The position numbers were made by a program, and so were the translations under genes. From assembly GCF_000522985.1 (NCBI RefSeq), contig NZ_CP007129.1, positions 310,001 through 374,000 of the forward strand: DNA of 64,000 nucleotides, written 5' to 3'. The DNA comes from Gemmatirosa kalamazoonensis (GTDB lineage: Bacteria; Gemmatimonadota; Gemmatimonadetes; Gemmatimonadales; Gemmatimonadaceae). This document shows positions 1-64,000 of the stretch, piece after piece; positions within the stretch are counted from its first letter, which is position 1; each line of letters opens with the position of its first letter. The notes under the pieces are model-generated. The model saw only the letters and a list, made by a program, of their open reading frames with translations. It was not told the origin of the DNA and did no database searches.

Positions 1-384
1 GGCGCGCAGCCGCGGGAGAAGACGACGGGCGCCGTCACCGCGCTCTCCAGCGACGATGTGATGAAGGGGCGCCCGTTCAGCATCGAGGAGCTCCTCCGCG
101 GCAAGGTCGCGGGGCTCGAGATCATCCAGACCGGCAGCTCGGTGCGCTTCCGCATCCGCGGCGCGGCGTCGATCAGCCAGGAGCAGGAGCCGCTCGTCAT
201 CGTCGACGACGAGATGATCCAGGCGGGCAACATCGTGAACGCGCTCGCCGGGCTCACGCCGAGCGATATCAAGCAGGTGGCGGTGCTGAAGGACGTGGCC
301 TCGACGTCGATCTACGGCGGCCGCGGCGCGGGCGGCGTCATCCTCATCACGACGAAGAACAAGCGCGAGGACAAGAACGATTGA
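1..384 (+). CDS. TonB-dependent receptor plug-domain protein, 5' end cut by window
   Basis: The frame is open from base 1 (reading GAQPREKTTGAVTALSS) and stops at 384. It resembles the plug domain of SusC/RagA-type TonB-dependent receptors: a TGAVTAL start, a SIEELLRGKVAGLEI segment, a RIRG core, and the usual plug ending PSDIKQVAVLKDVASTSIYG followed by GGVILITTK. In a full receptor a beta-barrel of several hundred residues follows; here the protein ends about ten residues after the plug, so it is a plug-only protein. The upstream part, possibly a carboxypeptidase-like or secretin/TonB short domain, lies outside the window. An outer-membrane or periplasmic location is likely but unproven. 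A repeat begins 16 bp after the stop. Confidence 0.8.
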   Translation, partial: GAQPREKTTGAVTALSSDDVMKGRPFSIEELLRGKVAGLEIIQTGSSVRFRIRGAASISQEQEPLVIVDDEMIQAGNIVNALAGLTPSDIKQVAVLKDVASTSIYGGRGAGGVILITTKNKREDKND

Positions 385-397
385 ACGGCTCTCGTCA

Positions 398-1978
398 TTG
401 AACCGCGGAGGACGCAGAGGACGCAGAGGGGAACTCATTCGGTCTCCGGCTTTCCTCTGCGTCCTCTGCGGTTCGATGCTTTTTGCCTGCAGCCGCTCCG
501 ATCGCCCGCCGGCGCCGAGCTTCGCGGCGATCTTCCCGCCCGCCACCGGCGCGCTGATGAACGAGTCCTCGCCCGCGCTCGCGGACCTCGACGGCGACGG
601 CGTGCCCGACATCGTGTTCGGCTCGGGCGTGGACCGCACGCGGCCGGCGGGGCGGCGGCTCGTGTTCACCGGACAGCCGGCGGTCTCCGGCTACGTCGTC
701 GCCGTCTCCGGGCGCACGAACCGGATCCTGTGGCAGGTGCCGAACCCGCGCGACGCGTTCACCACGCCCCGCTTCGCGTACCTCGACCACGACCGCGTTC
801 CCGACGTCGTCATGGGCGGACGCGAGGGAGTGCTCACCGCGTACGCGGGCACCGACGGCCACGTGCTGTGGCGCGTGCTGGGCGAGGACGTCGTCGCGAC
901 GCCGTTCCCGTACTACTTCCTGACGCCGGCCATCGTGCCCGACGTGAACGGCGACGGCGTGCCGGACGTCGTCGACACGTACGGCGGCAACGACACGCGC
1001 GCGCCGAGGGATGCGCGCGACGCGGGCTACGTGATGGTCGTCTCGGGCGCCGACGGCCGCGTGCTGAGGGCGCAGCGGGTGCCCGACGGCGCCGAGACGT
1101 ACGCCTCGCCGCTCGCGTATCGGCGGCGCGACGGGAGCACGTGGGTGATCTTCGGCACCGGCGGCGAGACGAAGCCCGGCGCCGAGTGGCGCGCGCCGCT
1201 CGCGTCGCTCGTCGACAGCACGCTCGCCACGCGCGCGGAGCGCCTCGTGCTGGAAGGGACGAAGGGGGTCATCGCGCCGCCGACGCTCGTCGATCTCACC
1301 GGCGACGGCGAGCAGGACGTGCTCGTGAACACGTTCGACGGACGGCTCGTCGCCGTGGACGGCGCGACGGCGAAGCCGCTGTGGTCGCACGCCGACTCGT
1401 CGGAGGAGTCGTACCACCAGCCGGCGGTCGTGCGCCTAACGAGGGACGGCGGGCGCCTCGGCCTGTTCGTCTCGCGCGGCATCGGCGCCTTCCCGCGCTA
1501 CGTCGGCACGGTGCACCGGCTGTACGACGCCGCGACCGGGCGCGTGCTGTACGAGTATCGCGATCCGAACTACCCGGCCGGCGCGCCGCTCGCCGTCGAC
1601 CTCACCGGCGACGGCGTGGACGAGCCGGTGTTCTTCACGCAGCGCTTTCCGGCCGCCCAGGGCTCGCGCATCCACGTGCTCCATCTGCCGACGCATCGTC
1701 TCGCGTCGCACGACGTGCCGGACAACCTGTGGAGCACACCGGTGGTCGCCGACCCGCGCCGTACGGGCACGCTGGAGCTGATCGGCGTGTCGTGGCGCAT
1801 GGGGCCGAACGGCATCGCGAGCCTGCCCGACGTGCAGTGGCAGCTGCTGCGTCTCGATCTCTCGGCGAAGACGCCGTCCGCGATCACGTGGGGCGGGTAC
1901 ATGGGGACGACGGCGGACGGGCGGTATCACGCTGGAGATCTCACGCGGAGCCGCGGAGCACGCGGAGAACACCAGTGA
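398..1978 (+). CDS. Exported FG-GAP / integrin-alpha-like repeat lipoprotein
   Basis: A 526-aa protein (from TTG 398) with at least five FG-GAP calcium-binding loops of the DxDGDGxxD type (for example DLDGDGVPD, DVNGDGVPD, DLTGDGEQD, DLTGDGVDE), as in beta-propeller surface proteins. The N-terminus ends in a lipobox-like LFAC followed by SRSD, so an outer-membrane lipoprotein is likely. The start is uncertain: ATG 476 would leave almost no signal peptide, so a start upstream within repeat R1 is preferred. The C-terminal LTRSRGARGEHQ tail is encoded by the left arm of repeat R2. The stop overlaps a GTG in the frame of the next gene (GTGA), which suggests co-translation with the GH31 glycosidase. 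The substrate or partner is unknown. Confidence 0.75.
   Translation: MNRGGRRGRRGELIRSPAFLCVLCGSMLFACSRSDRPPAPSFAAIFPPATGALMNESSPALADLDGDGVPDIVFGSGVDRTRPAGRRLVFTGQPAVSGYVVAVSGRTNRILWQVPNPRDAFTTPRFAYLDHDRVPDVVMGGREGVLTAYAGTDGHVLWRVLGEDVVATPFPYYFLTPAIVPDVNGDGVPDVVDTYGGNDTRAPRDARDAGYVMVVSGADGRVLRAQRVPDGAETYASPLAYRRRDGSTWVIFGTGGETKPGAEWRAPLASLVDSTLATRAERLVLEGTKGVIAPPTLVDLTGDGEQDVLVNTFDGRLVAVDGATAKPLWSHADSSEESYHQPAVVRLTRDGGRLGLFVSRGIGAFPRYVGTVHRLYDAATGRVLYEYRDPNYPAGAPLAVDLTGDGVDEPVFFTQRFPAAQGSRIHVLHLPTHRLASHDVPDNLWSTPVVADPRRTGTLELIGVSWRMGPNGIASLPDVQWQLLRLDLSAKTPSAITWGGYMGTTADGRYHAGDLTRSRGARGEHQ
401..473. repeat. Inverted repeat R1, CGCAGAGGA-word arms
   Basis: The left arm at 401-429 contains AACCGCGGAGGACGCAGAGG plus one extra ACGCAGAGG unit. 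The right arm at 454-473 is its reverse complement with one mismatch. The loop is about 24 nt. The element lies inside the annotated N-terminus of the following lipoprotein gene, and its right arm encodes FLCVLCG, the hydrophobic part of the signal peptide. Confidence 0.85.
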
Positions 1979-2015
1979 AGTGTTGTGCTCCGCGTGCTCC
2001 GCGGCTCCGCGTGAG
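1940..2015. repeat. Inverted repeat R2, CGCGGAG-word arms
   Basis: A near-perfect stem: left arm 1940-1972 and right arm 1980-2015, about 33-36 nt each, built of CGCGGAG and CCGCGGAG words and bounded by CTCACGCGG / CCGCGTGAG. The loop is about 7 nt and carries the stop codon of the FG-GAP gene and the GTG start of the GH31 gene. Confidence 0.9.
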
Positions 2016-4302
2016 ACTGCTCCGCGCCGGCGCCGCGATCTCGCTCGCCGCGCGCGCGCATGCGCAGCCGATCGCCGCCGCTGGCCAGCCCGCGCAGCTC
2101 GACGTGCGTGCGGCGGGCGCGGCGAGCGTGCGCGTCACGCTGAAGCCGGCCGCCATGGCAGCGGCGTTCCCGTACACGCCGGCGCTCGTCGAGCGCACGT
2201 ACGCGGCGCCAGCGATCAGCGTACGCGAGCTGCGCGCGCCCGTCAGGCGCACGGTCGGCGCGCTCACCGTGGAGGTGCGGCCGGACCCGCTCACCGTCGT
2301 GGTCCTCCGTGCGGCCGGCGACACGGTGCAGCGGCTCACGTTCCAGCCGGACGGGTCGCTCGCGTTCCGCGTCGACGACGCGCCGGTGCTGGGCATGGGC
2401 GAGGGCGGGCCGCGACCGCAGCAGGGCACGCCGTGGCGCACGGCGCCCATCCAGTTCGACCGCCGCGGGCGGCTCGACGAGATGGAGCCGCGGTGGCAGA
2501 GCGACGCGTACGGCTCGCGCAACCCGGCCGCGGTGCTCGTCGGCACCGGCGGCTGGGGCCTGTTCGTGCCCACGCCATGGGGGCAGGTGGATCTTCGCGA
2601 CGCGCGGCGCGGTGTGCTCGTGCCGTGGGTGCCTAACGCGCGCGACAGCATCGTGCAGACCGAGCGCAACCAGCAGCAGGCGCTCGCGAAGGGAAAGCCG
2701 CCGGCGAACGCGGTCGTGGCGGGCGCCTACGACGTGTTCGTGTTCGACGCGCGCGACCCGGCCGCGCTCATGCGCGACCTCGCCGCGGTCACGGGCCCCG
2801 CCGCGCTCCCGCCGCGGTGGGCGCTCGGCTACATGCAGTCGCACCGCACGCTCGAGGACGAGCGGCAGCTGCTCGGCATCGTCGACACGTTCCGCGAGAA
2901 GCGCATCCCCGTCGACGCGGTGATCTACCTCGGCACGGGGTTCACGCCGAAGGGATGGAACACGCGGCAGCCGTCGTTCGCGTTCAACCCCGAGGTGTTC
3001 CCGCGGGGCGGCGCCGCGTTCGTGCGCGACATGCACGCGCGGCACGTGAAGGTCGTGCTGCACATGGTGCCGTGGGACCGCGATCGGCTGCCGAGGCTCG
3101 ACTCGACGACCGCGCGCAGCTACTGGCAGGAGCACGTCGGGCTGTTCGACGCCGGCGTCGACGCGTTCTGGCCCGACGAGGGAGACTGGTTCGACCTGTT
3201 CGAGCGGCTCCAGCGCCATCGCCTGTACTACGAGGGGCCACTGTCGACGCGCCCCGACGTGAGGCCGTGGAGCCTGCACCGGAACGGCTTCCCCGGCATC
3301 GCACGCTGGGGCGGATGGGTGTGGTCGGGCGACACCGAGTCGTCGTGGAAGACGCTCGAGGGGCAGATCGCCGTGGGGCTCAACTACTCGCTCAGCATCG
3401 GCCCGTTCTGGGGATCCGACATCGGCGGCTTCTACGCCACGAACGAGCTGACGGGAGAGCTGTACGCGCGGTGGTTCCAGTTCGCGGCGTTCACGCCATC
3501 GTTCCGCGGCCACGGCCGCACCTGGCAGCTCCGACTGCCGTGGGGCTGGGGGCTGAGCGACATGGGCCCGCGCGAGGGGAACAACAGCAACACCGGCGAC
3601 AGCACGCGCGGCGTGCTCCGCGCGGAGCTGAACAACCCGGCCATCGAGCCGATCGCGAAGCGCTACGACGAGCTGCGCTACCAGTTGCTGCCGTACACGT
3701 ACACGCTCGCGTGGGAGGCGCGCACGACGGGGATGCCGCTCATGCGCGCGCTGTGGCTGCACTACCCGACCGACTCGATCGCGCGCGGCCTCGGCTCGGA
3801 GTACCTGTGGGGGCGCGACCTGCTCGTCGCGCCGGTGTTCGAGAAGGGCGCCGCGTCGCGCGCGGTCTATCTGCCGGCGGGCGACTGGTACGACTGGTGG
3901 ACCGGCGCGCGCGCGGCCGGCGGCCGCACGGTGACGCGCCCCGTGGATCTCGCGACGATGCCGATCTACGCCCGCGCCGGCGCGATCGTCCCCGTCGATC
4001 CGGTGCGCCAGTGGGCGGACGAGCCGGTGAGCGCTCCGACGGTGCTGCGCGTATATCGGGGAGCGGACGGCGCGTTCACGCTGTACGACGACGACGGCCG
4101 CTCGCAGGACTACCTGCGCGGGATCGGCTCGTGGATCCGGCTCTCGTGGAACGACGCTCGGCGGCGCCTGACGCTCGCGCCGGGCGCGCCGCGGGGAGCG
4201 ACGAACGTGGTACGGCCACGGACGTTCGACGTGGTGCTCATGCCCGACGGCGCTCGGAAGACCGTGCGGTACGGGGGCACGGCGATCGACGTGAGGTTCT
4301 GA
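1975..4302 (+). CDS. Exported GH31 family alpha-glycosidase
   Basis: A 775-aa protein from GTG 1975, which overlaps the previous stop as GTGA. GTG 2011 is a shorter alternative that still keeps the signal peptide (MRLLRAGAAISLAARAHAQ). The glycoside hydrolase family 31 fold is recognisable from ALGYMQSHRTLEDE, REKRIPVDAVIYLG, the nucleophile loop FWPDEGDW (Asp401), the acid/base loop WSGDTESSW (Asp453), SDIGGF and ELYARWFQFAAFTPSFRGHGR. The nucleophile loop WPDEGD differs from the common WxDMNE. GH31 enzymes cleave alpha-glucosides, alpha-xylosides and related linkages; specificity cannot be read from this sequence. The cleaved signal peptide puts it in the periplasm or outside. A paralogue starts at 9362. 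Confidence 0.9.
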   Translation: MKCCAPRAPRLRVRLLRAGAAISLAARAHAQPIAAAGQPAQLDVRAAGAASVRVTLKPAAMAAAFPYTPALVERTYAAPAISVRELRAPVRRTVGALTVEVRPDPLTVVVLRAAGDTVQRLTFQPDGSLAFRVDDAPVLGMGEGGPRPQQGTPWRTAPIQFDRRGRLDEMEPRWQSDAYGSRNPAAVLVGTGGWGLFVPTPWGQVDLRDARRGVLVPWVPNARDSIVQTERNQQQALAKGKPPANAVVAGAYDVFVFDARDPAALMRDLAAVTGPAALPPRWALGYMQSHRTLEDERQLLGIVDTFREKRIPVDAVIYLGTGFTPKGWNTRQPSFAFNPEVFPRGGAAFVRDMHARHVKVVLHMVPWDRDRLPRLDSTTARSYWQEHVGLFDAGVDAFWPDEGDWFDLFERLQRHRLYYEGPLSTRPDVRPWSLHRNGFPGIARWGGWVWSGDTESSWKTLEGQIAVGLNYSLSIGPFWGSDIGGFYATNELTGELYARWFQFAAFTPSFRGHGRTWQLRLPWGWGLSDMGPREGNNSNTGDSTRGVLRAELNNPAIEPIAKRYDELRYQLLPYTYTLAWEARTTGMPLMRALWLHYPTDSIARGLGSEYLWGRDLLVAPVFEKGAASRAVYLPAGDWYDWWTGARAAGGRTVTRPVDLATMPIYARAGAIVPVDPVRQWADEPVSAPTVLRVYRGADGAFTLYDDDGRSQDYLRGIGSWIRLSWNDARRRLTLAPGAPRGATNVVRPRTFDVVLMPDGARKTVRYGGTAIDVRF

Positions 4303-4349
4303 GTTTCGAGTGGCGTCTCACGACCCCTCGGCAGTGAAGGGGCCTCGTG

Positions 4350-4418
4350 TTTGGACGCGGATCACGCGGATATCGCGGATTCGCGCGATCCGCGATATCC
4401 GCGCGATCCGCGTCCAAA
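4350..4418. repeat. Inverted repeat R3, GATCCGCG-word arms
   Basis: Left arm 4350-4380 and right arm 4388-4418 pair over 31 nt with one mismatch, around a 7-nt loop. The arms consist of GCGGAT / ATCCGC words. Downstream, the box GTACATGGAGTCTTGA (4435-4450) resembles the terminal box of other elements. It lies in the 162-bp spacer between the GH31 and GH127 genes, which otherwise holds only the GH127 ribosome binding site (CGGAG, about 8 nt before ATG 4465). Confidence 0.9.
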
Positions 4419-4464
4419 CTCACGGGGGCATGACGTACATGGAGTCTTGAACCGGAGCGAAAAA

Positions 4465-6936
4465 ATGACGCGCTCGACCCTATCTCGTCGCGAGATGCTC
4501 GGCCTGACGGGCAAGGCCGCGGCGGCCGCCGCGCTGTATCCGATCCTGCAGACGGCCATCGCCCCGGAAGGCGAGGCGCAATCGTTAGGCATCGCCCCGC
4601 AGGTGAACGGCCTCGCCGGCGTCGACCGCGTGGTGGTGCTGCCGGGGAAGACGTACCTGCGCGGCTGGGCCGGGTACGGCGATCCGCCGCGCCGCGGCGA
4701 GCGCCGTCGCCCCGGGCAGCCCGAGCCGGCGCCGCCGCCGACCGGCCCCACGCCCAACGTCCGCTGGAGCAAGGCGTCAGGCCCCGGCCGAGTGACGTTC
4801 GCGAACCCGACGGCGCTTCAGACCACGGCGACGTTCACCGCGCCCGGCACCTACGTGCTCCGCCTCACCGCCGACAACGGCGCGACGACGTCGACGTCGG
4901 AGCTCACCGTGAAGGCCGAGAACCCGGCGCCGGCGCGCCAGCTCGGCGTCGTCCACACGAAGCGGTACACGATCGACAGCCCGCTGTGGAACGACCGATT
5001 CAAGGCGCTCATCGTGAGCTGGATCCCGCACTGCATCGACCAGCTCGAGCGCACCGACATCCCGGTCGGCGGCATCGACAACTTCATCGAGGCGGGGAAG
5101 GCGCTGCGCGGCGAGCCGCATGGCGCGCACAAGGGCTACGTGTTCTCCAACGCGTACGTGCACAACGCCGTCGAGTCGATGAGCATCGCGCTCATGATCG
5201 ACGCGAAGGGCGATCCGGAGACGCTCGCCGCGCAGCAGCGCATGCGGGAGACGCTCGACCGCTGGATCCCGATCATCCTCGCCGCGCAGGAGCCGGACGG
5301 CTACATGCAGACCGCGTTCACGCTGCCGCGCGTGACGAACGCGGGCGGGAACGGCGGGCAGAACACGGGGCCGTTCGAGCACTGGACGCGCCGCGGCGAT
5401 CACGAGGGATACACCGCGGGCTACTTCCTCGAGTCGGCCATCGTGCACTACATGATGACCGACCGGAAGGACGCGCGGCTCTACGACGCGGCGAAGAAGC
5501 TCGCCGACTGCTGGGATCGGAACCTCGGCCCGGCGCCGAAGAAGGCGTGGTACGACGGCCACCAGGAGATGGAGCAGGCGCTCGTCCGCTTCGGCCGCTT
5601 CGTGAACGACAACGAGGGCGCGGGGAAGGGCGACCGGTACATCAAGCTCGCGAAGTTCCTGCTCGACAACCGCTACGTCGCCGCGCGCGACGACCGCGAG
5701 CGCAGCGAGTACGACCAGAGCCACCTGCCGGTGATCGAGCAGTACGAGGCGGTCGGACACGCGGTGCGCGCGATGTACAACTACTCGGGGATGGCCGACG
5801 TGGTGACGGAGACCCACGACCCCGACTACCGCAGCGCGGTGAAGTCGCTGTGGGACAACATCGTGAACCGGAAGTACTACGTCACCGGCGGCATCGGCAG
5901 CGGCGAGACGTCGGAAGGGTTCGGGCCGAACTACTCGCTGCGCAACGCCGCGTACTGCGAGTCGTGCTCGAGCTGCGGCGTGATCTTCTTCCAGTGGAAG
6001 ATGGGGCTCGCGTACCACGACGCGAAGTACGCCGACCTCGTCGAGGAGACGATCTACAACGCGCTGCTCGGCGGGCTCGCGATGGACGGCAAGACGTTCT
6101 ACTACCCGAACCCGCTCGACGCGCGAACGCTGCGCACGGCGTGGCACTCGGTGCCGTGCTGCGTCGGCAACATCCCGCGCACGCTGCTGCAGATGCCGAC
6201 GTGGACGTACGCGAAGGATCCGGACGGCACGGGGATCTACGTCAACCAGTTCGTCGGCAGCACGATCACGGTCGAGAACGTGGGCGGCACCGACGTGGAG
6301 ATGGTGCAGCGCACGAACTACCCGTGGGACGGCAAGGTCGCCGTGACGGTGAACCCGAAGGGCGGCGCGAAGCGCATGACGGTGCGCGTGCGCGTGCCGG
6401 ACCGCGAGACGAGCGCGCTCTACGCGTCGACGCCGGCGGTGAAGGGGCTCACGTCGATGACGGTGAACGGCAAGGCGGTGAAGCCGAAGATCGAGAACGG
6501 CTACGCGGTGCTGACGCGGTCGTGGACGCCCGGCGACCGGATCGACTTCGAGGTCCCGCTGACGATCCAGCGCGTGCGTGCGATCGAGCAGGTCGAGGCC
6601 GACCGCGGCAAGGTGGCGCTCCGCTACGGGCCGCTCGTGTACAACATCGAGAAGGTGGACGTGGGCGACGTCGCGAAGGTGCTGCCGCCGAACGCGCCGC
6701 TCAGCACCGAGTGGCGGGGCGACCTGCTGCACGGCGTCGCGGTGATCACGGGCGCGTTCGCCGACGGCTCGCCGATGGTGGCGATCCCGAACTACGCGCG
6801 CATGAACCGCGAGCCGGCGCCGCCGCCGCCACTGCCGCAGCCCGCCGATCCGTCGGCGACGAACGCGCCGCGCGAGCGGCCCGCCCCGCCGCCGATCGTG
6901 TCGGTGGTGTGGATCAACGAGGGGCGGGCTTCCTGA
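4465..6936 (+). CDS. Tat-exported GH127 beta-L-arabinofuranosidase (DUF1680 family)
   Basis: An 823-aa protein. ATG 4465 is chosen because it follows a CGGAG site and opens a twin-arginine signal (STLSRREMLGLTGKAAAAAA). Residues about 100-155 form a PKD/REJ-like Ig domain (SGPGRVTF ... GTYVLRLTADNG). The rest is a GH127 (alpha/alpha)6 catalytic region with HNAVESMSIALM, GYMQTAF, YYVTGGIGSGETSEGFG and NPLD. The zinc and catalytic residues known from Bifidobacterium HypBA1 appear conserved: Glu499 and Cys501 in CESC, and Cys565-Cys566 in VPCCVGN, with Cys565 as the presumed nucleophile. HypBA1 releases L-arabinose from hydroxyproline-linked beta-L-arabinofuranosides of extensin, which fits the hydroxyproline operon in this window. 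The exact substrate here is an inference. Confidence 0.9.
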   Translation: MTRSTLSRREMLGLTGKAAAAAALYPILQTAIAPEGEAQSLGIAPQVNGLAGVDRVVVLPGKTYLRGWAGYGDPPRRGERRRPGQPEPAPPPTGPTPNVRWSKASGPGRVTFANPTALQTTATFTAPGTYVLRLTADNGATTSTSELTVKAENPAPARQLGVVHTKRYTIDSPLWNDRFKALIVSWIPHCIDQLERTDIPVGGIDNFIEAGKALRGEPHGAHKGYVFSNAYVHNAVESMSIALMIDAKGDPETLAAQQRMRETLDRWIPIILAAQEPDGYMQTAFTLPRVTNAGGNGGQNTGPFEHWTRRGDHEGYTAGYFLESAIVHYMMTDRKDARLYDAAKKLADCWDRNLGPAPKKAWYDGHQEMEQALVRFGRFVNDNEGAGKGDRYIKLAKFLLDNRYVAARDDRERSEYDQSHLPVIEQYEAVGHAVRAMYNYSGMADVVTETHDPDYRSAVKSLWDNIVNRKYYVTGGIGSGETSEGFGPNYSLRNAAYCESCSSCGVIFFQWKMGLAYHDAKYADLVEETIYNALLGGLAMDGKTFYYPNPLDARTLRTAWHSVPCCVGNIPRTLLQMPTWTYAKDPDGTGIYVNQFVGSTITVENVGGTDVEMVQRTNYPWDGKVAVTVNPKGGAKRMTVRVRVPDRETSALYASTPAVKGLTSMTVNGKAVKPKIENGYAVLTRSWTPGDRIDFEVPLTIQRVRAIEQVEADRGKVALRYGPLVYNIEKVDVGDVAKVLPPNAPLSTEWRGDLLHGVAVITGAFADGSPMVAIPNYARMNREPAPPPPLPQPADPSATNAPRERPAPPPIVSVVWINEGRAS

Positions 6937-6949
6937 GTCGCCTCTCGGG

Positions 6950-7094
6950 ACTCCACGTACGTGTTCTCATAGGACTGAAGAAGGACTGAAGAGTGACTGA
7001 AGAAGGATCAACCAAGACAAGAGTTGTTGTCGTTTGTCCTTCTTCAGTCGGTCTTCAGTCCTGGCAGTTGTCTTCCAGAAACACGTACGTGGAG
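6950..7094. repeat. Nested inverted repeat R4 with ACTCCACGTACGTG ends and GGACTGAAGA-word arms
   Basis: Outer ends ACTCCACGTACGTGTT (6950-6965) and AACACGTACGTGGAGT (7079-7094) are exact inverted copies. Inside, tandem GGACTGAAGA words (6972-7007) face TCTTCAGTCC words (7037-7062), around a CAACCAAGACAAGAGTTGTTG core. It fills the 186-bp gap between the GH127 and S9 genes, and I see no other feature there. Confidence 0.85.
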
Positions 7095-7122
7095 TCGTGA
7101 ACGCCACGCCCAGCCTTCCCCG

Positions 7123-9321
7123 ATGATGCGCCGAATCCTGGTTGGAACGCTCGCTTCGCTTACGTTCGTCTCGTCGCCGCGCGCGCAGACGGTCACGGCG
7201 GCGGACTACGCGCGCGCGGCGCGGTTTCTCGCGCCCGGCGTGAACGCCCTCGTCGTCGGCGGCGTCGTGGTGCCTAACTGGCTCCCCGACGGGCGGTTCT
7301 GGTACCGCAACACGACGCTCGGCGGCCCGGAGATCGTCGTCATCGACCCGGTGAAGCGCTCGCGCGAGCGGTGTGACGCCGGCGCGACGACGTGCGCGGG
7401 CGCGACGATCTCGGTGCCGGCGAGTGGCGGCGGCGGACGCCGCGGCTTCGGGGGTGGGGGCGGACCGGTGAGCTCCACCGGGCAGCCGCTCGCGCTGTCG
7501 CCCGATGGCCGGAAGGGCGCGTTCGTGAAGGACTGGAATCTGTGGGTGAGGGACATGACCAGCGGCCAGGAGCGCGCCCTCACCACCGACGGCACGAAGT
7601 GGTTCGGGTACGCCATCGACAACGCCGGATGGAGCACGAGCGATCGCGCGATGGTCGCCTGGTCGCCAGACTCGCGGAAGATCGCCACGCAGCAGCAGGA
7701 CGAGCGGAGCGTCGGCGAGATGTACCTCGTGAGCACCGTCGTCGGCCACCCGTCGCTGCGCGTGTCGAAGTTCCCGCTGCCGGGCGACAGCGTGATGGCG
7801 ATGCTGCACCGCGTCGTGATCGACGTCGATGCCGGCACGGTCACGCGCCTCAGGATGCCACCCGACTACCACCGGGGCACCATCGGCGACGACATCCGCA
7901 TGGGCGACTACGTGTGGAGCCCCGACGCGAGGCGCCTCGCGATCGCGTCGGTGGCGCGCGACCACAAGCGCGCGTGGCTTTCGATCGCCGACGTGGCGAC
8001 GGGCGATGCGCGCAAGGTGTACGAGGAGACGGTACCGACGCAGTACGAGTCGCGCGCACAGTGGCAGGTGCTCTGGCCGACGAACGAGTTCGTGTGGTAC
8101 TCGGAGAAGGACGGCTGGGGACAGCTCTACCTGCACGACCTCGCGACCGGCGCGCTGAAGAAGCAGATCACGACCGGCGAGGGGCCGGTGATGTCGGTCG
8201 CGCGGCTCGACGAGAAGGGGCGCGCGATCTGGTTCGGCGCGAACGGGCGCGAGCCAGGGCAGGACCCGTACTTCAACCACCTCTATCGCATCTCGCTCGA
8301 AGGCGGTCGTCAGACGTCGCTCACGCCGGAGGACGGCAACCACACGACGACCTTCTCGCCCGACGGGAAGTGGATCGTCGACACGTACTCGACGCCCGTG
8401 GTGCCGCCCACCGTGGTGCTGCGCGACGGCGCGACCGGGCGCGTGGTGATGCCGCTCGAGAAGGCGGACATCAGCCGCCTGCTCGCGACCGGATGGAAGC
8501 CGCCGATGCCGATCACGGTGAAGGCGCGCGACGGCAAGACCGATCTCTACGGCCTGATGTTCGTGCCGACGCAGCTCGACTCGACGAGAAAGTATCCGAT
8601 CGTCAACAACGTCTACCCGGGGCCGCAGACCGGCAGCACGGGCAGCCGCTCGTTCGCCGCCGCGCGCGGCGACCGGCAGGCGCTGGCCGAGCTGGGCTTC
8701 GTCGTCGTCACGATCGACGGCATGGGCACGCCGGGGCGGTCGAAGGCGTTCCAGGACGCGTACTACGGCGCGATGGGGCGCGACAACACGATCCCCGACC
8801 AGATCAGCGGGATGACGGATCTCGCGCGGCGGTACCGCTTCATCGATCTCGACCGCGCGGGGATCTGGGGACACTCCGGCGGCGGCTTCGCGACGACCAC
8901 CGCGATGTTCCGCTTCCCCGGCGTGTTCAAGGTCGGCATCGCCGAGTCGGGGAACCACGACCAGCGCGTGAACGAGGACGACTGGGGCGAGCGCTACCAG
9001 GGGCTCGTGGTGCGCGACGCGACCGGCACCGACAGCTACGCGGCGGAGGCGAACCAGGAGTTCGCGAAGAACCTCGTCGGGCACCTGCTGCTCGCGCACG
9101 GCACGATGGACACGAACGTCCCGCCGTACCAGACGATGCTCGTGGCCGACGCGCTCATCAAGGCGAACAAGGACTTCGACCTGCTGATGATCCCGAACGC
9201 GAACCACGGCTACGGCGCGGCGTCGAACTACATGATGCGGCGGCGGTGGGACTACTTCGTGAAGTGGCTGATGGGCAGCGAGCCGCCGAAGGAGTTCGAT
9301 CTCGGGACGGCGACGCGTTGA
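7123..9321 (+). CDS. Exported S9 family (DPP-IV-like) prolyl peptidase
   Basis: A 732-aa protein. ATG 7123 (or 7126) starts a clear signal peptide (MRRILVGTLASLTFVSSPRAQT). Residues about 60-480 are a DPP-IV N-terminal beta-propeller with a Gly-rich insert near residues 100-120. The C-terminal alpha/beta hydrolase carries the catalytic Ser585 in WGHSGGG, Asp663 in GTMDTNVP and His695 in NANHGYG. S9B enzymes remove X-Pro or X-Ala dipeptides from N-termini, which suits proline- and hydroxyproline-rich peptides. The lack of a strong promoter and the position between glycosidases suggest a shared transcript from upstream. A related but frameshifted gene lies at 12891-15475. Confidence 0.9.
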   Translation: MMRRILVGTLASLTFVSSPRAQTVTAADYARAARFLAPGVNALVVGGVVVPNWLPDGRFWYRNTTLGGPEIVVIDPVKRSRERCDAGATTCAGATISVPASGGGGRRGFGGGGGPVSSTGQPLALSPDGRKGAFVKDWNLWVRDMTSGQERALTTDGTKWFGYAIDNAGWSTSDRAMVAWSPDSRKIATQQQDERSVGEMYLVSTVVGHPSLRVSKFPLPGDSVMAMLHRVVIDVDAGTVTRLRMPPDYHRGTIGDDIRMGDYVWSPDARRLAIASVARDHKRAWLSIADVATGDARKVYEETVPTQYESRAQWQVLWPTNEFVWYSEKDGWGQLYLHDLATGALKKQITTGEGPVMSVARLDEKGRAIWFGANGREPGQDPYFNHLYRISLEGGRQTSLTPEDGNHTTTFSPDGKWIVDTYSTPVVPPTVVLRDGATGRVVMPLEKADISRLLATGWKPPMPITVKARDGKTDLYGLMFVPTQLDSTRKYPIVNNVYPGPQTGSTGSRSFAAARGDRQALAELGFVVVTIDGMGTPGRSKAFQDAYYGAMGRDNTIPDQISGMTDLARRYRFIDLDRAGIWGHSGGGFATTTAMFRFPGVFKVGIAESGNHDQRVNEDDWGERYQGLVVRDATGTDSYAAEANQEFAKNLVGHLLLAHGTMDTNVPPYQTMLVADALIKANKDFDLLMIPNANHGYGAASNYMMRRRWDYFVKWLMGSEPPKEFDLGTATR

Positions 9322-9361
9322 CGGGCCATCTACCGGCTTCGGTCCCCGACCCACGGCACGC

Positions 9362-11611
9362 ATGCCCGATCGTCTCTCCCGGCGCGACGCGCTGAAGCGG
9401 CTCGGCGCGTTAGGCACCCTCGGCGGGCTCGGCGCGCTGCGCGGCGTGCTCCGCTCGGCGGAGATGGTCGTCGCGGGGCGGCCGGTGGAGGTGGCGGTGT
9501 TCGCCGTGAGCCGGGTGACGGTGCGCATCACGGTGCGGCCGATCGAGTCCGGCGACCCCGTGCCCGTGCCGACGACCGGCGCGCTCGTGAGCGACGCGCC
9601 GGGCACGCTCGTACGCCGGACGCGTGTGCCCGGCCCCGTGCGCGTGCGCGCGGGCGACCTCGTGGTGGGCCTGTCGGACGGCCCGCCGACGATCGTCGTC
9701 GAGACGCGGAGCGGCGAGACGGTGCAGCGCCTGACGCTGGACGCGTCGGCGCCGGGCATGTCGTTCCTGCTGCCTAACGGTCCGCTGCTGGGACTGGGTG
9801 AGGGCGGGCCGCAGTTCGATCGCAGGGGCGCCGCGGACCCGATGCGCAACGGCCAGGGCGGCTACCGGCTCGCCACGCACGGCACCCGCGCGCCGATCCA
9901 GTGGCTGATCGGTACGGGCGGCGGCTGGGCGATGTTCGTCCACCAGCCATACGGCGCGTTCGACCTCACGGGATCCCCGGGGCGCTTCACGCCGCCGGCG
10001 GAGAGCGCGCTGCCGCTCGACGTGTTCGTCGTCGCGTCGCACGACCCGGCGATCGTCATGCGCGAGTACGCGCGCGTCACCGGCCTCCCGATCATGCCGC
10101 CGCGCTGGGCGCTCGGCTACCAGCAGTCGCATCGCACGCTCGGCGGCCGCGACGAGATCCTCGGCGTCGCGCGCACCATGCGCGAGAAGCGGCTGCCGTG
10201 CGACGCGCTCATCTACCTCGGCACCGAGTTCGCGCCGTCGGGGTGGAACACGCGCAACGGCGAGTTCACCTGGCACGCGGGGAACTTCCCCGACCCGAAG
10301 GCGATGCTCGACACGCTGCACGCCGAGCACTTCCACGTCGTGCTGCACGCGGTGGTGGAGGGAAGGCGCCTGACGGGACGCGTCACCGACCCGTGCACCG
10401 CACCGCCGCTGCCGAGCGGACGCACGCCGGACAACCGGTGGCCGCCGGACCGCCAGGTGTCGTGCTACTGGCCCGCGCACCGCCCGCTCATGGCGCTCGG
10501 CGTCGACGGCTGGTGGCCGGATCAGGGGGACGGGTTCGACGGGCCGTCGCGCTTCAACCGCCATCGCATGTACTACGAGGGCTCGCTGCTCGAGCGGCCT
10601 AACGAGCGGCCGTACGCGCTGCACCGCAACGCGTCGGCCGGCGTGCAGCGCTTCGGCGGCTTCGTCTGGTCGGGCGACGTGCACTCGCGGTGGGAGACGC
10701 TCGCCACGCACGTCGCGGTCGCGATCAACAGCGGGCTGTCGGGGCTCCCGTACTGGGGCACCGACATCGGCGGCTTCGTGCCGACGGCCGAGCTCACGGG
10801 CGAGCTGTTCGTGCGCTGGTTCCAGTTCGGCGCGTTCAACCCGCTGTTCCGCTCGCACGGCCGCAACTGGCACCTGCACCTGCCGTGGGGGTGGGACGGC
10901 GGCGACGGCGGCCCTCCGGAGACGGGCAGCTTCCACGCCGACCCCGCGGCGCTGCACGACGCCGACGTCGAGCCGATCTGCCGCAAGTATCTCGAGCTGC
11001 GGATGCGGCTCATGCCGTACCTCTACACGGCCGTGCGTGACGCGTGCGACACCGGCATGCCGATCGTGCGCGCGCTCTGGCTCCATCATCCCGACGACTC
11101 CGCGGCGGTCGCCGACGGGACCGCGTACCTGTGGGGGCGCGACGTGCTCGTGGCGCCGGTGGTGGAGCAGGGCGCCACCGTCAGGCGCGCGTACCTGCCG
11201 CGCGGGCGGTGGTGGGACTTCTGGACCGGCGAGCCCGTGGACGGCGGGCGCACCGTGGAGCGCGCCGTGGATCTCGCGACGCTGCCGCTCTGGGTGCGCG
11301 GCGGCGCCGTGATTCCGTTAGGCCCGGTGCGCCAGTGGGTCGACGAGCCGTCCGACGCGCCGACGTCGCTGCGCGTGTACCCCGGCGCCGACGGGCGCTC
11401 GACACTCTACGACGACGATGGCCACACGCTCGACTACCGGCACGGCGCGTGGTCGCGTCTCGCGCTCACGTGGGACGACCGCCGCCGCCGACTCACCATC
11501 GCGCCCGCCGGCGGCACGCCCCGCGCGCGGGAGTTCGAGGTGGTGCTCGCGAACGGCGGCGAGCCGCGGCGGGTGCGCTTCACGGGCAAGGCGATCACGG
11601 TCGCGATGTAG
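9362..11611 (+). CDS. Tat-exported GH31 family alpha-glycosidase, paralogue
   Basis: A 749-aa protein with a twin-arginine leader (LSRRDALKRLGALGTLGGLGAL). GH31 hallmarks align with the 1975 gene: ALGYQQSHRTLGG, REKRLPCDALIYLGTEF, nucleophile loop WWPDQGDGF (Asp387), acid/base loop WSGDVHSRW (Asp439), TDIGGFVPTAELTGELF and FNPLFRSHGRN. As in the paralogue, the glutamate-bearing WxDMNE pattern is replaced, here by WPDQGD, so both belong to an unusual GH31 branch. Residues about 335-370 carry an insert absent from the other copy (GRVTDPCTAPPLPSGR). It is the last gene of the plus-strand run and converges, with a 24-bp gap, on the pectin-lyase-like gene. Confidence 0.9.
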   Translation: MPDRLSRRDALKRLGALGTLGGLGALRGVLRSAEMVVAGRPVEVAVFAVSRVTVRITVRPIESGDPVPVPTTGALVSDAPGTLVRRTRVPGPVRVRAGDLVVGLSDGPPTIVVETRSGETVQRLTLDASAPGMSFLLPNGPLLGLGEGGPQFDRRGAADPMRNGQGGYRLATHGTRAPIQWLIGTGGGWAMFVHQPYGAFDLTGSPGRFTPPAESALPLDVFVVASHDPAIVMREYARVTGLPIMPPRWALGYQQSHRTLGGRDEILGVARTMREKRLPCDALIYLGTEFAPSGWNTRNGEFTWHAGNFPDPKAMLDTLHAEHFHVVLHAVVEGRRLTGRVTDPCTAPPLPSGRTPDNRWPPDRQVSCYWPAHRPLMALGVDGWWPDQGDGFDGPSRFNRHRMYYEGSLLERPNERPYALHRNASAGVQRFGGFVWSGDVHSRWETLATHVAVAINSGLSGLPYWGTDIGGFVPTAELTGELFVRWFQFGAFNPLFRSHGRNWHLHLPWGWDGGDGGPPETGSFHADPAALHDADVEPICRKYLELRMRLMPYLYTAVRDACDTGMPIVRALWLHHPDDSAAVADGTAYLWGRDVLVAPVVEQGATVRRAYLPRGRWWDFWTGEPVDGGRTVERAVDLATLPLWVRGGAVIPLGPVRQWVDEPSDAPTSLRVYPGADGRSTLYDDDGHTLDYRHGAWSRLALTWDDRRRRLTIAPAGGTPRAREFEVVLANGGEPRRVRFTGKAITVAM

Positions 11612-11635
11612 TCGTGAGACGGTGCGGCGCAGCGG

Positions 11636-12889
11636 CTATCGGCGTCTCGCGATCTCCACCGCGTACACGTGGCGCGCGCCGTCGAAGTTGCCGGTGAAGA
11701 TCACCCACTTCTTGTCCGGCGTGATCGAGCCGTTGGGCTCCACGCCGCCGCGGCCGGTCACGTAGTTGTGCCGTGACATGTCGACCAGCTTCTCGCGCCG
11801 CAGCGTGCCGTCGGGCTGCACGCGGAACAGGTTGATCCACCGGCCGTCCTTCGCGAACGCCACCTGCGTCTCGTCGCCGCCGTCGCCCATGAACAGCGAG
11901 TCGTCGCGCGACACGTTGTAGTGCACCGACCATGCGTCGCGGTCGACGCGGTAGCGCCGCTCCCTGCCGGTGGCGACGTCGACGCCGGCGATCCAGAAGA
12001 CCCCGCTGCGCGGCGTCTGCAGATCGAACCAGATCGTGCGGCCATCGTGGCTCCAGAACTCATGGCCCGCGATCTCCATGTCCATCGTGCGCCGGTGGCG
12101 CAGCGTCATCTCGGATCCGTCGGTGCGGATCGTCCAGATGCGGTCCACCTCGTGCCACGTGCCCTCGTGGCAGTAGAGCAGCAGCGCGGGATCCGTCGGC
12201 GAGAACTGCAGGTGGTTGAGCCACGCGTACTGGTAGCCGGTGGTGCGCGACGCGCCGGTCTTCAGGTCGGTGAAGACGAACGCCATGCCGTCGGGGTTGA
12301 GCGCGCGCCGCGCGAGGCCGTCCTCCTTCGTCACCGCGTACTGCTGCTCCGGCGTCAGCTCGTCGAGCCGCTTGCCGGGGAACATGCGCTCGAGCTGCGG
12401 GCGCGGCTCGCGGTACGCCGGCCGCGGCGTGTGCCCGGAAGGATCCTCGGCCGCGACGGCCGTGGCGGCGACGCTCTCGTCGGCGTTGATCACGGTGCGC
12501 GTCGCGTGCGGCACGCGGCGCGTCGCCTTCGTGTCCATGTGGTACGCGAGCACCTCGCCGCCGCGGGTGAAGTAGATCTCGCGCGACCGCCGGGCGACGT
12601 ACGCGCCGCCCGCCGGGCGCGGCACCGCCAGCTCGGCGCGCGGCGGCGCGGTGCCTAACGCCGTCAGATCCACCGTCATGATGCCGGCGGGACCCGTGAA
12701 GACGAAGCGGTCCCCCTCCGGCGAGTACGCGTTGTCGTGGAAGTAGAGCGTCTGACTCCCCGGCTCCGCGGACAGGCGGATGACGCGGTGGCCCGTAGCC
12801 GGATCCACCCAGTCGGTGCGCGGCTCCTGCGCCGCCGCGCGCGAGGCGATCAGCGCGGCGAGCAGCGGCGCGACGACGCGGAGCCGCAC
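11636..12889 (-). CDS. PL22-like oligogalacturonate lyase, exported
   Basis: A 417-aa beta-propeller protein with a signal peptide (MRLRVVAPLLAALIASRAAAQEP). The segment NHLQFSPTDPALLLYCHEGTW followed by VDRIW, then GHEFWSHDGRTIWFD, and a late VHYNVSRDDSLFMGDGG, match the oligogalacturonate lyase family (PL22), whose His-rich site binds Mn and cleaves short pectin oligomers to a 4-deoxy-hexoseulose uronate. GTG 12889 lies one base after the stop of the upstream S9 gene, so translation is probably coupled. It is the last gene of the long minus-strand run. The family members I know from enterobacteria are cytoplasmic, so the signal peptide is notable. Confidence 0.8.
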   Translation of the reverse strand: MRLRVVAPLLAALIASRAAAQEPRTDWVDPATGHRVIRLSAEPGSQTLYFHDNAYSPEGDRFVFTGPAGIMTVDLTALGTAPPRAELAVPRPAGGAYVARRSREIYFTRGGEVLAYHMDTKATRRVPHATRTVINADESVAATAVAAEDPSGHTPRPAYREPRPQLERMFPGKRLDELTPEQQYAVTKEDGLARRALNPDGMAFVFTDLKTGASRTTGYQYAWLNHLQFSPTDPALLLYCHEGTWHEVDRIWTIRTDGSEMTLRHRRTMDMEIAGHEFWSHDGRTIWFDLQTPRSGVFWIAGVDVATGRERRYRVDRDAWSVHYNVSRDDSLFMGDGGDETQVAFAKDGRWINLFRVQPDGTLRREKLVDMSRHNYVTGRGGVEPNGSITPDKKWVIFTGNFDGARHVYAVEIARRR

Positions 12890-12890
12890 C

Positions 12891-15475
<2,585 letters not shown>

Positions 15476-15501
15476 ATACATGGCGGGGGATCTCGGGCGG
15501 C

Positions 15502-16821
15502 TCACTTGGCCGGTTGGGCTCGGGGCACGCAGGCCGGGGTCGAGTCGGTGGGGCGCGAGGCGGTGCTGTCGTGCGACGCGGCGCGCGCGCTCTGGCGCTG
15601 CTGCTCGCGCTGCTGCTCGCGCTGCTGCTCGCGCGCCCACCACTCGGGGTTGTGCTCGCGCACCCAGCGCTCCATCTCGTCGCGCGGGCGCGCCGCGACG
15701 TTCGCCGTCGCGGGGACTCGCGTGCGCTCGGGGATGAGGCGGCTCACGAGCGAATAGAGCGTCGAGTCCTCGGCCTTCAGCCCCGCGCGATCGCGGCCAC
15801 CGTTGCCGACGTACCACTCGACGCCGCCGGCCCAGTACTCGTTGAACGTGTTGCCCGCGTAGCCGAACGCGGTGCGCAGGCACGTCGCCTTCGCGTGCTT
15901 GTACGCGTCGACGATCGCCTGGAACCACGCCGGGTCGGCGTTGCCGATGCCGGCGCCCATGATCGCGTGCGAGAACTCGTGCACGCAGATGTTCGTCCCC
16001 CAGTATCGCGTGCGGTAGAACCCGAGGACGTTCTCCTCGGCGCACGTGGTGAGCGTACCGCCCATGCCGCGGGCGCGCGGGTTCCAGTAGCCCTCGGCGG
16101 ACATCGAGCCGAGGCCGCCGGGCTCGTAGTAGCGCGCGCGCTCCTGCGGGGTGAGGCGCGGATCGAGGTACTTCGGCACCGTCCAGCTGCGCTGCTCCGG
16201 CACGTCCATCGTGTACTCGGTCTCCGCCATCACGACGACGCGCCCGCCGTGCGCGATCATGGAGTCGCGGACGTCCGGCCGGTGGCCGAGCATGAAGTTG
16301 ACCTGGTCGCGTACGATCGCGATCGCCGCGTCGGACACCTTCGCGGATCCGAGGATCGGGTAGCCCGTGGCGTCCGCGTACTTCCTGTAGAACGTCGTGT
16401 CGAGCCTGAACCGCTCCACGATGTCCGCGGGCGGCGCGGTCACGACGTAGCGCAGGTAGTCGTCGACGATCGGCTTCGGGCGATCGGTGGGGAGCGCGGG
16501 CGGCGTGAAGCGACGGAGCTCGGCGGGGGGCGTCCACCCCGGCGGCGCGCAGTCGGGGATGCGCGCGCGCGGCGGCTCGACGACGCCGGCCGGCGTCGGC
16601 GCGCTCGACTCCCGGCTCGCGTCGGCGGTGGCGGCCGCGGTGGGCCACGGGCACGCGACCATCGCGGGACGCTCGCGCGCCGGGCGGGCGGCCGCGCCGC
16701 TCGCGCCGCTGGCGCTGCTTGCCGCGCGCGCGGGGGCCGGCGGCGTCGTCGCGGGCGGTGCGTGCGCGCAGGCGAGCGTGCCGGCGAGCACACCCGCGAG
16801 CAGGCGGTGGGATCCAGACAT
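15502..16821 (-). CDS. Putative zinc metallopeptidase lipoprotein (HExxH)
   Basis: A 439-aa protein. ATG 16821 gives a lipoprotein signal ([15 protein letters not shown], lipobox LAGTLAC); ATG 16833 is 4 codons longer. After an Ala/Pro-rich linker there is a zincin signature [11 protein letters not shown], followed by [14 protein letters not shown], where a glutamate could be the third ligand. The family is otherwise unknown to me. The C-terminus carries three tandem REQQ units encoded by 12-nt repeats (about 15595-15640), probably a charged coiled stretch. Location in the minus-strand run of peptidases suggests peptide degradation outside the inner membrane, but the substrate is unknown. Confidence 0.65.
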
Positions 16822-16853
16822 GCGACAGGGCATGAGACGTCGAGCAGTATGCG

Positions 16854-16884
16854 GGATGTTATCCAATATGCAATATGCAATATG
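16854..16884. promoter_or_regulatory. AT-rich patch: GGATGTTATCC plus three CAATATG repeats
   Basis: In the 71-bp spacer upstream of the HExxH lipoprotein, a short palindrome GGAT-GTT-ATCC (16854-16864) runs into three exact tandem CAATATG units (16864-16884). Such an AT-rich island in a GC-rich region could be a promoter or binding site. It is not the 13-bp GGATA-N3-TATCC site, because the spacing differs. Confidence 0.35.
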
Positions 16885-16892
16885 CCGCGCGA

Positions 16893-18581
16893 CTACGGCC
16901 CCACCACCCGCGCCGCCGTCACGGCGTCGCCCAGCGCCAGCCGGTCGACGACGTCGAGCCCCCGCACCACCCGCCCCACCGACGTGAAGTCCCCCTCGTT
17001 GTGCGGCTGCGGCGTGTTGCCGAGCGTGTAGCCCGGAACGCCCGTGTCGAGCCCCGCCGTCGCCCAGCTCAGGTTCCCCCGCAGCAGTCGCCGTCGGCTC
17101 ACCTCGTCGCGCTGCAGACGCGCCCCGACGACCGGCCGCTGCTGCGCCACGAAGTCGGGCACCACGCGCGTGAACTCGGTGCCGACGATCGCGCCCGACG
17201 CGGTGAGGCGCATCACCTCCTCCACCGCCATCGGCGCGTCCCCCGGATAGAGCTCGATCTCGATCGCGCCGCGCGGCGTCGTCCACACCACGCGCGGCCG
17301 CGGCTTCCCCTCGTAGTCGGGCACCACCCACCGCTCCACGAGCCGGCGGTAGTCGGCGAGCCCGCGCGTCGTGTCCGGTCCCGGGCGCGGTGTGGCGCGC
17401 CGCGGCCCCGTGCTGCGCGCCGTGTCGCGGAGCGCCGTCAGCACCTGCGCCGCCGTCGCGCGGCAATAGGGCACGGAGTCGCGGGCGACCTCGGGCGCCG
17501 CGCCTAACGCCTCCGCCGGCGCCGCACCCTGGAGCGTGCGCAGGGCGGTGATGCGCAGCGCACACGGGTGGTCGGCCGCCGTGGCGCCGACCAGGGCCCG
17601 GACCACCGCCGGGTCGCGGACGCGCGCGAGTCCCTCCGCCGCGCTCACCGACAGCCACGTGTCGGCGGAGCCGAGCGCCGCGAGCAGCGTCTGCACGGCC
17701 GCCGAATCGGCGTAGGTGCCTAACGCCCGCACCGCCTCGGTGCGCACCCGCCGGTCCCGGTCGCGCGCGGCGGCGAGCAGCCGCGCCTCGGCCTCGGCAC
17801 GCCGTCCGGCGGAGTCGGCCTGCGGACGCGAGAGGCCGCGCACCGCCCACGATCGCACGAGCGGCGACCGGTCGGCGGCCAGCGCGAGCAGCGTGGGGAC
17901 CGCCGCCGGGTCGCGCGGACGGAACAGCGCCCACGTCGCGCGCCATCGCACCTCCTCGTCCGGCGACCGCGTCCAGCGCACGATCGGCCCCAGGTCGCCG
18001 CGCGCCGTGACGCGCCCGATCGCGAGCAGCGCCTCGCCCACCGTCGCGCGGCCGCGCGCATCGGTCGGCGCGGCCGCGAGGAAGCGCTCGAGCGCGTCGC
18101 GCGCCGTCACGGTGCGGATCTTCCCGAGCGCGGCCGCCGCCTCCGTGGCCACGGTCGGTGCCGTGCGCGGCGCGGAGAGCAGCGAATCGAGCCACGGCAC
18201 GGCCGCGCTGTCGCGGAGCTGCCCCACGGCGAACACGGTGGCCGCGGCGACGGCGGTGTCGGCATCGAGCGGCCGCGCGCGCAGCAGCGCGACCCCGCGT
18301 CGGTCGGCGATGCGTCCGACCGCCACCGCCGCGCGTCGACGGACCTCGGCGTGCGCGTCGGCGAGCAGCGCCGCGAGCGCCGTCGTGTCGAGCCGGCGCC
18401 GGTCCTCCAGCATCTCGAGCGTCGCGATGGCGTCGACCTCGCGCGCGCCTAACGGTGGGGCGGCCCGGTGGCTCGGCGATTGACCGCAGAGGACGCAGAG
18501 GGACGCAGAGGAAAACAACAACGAAGTGGTCCTCCTCTGCGTCCCCCGCGTCCTCTGCGGTTCAAACGAACAGCCCGTCAT
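16893..18581 (-). CDS. HEAT-repeat protein fused to a cyclophilin-type peptidyl-prolyl isomerase domain
   Basis: A 562-aa protein. ATG 18581 overlaps the stop of the M1 peptidase gene (ATGA), favouring this start even though residues about 7-35 are encoded by repeat R5 (including SLLFSSASLCVLCG, which acts as a signal-peptide core). Residues about 55-400 are HEAT/PBS-like helical repeats (ADAHAEVRRRAAVAVGRI, DRDRRVRTEAVRALG). The last 140 residues are cyclophilin-like: TPRGAIEIELYPGDAPMAVE, GTEFTRVVPDFVAQ, and HNEGDFTSVGRVVRGLDVVD. Cyclophilins isomerise X-Pro bonds, a plausible aid to the prolyl peptidases next to it. I cannot judge catalytic competence; the classical FHR catalytic motif reads FTR. 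Confidence 0.75.
   Translation of the reverse strand: MTGCSFEPQRTRGTQRRTTSLLFSSASLCVLCGQSPSHRAAPPLGAREVDAIATLEMLEDRRRLDTTALAALLADAHAEVRRRAAVAVGRIADRRGVALLRARPLDADTAVAAATVFAVGQLRDSAAVPWLDSLLSAPRTAPTVATEAAAALGKIRTVTARDALERFLAAAPTDARGRATVGEALLAIGRVTARGDLGPIVRWTRSPDEEVRWRATWALFRPRDPAAVPTLLALAADRSPLVRSWAVRGLSRPQADSAGRRAEAEARLLAAARDRDRRVRTEAVRALGTYADSAAVQTLLAALGSADTWLSVSAAEGLARVRDPAVVRALVGATAADHPCALRITALRTLQGAAPAEALGAAPEVARDSVPYCRATAAQVLTALRDTARSTGPRRATPRPGPDTTRGLADYRRLVERWVVPDYEGKPRPRVVWTTPRGAIEIELYPGDAPMAVEEVMRLTASGAIVGTEFTRVVPDFVAQQRPVVGARLQRDEVSRRRLLRGNLSWATAGLDTGVPGYTLGNTPQPHNEGDFTSVGRVVRGLDVVDRLALGDAVTAARVVGP
18483..18562. repeat. Inverted repeat R5, CGCAGAGGA-word arms
   Basis: Left arm ACCGCAGAGGACGCAGAGGG plus another unit (18483-18512) faces TCCTCCTCTGCGTCC...CCTCTGCGGT (18530-18562). 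The loop AAAACAACAACGAAGTGG carries the core seen in other elements. It lies within the translated 5-prime end of the HEAT-cyclophilin gene. Confidence 0.85.
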
Positions 18582-20296
18582 GGCGCCGCCGCGTCGACCG
18601 GCTTCGCGATCACGTAGAAGTTCGGGTCGACGCGGAACTCGGACAGGTTCGGGAGCCGGACGCGCGTCCGCTGCCACGCGGTGGTCGGGCGCAGCCACGC
18701 GAGCTCGGGCCAGTCGAGCGTCGCCTTCACCGGCATGTCGAACCCCGGCACGACGTTCGTCCACCGGTACACGAGCGTGTCACCGGCGAGACGGTACTCG
18801 AGCGTCGGCACCATCGTCGTGCGCAGGTACTGGTCGAACACCTTCGTGAGGTTCAGTCCCGACTGGCGGGCGATGTACTCCTCGATCTGCCGCCCGGTCA
18901 CGGTCTGGTGCCAGAACGTGCGATTGAGCCCGCGCAGGATGTCGCGCCACCGCGCATCGTCGTCGACGAGCTGCCGGATGGTGTGCAGCATCTCGCCGCC
19001 CTTCGGGTACATGTCGCCGGAGCCCTGGTCGTTCACGCCGTACGCGGGGATGATGGGACGGTCGTTCCGGATGCCGCGTCGGTTGCCGACGATGTAGCGC
19101 GCGCCGGCGTCCTTGCCGTGCAGGCACTCGGTGTAGATCCCCTCGGCGTAGTTCGCGAAGCTCTCGTGCACCCACATGTCGGCGTTGTCCTTCGCCGTGA
19201 TGTTGTTCCCGAACCACTCGTGCGCGCTCTCGTGCACGATGATGAAGTCCCACGTCAGGCCGAGGCCCGTGCCCGAGCTCTCGCGCTTGCGGTAGCCGTT
19301 CGCGTACCAGTTGCCGTACGACACCGCGCTCTGGTGCTCCATGCCGGTGTTCGGCACCTCGATCAGCTTGTAGCCGTCCTCGTACCACGGGTATGGCCCG
19401 AACCACCGCTCGAAGCACTGCAGCATGGCGCGCGACTGCGGGAACTGCCGATGCGCGTCCGCGACGTGGTAGTCGAGCGGCCAGTAGTCGAGCGTGAGCT
19501 TTCCTTTCAGCCCGTCGTACGTGTCGGAGTAGTGCGCGTAGTGCCCGGCCGCGACGGCGATCGCGTAGTTGTTGATGGGGTTCGTGACGAACCACTCGAA
19601 CGTCGAGGTGCCGTCGTCGTTGTGCCGCGTCGCGCGCAGCCGCCCGTTCGACACGTCGAGCAGGGGGTCGGGGACGGTGAGCGCCACGCGCTGCGAGTCG
19701 GGCTCGTCGGCCTGCGTGTCCTTGTTCGGCCACCACACGCTGGCGCCCATGCCCTGGTCGGTGGTGACGATCCACGGCCGGCCGAGGCTGTCCGCGGTCC
19801 ACGTGAAGCCGCCCTGCCACGGTGGGTTGCGCGCGATCTGTGGTCGCCCGTGGTACCACACGGTGATCGTGCGCCGGTCGCCGACGCGGTGCTGTACGTT
19901 AGGCGTCGCGAAGAACGCGTTCCCGTCGCGGCGGAACCGCACGGGGCGCCCGTCCTGCAGCATGCTGTCGACGACGAGCGGCTCCATGAGGTCGATCTGG
20001 AGCTCGCGCGCCGCCGGGGGCGCGGCGGTCACGCGGTAGGTGATGGCGTTGTGGCCCGCGATCGAGCTGTCCTTTGGGTCGACCGCGACGTGCAGGTCGT
20101 AGAACGTGACGTCCCACCACCGCCGTCCGGGAGACGTGTACGAGCCGCGCAGCGTGTCGGCGTGCGACGACTTCGGCACGTACGTCACGCGCGGCGCGCG
20201 GGCCGAGCTGACGACCGTGTCGCGGGTCGGATTCTGGGCGAGGAGCGGCGTTGCCCAGGCGCACAGCAGCGCGGCGAGGCGCGTGGTTCGAGACAT
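18578..20296 (-). CDS. Exported M1 family aminopeptidase
   Basis: A 572-aa protein with a signal peptide (MSRTTRLAALLCAWATPLLAQNP). The gluzincin site is complete: His355-Glu356-x-x-His359 in HESAHEWFGN and Glu378, 19 residues on, in MWVHESFANYAEG. A GMEHQ element (NTGMEHQSAVSYGN) replaces the usual GAMEN exopeptidase motif. M1 enzymes remove N-terminal residues. It follows the GH39 gene with a 133-bp gap filled by repeat R6 and shares an ATGA overlap with the next gene, so it belongs to the minus-strand operon. The periplasm or cell surface is the expected site. Confidence 0.92.
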   Translation of the reverse strand: MSRTTRLAALLCAWATPLLAQNPTRDTVVSSARAPRVTYVPKSSHADTLRGSYTSPGRRWWDVTFYDLHVAVDPKDSSIAGHNAITYRVTAAPPAARELQIDLMEPLVVDSMLQDGRPVRFRRDGNAFFATPNVQHRVGDRRTITVWYHGRPQIARNPPWQGGFTWTADSLGRPWIVTTDQGMGASVWWPNKDTQADEPDSQRVALTVPDPLLDVSNGRLRATRHNDDGTSTFEWFVTNPINNYAIAVAAGHYAHYSDTYDGLKGKLTLDYWPLDYHVADAHRQFPQSRAMLQCFERWFGPYPWYEDGYKLIEVPNTGMEHQSAVSYGNWYANGYRKRESSGTGLGLTWDFIIVHESAHEWFGNNITAKDNADMWVHESFANYAEGIYTECLHGKDAGARYIVGNRRGIRNDRPIIPAYGVNDQGSGDMYPKGGEMLHTIRQLVDDDARWRDILRGLNRTFWHQTVTGRQIEEYIARQSGLNLTKVFDQYLRTTMVPTLEYRLAGDTLVYRWTNVVPGFDMPVKATLDWPELAWLRPTTAWQRTRVRLPNLSEFRVDPNFYVIAKPVDAAAP

Positions 20297-20348
20297 GAGC
20301 GTACGGCGTTGTAGTGAGTGAAGGTCGTCGTCGCGCCGTTCGGGGCTC

Positions 20349-20418
20349 CACGACGACGGTTTTCAATTCAGTGAATTCTCGAAATTCATTGAATCGAAAC
20401 CCTACTTCGTGGAGTCGT
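20349..20418. repeat. Nested inverted repeat R6, TTCAATTC / GAATTGAA-type arms
   Basis: Outer arms GCTCCACGACGA (near 20346) and CTTCGTGGAGTCGTGA (20405-20420) enclose an AT-rich imperfect stem of TTTTCAATTCAGTGAATTC facing AAATTCATTGAATCGAAA. The terminal GTGGAGTCGTGA box is shared with other elements although the interior is unlike them. It occupies the gap between the GH39 and M1 genes. Confidence 0.75.
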
Positions 20419-20429
20419 GAATGGCGCCA

Positions 20430-22247
20430 CTACGGCCACTCGACCACGACCAGCGACACGGCCTGCCGAGGCAGCGCGAACTCGAGGCGCGCGCTGCCCC
20501 CGTCGACGTGCACGCTCGACGGCCCGTCGAGCTTCGCGAGCTGCCCCGCGGCCAGGAGCCTGTCGTACTGCTCGCGGCTCGGCGCGATCGGCGATCCCAT
20601 CCGCTTCCACTCGGCGAACGCGTTCGAGTGCGCGTCGTCCACCCGATAGTGCGTGACCCGCGCCTCGCGGGTGCCTGACGGCAGGCCGGCGAGCGACAGC
20701 GACACGCGCGCGCCGGGCCCCGGCACGTCGTCGTCGTGGTAGTGCCACACGAGCACGGCGAGCTTCCCCGGCGCGAGGCTCGCCAGCGCCGACACGTCGG
20801 GCGCGCCGCGCACGCCGTCGCGCACCATCGCGTCGAGCCCCGGATCCCGGTCGCTCTCCGCCGACACGTGCTGGCCGCCGAGCCCCGCGAGCATGCGAAA
20901 CACGTTCAGCACCGGCAGGTCGATGCCGTTCGTGGCGAGCACGCGGAAGCCGGCGAAGTACGGCTGGTCCTCGAACTCGAACGCCCACGTCAGCGCGCCG
21001 AGCAGGTTCACGCCGTGCCGCTCGGCCAGCAGCACCGTGCGCGCGTAGGCCGCGGCGGTGTAGCTCGCGTACATCGTCCCGTTGCGGTAGCCGAGCTGCG
21101 GGCCCTGGCACGCGGCGCAGCCGTCGGGGTCCGACTCGCCGATCACGATCGGCGTCGCGCGCAGCTCGGGGAACGACGCGATGCGCGCGAATCCCTGATC
21201 GATCGTGCGGAGCTGCGCGGCGATGCCGGTGCGCACGTGCCCGTCCACGAAGCTCGGCGCGCCCTTGGCGTGGAACGACACGAAGTCGTGCGGCGTGCCC
21301 GTGGCGCCGGTGGCGAAGTTGCGGCCGCGCAGCACGTGCTCGAGGAAGCCCTGCATGAACGCGCCGCCGCTCCCCGCGACGTCCGGCCCGCCGACGCGCG
21401 CCGTGGGCAGCGCGCGGCGCACACCGGCGATCGCGTGGTCGTGCAGCCGCAGGAACTCCTCGGGCGTCCCCTTCCAATAGCCGATGTTCGGCTCGTTCCA
21501 CACCTCCCAGTACCACCGCTCGACCTCCGCGCGGCCGAAGCGCTCGACGCAGTGCTTCACCCACCGGTACACGAGCTCCTCCCACTTCGCGTAGTCCTTC
21601 GGCGGGTAGGCCCAGCCCGTGTACACGTCGTCGTAGGGGAGCCCCGGGCGCCACGCGTGCTGGTACGGCTCGGGGTGCGTGGACAGCGCCTGCGGCATGA
21701 AGCCGATCTCGACGTACGGGCGCACGCCGCGCGCGAGGTAGGTCGCGAAGATGCGGTCGACGACGGAGAAATCGTACACGGGACGGCCGCGCGCGTCCTC
21801 GGTGTAGACGTTCGTGCTCCCCCACTTCAGCGCCGGCGTGCCATCGCCGGTGACGAGCAGATGGTGCGTGCGGAAGTAGACCTGCGGACCGCCGCTGTCG
21901 CCCAACGAGCCCAGCTCCGCGACGAGCTTGCGGCCGTCCTTCATCGTCGCGTAGTTCGGCTCGTCGGCGCCGAAGAACCGCCACGCGGGTGGCAGCGCGC
22001 CTAACGGTTTCGCGGCGTCGACGCGGATCGCGACCGGGAACGCGGGCTCCTGTGCGCCGCCCGCAAGCGCCGTAGCCGCCGACAGGATCAGCGACAGGAG
22101 CGACAGGAGTCCGACGCTCTTCTTCTCGACAGGATGAACAGGACGGACGGGATGAGAACCAACAACACGTGTAGTGCCTTTGTTGTTGGTCTTTATCCTG
22201 TCCGTCCTGTTCATCCTGTCGAACGCAACGGCAAAGGTGTCGTTCAT
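20430..22247 (-). CDS. GH39-like glycoside hydrolase (beta-xylosidase-type), exported
   Basis: A 605-aa protein from ATG 22247, which overlaps the previous stop (ATGA); ATG 22214 is an internal alternative. The first 50 residues are encoded by repeat R7, including the signal-like LLSLLSLILSAATALAGGA. The catalytic domain resembles GH39/clan-A (beta/alpha)8 enzymes: FFGADEPNYATMKDGRKL, YEDARGR-type Tyr region, the acid/base WEVWNEPNIGYW and the likely nucleophile glutamate in VIGESDPDG. A C-terminal beta domain (about residues 470-605) follows. GH39 members cleave beta-xylosides or alpha-L-iduronides; for this plant-polymer locus a xyloside is more plausible, but the substrate is not proven. 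Confidence 0.8.
   Translation of the reverse strand: MNDTFAVAFDRMNRTDRIKTNNKGTTRVVGSHPVRPVHPVEKKSVGLLSLLSLILSAATALAGGAQEPAFPVAIRVDAAKPLGALPPAWRFFGADEPNYATMKDGRKLVAELGSLGDSGGPQVYFRTHHLLVTGDGTPALKWGSTNVYTEDARGRPVYDFSVVDRIFATYLARGVRPYVEIGFMPQALSTHPEPYQHAWRPGLPYDDVYTGWAYPPKDYAKWEELVYRWVKHCVERFGRAEVERWYWEVWNEPNIGYWKGTPEEFLRLHDHAIAGVRRALPTARVGGPDVAGSGGAFMQGFLEHVLRGRNFATGATGTPHDFVSFHAKGAPSFVDGHVRTGIAAQLRTIDQGFARIASFPELRATPIVIGESDPDGCAACQGPQLGYRNGTMYASYTAAAYARTVLLAERHGVNLLGALTWAFEFEDQPYFAGFRVLATNGIDLPVLNVFRMLAGLGGQHVSAESDRDPGLDAMVRDGVRGAPDVSALASLAPGKLAVLVWHYHDDDVPGPGARVSLSLAGLPSGTREARVTHYRVDDAHSNAFAEWKRMGSPIAPSREQYDRLLAAGQLAKLDGPSSVHVDGGSARLEFALPRQAVSLVVVEWP
22086..22222. repeat. Inverted repeat R7, GACAGGA-word arms
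   Basis: A 42-nt stem (22126-22167 against 22181-22222) with about four mismatches, built from GACAGGA and GGACGGAC words and closing on CCAACAACA ... TGTTGTTGG. Extra GACAGGA units continue at 22086-22110 on one side only. It encodes the N-terminus of the GH39 protein. Confidence 0.88.
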
Positions 22248-23146
22248 CCCATCGGTCCTGTCTGCCCGCCCCGTAGCGGCTCGACGACGGCGGAGACGTC
22301 CTGCTCGCCGAGCCCCGCATCCACCGCGCGATCGAACGCGGTCTGCGCGGTCGCCGCGGTAGTGAGCGTCACGCCGTGGCGCTCGGCCGCACGCTGCGCG
22401 TACACGAGATCCTTGCGCATCAGCGCCAGGTGGAAGCTCGGCGCGTACGCGCGCGCCGCCATGCGTGACGCGAACGTCTTGATCAGCGGGCTCCCCGGCG
22501 CGCCGTTCGTCAGCACCTCGAGCGCCTGGTCGCGGTCGAGCCCCGCGCGTTCGACGACGGCGAGAGCTTCGGCGAGCGACGCCGCCTGCACGCCGCACAG
22601 GAAGTTGTTCACGAGCTTGAGCAGCGCGCCGCTCCCCGTGGGCCCCACGTGCACGACGCCGCGCCCCATCGCCTCGAACGCCGGACGCGCGCGCGCCAGC
22701 GCCGCCGCCGCACCGCCGACGAGGAACAGCAGCTCGCCCGCGTTCGCCTGCGTCTTGCTTCCAGTGACCGGCGCGTCGAGCAGCGCGCAGCCGCGCGCGT
22801 CCGCGGCGGCGGCCAGCTCGGCGACCCACTCCGGCGTCAGCGTGCTGGATTCGACCATCACCGTGTCGGGCGCAGCGGCGCCCAACGCGCCGCGGTCGCC
22901 GAGCCACACCGCGCGCGACGCCGCGTCGTCGGCGACCATCGCGATCACGATCGACGCGCCGGTGGCCGCGTCGCGCGGCGAGTCGGCCACGCGCGCGCCG
23001 GCGGCGGCGAGCGGCGCGGCGCGCTCGGCGGAGCGGTTCCACACGGTCAGCGGGAACCCGGCGCCCAACAGGCTTCGCGCCATGCCGCTGCCCATCGTGC
23101 CGAGGCCGAGCAGCGCGACGCGCGGGCGCGCGGTGTCGGCGCTCAT
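22244..23146 (-). CDS. 3-hydroxyisobutyrate/beta-hydroxyacid dehydrogenase family
   Basis: A 300-aa NAD(P)-binding protein. Rossmann motif LLGLGTMGSGMA near residue 15, substrate segment DAPVTGSKTQANAGEL, and the catalytic lysine in LLKLVNNF fit the HIBADH / tartronate-semialdehyde reductase family. ATG 23146 overlaps the stop of the FAH gene (ATGA). The neighbours (enolase-type dehydratase, FAH protein, MFS carrier) suggest it reduces or oxidises a hydroxy-acid intermediate of sugar-acid breakdown. The specific substrate is not readable. Confidence 0.85.
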   Translation of the reverse strand: MSADTARPRVALLGLGTMGSGMARSLLGAGFPLTVWNRSAERAAPLAAAGARVADSPRDAATGASIVIAMVADDAASRAVWLGDRGALGAAAPDTVMVESSTLTPEWVAELAAAADARGCALLDAPVTGSKTQANAGELLFLVGGAAAALARARPAFEAMGRGVVHVGPTGSGALLKLVNNFLCGVQAASLAEALAVVERAGLDRDQALEVLTNGAPGSPLIKTFASRMAARAYAPSFHLALMRKDLVYAQRAAERHGVTLTTAATAQTAFDRAVDAGLGEQDVSAVVEPLRGGQTGPMG

Positions 23147-24141
23147 GCGAGCGACCCCACGGCGACCGGCGCGTGCGACGCCGCGTCCACGCGCAGCGGG
23201 TTGCGCAGCGCGCGGCCGAAGCCGTCGAACGCCACGCGCATCACGTCGCCGTCGACGAGACGCAGACCGTCGCCGAAGCTCAGCGCGCAGGCGCCGAAGT
23301 AGTGCACGTGCGCGTCTCCCGGCCGCCGGTGCGCGGCGAACTTGAAGTGATGATGCTCGATGTTGGACAGGCTGTGCGACATCTCCGCCTCGCCGGTGAG
23401 GATGGTGCGCGACCAGACGTCGGTGCCGCCGCGCTCGATCGCCACCTCGCCGCGCACCGAGTCGAACGTGGGACCGACGACCAGCTCGGGGCCGAGCGCG
23501 CAGGTGCGCAGCTTGGATCCGGCGAGGTTGAGGTAGTTGCGCTTCTCGAACACGTGGTCGGAGAACTCGTTGCCCGTGCACATCCCCACGCGCCACGGCG
23601 TGCCGTCCGGCGCGACGACGTAGATGCCCGCGATCTCCGCCTCCTCGCCGCCGTCCTCCGCGTACGGGGGCACCTCGAGCGGCTCGCCGTGCGCACGCAG
23701 CGTGGTGCCGCATCCCTTGTAAAACCACTCAGGCGCCACGCCCACCACGCCGTCGGCGGGCCTGCCGCGCTCGAGGCCCCAGCGGAACATCCTCATGCTG
23801 TCGGTGAGCTGCGACTCGTCGCCGTGCATCGCCTGCCGGTCGCGCGCGCTGCCGAGGTGCGTGAGGCCCGTGCCGGTCACGAGACAGCGTGCCGGCTCCT
23901 CGGGATGGTCGAACGGCACCATGAGACGCCACGCGCTGCGGCCCTCGTATACCTCATCGTAGTCGAGCGTCTCGTCGCTCGCGTGCTCGTGCACGATGTC
24001 GGTGAGGGACTTGCCGCCGACGATCGCGGCCTGCGCGAGCGCGTACGTCGAGTCGAACGTGCCTAACAGTCGGAGCCGCGGCTCGTCCACGAGCGCGACG
24101 CGGCGCTCCGAGCCCCGGCGGAGTTGTGCGAGTCGGGTCAT
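23143..24141 (-). CDS. FAH family protein of the GguC/AraD1 type
   Basis: A 332-aa cytosolic protein with segments typical of the GguC/AraD1 branch of the fumarylacetoacetate hydrolase family: STYALAQAAI, CLVTGTGLTHLGSA, WFYKGCG, GGEEAEIAGIYV, GNEFSDHVFE, NYLNLAGSKLRTC and HHHFKFAAHRRPGDAHVHYFG. FAH enzymes use a divalent metal to hydrolyse or dehydrate 2-keto-3-deoxy acids; this branch often sits beside sugar-acid dehydratases and is proposed to act on 2-keto-3-deoxy-arabinonate-like compounds. Here it lies between a rhamnonate-dehydratase-like gene (103-bp gap with repeat R8) and the HIBADH gene, in keeping with that role. Confidence 0.85.
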   Translation of the reverse strand: MTRLAQLRRGSERRVALVDEPRLRLLGTFDSTYALAQAAIVGGKSLTDIVHEHASDETLDYDEVYEGRSAWRLMVPFDHPEEPARCLVTGTGLTHLGSARDRQAMHGDESQLTDSMRMFRWGLERGRPADGVVGVAPEWFYKGCGTTLRAHGEPLEVPPYAEDGGEEAEIAGIYVVAPDGTPWRVGMCTGNEFSDHVFEKRNYLNLAGSKLRTCALGPELVVGPTFDSVRGEVAIERGGTDVWSRTILTGEAEMSHSLSNIEHHHFKFAAHRRPGDAHVHYFGACALSFGDGLRLVDGDVMRVAFDGFGRALRNPLRVDAASHAPVAVGSLA

Positions 24142-24154
24142 GCTCTGGAGGTCT

Positions 24155-24232
24155 CACGCGGAGACGCGGAGAACGCGGAGACAACCAACATGAGGTTGTT
24201 GCCGTTCTCCGCGTCCTCCGCGTCTCCGCGTG
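24155..24232. repeat. Inverted repeat R8, CGCGGAG-word arms
   Basis: Left arm 24155-24189 (CACGCGGAGACGCGGAG...) and right arm 24195-24232 form a long stem ending in a CAACCAAC / GTTGTTG core. It fills the gap between the enolase and FAH genes. A 36-codon frame (24138-24248, minus) reads through it, with overlapping start/stop signals on both sides. Confidence 0.88.
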
Positions 24233-24244
24233 CAATGTCGACGT

Positions 24245-25423
24245 TCACTCGATCACCTCGAACCGCTCCAGCGACGCCTCGTTCACCGTCAGTCCCAGCC
24301 CCGGCACGTTCTCCGGAAGATCGATGAACCCGTCGGTCGGCGTCGGCTCGCCGTCGAAGATGTACCAGAACAGCTCGTTCCCGACCTCGACGTCGACCGG
24401 CGGGAAGAACTCCGCCATCGGCGAGTTGAGGCTCGCCATCACGACGTGGTAGTTGTGCATCTGCCCCGCGTGCGGGATCACCGGGATGCCGTGCGCCTCG
24501 GCCAGCGCGGCGATCTTGCGCGCCTGCGTGAGACCGCCCACGCGGTTCGTGTCGAACTGCACGTAGTCGAGCGCCCGCGCCTCGAGCAGATCGCGGAAGC
24601 CGGCGAGCGTGAACTCGTGCTCGCCGCCGGCGATCGGGATCGACGTGCGCCGCCGGAGCTCCGCGTAGCCGTGCGTGTCGTCGGGGATCACCGCCTCCTC
24701 CAGCCACCGCAGCCCGAACGGCTCGAGCAGCGGGAGCATGCGCTTCGCGTAGTCGAGCGACCAGCCCATGTAGGCGTCGGCCATCACGTCCACGTCGTCG
24801 CCGACCGTCTCGCGCACGGTGCGCACGAGATCGACGTTGTGCCGCATCCCGGCCGCGCCGTCGGTGGGACCCCAGCCGAAGCGGAGCTTCATCGCACGGT
24901 AGCCCTCGCGCTTGTAGCGCGCCGCCTCCGACGCCAGCTCGTCGAGCGGGGTGCTGTACAGCCGGCTCGCGTACACCGGGATGCGCGGCTTCGTGCGGCC
25001 GCCTAACAAGCGATACACCGGCTGCCGCGCCGCCTTGCCGAGCAGATCCCACAGCGCGATGTCCACCGCGCTGATCGCGACCATGCCGATCCCCTTCCGG
25101 CCGAACGCCATGGTCTTGCGGTACATGTGCTGCCAGAGGAACTCCACGTCCCACGGATCGGCGCCGACCAGCAGCGGCGCGAGATAGAGGTCGATCACCT
25201 GCTTCGTGACGCGCGGCGACAGTGCCGCGTTGCCGACGCCCACCAGGCCGTCGTCGGTGAAGATCTCGCACAGCAGCCAGCCGTGGAACGTGAACGTCCC
25301 CATGGTCTCGGGCGCGAGCGACGGGGCGACGAGGTCCATCGGGTTCGTGCAGAAGTGGGGCGGCAGCGGGACGACGGGTCCCTTCCACTCCACGACGCGG
25401 GTGCGGATCCGCGTGATCTTCAT
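24245..25423 (-). CDS. Enolase-superfamily sugar-acid dehydratase, L-rhamnonate dehydratase-like
   Basis: A 392-aa mandelate-racemase/enolase superfamily protein. Metal ligands are expected at Asp in VMADAYMGW, Glu in WLEEAV and Glu in GGEHEF; a catalytic His lies in VIPHAGQMHNYH. The segment FGWGPTDGAAGMRHN is shared with L-rhamnonate dehydratases, and an N-terminal PPHF histidine could serve as their second base. These enzymes dehydrate a C5-C6 aldonate to the 2-keto-3-deoxy acid. Arabinonate or another aldonate is possible instead of rhamnonate. ATG 25423 overlaps the stop of the MFS gene (ATGA). Confidence 0.85.
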   Translation of the reverse strand: MKITRIRTRVVEWKGPVVPLPPHFCTNPMDLVAPSLAPETMGTFTFHGWLLCEIFTDDGLVGVGNAALSPRVTKQVIDLYLAPLLVGADPWDVEFLWQHMYRKTMAFGRKGIGMVAISAVDIALWDLLGKAARQPVYRLLGGRTKPRIPVYASRLYSTPLDELASEAARYKREGYRAMKLRFGWGPTDGAAGMRHNVDLVRTVRETVGDDVDVMADAYMGWSLDYAKRMLPLLEPFGLRWLEEAVIPDDTHGYAELRRRTSIPIAGGEHEFTLAGFRDLLEARALDYVQFDTNRVGGLTQARKIAALAEAHGIPVIPHAGQMHNYHVVMASLNSPMAEFFPPVDVEVGNELFWYIFDGEPTPTDGFIDLPENVPGLGLTVNEASLERFEVIE

Positions 25424-26739
25424 GCGGGTTGCGTGACGGGTTGCCGCTCGGCGAGAGCGGTCGAGAGCGGCCGGATGACGGGGATGCCGACGCACAGGAC
25501 CGCGAACGCGATCACGTGCAGCGATCCCGAGATCACGAGCGCGGGGGTGTAGCTCTGGCCGTGGTCGCGCAGATACCCGACCACCTGGCCGAGCAGCACG
25601 CCGCCCATCGCGCCGCCGAAGCCGACCAGTCCCGCGAGCGTGCCGACGGCACGGCGCGAGATCATGTCGGTCGGGAGGATCATGACGAGCGTGGACCACG
25701 ACTGCTGGCCGAAGAACGCGAGGCTGAACACGAAGATCACCCAGCCCACGGAGTGCAGCCCCGGCACGAGCATCACCCACGGCATGAGTGCCGCGCTCGC
25801 GCCGAGCGCGATCTTGCGCGCCGCGTTCACCGACAGGCCGCGCGCGAGCAGCCGGCTCGAGAGCGCGCCGCCGCACACGGAGCCGACACCCGACGCCGCG
25901 TACGGGATCCAGCCGATCGCGCCCGCGGTCCTGATGTCGAGGTGGAACGCGTCGAACAGGTACTTCGGGAGCCAGAACAGGTAGAAGTACCACGCGCCGT
26001 CGCTCAGGAACTTCGCGAGCACCACCGCCCACGTCTCGCGGTGGCGCAGCAGCGCGCCTAACGGAGAGCGCTCCACCTCCGCCGGCGCGGTCGCCGGCTC
26101 GGCCGGCGTGCGATAGACGCGCCACCACCACAGGGTCCAGAGCAGGCCGAGCGCGCCGGTGAGGAAGAAGACCCACCGCCACGGCGCGAGCCCGAGCCAG
26201 TCCACGCGCGTGAGCACGAGCGCGATGAGCGGCGGCGCGGCGACGGCGCCGACGGCGGTGCCGGCGTTGATCATCCCCATCGCGGTGGAGCGCTCGGTCA
26301 CCGGAAACCACTCCGCCACCGCGCGCGTCGCCGTGGGAAAGCCGCCGCCCTCGCCGACGCCCAACAGCAGGCGACTCGCGCCGAGCATGAGGACGCCGAA
26401 GGGGAGGCCGAGCAGCGCGGGCATGCCGTGATTGCCGGCGAGCCCGTGGCTCGCGCACGCCAGCGACCAGAAGAGCATGATGACGAGGAACCCGCGCCGC
26501 GTCCCCTGCGCGTCCACGAACCGCCCGCCGCCGAGGTACATCAGCCCGTACGTGATCAGGAACGCCGAGTCGAGCGACGCCTTCGTCTCGTTCGAGATCG
26601 CGATGTCGCGCTGCACCGCGGCGATCGCCCACGGGAGCGTCTGCCGATCGAGATAGCTGATCGCGATCGCGACGGTGACGAGGAGCGCGATGCGCCACCG
26701 GCGATGCTCGATGCTTCGATCCGGCGGGCGTGGCTCCAT
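25420..26739 (-). CDS. MFS transporter, anion:cation symporter type (hexuronate/aldonate-like)
   Basis: A 439-aa inner-membrane protein with about 12 hydrophobic segments. MFS signatures include ISYLDRQTLPWAI in helix 1, GGRFVDAQGTRRG between helices 2 and 3, and GVGEGGGFPTATRAVAEWFP in helix 4, which are typical of the ACS family that carries hexuronates, galactonate and glucarate. ATG 26739 was chosen because the extra upstream residues would be encoded by repeat R9. It precedes the aldonate dehydratase with an ATGA overlap, which supports import of a sugar acid. Confidence 0.88.
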   Translation of the reverse strand: MEPRPPDRSIEHRRWRIALLVTVAIAISYLDRQTLPWAIAAVQRDIAISNETKASLDSAFLITYGLMYLGGGRFVDAQGTRRGFLVIMLFWSLACASHGLAGNHGMPALLGLPFGVLMLGASRLLLGVGEGGGFPTATRAVAEWFPVTERSTAMGMINAGTAVGAVAAPPLIALVLTRVDWLGLAPWRWVFFLTGALGLLWTLWWWRVYRTPAEPATAPAEVERSPLGALLRHRETWAVVLAKFLSDGAWYFYLFWLPKYLFDAFHLDIRTAGAIGWIPYAASGVGSVCGGALSSRLLARGLSVNAARKIALGASAALMPWVMLVPGLHSVGWVIFVFSLAFFGQQSWSTLVMILPTDMISRRAVGTLAGLVGFGGAMGGVLLGQVVGYLRDHGQSYTPALVISGSLHVIAFAVLCVGIPVIRPLSTALAERQPVTQPA

Positions 26740-26765
26740 GCGCGGGACGGCTCCTCGGGTGTGGG

Positions 26766-26870
26766 ACGCGGATCGCGCCGATGTCGCGGATACTCGTGCT
26801 CGTTCCGATTCGTTGAGCACCGGCTTCTCCGTCGAATCAGCGCGATCCGCGTGATCCGCGTGATCCGCGA
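26766..26870. repeat. Inverted repeat R9, GATCCGCG-word arms, imperfect
   Basis: GGACGCGGATCGCGCC (26764 on) faces three tandem GATCCGCGT units (26843-26870), with an AT-richer centre. It is weaker than the other elements. The right arm encodes the SRGSRGSRGSR tail of the GalM-like protein. Confidence 0.65.
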
Positions 26871-28030
26871 CTCGACCGGGGAGTCGTCCGTGTCGAGGAG
26901 GCCGGACCCGGCGCGACGGAGAAGCGGTAGATCGTCGTCGACCGGAACGTCTCGCCCGGTCGCAGCACGATCGACGGGAACTCGGAGTGGTGGATCGCGT
27001 CCGGGAAGTGCTGGGTCTCGAGCGAGAACCCCGCGTGCCGCTGCAGCACGATCCCGCCGACGCCCGTGAGGCTTCCGTCGAACCGGTTGCCGGTGAAGAG
27101 CTGCACGCCCGGCTCGGTGGTCCACACCTCCATCGCGCGCCCCGACGCCGGCTCCTCGACGCGCGCCGCGAGTCGCAGCGTGCCGTCGGCGGAATCGATG
27201 ACGAAGTTGTGGTCGTAGCCGTTCGTCGCGCCGTCGTACGCGCCGATGCGCTCGCCGATGCGATGCGGGCGCGCGAAGTCGAGCGGCGTGCCCGCGACCG
27301 CGGCGAGCGCGCCGGTCGGGATCAGCGCCGCGTCCACCGGCGTGTAGCGGCTCGCGTGCAGCGTGAGCACGTGATCGAGCACGGTGGCGCTCCCGGCGCC
27401 GGCGAGGTTGAAGAAGCTGTGATTCGTGAGGTTGACCGGCGTCGCGCGGTCGGCGGTCGCGGTGTAGTCGAGGCGGAGCGCGTCGTCGTCTCCGAGCGTG
27501 TAGGCGACGGTGACGTCGAGCGTGCCGGGGTAGCCCTCCTCGCCGTCGGCGCTCGTGTACGAGAACGCGACGCCGTGGTCGACCGGTCGGGCGCGCCAGA
27601 CGCGCTTGTCGAAGCCGCGGGCGCCGCCGTGCAGGTGGTGCGGCGGCCGGTTCGCGGCGAGCGCGTAGTCGCGGCCGTCGAGCGTGAAGTGCGCGCCGGC
27701 GATGCGGTTCGCGACGCGGCCGAGCGTGGCGCCCATGTAGTAGCCCGAGGCGACGTAGTCGTCGAGCCGGTCGAAGCCGAGGACGACGTCGGCGCGCCGG
27801 CGGTCGCGGTCGGGGACCCACAGCTCGGTGAGCGTGGCGCCGTAGGTCGTGACCGTCGCGGCGGTGCCGCGGGCGTTCGTGATCGTGTAGCGGTCGACGG
27901 CCTCGCCGGCGGCGGTGGTGCCGAAGGCGCGGCGCTCGACGCGGGAGCGCGGCGTGGGGTCGCGCGGGGGTGCGGCGTGGCAGCCGGCCGCGAGGAGGAC
28001 GGCGGCGATGCCGAGGGTGGGGCGGCGCAT
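26837..28030 (-). CDS. Aldose 1-epimerase (GalM family) lipoprotein
   Basis: A 397-aa protein. ATG 28030 gives a lipoprotein signal (GIAAVLLAAGC). GalM hallmarks: NRIAGAHFTLDG, PPHHLHGGARGFDKRVW, the acid His in NLTNHSFFNLAG, GYDHNFV, and the base Glu in FSLETQHFPDAIHH. The enzyme interconverts alpha and beta anomers of free sugars. The last dozen residues (repeated RGS units) are encoded by repeat R9 and look like an acquired tail. As first gene of the long minus-strand run it lies behind two GGATA-N3-TATCC palindromes. Confidence 0.9.
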   Translation of the reverse strand: MRRPTLGIAAVLLAAGCHAAPPRDPTPRSRVERRAFGTTAAGEAVDRYTITNARGTAATVTTYGATLTELWVPDRDRRRADVVLGFDRLDDYVASGYYMGATLGRVANRIAGAHFTLDGRDYALAANRPPHHLHGGARGFDKRVWRARPVDHGVAFSYTSADGEEGYPGTLDVTVAYTLGDDDALRLDYTATADRATPVNLTNHSFFNLAGAGSATVLDHVLTLHASRYTPVDAALIPTGALAAVAGTPLDFARPHRIGERIGAYDGATNGYDHNFVIDSADGTLRLAARVEEPASGRAMEVWTTEPGVQLFTGNRFDGSLTGVGGIVLQRHAGFSLETQHFPDAIHHSEFPSIVLRPGETFRSTTIYRFSVAPGPASSTRTTPRSSRGSRGSRGSR

Positions 28031-28037
28031 CGCGGCC

Positions 28038-28050
28038 GGATATAGTATCC
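28038..28050. promoter_or_regulatory. GGATA-N3-TATCC palindrome, site 1
   Basis: The sequence is GGATATAGTATCC, 8 bp upstream of the GalM start codon in the divergent promoter region 28031-28137. It is one of five such AT-rich palindromes, each next to a carbohydrate or hydroxyproline gene, and is a candidate operator of the GntR protein at 33057. Confidence 0.6.
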
Positions 28051-28094
28051 AATAGCCGGCGCCGCAAGCGCGACTCGCGAGATCCCGGTTCGCA

Positions 28095-28107
28095 GGATAC
28101 AATATCC
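28095..28107. promoter_or_regulatory. GGATA-N3-TATCC palindrome, site 2
   Basis: The sequence is GGATACAATATCC, the exact reverse complement of the two sites at 40322 and 40383. It lies 31 bp before the start of the BNR-repeat gene, on the other side of the same divergent promoter as site 1. Confidence 0.65.
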
Positions 28108-28137
28108 ACACCCTCACCCCGCCCGCGAGGCGTCTCG

Positions 28138-31100
28138 ATGCGTCGTCCCCTCCGCTCCGCGCTCGCCCTCCTGCCGGTCCTGCCCCTGCTCGCGACCGCG
28201 CTCGCCGCTCAACCGCGCGGTGGCGGCGCGCCGCGCGCCCCCGCCCAGGATCCGTTCCGCTTCCAGCTCCTCGGTCCCGCGGGCGGCGGACGCTTCGCCG
28301 CCGTCGCCGGCGTCCCCGGCGATGCGCGCGTCCTCTACCTCGGCGCCGCGTCCGGCGGCGTGTGGAAGTCGAGCGACTCCGGCGCGACCTGGCTCCCCGT
28401 CTTCGATCGCCAGCCCGTCCAGGCGATCGGCGCGCTCGCCGTCGCGCCCACCGCGCCGAACATGATCTGGGCCGGCACCGGCGAGGCGTGGGCCATCCGC
28501 GACGCCGACGTCGTCGGCGACGGCGTCTATCTCTCCACCGACTCCGGCGCGACGTGGACGAACATGGGGCTGCGCGAGACCGGCCGCATCGGCCGCATCG
28601 TCGTCCACCCCACGAACCCCAGCACCGTCTACGTCTGCGCGCTCGGCCGCGGCACCGGGCCGCAGCAGGAGCGCGGCGTCTACCGCACCACCGACGCCGG
28701 CAAGACGTGGCAGCGCGTGCTGTTCGTCGACGAGAACACCGGCTGCTCGGGGCTCAACATCGACCGCACGAACCCGAACGTGCTCTACGCCGGCATGTGG
28801 CAGATGGTGATGCACACCTTCGCCATGTACAGCGGCGGCCCGTCGAGCGCGATCTACAAGAGCACCGACGGCGGCGGCACGTGGACGAAGCTCGCGCACG
28901 AGGGCCTGCCGAAGAGCCCCGTCGGCAAGATCGACGTCATGGTCGCCCCCACCGACTCGCGCCGCGTCTACGCGCTCATCCAGACGAAGGACCAGGGCTC
29001 GCTCTGGCGCTCCGACGACGCCGGCGGGAGCTGGCGCGTCGTGAACTGGCAGCGCGGGCTCATCGGCCGCGCGGGCTACTACATCAAGCTCGACGTCAGC
29101 CCCGTCAACGCCGACGAGATCATCGTCGCCAACAGCTCCGTGTGGCACTCCACCGACGGCGGGAAGAGCTTCGCCGAGGTGCCGTGGGGCGGCGACACGC
29201 ACGACATCTGGTGGGACGCGAAGAACCCCGACCGCTTCGCGATCACGAACGACGCGAGCACGCGCTTCACGAGCGACCACGGACGCACGTGGCTCACCGT
29301 GACGCTCCCGATCGCGCAGATGTACCACGTCGCCGTCGACGACCAGGTGCCGTACTGGGTCTACGGCAACCGGCAGGACAACGGGACCATGCGCGGGCCC
29401 TCCACGGGACCCGAGCGCGTCGAGGGGACGCGCGGCATCCCGGCGCCGGAGGTGTTCGGGACTCGGGCCTCGGGACTCGGGACTCGTCCGCCCCGAGTCC
29501 CGAGTCCCGAGGCCCGAGTCCCGGGCGTCGACAGCACCACGCCGCGTCAGCCCGGCGACACGACCCGCCCCGCGCAGAGCGATCCCGGCGCGCCGGGCGG
29601 CTTCGGCGGCGGCGGCTTCGGCGGCGGCGCGGGCGGCGGCTTCGCGCCCACGACGTGGGACCACGGCATCGGCGGCTGCGAGTCGGGCTTCACGCTCCCC
29701 GACGTCACGAACACCGACATCGTGTGGGCGAGCTGCTACGGCAACACGGTCACCCGCTGGGACGCGAAGACGAAGACCGCGCGCTCCGTCGCGCCGTGGC
29801 GCCACACGCTCGACTCGCCGCCGCAGGAGCTGAAGTACCGCTGCCACTGGACGCCGCCGCTCGCCATCGACCCGTTCGATCACGAGACGGTGTACTACGG
29901 CTGCCAGGTCGTCTTCAAGACGAACGACCGCGGCCAGACGTGGAAGGTGCTCAGCCCCGATCTCTCGACGCGCGATCCGTCGCGCATCGTCTCGTCGGGC
30001 GGCATCGTCGAGGACAACCTCGGCCAGTTCTACGGCGAGGTGGTGTTCGCGATCGCGCCGTCGGAGGTCCAGCGCGGCCTGATCTGGGCCGGCACGAACG
30101 ACGGCAAGATCTGGAACACGCGCGACGGCGGCGCGACGTGGAACGACCTCACGAAGAACGTCGCCGGGCTTCCGGCATGGGGCACGGTGCGCAAGATCGA
30201 GCCGTCGCACTTCGACCCCGCCACCGCGTACGTCGCGGTCGACGTGCACATGATGGACGACCGTCGGCCGTACATCTACAAGACGAGCGACTACGGCAAG
30301 ACGTGGAGGAATGTCACCGGCGACCTGCCGGCCGATCACCCGCTCGCCTACGTCATGGCCGTCGCCGAGAACCCGAACCGGAAGGGGATGCTGTTCGCGG
30401 GTACGGGGCACGGCTTCTACTACTCGCTCGACGACGGCGCGCACTGGACGCAGTTCCAGGACGGGCTCCCCGCCGCGCCGGTGTCGTGGATCGTGACGCC
30501 GAACAAGCGGTGGCACGACGTGGTGGTGTCGACGTACGGGCGCGGCGTGTACGTGCTGCGCGACATCGCGCCGCTGGAGCAGAAGGACCGCGTCGTGGCG
30601 AGCGCGCCGGTGACGCTCTATCCGCCGCGCGCCGGCTACCGCGAGGCGCGCAGCGGCCGCGCCGACATCTCGTTCTCGCTCGCGCAGGCGACGCCGCGTC
30701 CGGTGAAGCTCGAGATCCTCGACTCCACGGGCGCCGTGATCCGCACGCTGCAGGTGCCGACGCGCGCCGGCATGAACCGCGCGACGTGGGACCTCCGCTA
30801 CGAGCCGCCGAAGCGCCCGGAGCTGCGCACGGTCGCGCTGGAGAACCCGCACATCTGGGAGGAGCCGCGCTTCCGCAACCAGCAGACGCGCCCGATCACG
30901 CACTGGGGGATCCAGCAGCCGCAGGGGCAGGGGCCGCTCGCACTCCCCGGCCGCTACTCGGTGCGCCTCACCGTCGACTCCGCGTCGCGTGCGCAGACGC
31001 AGCCGCTCGTGATCATCAAGGACTCGCAGATCGCGAGCTCCGTCCCCGACCTCGCCGCGTCGACGCGTGCGCAGCTCCGCATCCGCGACGACATCGACAC

Positions 31101-31518
31101 CACGGTCGCGATGATCAACAAGCTGGAGACGATGCGGAAGCAGATCGAGGACCAGCGCAAGGCGAACGCGGGCAACGCCGACGTCCTCGCGTCGCTCGAC
31201 GCGCTGGAGAAGAAGATGCTCGACGTGGAGCTGCAGCTCGTGTCGAAGTCGGACCTCAACAGCGACGACAAGTACTACGTGGAGCGCTACCGCGTGTACA
31301 TGAACCTGATCTGGCTCTCTGGCGAGGTCGGGAGCGGTGCCGGCGACGTCGCCGGCGGCGCCGAGTACCGCCCCACCGACGCGTCGCTCGCCACGCTCGC
31401 CGACATCGAGAAGGATCTCTCGGCCGCGAAGAGCGCCTACGCGCGGCTGCTGCGCGAGGACGTGCCGGCGTTCAACAAGGCGATGAGCGGGAAGATCGCC
31501 ACGATCGCGATCATGTGA
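28138..31518 (+). CDS. Large exported BNR/VPS10 (sortilin-like) beta-propeller protein
   Basis: A 1126-aa protein with a signal peptide (MRRPLRSALALLPVLPLLATALAAQ). Repeated Asp-box-like motifs SxDxGxTW (SSDSGATW, STDSGATW, TTDAGKTW, STDGGGTW, TSDHGRTW, TNDRGQTW, TRDGGATW, TSDYGKTW) mark a multi-bladed propeller as in sortilin/xyloglucanase GH74-like proteins. Residues about 441-462 are encoded by a perfect palindrome (R10) and lead into a Gly/Phe-rich linker. A C-terminal region (about residues 1000-1126) is helical with a probable coiled coil. Function is not known; cell-surface binding or glycan hydrolysis is possible. Confidence 0.8.
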   Translation: MRRPLRSALALLPVLPLLATALAAQPRGGGAPRAPAQDPFRFQLLGPAGGGRFAAVAGVPGDARVLYLGAASGGVWKSSDSGATWLPVFDRQPVQAIGALAVAPTAPNMIWAGTGEAWAIRDADVVGDGVYLSTDSGATWTNMGLRETGRIGRIVVHPTNPSTVYVCALGRGTGPQQERGVYRTTDAGKTWQRVLFVDENTGCSGLNIDRTNPNVLYAGMWQMVMHTFAMYSGGPSSAIYKSTDGGGTWTKLAHEGLPKSPVGKIDVMVAPTDSRRVYALIQTKDQGSLWRSDDAGGSWRVVNWQRGLIGRAGYYIKLDVSPVNADEIIVANSSVWHSTDGGKSFAEVPWGGDTHDIWWDAKNPDRFAITNDASTRFTSDHGRTWLTVTLPIAQMYHVAVDDQVPYWVYGNRQDNGTMRGPSTGPERVEGTRGIPAPEVFGTRASGLGTRPPRVPSPEARVPGVDSTTPRQPGDTTRPAQSDPGAPGGFGGGGFGGGAGGGFAPTTWDHGIGGCESGFTLPDVTNTDIVWASCYGNTVTRWDAKTKTARSVAPWRHTLDSPPQELKYRCHWTPPLAIDPFDHETVYYGCQVVFKTNDRGQTWKVLSPDLSTRDPSRIVSSGGIVEDNLGQFYGEVVFAIAPSEVQRGLIWAGTNDGKIWNTRDGGATWNDLTKNVAGLPAWGTVRKIEPSHFDPATAYVAVDVHMMDDRRPYIYKTSDYGKTWRNVTGDLPADHPLAYVMAVAENPNRKGMLFAGTGHGFYYSLDDGAHWTQFQDGLPAAPVSWIVTPNKRWHDVVVSTYGRGVYVLRDIAPLEQKDRVVASAPVTLYPPRAGYREARSGRADISFSLAQATPRPVKLEILDSTGAVIRTLQVPTRAGMNRATWDLRYEPPKRPELRTVALENPHIWEEPRFRNQQTRPITHWGIQQPQGQGPLALPGRYSVRLTVDSASRAQTQPLVIIKDSQIASSVPDLAASTRAQLRIRDDIDTTVAMINKLETMRKQIEDQRKANAGNADVLASLDALEKKMLDVELQLVSKSDLNSDDKYYVERYRVYMNLIWLSGEVGSGAGDVAGGAEYRPTDASLATLADIEKDLSAAKSAYARLLREDVPAFNKAMSGKIATIAIM
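29458..29522. repeat. Perfect inverted repeat R10 inside a coding sequence
   Basis: Left arm 29458-29486 and right arm 29494-29522 pair over 29 of 29 bases around a 7-nt loop. The arms are built of GGGACTCGG words. The element keeps the reading frame of the BNR protein and encodes a Gly/Arg/Pro-rich stretch (FGTRASGLGTRPPRVPSPEA) next to a Gly-rich linker. Confidence 0.95.
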
Positions 31519-31539
31519 CGTTCGACGCGCCGGCGCATG

Positions 31540-31689
31540 ACTCCACGTACGTGTTCTCGTTGGACTGAAGAGGGACTGAAGGAGGACTGAAGCAGGACTG
31601 AAGCAGGACAACAACAAAGACGTTGTGTTTGGTCCTTCTTCAGTCCCTCTTCAGTCCTCCTTCAGTCCTCCACGAACACGTACGTGGAG
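31540..31689. repeat. Nested inverted repeat R11 with ACTCCACGTACGTG ends
   Basis: Ends ACTCCACGTACGTGTT (31540) and AACACGTACGTGGAG (31675-31689) enclose tandem GGACTGAAG(C/G)A words facing CTTCAGTCC words. The centre AACAACAAAGACGTTGTG is identical to that of R20 in the opposite orientation. It fills the 210-bp gap between the BNR and M24 genes. Confidence 0.88.
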
Positions 31690-31728
31690 CCCAGCCCGGC
31701 GAGCATCCACCGCGCACTCCGACCGCCC

Positions 31729-33000
31729 ATGCGCCGCCGCGACTTCTGGAAATCGACGTTGGGCCTCCTCGGCGCTTCCGCGCTCCCGCGCGGCGCGCGC
31801 GCCGAGATGGCCGACGACTGCGACCTGCCGGCGCCGATCGCGAAGCTGACGCCGATGACGGCGGGGATCGTGAAGATCACCGACGACGAGCGGCGGGCGC
31901 GGATCGAGAAGGCGCGGCGGCTCATGACCGAGCACGGGATCGACGCGCTCGTGCTGGAGCCGGGGTCGAGCCTGTTCTACTTCACCGGCGTGCAGTGGGG
32001 GCTCAGCGAGCGGCCGTTCGTCGCCGTGCTCCCGGCGAAGGGCGACCTGGCGTACGTCGCGCCGGGGTTCGAGGAGGCGCGGGCGCGCGAGCAGACGCGG
32101 TTCTCGAACGATGTCCGCGTGTGGCAGGAGGACGAGAGCCCGTACCGCGTGGTGGCGCAGATCCTTCGCGAGCGCGGCGTGGGCACGGGGCGCGTCGGCG
32201 TCGAGGAGCGCATGCGCTTCTTCGTCGTCGACGGCGTGCGGCGCGAGCTGCCGCAGGCGACGTTCGTCGAGGCGGTGCCGGTCACGGCCGGCTGCCGCAT
32301 GATCAAGTCGCCGGCGGAGATCGCGCTCATGCAGCGCGCGAACGACGTCACGCTCGCCGCGTACAAGGCCGCGTTCGCGACGCTGCACGAGGGGATGACG
32401 CAGTTCGAGTTCCAGCGCAACGTCGAGAGCGCGTTCGCGCGGCTCGGCGTGCCTAACGGGTCGGCCGGCGCGCAGTTCGGGCAGTACTCGGCGTACCCGC
32501 ACGGCAGCGTCACGCCGCAGAAGCTGCGCGCGGGCGACGTGGTGCTCGTCGACGGCGGGTGCAAGGTGGAGGGGTACTCGTCGGACATCACGCGCACGGG
32601 CGTGTTCGGCACGCCGTCGAAGCGGCAGCGCGAGGTGTGGGATCTCGAGCACCGCGCGCAGGACGCGGCGTTCCGTGCGGCGCGGCCGGGCGCGACGTGC
32701 GAGTCGGTGGACGCGGCGGCGCGCAAGGTGATCACCGATGCCGGCTTCGGTCCCGACTACAAGGTGCCCGGCCTGCCGCACCGCACCGGGCACGGCATCG
32801 GCCTCGACGGGCACGAGTGGACGAACTTCGTGCGCGGCAACACGACCGTGATCCAGCCCGGCATGTGCTTCAGCGACGAGCCGATGATCGCGATCTACGG
32901 CGAGTTCGGGATCCGGCTCGAGGACTGTCTGTACATCACGGAGAGCGGGCCGCGCTTCTTCACCGCGCCGGCGACGTCGATCGACCGACTGTTCGGCTGA
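31729..33000 (+). CDS. M24 family Xaa-Pro peptidase, possibly Tat-exported
   Basis: A 423-aa pita-bread metallopeptidase. Metal ligands: two Asp in VLVDGGCKVEGYSSDITRTG, His in HRTGHGIGLDGHEW, Glu in CFSDEPMI and Glu in IRLEDCLYIT. The N-terminus MRRRDFWKSTLGLLGASAL has a twin-arginine-like motif, unusual for an M24 enzyme, pointing to a periplasmic Xaa-Pro aminopeptidase or dipeptidase. It lies directly before the GntR regulator of hydroxyproline genes, so release of Pro or Hyp from peptides is a reasonable role. The gap to the GntR start is 56 bp. Confidence 0.88.
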   Translation: MRRRDFWKSTLGLLGASALPRGARAEMADDCDLPAPIAKLTPMTAGIVKITDDERRARIEKARRLMTEHGIDALVLEPGSSLFYFTGVQWGLSERPFVAVLPAKGDLAYVAPGFEEARAREQTRFSNDVRVWQEDESPYRVVAQILRERGVGTGRVGVEERMRFFVVDGVRRELPQATFVEAVPVTAGCRMIKSPAEIALMQRANDVTLAAYKAAFATLHEGMTQFEFQRNVESAFARLGVPNGSAGAQFGQYSAYPHGSVTPQKLRAGDVVLVDGGCKVEGYSSDITRTGVFGTPSKRQREVWDLEHRAQDAAFRAARPGATCESVDAAARKVITDAGFGPDYKVPGLPHRTGHGIGLDGHEWTNFVRGNTTVIQPGMCFSDEPMIAIYGEFGIRLEDCLYITESGPRFFTAPATSIDRLFG

Positions 33001-33009
33001 CCGTCTTCA

Positions 33010-33022
33010 GGATATTTTATCC
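33010..33022. promoter_or_regulatory. GGATA-N3-TATCC palindrome, site 3
   Basis: The sequence is GGATATTTTATCC, 34 bp before the GntR start. Position directly upstream of a GntR gene suggests autoregulation. Confidence 0.65.
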
Positions 33023-33056
33023 GCAGCCCCCCGCCGACCCTCAGCTCGGAGCCCCG

Positions 33057-33803
33057 ATGGCACGACGCTCCACCGCCGATGCATCGCCCCGCACGACGCC
33101 GCTCGCTCCGCCGCCATCGCGCGGCGCCGAGCCGCGCGTCCTGCCCATCCAGCGGCAGACGCTCACGAGCATGACGCTCGACGCGCTCCGCGAGCGCATC
33201 CTGCACGGGACCTATCCCGAGGGCGAGCCGCTGCGCCAGGACGCCCTCGCCGAGGAGCTCGGCGTCAGCCGCATCCCCGTCCGCGAGGCGCTCCGCCAGC
33301 TCGAGGCCGAGGGGCTCGTCACGTTCAACCCGCACCGCGGCGCCGTCGTCTCCACGCTCTCGCTCGGCGAGATCGAGGAGCTGTTCGACCTCCGCGCGCA
33401 GATCGAGACCGAGCTGCTCCGCCGCGCCATGCCGCAGGTGCGCGCCGAGGACATCGCGCGCGCGAAGGACGTGCTCGACGCCTACGAGACCGCGCTGCGC
33501 AACGGCGACGTCGCGTCGTGGGGCGCCATGAACTGGCAGTTCCACTCCACGCTGTACGCGCCCGCCGACCGCCCGTTCACGCTCACCGTCGCGCAGAAGC
33601 TCCACCAGCAGTGCGACCGGTACCTGCGCATGCAGCTCGCCCTCACCCACGGCGAGATGCGCGCGAACGACGAGCACCGCGGCATCCTCGCCGCCGTGCG
33701 CAAGCGCGACGCGAAGCGCGCCGTGCAGCTGCTGCGCGACCACATCGTCGGCGCGGGACGGCTGCTGCACGACTTCCTGCAGAAAGAACGGAGCGTGTCG
33801 TGA
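33057..33803 (+). CDS. GntR family transcriptional regulator, FadR/FCD type
   Basis: A 248-aa protein. After a 35-residue Pro-rich leader, a winged helix-turn-helix (LRERILHGTYPEGEPLRQ, LGVSRIPVREALRQLEAEGLV) is followed by an all-helical FCD ligand domain (LFDLRAQIETELLRRA, WQFHSTLYAPADRPF, EHRGILAAVRKRDAKRAVQ), whose His and Asp residues usually bind a metal and a carboxylate ligand. FCD regulators commonly sense sugar acids or amino-acid intermediates. The gene leads the hydroxyproline operon with a GTGA overlap and has palindrome site 3 in its leader. Repression relieved by a hydroxyproline- or aldonate-pathway intermediate is an inference. Confidence 0.92.
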   Translation: MARRSTADASPRTTPLAPPPSRGAEPRVLPIQRQTLTSMTLDALRERILHGTYPEGEPLRQDALAEELGVSRIPVREALRQLEAEGLVTFNPHRGAVVSTLSLGEIEELFDLRAQIETELLRRAMPQVRAEDIARAKDVLDAYETALRNGDVASWGAMNWQFHSTLYAPADRPFTLTVAQKLHQQCDRYLRMQLALTHGEMRANDEHRGILAAVRKRDAKRAVQLLRDHIVGAGRLLHDFLQKERSVS

Positions 33804-35263
33804 CCGGATCCAGCGTGAAGGGCGTGGGGAGCGTGAAGCTCGAGCACTTCATCAACGGCGGCTGGCGCGCCGGCGACGCCGCGGGGTGGCGCACCCACGT
33901 CAACCCGAGCGACTCCGCCGACGTCGTCGCGGAGGTGCCCGTCGGATCCGCGGCCGACGTCGCGCTCGCCGTCGATGCCGCGAGCGAGGCGCTCGAGACG
34001 TGGCGCGCGCTCCCCGGCCCGACGCGCGCCGAGCATCTCTACCGCTGGGCCGCCGCCATCGCCGACCGCCACGAGACGATCGCCGAGGCGATGATGCGCG
34101 AGGTCGGCAAGCCGATCGGCGAGTCGCGCGGCGAGACGACGCGCGCCGTCGCCATCCTGCGCTACTACGCCGGCGAGGCGGTGCGCGCCCTCGGCGACGT
34201 GATCCCCGCGCAGGCGCCGGGCGCGCTGCAGTTCACGCTGCACGAGCCGTTAGGCGTCGTGGCGCTCATCACGCCGTGGAACTTCCCGCTCGCCATCCCG
34301 CTGTGGAAGGCCGCGCCCGCGCTCGCGTTCGGCAACACGATCGTGCTGAAGCCGGCCGAGGCGGCGTCGCACACCGCGGTGCTGCTGGCCGAGGCGGCGG
34401 CCGCCGCGGGGCTCCCGGCCGGCGTGTTCAACGTCGTGCTCGGGACCGGCTCCGCGATCGGCCCCGCGCTGCTGCAGGCGCCCGCCGTGCGCGCGGTGAG
34501 CTTCACGGGCTCCGGCGGCGTCGGCGCGCAGGTCGCGGCCGCCGCGGCGGCGCGCAACATCCGCTACCAGACGGAGATGGGCGGGAAGAACGTCGCCATC
34601 GTCCTTCCCGACGCCGACCTGCGTCAGGCCGCGACGCTCACCGCGGCCGGCGCGTTCCGCTACGCGGGGCAGAAGTGCACCGCGACGAGCCGCGTCGTCG
34701 TCGCGCGCGAGGTGGAGGCGCCGTTCCTCGACGAGCTGCGCCGGCAGGTGGCGTCGCTCCCGTTAGGCCCGGTGAGCGATCCGTCGGCCGCGGTGGGTCC
34801 GGTCATCAGCGAGGGCTCGCGCACGTCGATCCTCTCCGCGCTCGACGGCTTCGACGCCGAGATCGTGGTGCCGGTGCCCGACGCGCCGGAGTACGCGCGC
34901 GGCTGGTTCGTGCCGCCGACGCTCGTGCGCAACGCCGCCGTCGACTCGTCGCTCGCCCAGAACGAGTTGTTCGGCCCCGTGCTCGCGTCGTTCGCCGCCG
35001 AGGACCTCGACCACGCGATCGAGCTGGCGAACTCCACGCCGTACGGGCTGAGCGCGTCGCTGTTCACGCGCGACATCCGCAGTGCGCTCCGCTACATCAA
35101 TCGCATCCACGCCGGCCTCGTACGCGTGAACGGCGACACGACAGGCGTGGACCCGCACGCGCCGTTCGGCGGCATGAAGGGATCGAGCTCGGGGACGCGC
35201 GAGCAGGGGCCGGCGGCGCGCGAGTTCTACACGGAGATCAAGACGGTGCAGATAAATCCATGA
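33800..35263 (+). CDS. Aldehyde dehydrogenase, likely alpha-ketoglutarate semialdehyde dehydrogenase
   Basis: A 487-aa ALDH. Catalytic Cys293 in AGQKCTATS, Glu259 in TEMGGKN, the NAD site TPWNFPLAIPLWKAAPAL, and FTGSGGVG identify the superfamily. Its place next to a 4-hydroxyproline epimerase and D-hydroxyproline dehydrogenase subunits identifies the likely reaction: 2,5-dioxopentanoate (alpha-ketoglutarate semialdehyde) to alpha-ketoglutarate, the last step of hydroxyproline and of non-phosphorylative arabinose degradation. GTG 33800 overlaps the GntR stop. ATG of the next gene overlaps this stop (ATGA). Confidence 0.85.
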   Translation: MTGSSVKGVGSVKLEHFINGGWRAGDAAGWRTHVNPSDSADVVAEVPVGSAADVALAVDAASEALETWRALPGPTRAEHLYRWAAAIADRHETIAEAMMREVGKPIGESRGETTRAVAILRYYAGEAVRALGDVIPAQAPGALQFTLHEPLGVVALITPWNFPLAIPLWKAAPALAFGNTIVLKPAEAASHTAVLLAEAAAAAGLPAGVFNVVLGTGSAIGPALLQAPAVRAVSFTGSGGVGAQVAAAAAARNIRYQTEMGGKNVAIVLPDADLRQAATLTAAGAFRYAGQKCTATSRVVVAREVEAPFLDELRRQVASLPLGPVSDPSAAVGPVISEGSRTSILSALDGFDAEIVVPVPDAPEYARGWFVPPTLVRNAAVDSSLAQNELFGPVLASFAAEDLDHAIELANSTPYGLSASLFTRDIRSALRYINRIHAGLVRVNGDTTGVDPHAPFGGMKGSSSGTREQGPAAREFYTEIKTVQINP

Positions 35264-36285
35264 CAGACGCTCCACGCTCCACGCTCCACGCTCCACGCTC
35301 GACATCTCCCGCGACCATGCCGAGCGTGGAGCGTGGAGCGTCGAGCCTCGAGCGGATCCATGTGGTCGACAGCCACACGGAGGGCGAGCCCACCCGCGTC
35401 GTGATCGACGGCTGGCCGCTCCCCGACGGCGCGACGATGGCCGAGCGCCGCGACGTGCTGCGGTCGCGGTTCGATCATCTGCGGCGCGGCGTGGTGCGCG
35501 AGCCGCGGGGGAGCGACGCGGTCGTCGGTGCGCTGCTCACGCCGCCGGTGAACGAGGGCTCGGCCGCCGGGATCGTGTTCTTCAACAACGGCACGTACCT
35601 CGGCATGTGCGGCCACGGCCTGATCGGCGTCGTCCGCACGCTCGAGCACCTCGGCCGCCTGACGGTCGGCACGCACCAGTTCGACACGCCGGTCGGCACC
35701 GTGCGCGCCGAGCTCGCGGCCGACGGCACGGTGACCATCGAGAACGTGCCCGCGCGGCTGCACGCGCGCGACGTGTCGGTCGAGGTGCCCGGCTACGGCA
35801 CGGTCACCGGCGACGTCGCGTACGGCGGCAACTGGTTCTTCATCACGCACGCGCATCCGGTCGCGGTGGACGTCGCGAACGTGCGCGAGTTGACGCGCTT
35901 CACGCAGGCGGTGCAGGACGCGCTCGACGCCGCGGGACTCTCGCGCGTCGACGGCGGCGGCGCGATCGACCACATCGAGATCTCCGCCGAGTCGGAGCAG
36001 GCGGACTGCCGCAACTTCGTGCTCTGCTCCGGCGGCGAGTACGACCGCTCGCCGTGCGGCACCGGCACCTCGGCCAAGCTCGCGACGCTCCACGCGCGCG
36101 GCGAGCTCGCCGTCGGCCAGCCCTGGCGCCAGGAAGGGATCGCGGGCGGCGTGTTCACGGGATGGCTCGCGCCTAACGACGCGGGCGAGATCGTGCCGTT
36201 CGTGCGTGGCACCGCGTACGTGACCGCCGAGTCGACGCTGATCCTCGACCCGAGAGATCCGTTCCGGTTCGGGATCGGCGGGTGA
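35260..36285 (+). CDS. 4-hydroxyproline 2-epimerase (proline racemase family, Cys-Cys type)
   Basis: A 341-aa protein from ATG 35260 (ATGA overlap with the dehydrogenase gene); ATG 35317 is an alternative. The first 20-25 residues come from repeat R12 and lie before the conserved start HVVDSHTEGEPTRVV. Both catalytic cysteines are present: Cys117 in MCGHG and Cys266 in SPCGTGTSAKLA. The enzyme would convert trans-4-hydroxy-L-proline into cis-4-hydroxy-D-proline, the substrate of the dehydrogenase encoded next. Cytosolic. Compare the Ser-Cys paralogue at 40424. Confidence 0.88.
   Translation: MTDAPRSTLHAPRSTSPATMPSVERGASSLERIHVVDSHTEGEPTRVVIDGWPLPDGATMAERRDVLRSRFDHLRRGVVREPRGSDAVVGALLTPPVNEGSAAGIVFFNNGTYLGMCGHGLIGVVRTLEHLGRLTVGTHQFDTPVGTVRAELAADGTVTIENVPARLHARDVSVEVPGYGTVTGDVAYGGNWFFITHAHPVAVDVANVRELTRFTQAVQDALDAAGLSRVDGGGAIDHIEISAESEQADCRNFVLCSGGEYDRSPCGTGTSAKLATLHARGELAVGQPWRQEGIAGGVFTGWLAPNDAGEIVPFVRGTAYVTAESTLILDPRDPFRFGIGG
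35267..35348. repeat. Inverted repeat R12, CTCCACG-word arms
   Basis: Four tandem GCTCCAC(G) units (35269-35301) face GAGCGTGGAGCGTGGAGCG (35321-35340) and flanking bases. It lies just inside the coupled start codon of the epimerase gene and encodes APRSTLHAPRSTS. Confidence 0.85.
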
Positions 36286-36299
36286 CGTGCCTGGCCATG

Positions 36300-36332
36300 T
36301 CGCACGCGGAGGCGCGGAGAAGGCGGAGAACG
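36300..36332. repeat. Single-arm CGCGGAG-word repeat remnant R13
   Basis: TCGCACGCGGAGGCGCGGAG followed by AAGGCGGAGAAC resembles the left arm of R2, R8 and R17, but no facing arm follows; the FAD gene begins at 36340. It is a half element or decayed copy in the 54-bp spacer. Confidence 0.6.
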
Positions 36333-36339
36333 GATAGCC

Positions 36340-37503
36340 ATGCGCCCTGATGCCATCGTCGTCGGCGCCGGCATCGTCGGCGCCGCCTGCGCGCGGGAGC
36401 TCGCGCGCGACGGCCGCAAGGTGCTGGTGCTCGACGCGTCGTTCGCGTCGTCGGGCACGACGGCGGCCGGCATGGGGCACCTCGTGGTGATGGACGACTC
36501 GCCCGAGCAGCTCGCGCTCACGTCGCTCTCCGTGTCGCTGTGGCGCGAGCTGGCGCCGTCGCTGCCGCCGTCCGTGGAGTACGAGCCGTGCGGCACGGTG
36601 TGGGTCGCCGCCGACGAGTCGCAGCTCGCGGCCGTGCGCGCGAAGCGCGACGTGTACGCGTCGGCCGGCATCGCGAGCGAGGTGCTCGGCCCGCGCGAGC
36701 TCGCCGCGGTCGAGCCGTACCTGCGGCCGGGGCTCGCCGGCGGGCTGCTCGTGCCGGGCGACGCCGTCGTGTATCAACCGCGCGCGACGACGTGGCTGCT
36801 CGAGCAGGCGCGCGCATCGGGCGCGGTCGTGCGCGAGGGGTGCCGCGTGGACGCGATCACCGAGCGCGCCGTCGTCTGCGCGGGCGAGACGCTGCGCGCC
36901 GACGTGATCGTGAACGCCGCGGGCGCCGAGGCCGCGCGCCTGACGCCCGAGCTGCCGATCGTGCCGCGCAAGGGACACCTCGCCATCACCGACCGCTACC
37001 CGGGCACCGTGCGCCACCAGCTCGTGGAGCTCGGCTACCTCGCGAGCGCGCACGTGATGACGACCGAGTCGGTCGCGTTCAACGTGCAGCCGCGCGCCAC
37101 GGGGCAGCTGCTCGTCGGCTCGTCGCGCGAGCTCGTCGGATGGGACGGCTCGATCAACCGGAGCGTGCTGCGCCGCATGCTCGACCGCGCGGCCGAGTTC
37201 CTCCCCACGCTCGCCGACCTCTCGGTGATCCGCACGTGGACCGGCTTCCGTCCGGCGACGCCGGACAAGCTGCCATTGATCGGCGCGTGGCCGGCGATCC
37301 CGGGGATGTGGATCGCCGCGGGACACGAGGGGCTCGGCATCGCCATGGCGTTAGGCACGGCGCGCCTGCTCGCCGATCTCGTCGCGGGACGGACGCCGCC
37401 GATCGACGCGGCACCGTTCGCGCCGTCGCGCGTGCTCGATGCGGCGACGATGGACGAGGCGTCGCACGCCGGGGCCGGGCTCCATGACGAGCACATTTCC
37501 TAG
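36340..37503 (+). CDS. FAD-dependent D-hydroxyproline dehydrogenase, beta-type (DAO family) subunit
   Basis: A 387-aa D-amino-acid-oxidase-fold protein: FAD site AIVVGAGIVGAACARELA at the N-terminus, a second FAD contact near AAGMGHLV, and the C-terminal GFRPATPDKLPLIG ... WIAAGHEGLGIAMALGTA loop. Together with the 2Fe-2S and NAD(P)/FAD proteins encoded next, it matches the three-part D-hydroxyproline dehydrogenase of bacterial hydroxyproline operons, which oxidises cis-4-hydroxy-D-proline to 1-pyrroline-4-hydroxy-2-carboxylate and passes electrons on. A membrane anchor is not evident. Confidence 0.87.
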   Translation: MRPDAIVVGAGIVGAACARELARDGRKVLVLDASFASSGTTAAGMGHLVVMDDSPEQLALTSLSVSLWRELAPSLPPSVEYEPCGTVWVAADESQLAAVRAKRDVYASAGIASEVLGPRELAAVEPYLRPGLAGGLLVPGDAVVYQPRATTWLLEQARASGAVVREGCRVDAITERAVVCAGETLRADVIVNAAGAEAARLTPELPIVPRKGHLAITDRYPGTVRHQLVELGYLASAHVMTTESVAFNVQPRATGQLLVGSSRELVGWDGSINRSVLRRMLDRAAEFLPTLADLSVIRTWTGFRPATPDKLPLIGAWPAIPGMWIAAGHEGLGIAMALGTARLLADLVAGRTPPIDAAPFAPSRVLDAATMDEASHAGAGLHDEHIS

Positions 37504-37515
37504 AGGTTTGGTAAC

Positions 37516-37580
37516 GGATCGACTGATCCGCCGATCCGCGGCCAGACACGAGGAGCCTTGCATGCACATGGAGTTCTGAG
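37516..37580. repeat. Short repeat remnant R14 with terminal CATGGAGTTCTGA box
   Basis: GGATCGACTGATCC and CCGATCCGCGG words (37516-37541) are followed by GCACATGGAGTTCTGAG directly before ATG 37581. The box is similar to that after R3. Here its GGAG, about 8 nt before the ATG, is positioned to act as the ribosome binding site. Confidence 0.5.
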
Positions 37581-37856
37581 ATGGCGCACCCGAAGCACCA
37601 CGATCCGACGACGATCGCTCTCACGCTCGACGGCGAGACGCTGCTCGTGCGCGAGGGCGTCTCGCTCGCCGCGGCGCTGCTCGACGCGGGCGTGCGATCC
37701 TTCCGCCGATCGGTGTCGAGCGAGTCGCGCGCGCCGCTGTGCGGCATGGGCATCTGCCACGAGTGCCGCGTTACGATCGACGGCGTGCCGCACCGGCGCG
37801 CGTGCCTCGTGCCCGTCGCGGCGGGAATGGACGTGCGCACGGGAGGCGCCGCGTGA
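37581..37856 (+). CDS. 2Fe-2S ferredoxin-like subunit, D-hydroxyproline dehydrogenase gamma type
   Basis: A 91-aa protein with a plant-type 2Fe-2S binding pattern Cys54-x4-Cys59-x2-Cys62-x12-Cys75 (CGMGICHEC ... RRAC). Small proteins of this kind form the gamma subunit of D-hydroxyproline dehydrogenases and of HcnA-like oxidases, shuttling electrons between the two flavin subunits. The stop overlaps the ATG of the next gene (TGATG), so the two proteins are likely made in equal amounts. Confidence 0.88.
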   Translation: MAHPKHHDPTTIALTLDGETLLVREGVSLAAALLDAGVRSFRRSVSSESRAPLCGMGICHECRVTIDGVPHRRACLVPVAAGMDVRTGGAA

Positions 37857-39163
37857 TGCACGGGTTGGGCGCCCGCGACGTCGTCGTGGTCGGCGGCGGG
37901 CCGGCGGGGATCGCGGCGGCGACGCGCGCCGCGGAGTCGGGTGCGCGCGTGGTGCTGGTCGACGAGAGCCCGCTGCCGGGCGGCCAGATCTGGCGTCACC
38001 GCACCGACGCGCCGGCGGCCGCGCGACCGTGGCTCGAGCGGCTGCGTCGCTCCGGCGCGACGCTCATGGCGAGCAGCGCGGTGATCGACGCGTGGGCCGA
38101 GCCGTCGGACGACGGCGAGCTGCTCGCGCTCGCGGTCGAGCGCATCGCCGCGGGCGACGGCGCGTCCGCCGGTGCGCCGAGCGTGGTGCGGACGCACGCG
38201 GTGGTGCTCGCGACCGGGGCGCGCGAGCGGTTCCTCCCGTTCCCTGGCTGGACGCTGCCCGGCGTCGTGGGCGTCGGCGGCGCGCAGGCGCTGCTGAAGG
38301 GCGGCACGTCGTTCGCCGGCCGGCGCGTGGTGATCGCGGGGAGCGGTCCGCTGCTCCTCCCGGTCGCGGCGGCGCTCAGCGGGGCGGGCGCGCGCGTGGC
38401 GCTCGTCGCCGAGCAGGCGCCGTTAGGCCGCGTGGCCGCGTTCGCGGCCGGACTGTGGCGCCGCCCGCGCGCGCTCGTGGAGGCCGCACGCTACCGCGCC
38501 GGCTTCCGCCGCACGCCGTACCGCGTGGGAGAGTGGGTCGCGGCCGCGCACGCGGGTGCGAACGGCGCTCTCGCCGCGGTGGAGGTGACCGACGGGACGC
38601 GCGTGCGCACGCTCGACTGCGACCTGCTGTGCGCCGGCTACGGCCTGGTGCCGAACACCGAGCTGGCGCGACTGCTCGGCTGCCGCACGCAGGCTGGCGC
38701 CGTCGTCGTCGACGCGCGACAGGCGACGACGCGCGCGGGGGTGTTCTGCGCGGGCGAGCCGACCGGCATCGGCGGCGTCGACCTCGCGCTCGTCGAGGGA
38801 GAGATCGCGGGGCTGTGCGCCGCGGGGCGCGACGACGGCGCGGCGGCGCTGCACGGTCGCCGCGAGGGGCTGCGCGCGCTCGCCGCGGCGATGGACCGCG
38901 CGTTCGCGCCGCGGGCCGAGCTGCTCGCGCTCGCGCGTCCCGACACGATCGTCTGCCGTTGCGAGGACGTGCCGCTCGGCGCGATCGAGCCGGGGTGGTC
39001 GGCGCGTCAGGCGAAGCTGCAGACGCGCGCCGGGATGGGTCCCTGTCAGGGACGCGTGTGCGGCGCGGCGCTCGAGCTGCTGCGCGGCTGGCCGGCTGAT
39101 GCCGACTCCGTGCGTCCGCCCATCGCGCCCGCGTCGCTCGGCACGCTGCGGCGCGTGCAATGA
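37856..39163 (+). CDS. NAD(P)/FAD oxidoreductase, D-hydroxyproline dehydrogenase alpha type
   Basis: A 435-aa protein with two dinucleotide folds (VVVGGGPAGIAAATRAA and VVIAGSGPLLLPVAAAL), ATG-type VVLATGARERFLPFPGW, and a C-terminal BFD-like iron-sulfur segment CRCEDV ... GPCQGRVCG. It matches the alpha subunit of heteromeric D-hydroxyproline dehydrogenase (also HcnB/SoxA-like). The trio 36340, 37581, 37856 is in the order beta, gamma, alpha. GTG 37853 is an alternative start. Confidence 0.87.
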   Translation: MHGLGARDVVVVGGGPAGIAAATRAAESGARVVLVDESPLPGGQIWRHRTDAPAAARPWLERLRRSGATLMASSAVIDAWAEPSDDGELLALAVERIAAGDGASAGAPSVVRTHAVVLATGARERFLPFPGWTLPGVVGVGGAQALLKGGTSFAGRRVVIAGSGPLLLPVAAALSGAGARVALVAEQAPLGRVAAFAAGLWRRPRALVEAARYRAGFRRTPYRVGEWVAAAHAGANGALAAVEVTDGTRVRTLDCDLLCAGYGLVPNTELARLLGCRTQAGAVVVDARQATTRAGVFCAGEPTGIGGVDLALVEGEIAGLCAAGRDDGAAALHGRREGLRALAAAMDRAFAPRAELLALARPDTIVCRCEDVPLGAIEPGWSARQAKLQTRAGMGPCQGRVCGAALELLRGWPADADSVRPPIAPASLGTLRRVQ

Positions 39164-39169
39164 GCGGTC

Positions 39170-39299
39170 TCACGTGGAGACGCGGAGCGTGCGGAGAACT
39201 GCCTTGGCAGTGTGAATGAACCACAGAGGACGCAGAGGGCCGCAGAGGAAACCAACAGCGATTGGTTCTCCTCTGCGGCCCTCTGCGTCCTCTGCGGTT
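39170..39299. repeat. Compound repeat R16: CGCGGAG half arm plus CGCAGAGGA full inverted repeat
   Basis: A single CGCGGAG-word arm (39170-39202) abuts a full inverted repeat: AACCACAGAGGACGCAGAGG on (39219-39256) facing 39260-39299, with core AACCAAC / GATTGGTT. Two different arm families lie side by side between convergent genes (39163 and 39326). Confidence 0.85.
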
Positions 39300-39325
39300 C
39301 AGACTCGAAGAGACCCTTCCTCAGC

Positions 39326-40300
39326 TCACCGCCCCGCCGCGACCTTCGCCGAGCCGCCCTGGCCGTTGCTGGCGCCGTGGGCCGACGCGTTAGGCAGGGG
39401 GGGGCGGCTCGCCAGGCGCTCGCGGACGAGCTTCAGTGCCTCGTCGCGCTCGGCGCCCTCGAGCGGGAGGCGCGGGGGGCGCACGGTCTCGGTGCCGCGG
39501 CCGACCTCGGCCTGCACGAGCTTGATGAGCTGGACGAACTTCGGCACGGTGTCCATGCGGAGCAGCGGCAGGAACCAGTGGTAGAGCGCGTGCGCCTCGG
39601 CCCAGCGGCCGTCGCGCGCGAGCTCGTACACCCGCACCGACTCGACGGGGAGCGCGTTCACGAGGCCCGCGATCCAGCCGGCGGCGCCCATCGCGACCGC
39701 CTCGACGATCATGTCGTCGAGCCCGGCGAAGACCGCGAGGCGGTCGCCGAGCGCCTCACGGACGGCGGTGACGCGCCTAACGTCGCCGCTCGACTCCTTC
39801 ACGGCGTGCAGGTTCTCGTGCCGCTCGGCGAGCTCCGCGAGCTGCTCGGGGAGGACGTCGGTGCGGTAGGCGATGGGGTTGTTGTAGAGCATGCACGACA
39901 GCCCCGTCGCGTTGATGATCGCGCTGTAGTGCTCCCGCGCCTCCGGCCAGTCGCTGTAGTAGACGTAGGCGGGGAGGGCCATGATGCCGTCGCAGCCGAC
40001 CTGCTCGGCGGCGCGCGCGAGGGCGACGCACTCGGCGGTGGCGAGGCCGGCGATGCCGGCGACGACGGGGACGCGACCGGCGAGCGTGCGGACGCACGTC
40101 TCATTGACGGCGACCTTCTCCTCGAAGGAGAGCGTCGCGGCCTCGCCGAGGGAGCCGCCGGTGACGATGCCGGTGCAGCCGCTATCGACGAGCCAGTTGA
40201 CGTGATCGGCGAGCGCCGCGTGGTCGACGGTGAAGTCGTCCCGGAGCGGGGTGGTGATGGCCGGGATGACTCCGGTCCACTGGGGCTGTTCCATCGGCAT
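39326..40300 (-). CDS. DapA (DHDPS/NAL) family lyase, likely pyrroline-hydroxy-carboxylate deaminase
   Basis: A 324-aa class I aldolase-fold protein. Schiff-base Lys168 in AVKESSGDVR, the Tyr loop MLYNNPIAYRTDV, and GGSLGEAATLS are family hallmarks. In hydroxyproline operons a DapA-family enzyme converts 1-pyrroline-4-hydroxy-2-carboxylate to alpha-ketoglutarate semialdehyde and ammonia; a relative dehydrates L-2-keto-3-deoxyarabonate to the same product. Both roles fit here. ATG 40300 (or 40294) is preferred over ATG 40336, which would overlap the operator-like palindrome. It is divergent from the 40424 gene. A C-terminal Gly/Ala tail is extra. Confidence 0.87.
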   Translation of the reverse strand: MPMEQPQWTGVIPAITTPLRDDFTVDHAALADHVNWLVDSGCTGIVTGGSLGEAATLSFEEKVAVNETCVRTLAGRVPVVAGIAGLATAECVALARAAEQVGCDGIMALPAYVYYSDWPEAREHYSAIINATGLSCMLYNNPIAYRTDVLPEQLAELAERHENLHAVKESSGDVRRVTAVREALGDRLAVFAGLDDMIVEAVAMGAAGWIAGLVNALPVESVRVYELARDGRWAEAHALYHWFLPLLRMDTVPKFVQLIKLVQAEVGRGTETVRPPRLPLEGAERDEALKLVRERLASRPPLPNASAHGASNGQGGSAKVAAGR

Positions 40301-40321
40301 GGGCGCAGGGGCGGGGGTGGC

Positions 40322-40334
40322 GGATATTGTATCC
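40322..40334. promoter_or_regulatory. GGATA-N3-TATCC palindrome, site 4
   Basis: The sequence is GGATATTGTATCC, 21 bp upstream of the likely DapA-family start at 40300, in the divergent promoter region. Confidence 0.65.
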
Positions 40335-40382
40335 ATCCGCTCGGGGTGTGGCAATAGGCGGGGTTGCGGGAGGCGGTCCCAC

Positions 40383-40395
40383 GGATATTGTATCC
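40383..40395. promoter_or_regulatory. GGATA-N3-TATCC palindrome, site 5
   Basis: An identical copy of site 4 (GGATATTGTATCC), 61 bp apart centre to centre and 28 bp before GTG 40424. Two identical sites about six helical turns apart could allow cooperative binding. Confidence 0.65.
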
Positions 40396-40423
40396 GATTC
40401 CTGTCCCCTCGGAGAGCCCCCGC

Positions 40424-41476
40424 GTGCGACTCACCAGCGCGATCCACGCCGTCGACGCCCACGCGTGCGGCGAACCGGGCCGCGTCATCGTCGGCGGCGT
40501 CCTCGACGTCCCCGGCGCCACGATGTTCGACAAGATGCAGCACCTCGCGACCCACATGGACGGCCTCCGCCGCCGCATGCTCCGCGAGCCGCGCGGCTAC
40601 CCCGCCGCGAACTGCAACCTCGTCCTCCCGCCGACGCACCCCGACGCGCAGGCCGGCTACGTCATCATGGAGCAGGTCGAGTACCCTGGCATGTCGGGCA
40701 CGAACACGATGTGCGTCGCCACCGTGCTGCTCGAGACGGGGATGCTCCCCATGCAGGAGCCGGTCACGGAGCTCGTGCTCGAGGCGCCCGCGGGGCTCAT
40801 CCGCGTCCGCGCCGACTGCTCGAACGGCAAGGTGACCCGCGTCACGTTCCGCAACGTGCCCGCGTTCGCGACCCACCTCGACGCCGCCGTCGAGGTCCCG
40901 CACCTCGGCACCGTACGCGTCGACGTCGCCTACGGCGGCATGTTCTACGTCATCGCCGACGCCGAGCCGCTCGGCCTGCGTCTCACCGCGGACGAGGGGC
41001 GCGACATCGTCCGCGTCGGCGAGATGATCAAGGCCGCCGCCCGCGAGCAGCTGCCGGTGCGACACCCCGAGCAGCCGGGCTTCGAGGGGATCACCATCGG
41101 CCAGCTCTCGGGCCCACCGCACGACGCGGACAACGACATGCGCAACGCGGTGATCGTCTCCACCGGCACGCTCGACTGGGAGAAGCCGTCGACGTGGACC
41201 GGCGCGATCGACCGCTCCCCGTGCGGCACCGGCACCGCCGCGCGCATGGCCACGCTCCACGCGCGCGGCCGGCTTCCGCTCCACCGCGACTTCCGGCACG
41301 AGGGCGTGTTAGGCACCGTCTTCACCGGCCGCCTGCTCGAGGAGACGTCGGTCGGTCCGCACCGCGCCGTCGTCTCGTCGATCAGCGGCACCGCGTGGAT
41401 CACTGGCATGGCCACGTACGTCGTCGACGCCGACGATCCGTTTCCCGAGGGGTTCACCGTGGGGGACATCTGGTGA
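40424..41476 (+). CDS. Proline racemase family enzyme, Ser-Cys type
   Basis: A 350-aa paralogue of the 35260 epimerase from GTG 40424 (MRLTSAIHAVDAHACGEPG). The first catalytic position is Ser91 (GMSGTNTM) instead of Cys, while Cys267 is kept (SPCGTGTAARMA). Within this superfamily Cys-Cys enzymes are racemases or epimerases and Thr-Cys enzymes are trans-3-hydroxy-L-proline dehydratases; Ser-Cys members have mixed assignments. A role on 3-hydroxyproline or another hydroxyproline isomer is plausible. It has the two operator-like sites upstream and overlaps a downstream open frame as GTGA. Confidence 0.85.
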   Translation: MRLTSAIHAVDAHACGEPGRVIVGGVLDVPGATMFDKMQHLATHMDGLRRRMLREPRGYPAANCNLVLPPTHPDAQAGYVIMEQVEYPGMSGTNTMCVATVLLETGMLPMQEPVTELVLEAPAGLIRVRADCSNGKVTRVTFRNVPAFATHLDAAVEVPHLGTVRVDVAYGGMFYVIADAEPLGLRLTADEGRDIVRVGEMIKAAAREQLPVRHPEQPGFEGITIGQLSGPPHDADNDMRNAVIVSTGTLDWEKPSTWTGAIDRSPCGTGTAARMATLHARGRLPLHRDFRHEGVLGTVFTGRLLEETSVGPHRAVVSSISGTAWITGMATYVVDADDPFPEGFTVGDIW

Positions 41477-41508
41477 GCACTCGCGATGTCTCGCGCGGAG
41501 CACGGCTT

Positions 41509-41589
41509 CTCACGCGGAGCCGCGGAGAACGCGGAGCACTGCAACACAACGTGTTGGTTTTCTCCGCGTTCCCCGCGGCTCCGCGTGAG
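41509..41589. repeat. Inverted repeat R17, CGCGGAG-word arms
   Basis: Arms 41509-41547 and 41551-41589, CTCACGCGGAGCCGCGGAG on one side and its complement on the other, close on a CAACAC / GTGTTGG core. It lies between the racemase-family gene and ATG 41617. The frame from GTG 41473 stays open through it into the next gene. Confidence 0.9.
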
Positions 41590-41616
41590 CATACTCAGCG
41601 CAACCGAGTCCGACCC

Positions 41617-43419
41617 ATGACCTGCCCTTCCCGCAGCCTTCGCACGCTGACATGCGTGGCGCTCCTCGCCGCGTGCTCCTCCGGCTCGCCCGCTCGCACC
41701 GACGTCACCGTGAACCGCGCCGTCACGCACGACGTCTCGGCGCCGCTCGCGGCCGGCGCGCCGCCTAACGCGCTCGCGCCCGAGAACGAACGCGAGGAAG
41801 AGTCGGCCCGTCCGGTGAGCCACGACGTGCCGCCGGGCGGCGCGGCGGTGGAGCAGACGGCCGAGGGGACGCGGCCCGCGGCGACGGTCGTCGCGAGCTT
41901 CGACGGGCTCGGCGTCGGATTCACGGGGCCGCAGGGCTACATGCCCACGCTCCGCAATCCGTCCGACAACACGCTCGCCGTCGGGCCCGACCACGTCGTG
42001 CAGATCGTCAACACGCGCATGGCGATCTACACGAAGAGGGGGAAGCTGTACGACACGACGGGCAAGGTGCTGTACGGCCCCGTCGAGACGCGCACCGTGT
42101 TCCGCGGCTTCGGCGGCCCGTGCGAGCAGCGCAACAACGGCGACGCCGTCGTGCGCTACGACCAGCTCGCGAACCGGTGGCTCGTCGTCATGCCGATCTT
42201 CTCGCGCGTCACCGACCGGCCTAACGAGCCGCCGCCGATGCAGGCCGGGCCGGCGCAGCGCACCGTGCCCGGCCGACCGGGACAGCCCGGCGCCGCCGTG
42301 CGCCTGTACGTCCCCGAGCCGACGCCGCCGCCCGCGCCGCCCGCGCCGGGCGACACCGGCCCGCGCCGCCAGGGCCAGCGCCCGCCGCAGCCGACGACCG
42401 GGTCGTACGCGATGTGCTACGCGGTGAGCACCGGTCCGGATCCCATGGGCTCGTACTACCGCTACGAGTTCGTGCGCCCGCTCTTCCCCGACTACCCGCG
42501 TCCCGCCGTGTGGCCCGACGCGTACTACGTGCCGACGAGCACCGGCGACGAGGTGATTCAGAAGCACACGTGCGCCGTGGACCGCAAGCGGATGCTCGCC
42601 GGGCAGGACGCGACCGAGCAGTGCGTCGTGATCGACGGCGTGAACTTCCTGAACAACGCGGACCTCGACGGCACGGCGCTGCCGCCGAAGGGCGCGCCGA
42701 ACATCGTCCTCGCCGCCGGCGGCACGCAGCTGAAGAAGGTGATGGAGGACTCGGCCATCTACGCGTGGAAGTTCCACGTCGACTTCGACGACCCGTCGAA
42801 GACGCGCCTGGACGGGCCGCAGACCATCGCCGTCGCGCCCTACCACTACCTGTGCGACGGCCAGCTCACGAGCTGCGTGCCGCAGCCGGGCACCGACCGC
42901 CGGCTCGACGCGCAGGGCGACAAGCTCATGGCGCGCGTCGTCTACCGTCGCGTCGGCGGCCGCGAGATGGTCGTCGCGACGCACTCGGTGAACACGAGCG
43001 CCGGGGGCGGCGGCGTGCGCTGGTACGAGCTGCGGCCCGACAAGCACCGCGACCTCTCGCTCGCGCAGCAGGGCACGTACGCCCCGGGCGGCTTCTATCG
43101 CTGGATGGCGAGCCCCGCGATCGACAAGAAGGGGAACATCGGCATCGGCTACTCGTTCGGCGGCCTGCCGCACTTCGCCGGCCAGCGCTTCGCCGGCCGG
43201 CTCGCCGGCGATCCGCCCGGCGTGCTCACGCTGCACGAGACGGTGCTCGTCGAGGGCGAGGGCGCGCAGGCCAACACGCTGCGCTGGGAGGACTACACCC
43301 AGACCGCCGTCGACCCGAGCGACGACTGCACGATCTGGTACGTCGGCGACTACTACCACAAGGACGCGCCGAGCTACTCTACACGCATCGCCGCCGTGCG
43401 CATGCCCGGCTGCCGCTGA
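41617..43419 (+). CDS. Exported lipoprotein of unknown function, propeller-like
   Basis: A 600-aa protein. ATG 41617 opens a lipoprotein signal (SLRTLTCVALLAACSSGS, lipobox LAAC). A disordered Pro/Glu-rich stretch (residues about 25-75) and a second Pro-rich insert (about 205-265) flank a domain with NPSDNTLAVGPDHVVQIVN, DAVVRYDQLANRWLV, and a late GYSFGG...RWEDYTQTAVDPSDDCTIWYVGDYY, reminiscent of secreted beta-propeller proteins found with proteases. Family and function are not recognised. Its place between the Ser-Cys racemase and AraB suggests a surface role in the same catabolic unit, no more. Confidence 0.7.
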   Translation: MTCPSRSLRTLTCVALLAACSSGSPARTDVTVNRAVTHDVSAPLAAGAPPNALAPENEREEESARPVSHDVPPGGAAVEQTAEGTRPAATVVASFDGLGVGFTGPQGYMPTLRNPSDNTLAVGPDHVVQIVNTRMAIYTKRGKLYDTTGKVLYGPVETRTVFRGFGGPCEQRNNGDAVVRYDQLANRWLVVMPIFSRVTDRPNEPPPMQAGPAQRTVPGRPGQPGAAVRLYVPEPTPPPAPPAPGDTGPRRQGQRPPQPTTGSYAMCYAVSTGPDPMGSYYRYEFVRPLFPDYPRPAVWPDAYYVPTSTGDEVIQKHTCAVDRKRMLAGQDATEQCVVIDGVNFLNNADLDGTALPPKGAPNIVLAAGGTQLKKVMEDSAIYAWKFHVDFDDPSKTRLDGPQTIAVAPYHYLCDGQLTSCVPQPGTDRRLDAQGDKLMARVVYRRVGGREMVVATHSVNTSAGGGGVRWYELRPDKHRDLSLAQQGTYAPGGFYRWMASPAIDKKGNIGIGYSFGGLPHFAGQRFAGRLAGDPPGVLTLHETVLVEGEGAQANTLRWEDYTQTAVDPSDDCTIWYVGDYYHKDAPSYSTRIAAVRMPGCR

Positions 43420-43453
43420 CTCCTGCCCTCACGCCCTCCTGCCCTCCTGCCCT

Positions 43454-45139
43454 GTGTATTCGTTAGGCATCGACTACGGCACCAACTCCGTCCGCGCGCT
43501 CGTCGTCGACGTCGACACGGGCGCGGAGCTCGGGACCTGGGTGTACGACTATCCATCGGGACAGAAAGGGATCCTGCTCGACCCCACGGACCCCGACCTC
43601 GCCCGGCAGAACCCGCGCGACTACCTCGTCGGCCTCGAGGGCGCGGTGAAGGGCGCGCTCGCGCGCGCCGCCGAGCATGACGGGTTCGACGCGTCGCGCG
43701 TCGTCGGCATCGGCGTCGACACGACGGGGTCCACGCCGATCCCCGTCGACGTCCTCGGCCAGCCGCTCGCGTTCCAGGAGCGGTTCCGCACGGAGCTCGA
43801 CGCGTACGTGTGGCTGTGGAAGGACCACACCGGCCACGCCGAAGCGCGTCGCATCACCGAGACCGCGGCGCGGATGCGCCCGCACTACCTCGCGAAGTGC
43901 GGTGGCACGTACAGCGCGGAGTGGTACTGGGCGAAGATCCTGCACTGCCTGCACTCGTCGCCCGACGTGTTCGACGCCGCGCACACGTGGGTGGAGCACG
44001 CCGACTGGATCCCCGCGATCCTCACCGGCACCGAGCGCCCCGCGGCGCTGCGCCGCTCCGTGTGCGCGGCCGGGCACAAGGCGATGTACCACCGCGAGTG
44101 GGGCGGCTACCCGGATGCCGAGTTCCTCGCCGCGCTCGACCCGCGGCTCGTGCGGCTGCGCGACGCGTTGCCTAACGAGGCGCACAGCGTCGCCGACGCG
44201 GCGGGCGGTCTGACGGTGGAGTGGGCCGGTCGGCTCGGCCTCCCGACCGGGATCCCGGTCGCCGTCGGCGCGTTCGACGCCCACCTCGGCGCCGTAGGAT
44301 CGGGCATCCGGCGCGGCACGCTCGTGAAGATCATCGGCACGTCGACGTGCGACCTCATGATCGCGCCGCTCGACGCGGACTGCGCCGACGTCCCGGGGCT
44401 GTGCGGCGTCGTGCCCGAGTCGGTGCTGCCGGGACAGTTCGGCCTCGAGGCCGGGCAGAGCGCGGTCGGCGACATCTTCAACTGGTTCGTCGAAGGGGTG
44501 AAGCCGGCGGGGAAGGGGCACGCCGAGCTCACCGCGGAGGCGGAGCGGCTGCGCCCCGGCGAGAGCGGGCTGCTCGCGCTCGACTGGCTGAACGGCAACC
44601 GCACGGTGCTCGTCGACCAGCGCCTCACGGGCATGATCCTCGGCCTCACGCTGCACACCACGCCGGCCGAGATCTACCGCGCGCTCGTCGAGGCGACCGC
44701 GTTCGGCGCGCGCGTCATCATGGAGCGCTACGAGGAGTACGGCGACGCGGTCGATCGCATCGTGAACTGCGGCGGCATCTCCGACAAGAACCCGTTCGTC
44801 ATGCAGATCTACGCCGACGTCATGGGACGCCCGGTGCAGATCTCGCGCAGCGCGCAGACGTGCGCGCTTGGCGCCGCGGTGGCGGGCGCCGTCGTCGCCG
44901 GCACGGACGCCGGTGGACACGACTCGTTCGACCGAGCGATGCAGGCGATGACCGGCGTGCGCGACACGGTGTTCGAGCCGGTGCCCGAGCGGCGCGCGGT
45001 GTACGACCGGCTGTACGCGCTCTACCGTCGCCTGCACGACGCGTTCGGCGTGCCGGGCGCGAACGGGGACCTGTACGACGTCATGAAGGATCTGCTCGAC
45101 ATCCGCGACGAGATGCGCCGGGAGTCCCATGTCGCATGA
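43454..45139 (+). CDS. araB: Ribulokinase (FGGY family)
   Basis: A 561-aa FGGY kinase of full length. LGIDYGTNSVRALVVDVDTG at the N-terminus, GVDTTGSTPIPVD, GGTYSAEWYWAKILH, GHKAMYHREWGGYPD, GTSTCDLMIA and FNCGGISDKNPF-like VNCGGISDKNPFVMQIYAD match AraB. It phosphorylates L-ribulose to L-ribulose 5-phosphate, the second step of the isomerase route of L-arabinose use. The start is GTG 43454. The stop overlaps the araD start by 11 nt. No araA isomerase gene lies in the window. Confidence 0.93.
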   Translation: MYSLGIDYGTNSVRALVVDVDTGAELGTWVYDYPSGQKGILLDPTDPDLARQNPRDYLVGLEGAVKGALARAAEHDGFDASRVVGIGVDTTGSTPIPVDVLGQPLAFQERFRTELDAYVWLWKDHTGHAEARRITETAARMRPHYLAKCGGTYSAEWYWAKILHCLHSSPDVFDAAHTWVEHADWIPAILTGTERPAALRRSVCAAGHKAMYHREWGGYPDAEFLAALDPRLVRLRDALPNEAHSVADAAGGLTVEWAGRLGLPTGIPVAVGAFDAHLGAVGSGIRRGTLVKIIGTSTCDLMIAPLDADCADVPGLCGVVPESVLPGQFGLEAGQSAVGDIFNWFVEGVKPAGKGHAELTAEAERLRPGESGLLALDWLNGNRTVLVDQRLTGMILGLTLHTTPAEIYRALVEATAFGARVIMERYEEYGDAVDRIVNCGGISDKNPFVMQIYADVMGRPVQISRSAQTCALGAAVAGAVVAGTDAGGHDSFDRAMQAMTGVRDTVFEPVPERRAVYDRLYALYRRLHDAFGVPGANGDLYDVMKDLLDIRDEMRRESHVA

Positions 45140-45836
45140 CGCGCTGCGCGAGCAGGTGTGCCAGGCGAACCTCGACCTCGTGAAGGCGGGGCTCGTCATC
45201 CTCACGTGGGGTAACGTGAGCGGCGTCGATCGCGACGCCGGCGTGATGGCGATCAAGCCGAGCGGCGTCGCGTACGACGCGCTGCGGCCGGAGGACATCG
45301 TCGTCGTGTCGCTCGACACCGGCGACGTGGTCGAGGGCTCGCTCCGTCCGTCGTCCGACACGCCGACGCATCTCGTGCTCTACCGCGAGTTCCCGCGCAT
45401 CGGCGGCGTGGCGCACACGCACAGCGCCGCGGCGGTGAGCTGGGCGCAGGCCGAGCGGGACGTGCCGTGCTTCGGCACCACCCACGCCGACCACTTCCGC
45501 GGCTGCGTTCCCGTGACGCGCCGCATGCGCGCCGACGAGATCCGCGGCGCGTACGAGCACAACACGGGGCTGCTGATCGCCGAGTCCTTCCGCGAGCGCG
45601 GCCTCGACCCGTCCGACGTGCCCGGCGTGCTCGTCGCCGGCCACGGGCCGTTCGCGTGGGGCCACGACGTGCCTAACGCCGTCGAGAACGCCGTCGCCCT
45701 CGAGGCCACCGCCCGCATGGCGCTCGACACGCTGCGCATCAACCCCGACGCGCGCGCGATCGACGACACGTTGCTCGAGCGTCACCACCGCCGTAAGCAC
45801 GGCGCGGAGGCGTACTACGGCCAAGGCAAGGCTTGA
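45129..45836 (+). CDS. araD: L-ribulose-5-phosphate 4-epimerase
   Basis: A 235-aa class II aldolase-fold protein. Zinc ligands His96 and His98 in GVAHTHSA and a third His in VAGHGPFAWG, plus TWGNVSG, KPSGVAYD and TTHADHF, match AraD of E. coli in position. It converts L-ribulose 5-phosphate to D-xylulose 5-phosphate. It is translated together with araB (11-nt overlap). Repeat R18 follows at the stop. Confidence 0.94.
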   Translation: MSHDALREQVCQANLDLVKAGLVILTWGNVSGVDRDAGVMAIKPSGVAYDALRPEDIVVVSLDTGDVVEGSLRPSSDTPTHLVLYREFPRIGGVAHTHSAAAVSWAQAERDVPCFGTTHADHFRGCVPVTRRMRADEIRGAYEHNTGLLIAESFRERGLDPSDVPGVLVAGHGPFAWGHDVPNAVENAVALEATARMALDTLRINPDARAIDDTLLERHHRRKHGAEAYYGQGKA

Positions 45837-45903
45837 ACCGCAGAGGACGCAGAGGAGAACCACGTTGTTGGTTTCCTCTGCGGCCTTTGCGTCCTCCGCG
45901 GTT
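45836..45903. repeat. Inverted repeat R18, CGCAGAGGA-word arms
   Basis: AACCGCAGAGGACGCAGAGG (45836 on) faces CCTCTGCGG...CCTCCGCGGTT (to 45903) with the core GAACCACGTTGTTGGTTTC. It lies exactly between the convergent araD and 45915 genes, where it could serve as a bidirectional terminator. Confidence 0.88.
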
Positions 45904-45914
45904 CAATGCCGTTG

Positions 45915-46583
45915 CTAACGCGTGCGCGTGACGCGCAGGTTCGCGAAGTACCCGGGCGATCCCTCGCCGATCCAGACGCCGACGGAGCCGCCGGTGCGGT
46001 CGGTCAGCTCGTCGACGACGAGCGACGGCGCCGGCTGGTCGTCGACGTAGACACTCACCTTCGGCCGCTGCACGACGACGCGCACGTGGAACCACGCGTC
46101 GCCGTCGGGCTCGGGGACGATCGGCTTCTCGTACTTGCCGGGCTGCCCCGTGCGCAGCGGCTGCCACGGGAACTTCGGGTGCGACACGTACTGCACGGCG
46201 TGGGCGTGGCGCGTCGAGTCGGTCGCGCGGAAGTTGAACGGCCGGAAGTACACCGCCTCGTGCGTCGTGTCGTCGACGACGTGGAACGCGACGCCGAGGA
46301 AGCTGCCCTGCACGGGTTGGCTGCGACCGAGCACGTCGAGCTCGATGACGCCGTTCGTGAACTCGAAGCCGTCGAGCCAGATCACGTCGTAGCCGGGCGC
46401 CGAGTCGACGGCGAGCGCGCGCTTGCCCTTGATGTCCACGACCCGCGTCGCGCGGCCGGCGGGCGTCTTCCAGCGCGGGTCCTTGCCGACGGTCGTCAGG
46501 TCGAGGTTCTCCGGCGTCTGCGCGCGTGCTATCGCGGCGGCGAGCGTGAACGCGGCGGCGAGACAGCGGTGAGCGATGCGCAT
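45915..46583 (-). CDS. Exported concanavalin-like (DUF1080-type) protein
   Basis: A 222-aa protein with a signal peptide (MRIAHRCLAAAFTLAAAIARAQ). The body is a beta-sandwich of the laminin-G/DUF1080 kind: DVIWLDGFEFTNGVIELDV, FLGVAFHVVDD, VYFRPFNFR, WFHVRVVVQRPKVSVYVDD and GSVGVWIGEGSPGYFANLRV. DUF1080 domains (3-keto-disaccharide hydrolase-like) occur widely in secreted carbohydrate-binding or -cleaving proteins. The specific sugar is not visible. It is divergent from the first kinase gene, with a 124-bp promoter gap. Confidence 0.7.
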   Translation of the reverse strand: MRIAHRCLAAAFTLAAAIARAQTPENLDLTTVGKDPRWKTPAGRATRVVDIKGKRALAVDSAPGYDVIWLDGFEFTNGVIELDVLGRSQPVQGSFLGVAFHVVDDTTHEAVYFRPFNFRATDSTRHAHAVQYVSHPKFPWQPLRTGQPGKYEKPIVPEPDGDAWFHVRVVVQRPKVSVYVDDQPAPSLVVDELTDRTGGSVGVWIGEGSPGYFANLRVTRTR

Positions 46584-46707
46584 GGGCTCTCCTGGCCGTG
46601 GTACGCCCGATACGATCCGACCGCTGGGGTGGTTTCGCGAGCGCGTTCCGCCGGACGCTGGCGGTCGGCCGGGCGGCCGCGCACGTTTGCCGCCTCATGC
46701 GGCCCCG

Positions 46708-49152
46708 ATGACCGACCTCCGCGAGCGCCTCCAGACCTCCCTCGGCGACGCCTACACGATCGAGCGCGAGCTCGGCGGTGGAGGGATGTCGCAGGTGTTC
46801 GTCGCCGAAGACACCGGACTCGGGCGGCGCGTCGTCGTGAAGGTGCTTCCCGCGGCGCTCGCGGCGAGCGTCTCCATCGCGCGCTTCCGGCGGGAGATCG
46901 CGCTCGCGGCCAGGCTGCAGCATCCGCACATCGTGCCGGTCCTCGCCGCGGGACAGACGGACGACGGGCTGCCGTACTACACCATGCCCTACGTCGAGGG
47001 CGAGAGCCTGCGCGCGCGCCTCGGCCGCGGCGGGCTGCCGATCCGCGAGGCGGTCGGCGTCCTGCGCGACGTCGCGAAGGCGCTCGCCTACGCGCACGCG
47101 CAGGGCATCGCGCACCGCGACGTCAAGCCGGACAACATCCTGCTCACCGACACGTCGGCGGTGATCACCGACTTCGGCGTCGCCAAGGCCCTCAGCGCGT
47201 CGGCGACGGGCGAGGCGTTGACGTCGGTGGGCATCGCGTTAGGCACCCCGGCCTACATGGCGCCCGAGCAGGCGGTCGCCGATCCGGCCACCGACGCGCG
47301 CGCGGACCTCTACTCGCTCGGCGTCGTCGCGTACGAGATGCTCGTCGGGCACCAGCCGTTCGCGGGGCGTACCGGGCAGGCCGTCCTCGCCGCGCACGCC
47401 ACCCAGATGCCGACGCCGATCGCCACGCTGCGGCCGTCGGTGCCGTCCGCGCTGGCGGCGCTCGTGATGCGCTGCCTGGAGAAGCGCCCCGAGGACCGCC
47501 CGCAGACGGCGCGCGAGATCCTCGACGCGCTCGACGCGACGCCGGCGGCCGGCTTCGCGCCGGCGCGTGGCGCGCGCTCGGTGGCGCTCGCCGGCGGCGC
47601 CCGCCTCGCGCTCGCCGTCGGCGCCGTCGTGGTGTTGCTCGCCCTCGTGGCGGGTGCGTTCGCGTGGCGCGCGCGCACGGGCCGCTCCGCCAGCGGCGAG
47701 ATCCGCTCGCTCGCCGTGCTGCCATTCGTGAACACGAGCGGCGATCGGCAGGACGACTACTTCAGCGACGGGCTCACCGACGAGCTGGCGCACGCGCTCG
47801 CGCACGTCCCGGGGCTCACGCTCGCCGGCCGCACGTCGACCTACGCGTTCAAGGGCAGGTTTGTGTCGGCGCCGGAGATCGGCAAGGCGTTAGGCGTCCG
47901 CGCGCTCGTGACCGGCACCGTCAGGCGCGCGGGCGACCGGTTGCGCGTGACGACGCAGCTCGTGAGCGCCGCCGACGGCACGGTGATGTGGGACAGCGTC
48001 TACGAGAGCCGCTCGGGCGACGTGTTCGCCGTGCAGGACTCGCTCACGCGCGCCGTCGCCGCCGCGCTCGCGCGGACGTTAGGCGGCCGCGACGACCCGG
48101 CCGACCGGCCGCGCGCGACCGAGGTGACGGTCGGGCGGGGCACCACGAACGCGGAGGCGTACGAGCTCTATCTCAAGGGGATGTACTACTGGCACGAGCG
48201 CGGCGCGGAGAACGTCGCGCGGTCGATCGGGCTGTTCCAGCAGGCCATCGCCCGCGACCCCACGTTCGCGCGCGCGTACGCCGCGCTGGCGTTCGCCTAC
48301 GAGGTGCTGCGCGTCTACGTCCCCGACCCCACGGACTCGGCCACGTCGCTGTTCAATGCGAGTGCGCGGCGCGCGATGACGCTCGACTCCACGCTCGCCG
48401 ACGCGCAGATCGCGCAGGCCCTCGCGTTCGAGCACGACTTCCGCTTTCCGGAGGCGGAGCGATACTACCGCGCCGTGATCGCCGCCGAGCCGTCGAACGA
48501 GTTCGCGCACCACGTGCTCGGCTTCATGCTGCGGAGCATCGGGCGCACCGACGAGGCGATCGCCGAGCTGCGCGTGGCGACGCGGCTCGACCCGCTGGCC
48601 AAGTCGGCGGGGACGGTGCTCGGGGCGACGCTCACCGAGGCCCGTCGATTCGGAGAGGCCGAGACCGCGATCCGTCGCATCCTGGCGATCGACTCCACGT
48701 TCTCGCTCGCGCTCGGCGACCTCGGGCTCATCCAGGCGTTAGGCGGCCGGCCCGACTGCGCGGTGCGCACGCTGGAGCGTGGCGTACGGCTGCACCCCGA
48801 GGCGCGCGGGATGCACGGGAGACTGCTCTTCGCGTACGCCGCGGCGGGCCGGTGGGATGACGCGGAACGCGTGCGCGCGAGCCTTCACCAGCCCGGAGGC
48901 GATCTGTCGGGCGGCGTCGAGACGGCGTTCGCGGACTTCGTGCTCGACGACCGCGAGCCGCTCGTGCGCCTGCTCACCACGCGCGCGGGCCAGTACCACT
49001 GGATCAGCACCTTCGGCAGTCTTGGCTGCAACCCCTTCCTCGACCCGCTGTGGACCGACGCGCGCTTCCGCGCGGCGATGCGCGATCTCGGCGTCGCCCC
49101 GTGCGCGCTCGCCCGGCCATGGCCGTTCGCCCCGCCGACGCTCGCTCGATGA
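46708..49152 (+). CDS. Transmembrane Ser/Thr protein kinase with C-terminal TPR-like region
   Basis: An 814-aa protein. Kinase domain (residues about 17-280): Gly loop ELGGGGMSQVFVAED, Lys45 in VVVKVLP, catalytic loop HRDVKPDN, DFG in ITDFGVAK, MAPEQ. A hydrophobic segment near 305-325 (VGAVVVLLALVAGAFAW) is followed by an extracytoplasmic part that begins RSLAVLPFVNTSGD, a TolB/CadC-like element, and then helical TPR-like repeats. ATG 46708 was preferred to earlier starts because the conserved domain begins 16 residues on. It forms a tandem pair with the next gene. Confidence 0.92.
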   Translation: MTDLRERLQTSLGDAYTIERELGGGGMSQVFVAEDTGLGRRVVVKVLPAALAASVSIARFRREIALAARLQHPHIVPVLAAGQTDDGLPYYTMPYVEGESLRARLGRGGLPIREAVGVLRDVAKALAYAHAQGIAHRDVKPDNILLTDTSAVITDFGVAKALSASATGEALTSVGIALGTPAYMAPEQAVADPATDARADLYSLGVVAYEMLVGHQPFAGRTGQAVLAAHATQMPTPIATLRPSVPSALAALVMRCLEKRPEDRPQTAREILDALDATPAAGFAPARGARSVALAGGARLALAVGAVVVLLALVAGAFAWRARTGRSASGEIRSLAVLPFVNTSGDRQDDYFSDGLTDELAHALAHVPGLTLAGRTSTYAFKGRFVSAPEIGKALGVRALVTGTVRRAGDRLRVTTQLVSAADGTVMWDSVYESRSGDVFAVQDSLTRAVAAALARTLGGRDDPADRPRATEVTVGRGTTNAEAYELYLKGMYYWHERGAENVARSIGLFQQAIARDPTFARAYAALAFAYEVLRVYVPDPTDSATSLFNASARRAMTLDSTLADAQIAQALAFEHDFRFPEAERYYRAVIAAEPSNEFAHHVLGFMLRSIGRTDEAIAELRVATRLDPLAKSAGTVLGATLTEARRFGEAETAIRRILAIDSTFSLALGDLGLIQALGGRPDCAVRTLERGVRLHPEARGMHGRLLFAYAAAGRWDDAERVRASLHQPGGDLSGGVETAFADFVLDDREPLVRLLTTRAGQYHWISTFGSLGCNPFLDPLWTDARFRAAMRDLGVAPCALARPWPFAPPTLAR

Positions 49153-51533
49153 CCCACCTCCGCGAGCAGCTCCAGGCATCGTTAGGCACCGGGTACACCA
49201 TCGAGCGCGAGCTCGGCGGCGGTGGCATGTCGCAGGTGTTCGTCGCCGAAGATACGACGCTCGGCCGCCGCGTGGTCGTGAAGGTGCTGCCGGCGGCGCT
49301 CGCGGCCGGCGTCTCGATCGCGCGGTTCAACCGGGAGATCGCGCTCGCCGCGCGCGTGCAGCATCCGCACGTCGTTCCCGTGCTCACTGCCGGGCAGACG
49401 GGCGACGGGCTGCCGTACTACACCATGCCGTACGTCGAGGGGGAGAGTCTCCGGGCCCGACTCGCGCGCGGCGAGCTGCCTGTAGCCGATGCGGTCTCCG
49501 TGCTGCGCGACGTCGCGAAGGCGCTCGACTACGCGCACGGGCAGGGCGTCACGCACCGCGACATCAAGCCCGACAACATTCTCCTGAGCCGGGGCTCGGC
49601 GGTCCTCACCGACTTCGGCGTGGCGAAGGCGCTCAGCGAGTCGGCCGCGGGCGAGGGGCTGACGTCGGTCGGCGTCGCGTTAGGCACGCCGGCCTACATG
49701 GCGCCCGAGCAGGCCGTCGCCGACCCGCATACCGACACACGCGCCGACATCTACGCGCTGGGCGTCGTGGCGTACGAGATGCTCGCCGGGCAGCCGCCGT
49801 TCGCCGGGCGCAACGCGCAGGCGCTGCTCGCCGCGCACGCCACCGAGGCGCCGGTGCCGCTCGCGACGCTCCGCCCCGCCTGCCCTCCGGTGCTGGCCGC
49901 GCTGGTGATGCGTTGCCTCGAGAAACGCCCGGGCGACCGGCCGCAGACGGCGGGGGAGATCCTGCACGCGTTAGGCACCGTCCCGACCGCCGACGTCGCG
50001 CCGACGCCCGCCGCCCGACCGACGCCGCCGCGCCTCGCCGGCCGCCTCCCACTCGCGCTGGCCGCGCTCGCGGCGCTGGCCCTCGTGGCGGGCGCACTCG
50101 CGCGGCGCGCCGGCGCGCCCGTCGGCGACGCGATTCGCTCGGTCGCCGTGCTCCCGTTCGAGAACACGAGTGGCGACACGTCGTATGCGTACCTGGAGGA
50201 CGGGCTCGCCGACCGCGTCCGCGACGCGCTCAGCGCCGCGCCGGCGCTCACGGTGAAGGCGCGTGGATCGTCGCGGCAACTGAAGGGTCGGGACGCGCGC
50301 GAGGTCGGCCGCGCGCTCGGCGTCGACGCGGTGGTGCAGGGGACGGTGAGCCGGTCGCGCGACCGGCTGCACGTGACGGCGGAGCTCGTGCGCTCCGCGA
50401 CCGACGCGGCGCTCTGGAGCCGCACGCTCGACGGCGGGGCCGACGAGCTTCCGCGCATGCAGGACACGATCGCCAGCGACATCGCCGAGCGGCTGCACGT
50501 GGCGACGGCGACGGCCCCCGTGACCAGCGCGCGCGGCACGACGAACGTCGACGCGTACAACAGCTTCCTGCGTGGGCGCTACGCCGCCGACCGCCTCGAC
50601 TGGCCGCACGCGATCGCCCACTTCCGCGACGCCGTCGCACGCGACCCGGGCTTCGCGCGCGCCCACGGCTACCTCGCGATCGCGTACGTGAACGGCCCCA
50701 CGCTCGGCGCCGCGAACGTCGACTCGATGAACGCGCTGGCGTCCGCGAGCGCGCGGCGGGCGCTCGCGCTCGACTCCACCATCGCGGAGGCGTACGCCGC
50801 GCAGTCGCTCGTGCTCACCGCCGAGATGCGTTTCGGCGACGCCGTCTCGCCGCTCGCGAAGGCGCTGGCGTTCGACTCCACGAACAGCGACCTCCTGGCG
50901 GGCTACGGCTTGGCGCTGGATCAGGTGGGGCGCGTGTCCGACGGACTCATATGGACGCGCCGCGCCCACGACCGCGACCCGCTCTCCGGGGCCGCGACGG
51001 GCATCTACGGCTACGCCCTCGGGCTGGCCGGCCGGTACGACGCCGCAGTCCCGATGATCCGCGCATCGCTCGAGATCGATCCGAACAACGTGCTCGCGCT
51101 CCAGGGCGTCGGCGTCCTCTACGCGCTCGTCGGGCGACCCGACAGCGCGGCCGTCTACCTCGAGCGAGCGTACCACACCGCGCCCGGCATGTTCTGGCGG
51201 CGCGCCAACCTCGTGCTGGCCGACGCGATGCGCGGGCGTCGCGCCGACGCGGCGCGGCAGCGCGCGCTGATGGAGCACGAGGACCTGGGCAACTCGCCCA
51301 ACTTCCTGCGGGCGGTGGCGAGCATCGCGTTAGGCGACACCGACAAGGCGATGACGGCGCTCGAGCGCAGCGTCGCCGCGAAGGAGTCGCTCGCCGGCCT
51401 CGTCAGCCTGCCATGCGACCCGATGTTCGACTCTCTCAAGTCGGATGCCCGATTCGACGCGCTCATGCGCCGCGTCGGTGCGCGCGCGTGCCCCGCGACC
51501 GCGAAGTGGCCCATACCCCGCCGAACGCCCTGA
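49149..51533 (+). CDS. Transmembrane Ser/Thr protein kinase with C-terminal TPR-like region, paralogue
   Basis: A 794-aa protein that overlaps the previous stop as ATGA. Same layout as its neighbour: ELGGGGMSQVFVAEDT, VVVKVLPAAL, HRDIKPDN, LTDFGVAKAL, MAPEQ, a membrane span near residues 300-320, RSVAVLPFENTSGD and helical repeats. The first 330 residues are very similar to the upstream copy while the C-terminal parts differ, as expected for an old tandem duplication with a diverged sensor. The ligand or phosphorylation targets are unknown. Confidence 0.92.
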   Translation: MTHLREQLQASLGTGYTIERELGGGGMSQVFVAEDTTLGRRVVVKVLPAALAAGVSIARFNREIALAARVQHPHVVPVLTAGQTGDGLPYYTMPYVEGESLRARLARGELPVADAVSVLRDVAKALDYAHGQGVTHRDIKPDNILLSRGSAVLTDFGVAKALSESAAGEGLTSVGVALGTPAYMAPEQAVADPHTDTRADIYALGVVAYEMLAGQPPFAGRNAQALLAAHATEAPVPLATLRPACPPVLAALVMRCLEKRPGDRPQTAGEILHALGTVPTADVAPTPAARPTPPRLAGRLPLALAALAALALVAGALARRAGAPVGDAIRSVAVLPFENTSGDTSYAYLEDGLADRVRDALSAAPALTVKARGSSRQLKGRDAREVGRALGVDAVVQGTVSRSRDRLHVTAELVRSATDAALWSRTLDGGADELPRMQDTIASDIAERLHVATATAPVTSARGTTNVDAYNSFLRGRYAADRLDWPHAIAHFRDAVARDPGFARAHGYLAIAYVNGPTLGAANVDSMNALASASARRALALDSTIAEAYAAQSLVLTAEMRFGDAVSPLAKALAFDSTNSDLLAGYGLALDQVGRVSDGLIWTRRAHDRDPLSGAATGIYGYALGLAGRYDAAVPMIRASLEIDPNNVLALQGVGVLYALVGRPDSAAVYLERAYHTAPGMFWRRANLVLADAMRGRRADAARQRALMEHEDLGNSPNFLRAVASIALGDTDKAMTALERSVAAKESLAGLVSLPCDPMFDSLKSDARFDALMRRVGARACPATAKWPIPRRTP

Positions 51534-51543
51534 GAACCCAGCC

Positions 51544-53043
51544 ATGCGCCTCCGCCTCGCCTACTGCCTCATGATGCTCGTCGCCGCGCTCCCGAGCGCG
51601 GCGAGGACTCTCTCCGCGCAGATCCCAGCCGGTGAGTACGCGGACCGCCGCGACCAGCTGCTCGCGCACATCGACTCCGGCGTCGTCGTCGCGTTCGGCG
51701 GTGCGGGCGAGGTCACGCACTGGCCGCCGACGCGACAGCTCCCGTCGTTCATGTATCTCACCGGCTTCGACGAGCCCGACGCGGTGCTGCTGCTCGTGAA
51801 GCGCGGCGGCGCGCGCGCGGCGACGCTGTTCGTGCCGCCGCGCAACCCGCGCATGGAGCTGTTCGTCGGCGCGCGCGTGGGGCCGACGGAGGTACAGGAG
51901 CGCACCGGCATGACCGGCCGCCCCGTCGCGGACTTCCGCCGCGCGCTCGACTCGCTGCTCGACGCGGGCTTGCCGATGTACGTCGTGTCGGACGTGCACT
52001 CGATCGACTACGCCGCCGTCGACACGCTCACGCGCAGCGCGCGCTTCGTCGAGCACCTGCGCAGCGGGCGCCCCGCGCTCGGCGTGGTGTCGCTCGACTC
52101 CGTCGTGGAGCGGATGCGCGCGCGGAAGAGCCCCGCCGAGCTCGCGCTGCTGCGCCGCGCCGCGCAGATCTCCGTCGCCGCGCACCGCGAGGCGATGCGC
52201 GCCGCGGCGCCCGGCTGCAACGAGGGCGAGATCCAGGCGCTGATGGAGGGCGTCTTCCGACGCATGGGTGCCGAGCGCCCATCGTACGGCAGCATCGTCG
52301 GCTCGGGACCGAACGCGCTCGTGCTGCACTACGATCGCAACGCGCGGCAGATGGAGGCCGGCGATCTGCTGCTCATCGACGCCGCCGCGGAGTTCGACCA
52401 CTACGGCGCGGACGTGACGCGCACCATGCCGGTGAGCGGCCGCTTCACGCCGGCGCAGCGCGCGGTGTACGACATCGTGCTCGCGGCGCAGGCGGCGTAC
52501 GTCAGGCAGATCCGCCCCGGCGGCACGGTGCGCATGGCGAACGACTCGGGGCGCGCGGTCGTCGGCGCTGGGCTCGCGCGGCTCGGCCTCATCGACTCCG
52601 CGAACGCGACGTACGACGCACCGTCGCCGAACCGCTGCCCGCCCGCGGGGTGTCCGCAGATCGGGTTGTACGCGTGGCACGGCTTCGGCGGGCACGGCAT
52701 CGGCCTCGAGGTGCACGACCCGGCTCAGTACTACGACGCACCGGGCAACTTCGCGCCGGGCGACGTGTTCACCGTGGAGCCGGGGATCTACGTCAACCCC
52801 GCGATCCTCGACGGCCTGCCCGACACGCCGCGCAACCGCGCGCTCGTCGCGCGCCTGCGTCCGGTGATGGACCGCTATCGCAACGTCGGCGTGCGCATCG
52901 AGGACGACTACGCGGTGACGGCGACCGGCGTCGAGTGGCTCTCCGCCGGCGTGCCGCGCGAGGCCGCCGAGATCGAGGCGCTGCGCCGACGTCCCTCGCC
53001 GCAGCTGCCCGGCGGCGGCACGTGCGCGAAGCCGCGCATGTGA
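51544..53043 (+). CDS. Exported M24 family aminopeptidase P-like enzyme
   Basis: A 499-aa protein with a signal peptide (MRLRLAYCLMMLVAALPSAARTLSAQ). After an aminopeptidase-P N-domain (residues about 30-170), the pita-bread domain carries Asp pair in LLIDAAAEFDHYGADVTRT, His in GFGGHGIGLEVHD, Glu in FTVEPGIYV and Glu in VRIEDDYAVT. It would release an N-terminal residue before proline in the periplasm. Two M24 enzymes, two S9 enzymes and one M1 enzyme in one window point to peptide feeding. It follows the kinase pair after 10 bp. Confidence 0.9.
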   Translation: MRLRLAYCLMMLVAALPSAARTLSAQIPAGEYADRRDQLLAHIDSGVVVAFGGAGEVTHWPPTRQLPSFMYLTGFDEPDAVLLLVKRGGARAATLFVPPRNPRMELFVGARVGPTEVQERTGMTGRPVADFRRALDSLLDAGLPMYVVSDVHSIDYAAVDTLTRSARFVEHLRSGRPALGVVSLDSVVERMRARKSPAELALLRRAAQISVAAHREAMRAAAPGCNEGEIQALMEGVFRRMGAERPSYGSIVGSGPNALVLHYDRNARQMEAGDLLLIDAAAEFDHYGADVTRTMPVSGRFTPAQRAVYDIVLAAQAAYVRQIRPGGTVRMANDSGRAVVGAGLARLGLIDSANATYDAPSPNRCPPAGCPQIGLYAWHGFGGHGIGLEVHDPAQYYDAPGNFAPGDVFTVEPGIYVNPAILDGLPDTPRNRALVARLRPVMDRYRNVGVRIEDDYAVTATGVEWLSAGVPREAAEIEALRRRPSPQLPGGGTCAKPRM

Positions 53044-53072
53044 GTGTCGCGTCCTCGTGCGCGCTCGTCCTG

Positions 53073-53219
53073 GACTCCACGTACGTGTTTATTGAGGACT
53101 GAAGGAGGACTGAAGAGGGACTGAAGCAGGACCAAACACAACGTCTTTGTTGTTGGTCCTTCTTCAGTCCTTCTTCAGTCCTTCTTCAGTCCTACCAGAC
53201 CACGTACGTGGAGTCGTGA
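53073..53219. repeat. Nested inverted repeat R20 with ACTCCACGTACGTG ends
   Basis: Ends GACTCCACGTACGTG (53073 on) and CACGTACGTGGAGTC (53201-53215) enclose GGACTGAAG words (53097-53130) facing CTTCAGTCC words (53160-53191). The centre is the reverse complement of the R11 centre. It lies between the convergent M24 and DUF5916 genes. Confidence 0.88.
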
Positions 53220-53232
53220 GGGCCGGGCCCGC

Positions 53233-55875
53233 CTAACGACTCAGCCAGTAGTTCGCCTTCACGAGCAGCACGTTCTGCGGCGGCAGGCCCAGCAGCGACC
53301 ACAGATCCCCCGCGCCGCCGTAGCGGGCGCCGGTCGCGTAGTCGCTGCGCGCGTGCTGCCACACCGCGAACAGCGTCGCCCCCGGACGATATTCCCAGCG
53401 GAGCACGGCGCTGCCGCGGAGCGAGCGGAAGCGCGCGTCGGGGTCGTCGACGGTGAACTCGCGCACCACGCGACCGTCGCGCGCGAGCGTCACGCGGAAC
53501 GCCCCCGACGCGAGCCGCTCGACGTGGGCGTTCGGGTCGTCGCGGTAGGGCACGATCTCCGACGTGCCGGGGCGCCGCAGCTCGCGCAGCTCGGACACCG
53601 ACGCGCCCGAGGTGAACGGCTCCGCGTAGAGCTGCAGCGACAGCGCCGGCGTGAACGTCACGTTCGCGCGCAGGGACGCCGAGAGCGTCGACTGCGCGAG
53701 CGGACCGAAGACGTAGCGCGCGCCGAACGTGCTCGTGGCGAGCGTGTCGGGCACGCGCGCGACGAGGTAGCCCACCGTACGGCTGCGGCTCCAGCTCGGC
53801 CCCGCGCTCAGCTCCACCGCCGTCGTCGGGCGCCACGTGAGCGAGCCGTCGAGCGTGCTCCCGCTCGTCCCCGCCTCGCTGAGATAGCGGATCCAGGCCG
53901 TCGAGAACGACAGGGCGCGGCGCTCGTCGCTCGACACCGAGAGGTACCCGGACCGCGACGCGGTCTGCAGCACCGACGGACCGCCGCGCGTCGGCACCGG
54001 TGTGATCGACGACAGGCCGCGCGCGATGCTCCCGAACACGACCCAGTGGCTCTGGAGCTGCGCGACGACGTTGAGGTTCGCCGACGCGCCCGTGCGCTCG
54101 CCGCCGTTGTTCCAGCTGGCCAGCGCCACGAGCTCGGTCGCGATCTGACGGAAGCGGCGCGTCGGCTTCGGCGTCCCCCAGCTCACGCGCGCGAGCGTGC
54201 TGCGCGCGTCGGCCTGCTGCAGGTACCCGAGGTCGTTCAGCTCGTAGCCGGGCGTCGTGAGCGCGCCCTGCACGCGCCATCCGAAGCCGCTCGCGCCCGA
54301 GTAGACGAGGCTCGCCGTCGCCGTGCCGCCGTCGAGCGCCGTCGCCGTGGAGTCGAGGCGCAGGTAGTGCTGGTCGGGGCGCTGGTAGTAGCGCGCGCTC
54401 GACGTCTGCGCGGCGACGATCGCCGTCGGCGACCCGGCGATGCGGCTCCACACCGCGTTCCCGGTGAGGATGTACCGGCTGCGCGACCACCGGTGCTGCC
54501 AGTCGACGCCTAACGCGTCTGCCTCGCGCCGGAACAGCGAGTCGAGCCGCGCCGAGCGCAGGTCGCGCGCGGCGCGCGTGTAGATCGCGCCGACGGTGGT
54601 CTGGCCGCCGCGGAAGTCCTGGCGCAGCCGCGCGACCGTGTAGTGCGCGCGCGGCTCGACCTCGTCGCCGTATCGCACCGGCCCCGCGGCGACGCGCGCG
54701 AACACGCGCCCGGTCTCCGCCTGCAGCAGGCCGATCGACGTGCCGCGCGCGAGCTTGCCGCTCAGCTTCGCGGCGCCGAGGATCGGCGATGCGCTCGGCA
54801 CGTCGGTGAACGTCTCCGCGTCGCCGGCGCGCGCGAGGTCGGGTGACAGCGTCGGTGCGCGGCCGATGCGGCGCGAGTAGAACAGCGACCCGGTGCTGCC
54901 GAAGCCGCCCGCGCCGAACTGGAAGATCGACGCGCCCTCGACGAAGAACGGCCGCCGCTCCTCGAACAACGGCTCGAACACGGTGAGGTTGAGCTGCGCG
55001 GGGTCGGCCTCCACCTGGCCGAAGTCGGGGTTCACCGTCGCATCGAGCGTGAGGTTCGACGTCACGCCGTACTTCACGTCCACGCCCCCGGCCTCGCTGC
55101 GCGCGCGGCCGTCGAAGAACGGATCGCCGGGGCGCGCGCGGTGCGCGTCGACCTGCGCGCGCACGTAGGGCAGCAGCTCCACGCGCTTCGGCTGCGGCAC
55201 GCCGCGCACGCCGACGAGATGCGCGAACCGCGACGCGAAGCCCTGCTCCGTCTGCGGCACGACGACGAGCGCGTCGCTCTCGTTCCGCGCGGTGAGCGTG
55301 CGGAAGACGTTGATCCCCCACGTCTGCGCCTCGCGCGGCGGGAACCGCAGCTGCGAGAGCGGGATGCGCATCTCCACCGTCCACCCGCCCGCGTCCTGCC
55401 GCACGGCCGCCTGCCACACCGGGTCCCAGCTGTCGTCGCCGAACGCCTGGTCGTTCCCCGTGAGGCGGTCGGAGCGGACGCCTAACGGATTGACGCTGAA
55501 GACGGCCGCCGTCTGATGGTCGTGATACGTGTCCAGCGCGATCGTGAGCTCGTCGCTCGGCGACGATCCGTCGCGGCGCGTGAGCATGGCGCGGCGCTCG
55601 GCGGGGCCGCCGTCGTCGAGCCGCGCGCCGACGTAGAGCGCGGCGTCGTCGTAGACGATGCGCAGCGCCATGGGACGCGTCGCCGGCGCGCCCTGGTCGG
55701 GGTTCGCCTGCCGGAACGCCGTGACCGCGGGCGCGTCGCGCCACGCCGCGTCGTCGAGCCGGCCGTCGACGTCAGGCGCGTGGCGGGCGCGGACCGCGAC
55801 GACCGTGGGGACGTCATCGGATCGCGTCGGCGGTCGGCCCGGTAGGGCGAGCGCGAGCAGGGACGGGACGAGCAT
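53233..55875 (-). CDS. DUF5916 outer-membrane protein with N-terminal CBM9-like domain
   Basis: An 880-aa protein with a short signal-like N-terminus (MLVPSLLALALPGRPP). Residues about 25-210 resemble a CBM9/DOMON sugar-binding sandwich (DVDGRLDDAAWRDAPAV, ALRIVYDDAALYVGARLDD). The rest matches DUF5916: NPDFGQVEADPAQLNLTVFE followed by FEERRPFFVEG, FYSRRIGRAP and many alternating strands ending in an aromatic residue, as in a beta-barrel. Function is unknown; surface binding of carbohydrate is the usual suggestion. The start context is weak, so the true start may be internal. Confidence 0.8.
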   Translation of the reverse strand: MLVPSLLALALPGRPPTRSDDVPTVVAVRARHAPDVDGRLDDAAWRDAPAVTAFRQANPDQGAPATRPMALRIVYDDAALYVGARLDDGGPAERRAMLTRRDGSSPSDELTIALDTYHDHQTAAVFSVNPLGVRSDRLTGNDQAFGDDSWDPVWQAAVRQDAGGWTVEMRIPLSQLRFPPREAQTWGINVFRTLTARNESDALVVVPQTEQGFASRFAHLVGVRGVPQPKRVELLPYVRAQVDAHRARPGDPFFDGRARSEAGGVDVKYGVTSNLTLDATVNPDFGQVEADPAQLNLTVFEPLFEERRPFFVEGASIFQFGAGGFGSTGSLFYSRRIGRAPTLSPDLARAGDAETFTDVPSASPILGAAKLSGKLARGTSIGLLQAETGRVFARVAAGPVRYGDEVEPRAHYTVARLRQDFRGGQTTVGAIYTRAARDLRSARLDSLFRREADALGVDWQHRWSRSRYILTGNAVWSRIAGSPTAIVAAQTSSARYYQRPDQHYLRLDSTATALDGGTATASLVYSGASGFGWRVQGALTTPGYELNDLGYLQQADARSTLARVSWGTPKPTRRFRQIATELVALASWNNGGERTGASANLNVVAQLQSHWVVFGSIARGLSSITPVPTRGGPSVLQTASRSGYLSVSSDERRALSFSTAWIRYLSEAGTSGSTLDGSLTWRPTTAVELSAGPSWSRSRTVGYLVARVPDTLATSTFGARYVFGPLAQSTLSASLRANVTFTPALSLQLYAEPFTSGASVSELRELRRPGTSEIVPYRDDPNAHVERLASGAFRVTLARDGRVVREFTVDDPDARFRSLRGSAVLRWEYRPGATLFAVWQHARSDYATGARYGGAGDLWSLLGLPPQNVLLVKANYWLSR

Positions 55876-55938
55876 GCGCGGCGGATCTCCATCGTGGGAT
55901 GCATCCCACTAACTCCGCCGCCGCGTCCCGCGACACAC

Positions 55939-57234
55939 TCACCATGCCTCCGCGCACGCGGCGACCCGGCCCAGCAACTCCGCCGCCTGCGCGCAGAGCG
56001 GCGTGTCGGCGAGGTCGTGCTGCACGGCGAGGCCGAGCAGACGTGCCACCGCGGCGTAGTCGTGACGCCGGCCGCGGTCGAGCAGCGCGAGGTCGAGCAG
56101 GAACGGCGCGAGCGCGCACCGTTCTTCACGCGCGAGTCGCCGGAACGTCTGCCGCCACGGCGTCTCGACCTCCGCGATGCTGTCCGACAGCTCGTCGATC
56201 AGCGCGTCCGACGCCGGCCGCCCATCGATGGTGGCCGGCGGCGCGTGTTCGGGCCGCAGGCCGAGCGCGCACAGCATGCCCATGACGAACGCCGTGTGGT
56301 ACGCCGCGGCGAGCGCGTACTTCGTGCGCTCGTGGCCGGTCAACGTGAGGAACTTCTCCGGCGTGCCGTGCTTCGCGGGAAGGAAGCCGACCGTGTCCTC
56401 GAGCTCCGCGAGCGTGCGGAACCCGAACGCGGCCGCCGGGCTCCACGACGCGCCCGTGAGCGGCCATGCCATGAGCACTTCCGCCGTCAGATCGTAGTCC
56501 TCGACGAGGAGGCTGCGCGCGAGCAGGGCGCTCGACTCGGCGAGGACCTGCGCGCGCGGCCGCGGCAGCGTGCGCGACGCGTACCCGAAGTCGGTGGCGT
56601 ACATGAGCGCGTGCGTGTGCGCGTACGCGTCGTCGCGCGCGCCCCACATCAGGTCCAGCGGGTGGTTCAGCACCGAGAGGGATGCGGCGACGTCGAACGC
56701 CGCGTCGAGCGCGCCGTCGTCGCGCCACATCGAGCGGAGCCACAGCCGCTCGAGCGCGCGGTGCGGCACCACCTCGCGCCCCTCGGCGGCCGGCGACGCG
56801 GCGCTGAGCGCGAGCAGACGATCGAAGCGTTCGTCGCGCAGCCCCAGTCGGCGCAACAGCAGGTGGGGCATCGCGAGCTGGAAGCAGATCGTCGGGTGCA
56901 GCGCGATCGCGCACGCCGTGCGATGCGAGCGCGCGAGCCGGGCGAGCAGCGCGCCGAGCTCCGCGACCCCCGCGTCGACCGCGGGCTCGTCGCGCGCCGC
57001 GGCCGCGACGTGGAGCAGCATCGCCGTCTCGGCGAACGGCTTGTCCGGCCCGAAGCTGCCGTCGGGCTCCTGCTCGTCGCGGTAGCCGTCCTGCGCGAGC
57101 ACGGCGAGCGCGCGCTTCGCGATGTCGAACGCCAGGCATACACGCCGCACGAGATCGTCGCGCGGCCATGCGACGGGCGGGGAGAGCGGAGCGTGTCCCA
57201 CGGGGCGGGTCGCGGGAGGGCCTAACGAGAACAC
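55939..57234 (-). CDS. Predominantly helical cytosolic protein of unknown function
   Basis: A 431-aa protein I cannot assign firmly. It lacks a signal peptide or membrane spans and is rich in Ala, Leu and Arg helices, with DGSFGPDKPFAETAMLLH near residue 55, HPTICFQLAMPHLLLRRLG, YATDFGYASRTLP and HERTKYALAAAYHTAFVMGM. Regular helix pairs suggest an alpha/alpha toroid. GTG 57234 lies in the arm of a hairpin; GTG 57201 is an alternative start. It is 70 bp downstream of the small-protein gene on the same strand, so the two may act together. Confidence 0.6.
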   Translation of the reverse strand: MFSLGPPATRPVGHAPLSPPVAWPRDDLVRRVCLAFDIAKRALAVLAQDGYRDEQEPDGSFGPDKPFAETAMLLHVAAAARDEPAVDAGVAELGALLARLARSHRTACAIALHPTICFQLAMPHLLLRRLGLRDERFDRLLALSAASPAAEGREVVPHRALERLWLRSMWRDDGALDAAFDVAASLSVLNHPLDLMWGARDDAYAHTHALMYATDFGYASRTLPRPRAQVLAESSALLARSLLVEDYDLTAEVLMAWPLTGASWSPAAAFGFRTLAELEDTVGFLPAKHGTPEKFLTLTGHERTKYALAAAYHTAFVMGMLCALGLRPEHAPPATIDGRPASDALIDELSDSIAEVETPWRQTFRRLAREERCALAPFLLDLALLDRGRRHDYAAVARLLGLAVQHDLADTPLCAQAAELLGRVAACAEAW

Positions 57235-57268
57235 CGAGCCGGCAGCTCTGGTCGCATGCCGGCTCGGT
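57233..57268 (-). terminator. Perfect 12-bp hairpin between small-protein gene and helical-protein gene
   Basis: ACCGAGCCGGCA and TGCCGGCTCGGT (57233-57244, 57257-57268) pair perfectly around a 12-nt loop. On the transcribed minus strand the stem is followed by GTTCTCGTT, not a strong U run. It lies 36 bp after the small-protein stop and covers the GTG 57234, so a partial terminator or translational attenuator that sets the ratio of the two proteins is plausible. Confidence 0.65.
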
Positions 57269-57303
57269 GGGGAACGGAAGCAACGATGGCTACGCGCGGC
57301 TGC

Positions 57304-57567
57304 CTAACGGCCCAGCACCTCGGACGCGATGCCGCTGCGCGCGATGTCGGCCCCGTTGAAGACCGGCGGCCCGATGTTGAAGCAGGCGAGGATGTTGTAA
57401 TGCCCGAAGCGTACGCCGTAGTCGCCACGGCCCGAGATGACGATGGATTCGCCGAAGTTCGCGACGAACTTGCCGAGTGCGTTGAAGTCCACGGCCTTCG
57501 CGCCGAGGAAGTGCTTCACGATCTCCTCGTGGCTCAGCAGCTGCGCCCTGTCCTGGTTGTCGGCCAT
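57304..57567 (-). CDS. Small protein of unknown function, possible peptide precursor or partner
   Basis: An 87-aa protein, MADNQDRAQLLSHEEIVKHF at the start and IARSGIASEVLGR at the end. ATG 57567 has a strong ribosome binding site, AGGAGAT, 6 nt upstream, better than most genes here. An acidic, helical N-terminal half and a Gly/Phe/Tyr-rich second half (GDYGVRFGHYNILACFNIGPP) with one cysteine give a leader-core look, but no known RiPP motif or leader-peptidase site is visible. Immediate linkage to the helical protein (via the hairpin) is the main clue. Function unknown. Confidence 0.7.
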   Translation of the reverse strand: MADNQDRAQLLSHEEIVKHFLGAKAVDFNALGKFVANFGESIVISGRGDYGVRFGHYNILACFNIGPPVFNGADIARSGIASEVLGR

Positions 57568-57680
57568 GTGGATCTCCTGCGCTGAGGTGGCCTGCGACGA
57601 GAAGCGTCACGACGATACCGATCGCCGGCGATTCGCGAAATGGTCGACGGGACGGACAGCGGACGAGCTCGGTGCCGGCG

Positions 57681-58328
57681 TCAGCGCACGGTGTCCGGCG
57701 TGAAGCGGAAGTCGTATTCGAGCTTGATCGTGTCCGCCACGCTGAGCACCACCGGCACGCGCGGCTGGTCGAGCCCCACGTCCTTGAACGTGAACGCGGT
57801 CCTCGCCGTGCCGACGACGTCCCTGCCGTCGGCGCGCGCCGTGACCTGCCACGTCGTCGGGTGCGTCACGCCGTGCACGGTGAAGTCCCCGACGAGCGAG
57901 AACGTCTTCGTCGCGCCCGCGGCGATCGGGGCCGCGAGCCCGTCGAACGTCGTCGGCACGAGCTCCACCTGCGGGTACTTCTCGGTCTCGAGCGTGCGCC
58001 GCTGCAGGAAGCCATCGCGGCGCGACTTGTCGCTCTTCAGGTTCGTGAGCAGCACGACGATCCGCGAGCTGTCCTTCACGACCTTCCCGTCCGACTCGAC
58101 GACGAGGCGGCCCGTGATGTCGTGCGTGACGCCGACGGCGTCGTTGGGCAGGTCGAATCCCGCGAGCTGCTCGCGCACGCGGTAGCGCGCCTCGTTGCCC
58201 GCGGGCGCGACGACGTAGCGGAGACGCACGGGCTTCGCGGCCGACTTGGCGGGCTTCTTCGGTTTCGGCTGCGTGAGGCTCGTGCCCACGGAGAGCAGGG
58301 CGACGGAGGCGAGGAGGAGCGTCTTCAT
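57681..58328 (-). CDS. YceI family exported lipid/isoprenoid-binding-like protein
   Basis: A 215-aa protein with a signal peptide (MKTLLLASVALLSVGTSLTQ) and a basic PKPKKPAKSAAKP linker. The lipocalin-like YceI barrel is seen from GRLVVESDGKVVKDSS, RDGFLQRRTLETEKYPQV, GDFTVHGVTHPTTW and GLDQPRVPVVLSVADTIKLEYDF. YceI proteins bind amphiphilic or isoprenoid molecules in the periplasm and are often stress-linked. ATG 58328 gives the best signal peptide. A 113-bp gap separates it from the small-protein start. Confidence 0.88.
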   Translation of the reverse strand: MKTLLLASVALLSVGTSLTQPKPKKPAKSAAKPVRLRYVVAPAGNEARYRVREQLAGFDLPNDAVGVTHDITGRLVVESDGKVVKDSSRIVVLLTNLKSDKSRRDGFLQRRTLETEKYPQVELVPTTFDGLAAPIAAGATKTFSLVGDFTVHGVTHPTTWQVTARADGRDVVGTARTAFTFKDVGLDQPRVPVVLSVADTIKLEYDFRFTPDTVR

Positions 58329-58402
58329 GCGGGCGTGGAAGGGTGAGGGATTCCCATTCCTACGCACCGCGGACGGCCGGCGTTAAAGCCTGTCCCAGAA
58401 TG

Positions 58403-58553
58403 GAACCGCCGAGGACGCAGAGGGCCGCCGAGGACTGCCTCTTCGAACAGCAAAAAGATCTGGGGATGAGAGGAGTCTTAGGATCCTGAGATCCTTTCAT
58501 CCCCAAGTATTGCTGTTGATGTTCTCTGCGGCCCTCTGCGCCCTCTGCGGCTC
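58403..58553. repeat. Double-nested inverted repeat R19
   Basis: Outer arms GAACCGCCGAGGACGCAGAGG on (58403-58434) and CCCTCTGCGGCTCG (to 58553) enclose a second, AT-richer palindrome with CAGCAA / TTGCTG ends, GGGGATGA / TCATCCCC and a central GGATCC (58480-58485). It fills the 231-bp gap between the permease and YceI genes. Confidence 0.85.
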
Positions 58554-58559
58554 GAACGA

Positions 58560-61205
58560 TCAGTCCGTGCGCAGCGTCACCGCCGGATCGACGATCGCCG
58601 CGCGCCGCGCCGGCAGCCAGCTGCCGAGCGTCGCGACGCCGAGCAGGATGACCGACACGCCGACGAACGTCGCCGGGTCGGTGGACGCGACGCCGTAGAG
58701 CACTCCGGCGATCACGCGGTTCAACGCGAGCGCGCCGACGACGCCGAGCACGACGCCGATGCCGGCGAGCGCGAGCCCGCGCTTCACGATCATCCCCGAC
58801 ACGTCGCTCGGCTTCGCGCCGAGCGCGAGGCGCACGCCGATCTCGCGCGGGCGCTGGCTCACGAGGTACGCCAGCACGCCGTAGATGCCTAACGCGCCGA
58901 GCCCGAGGCCGAGCACGCCGAACGCGCCCAACAGCACGAGCAGCAGCCGCGGACGGGCCACCGAGTCGCCGATCGCCTGGTCGAACGTGAACACCGCGCC
59001 CATCGACTGGTCCTTGTCGAGCGACCAGATCGTCTGCTGGATCGGGCGCACCATCGCGAGCGGCTCGCCGCGCGTGTGCACGACCACCGTGTGCCGCACC
59101 CGCCCGTTCCTGCGGTAGTTGATGTAGATCGTCGGCGTCGCGGGCTTGTCCATCGACTCCTGCCGGATGTCGCCGACCACGCCCAGGATCGGCGTCGGGT
59201 CGCCGCGCCCGAACCGGATCGCCCGTCCCGCGAGGTGCTGGCCGGGGAAGTACTTGCGGACGAACGCCTGGTTCACGATGAAGCCGACCGCGCTCGCCGA
59301 GTCGTCCTGCGTCGCGTACTCGCGCCCCTCGAGGATCGGCGTACCGAGCGTCTTGAAGTAGTCGTCGCTGATGTAGTTGATCGCGACCTGCGCGCTGTCG
59401 CCGCGGCCGCCGTAGAGCGGGATCTTTGCGGCCTCGCCGAGGCCGCGCAGCGGCGCGTCCTTCGCCGCACCCGCGGAGATCACACCGGGCGTCGCGCGGA
59501 TCGCCTCGAGCATGCGGTGCGCGAACTCCTCGGCGCCCTTGCCGTACTTGTCGTAGCTGACGTTGACCGTCACCGCGACGAGATGGTCCGGCTTGAACCC
59601 CGGGTCGACGCTGAGCAGCGTCACGAAGCTGCGCGTCATCAGCCCCGCGCCCACCGCGAGCACGAGCGCGAGCGCGACCTCGGCGACGACGAGCCCGTCG
59701 CGCAGGCGCTGCCCCTCGCCGCCCGTCAGCCCGCGGCCGCCGGCGCGCAGCGTCTCCTGCAGGCCGCTCGTCGCGAGCCGCACCGCCGGCACGAGCCCGA
59801 ACAGCAGGCCGGTGACGAGCGACAGGCCTAACGCGAACGCGAGCACCGGTCCGTGCAGCCCCGCCTCGGCGAGACGCGGGAGCTGATCGGCGCTCTGCGC
59901 GCGGATGAGCGCGAGCGCGCCCCACGCCACGAGGATGCCCGCCACGCCGCCGGCGAGCGACAGCACCACGCTCTCGGTGAGCAGTTGCCGCACAATGCGC
60001 CCGCGGCCCGCGCCGAGCGCGGCGCGCAGCGCGATCTCGCGCGAGCGGGCGACGGCGCGCGCGAGCAACAGGCTCGCCACGTTCACGCACGCGATGAGCA
60101 GCACGAAGCCGACGGCGCCCAGCAACACGAGCAGCGGCGTGCGCATCTTGCCCGTGATCGCCTCGTGCAACGGCTTCACCGTGACGGCGTCCCACTGCGC
60201 GTTCTCCGGATACTGCTGCGCGAGCCGGCGGGCGATCGCGTTCAGCTCCGCGGTGACGGCGGTGCCGCTCACGCCCGGCTTCGCGCGCGCGACGACGCCG
60301 AGCAGGCGGTTGGGTCGGATGCGCGGGATGCCCCCGTCGGGGATGACGTCGTACGGGAGATAGATCTCCGTCTGCCGCGCCGGGAACTCGAACGACGGCG
60401 GCATGACGCCGATCACCTCGTACGGCTGCCCGTCGAGCGTGACCGACTGGCCGACGACCGAGCGCGCGCCGGCGAACTCGCGCTGCCAGAAGCCGTGCGA
60501 CAGCACCGCGACGTGCAGCTGCCCCCCGCGCACCAGCTCCTCCTGCCGCGGCCACCGGCCGACGAGCGCCGGCACGCCGAGCGTCGAGAAGAAGCCCGCC
60601 GAGACGTAGACCGCCTCGAGCCGCTTCGGGTTGCCGCGCCCCGTGAGGTCGACGCCGGAGCCCATGTTGCTCTGGTAGAACCACCCGCCGAGGTCCGCGA
60701 TCTGCCGCCGCTGCGCGCGGAAGTCGTCGATGTCGACCGGCGAGACCTGCGACTCCATGACGTCGTCGGTCTTGTTCGCCGACCACACGCGATAGAGCTG
60801 CTGCGGATCGGGGAACGGGAGCGGGCGGAGCAGCACGCCGTGCACGACGGAGAAGATCGCGACGTTCGCTCCGATGCCCAACGCGAGCGTGACGACCGCG
60901 GTGAGCGTGAACAGCGGCGCGGCGACGAGCGTGCGCACCGCGTAGCGCACGTCCTGCGCGAGGTCGGCGAGCGAGCCGCGGCGGCGGCGGTCGCTCTCGG
61001 TGCGGTTGTCCATCGACCGCATGTAGTCTCGGGCGTCGTTCACGTCGCCGAACTCCTGCAGCGCCTGCGCGCGCGCCGCGGCCGGGGAGAGCCCGCGGGC
61101 GACGAGGTCCTCCGCGCGGGCGTCGAGGTGGAACCGCAGCTCGGCGTCGACGTCCTCGCGGATGTCGCGCGCGGAGCGCGAGGGGAGGTGGAAGGAGCGT
61201 CGCAT
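58560..61205 (-). CDS. FtsX/MacB-type ABC permease (ADOP-like)
   Basis: An 881-aa inner-membrane protein. A short N-terminal soluble helix domain (SARDIREDVDAELRFHLDARAEDL) typical of Acidobacteria/Gemmatimonadota permeases precedes MacB periplasmic and FtsX domains: ALGIGANVAIFSVVHGVLLRP, VLLIACVNVASLLLARA, SREIALRAALGAGRGRI, a central FVLLVAEVALAL-like segment and PREIGVRLALGAKPSDV near the end. No ATPase gene is adjacent. Substrate unknown; such permeases export macrolides, lipoproteins or peptides. PadR follows 14 bp upstream, as is common for this family. Confidence 0.9.
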   Translation of the reverse strand: MRRSFHLPSRSARDIREDVDAELRFHLDARAEDLVARGLSPAAARAQALQEFGDVNDARDYMRSMDNRTESDRRRRGSLADLAQDVRYAVRTLVAAPLFTLTAVVTLALGIGANVAIFSVVHGVLLRPLPFPDPQQLYRVWSANKTDDVMESQVSPVDIDDFRAQRRQIADLGGWFYQSNMGSGVDLTGRGNPKRLEAVYVSAGFFSTLGVPALVGRWPRQEELVRGGQLHVAVLSHGFWQREFAGARSVVGQSVTLDGQPYEVIGVMPPSFEFPARQTEIYLPYDVIPDGGIPRIRPNRLLGVVARAKPGVSGTAVTAELNAIARRLAQQYPENAQWDAVTVKPLHEAITGKMRTPLLVLLGAVGFVLLIACVNVASLLLARAVARSREIALRAALGAGRGRIVRQLLTESVVLSLAGGVAGILVAWGALALIRAQSADQLPRLAEAGLHGPVLAFALGLSLVTGLLFGLVPAVRLATSGLQETLRAGGRGLTGGEGQRLRDGLVVAEVALALVLAVGAGLMTRSFVTLLSVDPGFKPDHLVAVTVNVSYDKYGKGAEEFAHRMLEAIRATPGVISAGAAKDAPLRGLGEAAKIPLYGGRGDSAQVAINYISDDYFKTLGTPILEGREYATQDDSASAVGFIVNQAFVRKYFPGQHLAGRAIRFGRGDPTPILGVVGDIRQESMDKPATPTIYINYRRNGRVRHTVVVHTRGEPLAMVRPIQQTIWSLDKDQSMGAVFTFDQAIGDSVARPRLLLVLLGAFGVLGLGLGALGIYGVLAYLVSQRPREIGVRLALGAKPSDVSGMIVKRGLALAGIGVVLGVVGALALNRVIAGVLYGVASTDPATFVGVSVILLGVATLGSWLPARRAAIVDPAVTLRTD

Positions 61206-61218
61206 GCGCGGGACGCCC

Positions 61219-61551
61219 TCAGGTCGGCTCGAGCACGCGGAAGACCGCCTCGGCGTAGCGGCGCCAGGTCGCCTCCTCGGCACCGAGCCGCTGACGGCCG
61301 CGCGGGGTGAGCTCGTAGTAGCGCGCGCGGCGATTGTTCTCGGACACACCCCACGACGCGGTCACCGAGCCGTCGTGCTCCAGACGGTGGAGCGCCTTGT
61401 AGAGCGGCGCGTCCTGGATGTCGAGCGCCCCGTCGGTGCGCTCGCGGATCCAGCGCGAGACGGCGTAGCCGTGCATCGACTGCCAGGCCAGCGTGCGGAG
61501 GATGAGGACGTCCAGGGTCCCCTGCAGCAGGTCCATCGCGTTCTGCGCCAT
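61219..61551 (-). CDS. PadR family transcriptional regulator
   Basis: A 110-aa winged-helix protein (MAQNAMDLLQGTLDVLILRT) with GYAVSRWIRERTDGALDIQ, APLYKALHRLEHDGSV and NNRRARYYELTPRGRQRL, all classical PadR segments. ATG 61551 was chosen over earlier codons because the domain begins there. PadR proteins typically repress adjacent transporter genes and release on binding small hydrophobic molecules. It is in the same direction as, and 14 bp before, the permease gene. Confidence 0.93.
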   Translation of the reverse strand: MAQNAMDLLQGTLDVLILRTLAWQSMHGYAVSRWIRERTDGALDIQDAPLYKALHRLEHDGSVTASWGVSENNRRARYYELTPRGRQRLGAEEATWRRYAEAVFRVLEPT

Positions 61552-61636
61552 TCGCCTCTCCCATTCCCAGGTAAGGGGAAAGTGCGAAGGTTTTCGCATC
61601 CTGTCAACGGCGAGATCGCGGGGCCACCTTCCGACC

Positions 61637-61951
61637 ATGTCCGACGCCCCCGCGCTCGTCCCCACCGTCCTCGACGCGCCCGATGCGCAGCGCTACGAGG
61701 CGCACGTGGCCGACGTCGACGCCATCGGCACGCTCCACTACCAGCTTCACGACGGCGCGATCGTGTTCACGCACACCGAGGTGCCGCCCGCGCTCGAGGG
61801 GCACGGGGTGGCCAGCGCGCTCGCCCGCTTCGCGCTCGACGACGCCCGGCGGCGCGGGCTCCGCGTGCGGCCGTTCTGTCCGTTCGTCGCCGCGTTCATC
61901 CGGCGGCACCACGAGTACGCGGACCTCGTCGCCGGCGCCGCGAGCCGTTAG
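61637..61951 (+). CDS. Small GNAT family N-acetyltransferase (COG2388-like)
   Basis: A 104-aa protein with the compact GNAT layout: GTLHYQLHDGAIVFTHTEVP, then LEGHGVASALARFALDDARRRG (acetyl-CoA loop) and PFCPFVAAFIRRHHEYADL, typical of the YidJ/YjdJ-type family that lacks the first strands. Substrate not known. It is divergent from padR (85-bp gap) and converges with the next permease. The stop is preceded by the TTAGGC motif. Confidence 0.85.
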   Translation: MSDAPALVPTVLDAPDAQRYEAHVADVDAIGTLHYQLHDGAIVFTHTEVPPALEGHGVASALARFALDDARRRGLRVRPFCPFVAAFIRRHHEYADLVAGAASR

Positions 61952-61967
61952 GCGCCGTGCGCTGCGC

Positions 61968-64000
61968 TCATTCCTCCTGCAGCGCCGCCGTCGGCGCGAC
62001 GCGCGACGCGCGCAGCGCCGGCACGAGCCCCGCCACGAGCGCGACGAGTGCGAGCACCGCCGCCGCCCCCGCGAGCACCGCCGGCTCGACCGGCCGGGTG
62101 TGGAACAGGAGCGACGCCATCTCTCGTCCCACGAGCGCCGCCGCCGCCGTCCCGACGAGCGCGCCCACCAGCACGACCCGCCCGACGTCGCCGAGCACCA
62201 TGCGCACGACACGCACACGGTCGGCGCCCAGCGCCTGCCGCACGCCGATCTCCGTCGTGCGCCGCGCGACCGAGTACGCCATCACCCCATAGAGCCCGAG
62301 CATCGCGAGCGCGAGCGCCACGGCGCCGAACACCGCCGAGAGCACCGCGAGCAGCCGCTCGCGGCTCACCGACGCCGCGAGCTGGTCGGAGAGCGTGGTG
62401 AGCTCGACGACGATGCGCGGATCGAGCCGTGCGATCGCCGCGCGCACCGCGGGGACCAGCGACGCCGGATCGCCGGTCGTCCGCAGCTCGGCGTTCATCG
62501 TGACGCCCGGCTCGCCCTGGGCCATCGCGACGTAGACGATCGGGCCGGGCTCCTCGCGCAGCGTCTGATACTTCGCGTTCTCCACGACGCCGACCACGGT
62601 GAGCGGTGCCGACAGCGTGTCGCCGACGCGGGTTCGGAGCTGGCGGCCCAGCGGGCGCGGGGTGCGGAAGAACCGTCGCGCGAACGCCTCGTTCACGATC
62701 GCCGCGCGAGGCGCCGTCGGCGCGTCGGTCGCGTCGAAGTCGCGTCCGGCGAGAAGCCGGGTGCCTAACGTGGCGAAGAAGCGCGGCGCGACGCGGTTGA
62801 ACAGGATCTGCGCGTTGTCCGGATCGCGCGGCGTGTAGCCGTCGACGACGACCACGTCGTTCCACCGGTCGCCGCTCACCGGCGTGACGTGCGACTGGCT
62901 CGCGTCCGCCACGCCGGGCACCGCGCGCAGCGCCTCGAGCAGCGCGTCGCGGTAGGCGCCGAGCTGGCCCGGCGGCGCGCCGCCTCGCCGCAGGTCGGCG
63001 GTGACGAGGAGCACGCCGTCGGGCCGGAAGCCGGGGTCCTCGGTCGCGAGCCGCCGCAGCGATCCGACGAGCAGCCCTGCCGCGACGAGCAGCACGAGCG
63101 ACAGCGCGACCTGCGCGCCGACGAGCGCCTTGCCGAGCGTGAAGCGCGAGTGCCCCTCGGCCACCGTACGCCCCGCGCGCTGCATCGCCGTCTGCGGCGC
63201 GACGCGCGTCGCACGGCGCGCGGGGAGCACGCCGAACAGCGCGACGGTCCCCGCGGCGACGAGCGCGGTGACGGCGAGCAGCCGCAGGTCGAGCGGCAGG
63301 TCGAGCTCCACGCGGCCGCCCGGTATCGTGATCATCCCGACGAGCGCGGACGCGCCCCACCGCGCGAGCAGCAGCCCGCCCGCGGCGCCCAACGCGGCGA
63401 GCAGCGCGCTCTCGGTGAGCAGCTGCCGCGCGAGCCGCCCGCGTCCGGCGCCGAGCGCGGCACGCACCGCGAGCTCGCGCCGGCGGCCGGCGCCGCGCGC
63501 GAGCAGCAGGTTCGCCACGTTCGCGCACGCGATCAGCAGCACGAGCGCGACGAACGTCATCAGCGCGACGAGCGCGCGGCCGAAGCGATCGTGCAGGCTG
63601 GAGAGGCCGCGCGGGAGCGCGCCGAGGCTGAACGTGTGCGTCAGATAGCTCTGCCGCTGCGCCGTCCCCGCGCCGCGCGGCAGCGTGGCGGCATACGATG
63701 CGGGCGCCATCGCCACGAGACGCGCCGCGATCTGCCGCGGGTCGACGTCGTGCGGGCGCCTCCCGATGACGTAGAGCCACCAGTCGCTCCGTGCGTCGAG
63801 CCGCGAGCGCTCGCCGCGCACCACGGCCTCGGCGCACAGCGGCACGAGGAACTGCGGCATGCGCCCGACCTCCGGGCCGCTGAACGGCCCGCGCGCCACG
63901 CCGACGATCTCGAACCGCTTGCCGTCGAGCGACAGTGTGCGACCGACGACGCGCGGGTCGCGCGCATACTCGCGCTCCCAGAACCGGTCGCTCAGCACCG
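61968..64000 (-). CDS. FtsX/MacB-type ABC permease, cut by window end
   Basis: At least 677 residues, open to the right edge. A paralogue of the 58560 permease: LLSDRFWEREYARDPRVVG, VALVLLIACANVANLLLARG, GRRRELAVRAALGAGRGRL, GAALSLVLLVAAGLLV-type middle span, and a C-terminal RRTTEIGVRQALGADRVR, with four hydrophobic clusters. The N-terminus lies beyond base 64000. Separate from the PadR-linked copy, it may belong to a further operon to the right. Confidence 0.88.
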   Translation of the reverse strand, partial: VLSDRFWEREYARDPRVVGRTLSLDGKRFEIVGVARGPFSGPEVGRMPQFLVPLCAEAVVRGERSRLDARSDWWLYVIGRRPHDVDPRQIAARLVAMAPASYAATLPRGAGTAQRQSYLTHTFSLGALPRGLSSLHDRFGRALVALMTFVALVLLIACANVANLLLARGAGRRRELAVRAALGAGRGRLARQLLTESALLAALGAAGGLLLARWGASALVGMITIPGGRVELDLPLDLRLLAVTALVAAGTVALFGVLPARRATRVAPQTAMQRAGRTVAEGHSRFTLGKALVGAQVALSLVLLVAAGLLVGSLRRLATEDPGFRPDGVLLVTADLRRGGAPPGQLGAYRDALLEALRAVPGVADASQSHVTPVSGDRWNDVVVVDGYTPRDPDNAQILFNRVAPRFFATLGTRLLAGRDFDATDAPTAPRAAIVNEAFARRFFRTPRPLGRQLRTRVGDTLSAPLTVVGVVENAKYQTLREEPGPIVYVAMAQGEPGVTMNAELRTTGDPASLVPAVRAAIARLDPRIVVELTTLSDQLAASVSRERLLAVLSAVFGAVALALAMLGLYGVMAYSVARRTTEIGVRQALGADRVRVVRMVLGDVGRVVLVGALVGTAAAALVGREMASLLFHTRPVEPAVLAGAAAVLALVALVAGLVPALRASRVAPTAALQEE

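What the first reader, a model, noticed from the sequence alone, without database searches (positions are those of the whole stretch)
29458..29522. Perfect 29-bp palindrome inserted inside the BNR/sortilin-like gene
The two arms are identical over 29 bases with a 7-nt loop. The frame is kept and the element encodes an Arg/Pro/Gly-rich stretch beside a Gly-rich linker. Perfect arms suggest recent insertion or gene-conversion maintenance. It is the only element wholly within a gene.
Basis: seen in the sequence. Interest (0 to 1): 0.68.

Follow-up and report, generated by a model that had tools for sequence, protein, structure and literature searches.

The report
Heptamer palindromes inserted in-frame in genes
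A soil bacterium (Gemmatirosa kalamazoonensis) carries a family of dispersed hairpin-shaped repeats whose 7-letter unit has no stop codon in any reading frame, and copies sit in frame inside core genes such as those for DnaA, isoleucyl-tRNA synthetase, MutS and topoisomerase I; the palindrome in this window is one such copy, in a floppy linker of a BNR/sortilin-like protein.

Summary
The palindrome is real: 30-nt arms (29457-29486 and 29494-29523), 100% complementary, 7-nt loop. The arms are four tandem GGGACTC heptamers, with one variant (GGGCCTC) mirrored in the other arm. It is not unique. It belongs to a dispersed family ("F1") in Gemmatirosa kalamazoonensis; I examined about 54 loci. Loop variants recur at unlinked sites, so the family spreads by copying. 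The insert is absent from orthologues, where the linker is short and variable, and AlphaFold leaves the whole linker disordered. Other F1 copies lie in frame in DnaA (twice), IleRS (plus a second heptamer family, F7), MutS, TopA, GGT, a ClpB-like ATPase, an NRPS and others. Orthologues or solved homologues show gaps where checked. Most of the genome's other palindrome families, several with stop codons in the unit, are almost exclusively intergenic. A 7-nt unit is coprime with 3, so every insertion phase encodes the same stop-free hydrophilic peptide (GTRDSGL...SPESRVP). This works like Rickettsia palindromic elements, but sequence and architecture differ. No Y1/RAYT transposase is detected in the genome and no target duplication was found, so how it moves is unknown. 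Most likely: selfish palindromes tolerated in disordered loops. New variant of a known kind.

The parts
29457..29523 (.). F1 palindromic element, 67 nt: 30-nt perfect arms, 7-nt loop
29457..29486 (+). left arm: C + GGGACTC GGGCCTC GGGACTC GGGACTC + G (4 heptamers; variant heptamer 29465-29471)
29487..29493 (+). loop TCCGCCC, same loop as the copy at C2:5276999; TCCCCCC-type loops recur at other sites
29494..29523 (+). right arm: C + GAGTCCC GAGTCCC GAGGCCC GAGTCCC + G (mirrored variant 29509-29515)
28138..31518 (+). host gene, 1126-aa BNR/Sortilin-Vps10-like protein; insert at aa 441-462
29416..29685 (+). disordered inter-strand linker (aa 427-516, pLDDT < 50) that holds the insert; hypervariable in orthologues, carries an unrelated palindrome in G014
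35276..35346 (.). intergenic copy of the second stop-free heptamer family F7 (CGCTCCA), which elsewhere is inserted in frame (e.g. IleRS)

Best explanation
It is one copy of a dispersed, probably selfish palindromic repeat (F1: (GGGACTC)4 - loop - (GAGTCCC)4) that has spread by copying through the Gemmatirosa genome and inserts in genes as well as between them. SHOWN: multi-copy family with loop subclasses recurring at unlinked sites; in-frame copies in core genes; absence from orthologues; location in a disordered linker. INFERRED: insertions land more or less at random and selection removes those that shift the frame, introduce a stop or hit a fold. F1 survives in genes because a 7-nt unit is coprime with 3, so every phase of insertion reads the same seven codons on each arm (GTRDSGL / ESRVPSP), which are stop-free and hydrophilic, and translation simply reads through. 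Arms then change by whole-unit slippage, mostly one arm at a time (tolerated between genes, purged in genes), and are partly re-matched by hairpin template switching. The copying machinery is not identified.
For: Dispersed copies with shared loops. Combined unbiased census of 1.71 Mb: F1+F7 in or at the edge of genes 8/23, other named palindrome families 4/119, Fisher p = 5e-5. 17 copies have coding signal on both sides. Inserts fall inside Pfam domains: MutS_III, Topoisom_bac, G_glu_transpept, tRNA-synt_1, HATPase_c. Gaps in solved homologues at the insert: MutS, TopA, IleRS. Relatives mostly lack the inserts: DnaA 22/24 and 23/24, IleRS 17/24; BNR linker. Codon cycle identical in all three frames, no stops. 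In-gene copies are kept at 4+4 units, 11/17 vs 4/23 between genes, p = 0.003; arm lengths uncorrelated. Mirrored variants 7 vs 1.1 expected. Linker pLDDT about 25. Independent insertion of G014's own multi-copy palindrome family in the same linker.
Against: No empty site at nucleotide resolution: no same-genus genome was available. No mobiliser identified: Pfam Y1_Tnp finds nothing in the genome, no target duplication. No proteomic proof that the peptides are made. The BLAST-found sample of 53 overstates the in-gene share because the query was an in-gene copy; the unbiased share is lower. A 9-nt family (F3) also has one in-frame copy, so heptamers are not the only tolerated unit.
Confidence: 0.75

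Rival explanations
1. Local de novo origin: a short GGGACTC-like seed expanded by slippage and was folded back into a palindrome by template switching, separately at each site; no mobility.
For: Arm lengths vary in whole units and independently; mirrored variants fit template switching; other genera show one-armed or degenerate heptamer runs of other sequence in the same loops of DnaA and IleRS.
Against: Specific loop sequences of 7-15 nt recur at many unlinked sites (e.g. GGAACTRCTCCCCCA at 5-6 loci, GGGCTGCGGACTCC at about 5); the same unit occurs at dozens of sites in this genome but in only 4 of 148 family genomes.
Confidence: 0.13
2. A REP/REPIN-type element mobilised by a RAYT (Y1 tyrosine transposase) in trans.
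For: Dispersed GC-rich hairpins, no target duplication, many copies; some relatives hold Y1_Tnp genes, including G043, which also has F1-like units.
Against: Pfam Y1_Tnp finds nothing in the own genome or in G014, both rich in palindromes; Y1_Tnp genes of the relatives that were fetched are not flanked by F1; arms are tandem heptamers of variable number.
Confidence: 0.1
3. A selected functional element: mRNA hairpin or G-quadruplex regulator, or a useful protein linker peptide.
For: Very stable hairpin; (GGGACTC)4 fits a G4 motif on each strand; the four-unit preference matches the G4-forming GGGAATC repeats of Xanthomonas (PMC4692102).
Against: Not conserved in any of the three proteins compared with relatives; host genes share no function; insert positions differ; the peptide follows automatically from the DNA repeat.
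Confidence: 0.08
4. An ancient protein feature (native Arg/Pro/Gly-rich linker) that happens to be palindromic.
For: It lies beside a native Gly-rich linker.
Against: Orthologues lack it; the same DNA is found between genes and in unrelated genes.
Confidence: 0.01

Closest known systems
Rickettsia palindromic elements (RPE) and Wolbachia protein-coding palindromes (Ogata 2000, 2002, 2005; reviewed in PMC2229807 and PMC10969869)
   Same: Multi-copy palindromes found both between genes and in frame inside unrelated, conserved protein genes; transposition mechanism unknown; gene products presumably still active.
   Different: RPEs are about 105-150 bp and, as far as I know, lack tandem heptamer arms; they occur in obligate intracellular bacteria. 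F1 is 65-95 bp, GC-rich, built of 7-nt units readable in every frame, in a free-living soil bacterium.
Xanthomonas (GGGAATC)n and Nostoc GGGGA(T/C)T heptamer repeats (PMC4692102)
   Same: Heptamer G-rich unit one base from GGGACTC, 2-26 units with four preferred, often as convergent inverted pairs, often close to stop codons, dispersed.
   Different: Described as G4-forming and 89-93% intergenic; no in-frame insertion into core proteins reported in the passages read; here nearly every complete copy is a palindrome and a substantial share is in genes.
REP / REPIN / BIME elements with RAYTs (PMC3116915, PMC2817692)
   Same: Dispersed short palindromes in many copies.
   Different: No Pfam Y1_Tnp match in the genome; REPs are extragenic; no REP head motif was looked for.
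Correia/NEMIS and ERIC/RU MITEs with intragenic copies (PMC2229807)
   Same: The stop-free version of a palindromic element is found fused in genes while the stop-containing version stays intergenic.
   Different: They have target duplications and TA termini; F1 shows no clear target duplication.

Membership tests
Rickettsia-type protein-coding palindromic elements (as a phenomenon) | palindromic repeat present in many copies | tested here: met
Rickettsia-type protein-coding palindromic elements (as a phenomenon) | in-frame insertion in unrelated conserved protein genes, absent in orthologues | tested here: met
RPE sequence families of Rickettsia | sequence relatedness to an RPE consensus | not tested
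   no RPE consensus was fetched; element size and architecture differ
RPE | translated product remains functional (guanylate kinase precedent, PMC2229807) | not testable with these tools
   needs expression and assay
REP/REPIN (RAYT-mobilised) | Y1 tyrosine transposase (PF01797) in the genome | tested here: not met
   (control genomes positive)
REP/REPIN (RAYT-mobilised) | cognate repeats flanking a RAYT gene | tested here: not met
   in relatives that have Y1_Tnp
MITE | target-site duplication | tested here: inconclusive
   direct-repeat excess p = 0.06, at most one copy with 6 nt or more
MITE | terminal repeats shared with a resident autonomous transposon | not tested
   no survey of IS elements was made
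Xanthomonas-type heptamer G4 repeats | tandem G3N4 heptamers, four units preferred, often in inverted pairs | tested here: met
   PMC4692102
Xanthomonas-type heptamer G4 repeats | consensus GGGAATC | tested here: not met
   consensus here GGGACTC, one base different, though it fits the looser GGGANTN
Rfam families | match above gathering score | tested here: not met
   none in the host gene

The most novel reading that the evidence does not exclude
A self-propagating hairpin element that needs no dedicated transposase (copied by host replication or template switching) and whose 7-nt unit makes it readable in every frame, so that it has repeatedly colonised core genes (DnaA twice, IleRS twice by two families, MutS, TopA) of a free-living bacterium, with different heptamer families doing the same in the same loops of other Gemmatimonadota.
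Probability: 0.3. Interest if true: 0.8.

Novelty: new variant of a known kind. Interest (0 to 1): 0.62.

Why it matters
Protein-coding palindromes were described mainly from Rickettsia and Wolbachia, where relaxed selection in reduced genomes was a ready explanation (own knowledge). Finding the same phenomenon, with an unrelated element, in a large-genome free-living soil bacterium shows that it is not a by-product of the intracellular life style. The heptamer suggests a simple general rule that can be tested across genomes: repeats whose unit is coprime with 3 and stop-free can invade genes, others stay between genes. It also supplies natural insertions into DnaA, IleRS, MutS and topoisomerase I for mapping tolerant loops.

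Tried and rejected
Y1_Tnp/RAYT mobilisation: no Pfam match in the genome, and Y1_Tnp genes in relatives are not flanked by F1. Target-site duplication: no clear signal; an apparent CCGTC direct repeat at the IleRS copy is out of frame with the insertion and was dropped. Fixed element ends: total length modulo 3 differs among in-gene copies, so ends must vary by 1-2 nt. A first mirror test on stems chosen for best pairing was biased and replaced by the unit-based test. G043 copies are mostly degenerate, and no orthologous filled/empty pair was found. Searching the paper library for the element sequences gave no relevant paper. Rfam gave none. The first in-gene comparison (7/13 vs 2/71) was replaced by the pooled unbiased census 8/23 vs 4/119.

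Full report
OBSERVATION. The palindrome exists as described, one base longer on each arm: 29457-29486 and 29494-29523, 30 nt, 100% complementary, 7-nt loop TCCGCCC. The arms are not arbitrary sequence but four tandem heptamers, GGGACTC GGGCCTC GGGACTC GGGACTC, with the odd heptamer mirrored as GAGGCCC in the other arm. It lies in frame in a 1126-aa gene, 28138-31518 (+), of the Sortilin-Vps10/BNR kind, as residues 441-462. The window is part of a 1,106,233-bp replicon of a 7,479,215-bp genome whose replicon sizes match those published for Gemmatirosa kalamazoonensis KBS708.

SURROUNDINGS. The genome is full of hairpins: 93 with stems of at least 18 bp in 914 kb of this replicon, against 1 in a 300-kb Markov-4 control. 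Most fall into about eleven families whose arms are short tandem units: F1 GGGACTC (7 nt), F2 GGACTGAAGGA (11), F3 ACAGAGGAC (9), F4 ACGCGGAG, F5 GACAGGATG, F6 GCTGCGTG (8), F7 CGCTCCA (7), F8 CGCGGAT and others. The element of the finding is one F1 copy. I examined 53 F1 loci plus one more found later. The whole-genome pattern search counts 528 hits of three-unit runs and finds the unit run in only 4 of 148 genomes of the taxonomic family.

STRUCTURE OF THE FAMILY. Of 47 clean copies, 18 have exactly four units in each arm; longer arms are usually expanded on one side only (r = -0.06 between arms). Loop sequences fall into classes that recur at unlinked positions, for example TCCCCCC/TCCGCCC, TCCGGCACC, GGAACTRCTCCCCCA and GGGCTGCGGACTCC. 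That is what copying predicts and what independent expansion does not. Mirrored unit variants occur 7 times against 1.1 expected (maximum 5 in 5000 shuffles), yet 33 variants are unmirrored: arm-to-arm correction is plausible but not dominant. Flanks show no clear target duplication.

COPIES INSIDE GENES. F1 copies with coding signal on both sides number 17 among the clean copies. Host proteins by Pfam and alignment: DnaA (two inserts), isoleucyl-tRNA synthetase, MutS, topoisomerase I, gamma-glutamyltranspeptidase, a histidine kinase, a TPP enzyme, a ClpB-like AAA ATPase next to T6SS TssG, an NRPS adenylation domain, a polysaccharide-export protein, an FAD/OYE fusion, a glucuronyl esterase-GDSL protein (two inserts) and the BNR protein of the window. 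A second heptamer family, F7, does the same: 7 of 20 copies in called genes, including a second insert in the same IleRS. In each case F1 encodes variations of GTRDSGLGTRDS...SPESRVPSPESR.

ABSENCE FROM RELATIVES. DnaA insert 1 is missing in 22 of 24 relatives and insert 2 in 23 of 24; the IleRS F1 insert in 17 of 24 by a strict count, the others having unrelated residues there or not covering the site. Alignments to solved MutS, TopA and IleRS show a gap at or next to the insert. For the window protein, 23 orthologues at 56-68% identity have a variable, often much shorter linker without this segment. AlphaFold places residues 427-516 in a disordered stretch between two strands, pLDDT about 25 at the insert. 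The same linker in genome G014 carries an unrelated palindrome that belongs to a multi-copy family of that genome and has no match in this one. Tolerant loops of DnaA and IleRS in other genera carry other heptamer runs or palindromes. The loop, not the sequence, is what recurs.

WHY THIS FAMILY AND NOT THE OTHERS. In 1.71 Mb taken without regard to F1 (914 kb of the replicon, 800 kb of chromosome), F1+F7 are in or at the edge of genes in 8 of 23 cases, all other named families in 4 of 119 (p = 5e-5). A 7-nt unit is coprime with 3, so each arm cycles through the same seven codons whatever the phase: GTRDSGL and ESRVPSP for F1, RSTLHAP and WSVERGA for F7, without stops and hydrophilic. F2 and F5 units contain stops in every frame of one strand, and F6 encodes a hydrophobic Trp/Cys peptide. 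In-gene F1 copies are held at 4+4 units (11/17) while copies between genes are longer (4/23 are 4+4; p = 0.003), as expected if one-unit slippage shifts the frame and is purged. The rule is not absolute: one F3 copy (9-nt unit) is also in frame.

MECHANISM. Shown: dispersal, in-frame presence, absence from relatives, disordered location. Inferred: insertion at random with purifying selection; read-through translation; slippage and partial template-switch repair of the arms. Unknown: the copying machinery. Pfam Y1_Tnp finds nothing in the genome while control genomes ring, and Y1_Tnp genes in relatives are not flanked by F1.

COMPARISON. The behaviour is that of Rickettsia palindromic elements (about 105-150 bp, in frame in conserved genes, mechanism unknown). 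The unit and its four-fold, inverted arrangement resemble the GGGAATC repeats of Xanthomonas, which were described as 89-93% intergenic. I file it as a new variant of protein-coding palindromic elements, not as an RPE or a REP.

LIMITS. No same-genus genome was available, so no exact empty site. The gene calls are from a simple codon-usage caller written here. The 53-copy sample was found by similarity to an in-gene copy and overstates the in-gene share. No proteomic data.

Noticed in passing
whole genome; 47 copies in the window (e.g. 1434, 2631, 9772; reverse 4583, 9408): The octamer GCCTAACG is extremely over-represented: 4469 copies in the genome against 133 for the reversed control, 645 in 914 kb of the replicon (13-33 expected), equal on both strands, two thirds in genes with strong frame bias (rare TTA Leu codon). 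Four other genera of the family have thousands, most have almost none. Looks like a DNA-uptake-type or HIP1-type signal.
   Followed up: partly
window 396-478, 1939-2016, 4318-4450, 6982-7062, 22126-22222, 24155-24232, 31541-31689, 39217-39301, 41509-41589, 53073-53215, 58403-58553: Many other palindromes with tandem-unit arms (units of 8-11 nt) belonging to at least five further dispersed families, nearly all between genes. Ten hairpins in the replicon share a CCAAC...GTTGG apex although their arms differ.
   Followed up: partly
L011 (G014), BNR linker; G014:C26:338075-338158: The orthologous gene of another genus carries an unrelated in-frame palindrome (GGATCCCTCGC...GCTCGGGATGAC...GTCATCCCGAGCG) that has more than 40 partial matches in that genome.
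   Followed up: partly
L233 (own IleRS), L249, L242, L236, L254, L209: The same loops of IleRS and DnaA hold different heptamer runs or palindromes in different Gemmatimonadota, suggesting recurrent invasion of tolerant loops.
   Followed up: partly
G000:C2:139849-140067: An intergenic F1 copy with 25 GGGACTC units in one arm and four in the other: a possible hypervariable locus.
   Followed up: no
G000:C2:1209567 and 1210400; C2:5276110 and 5276999; C3:246611 and 247680; C2:1031798 and 1033302: F1 copies come in close pairs (0.8-1.5 kb) in the same or neighbouring genes, which hints at local copying.
   Followed up: no
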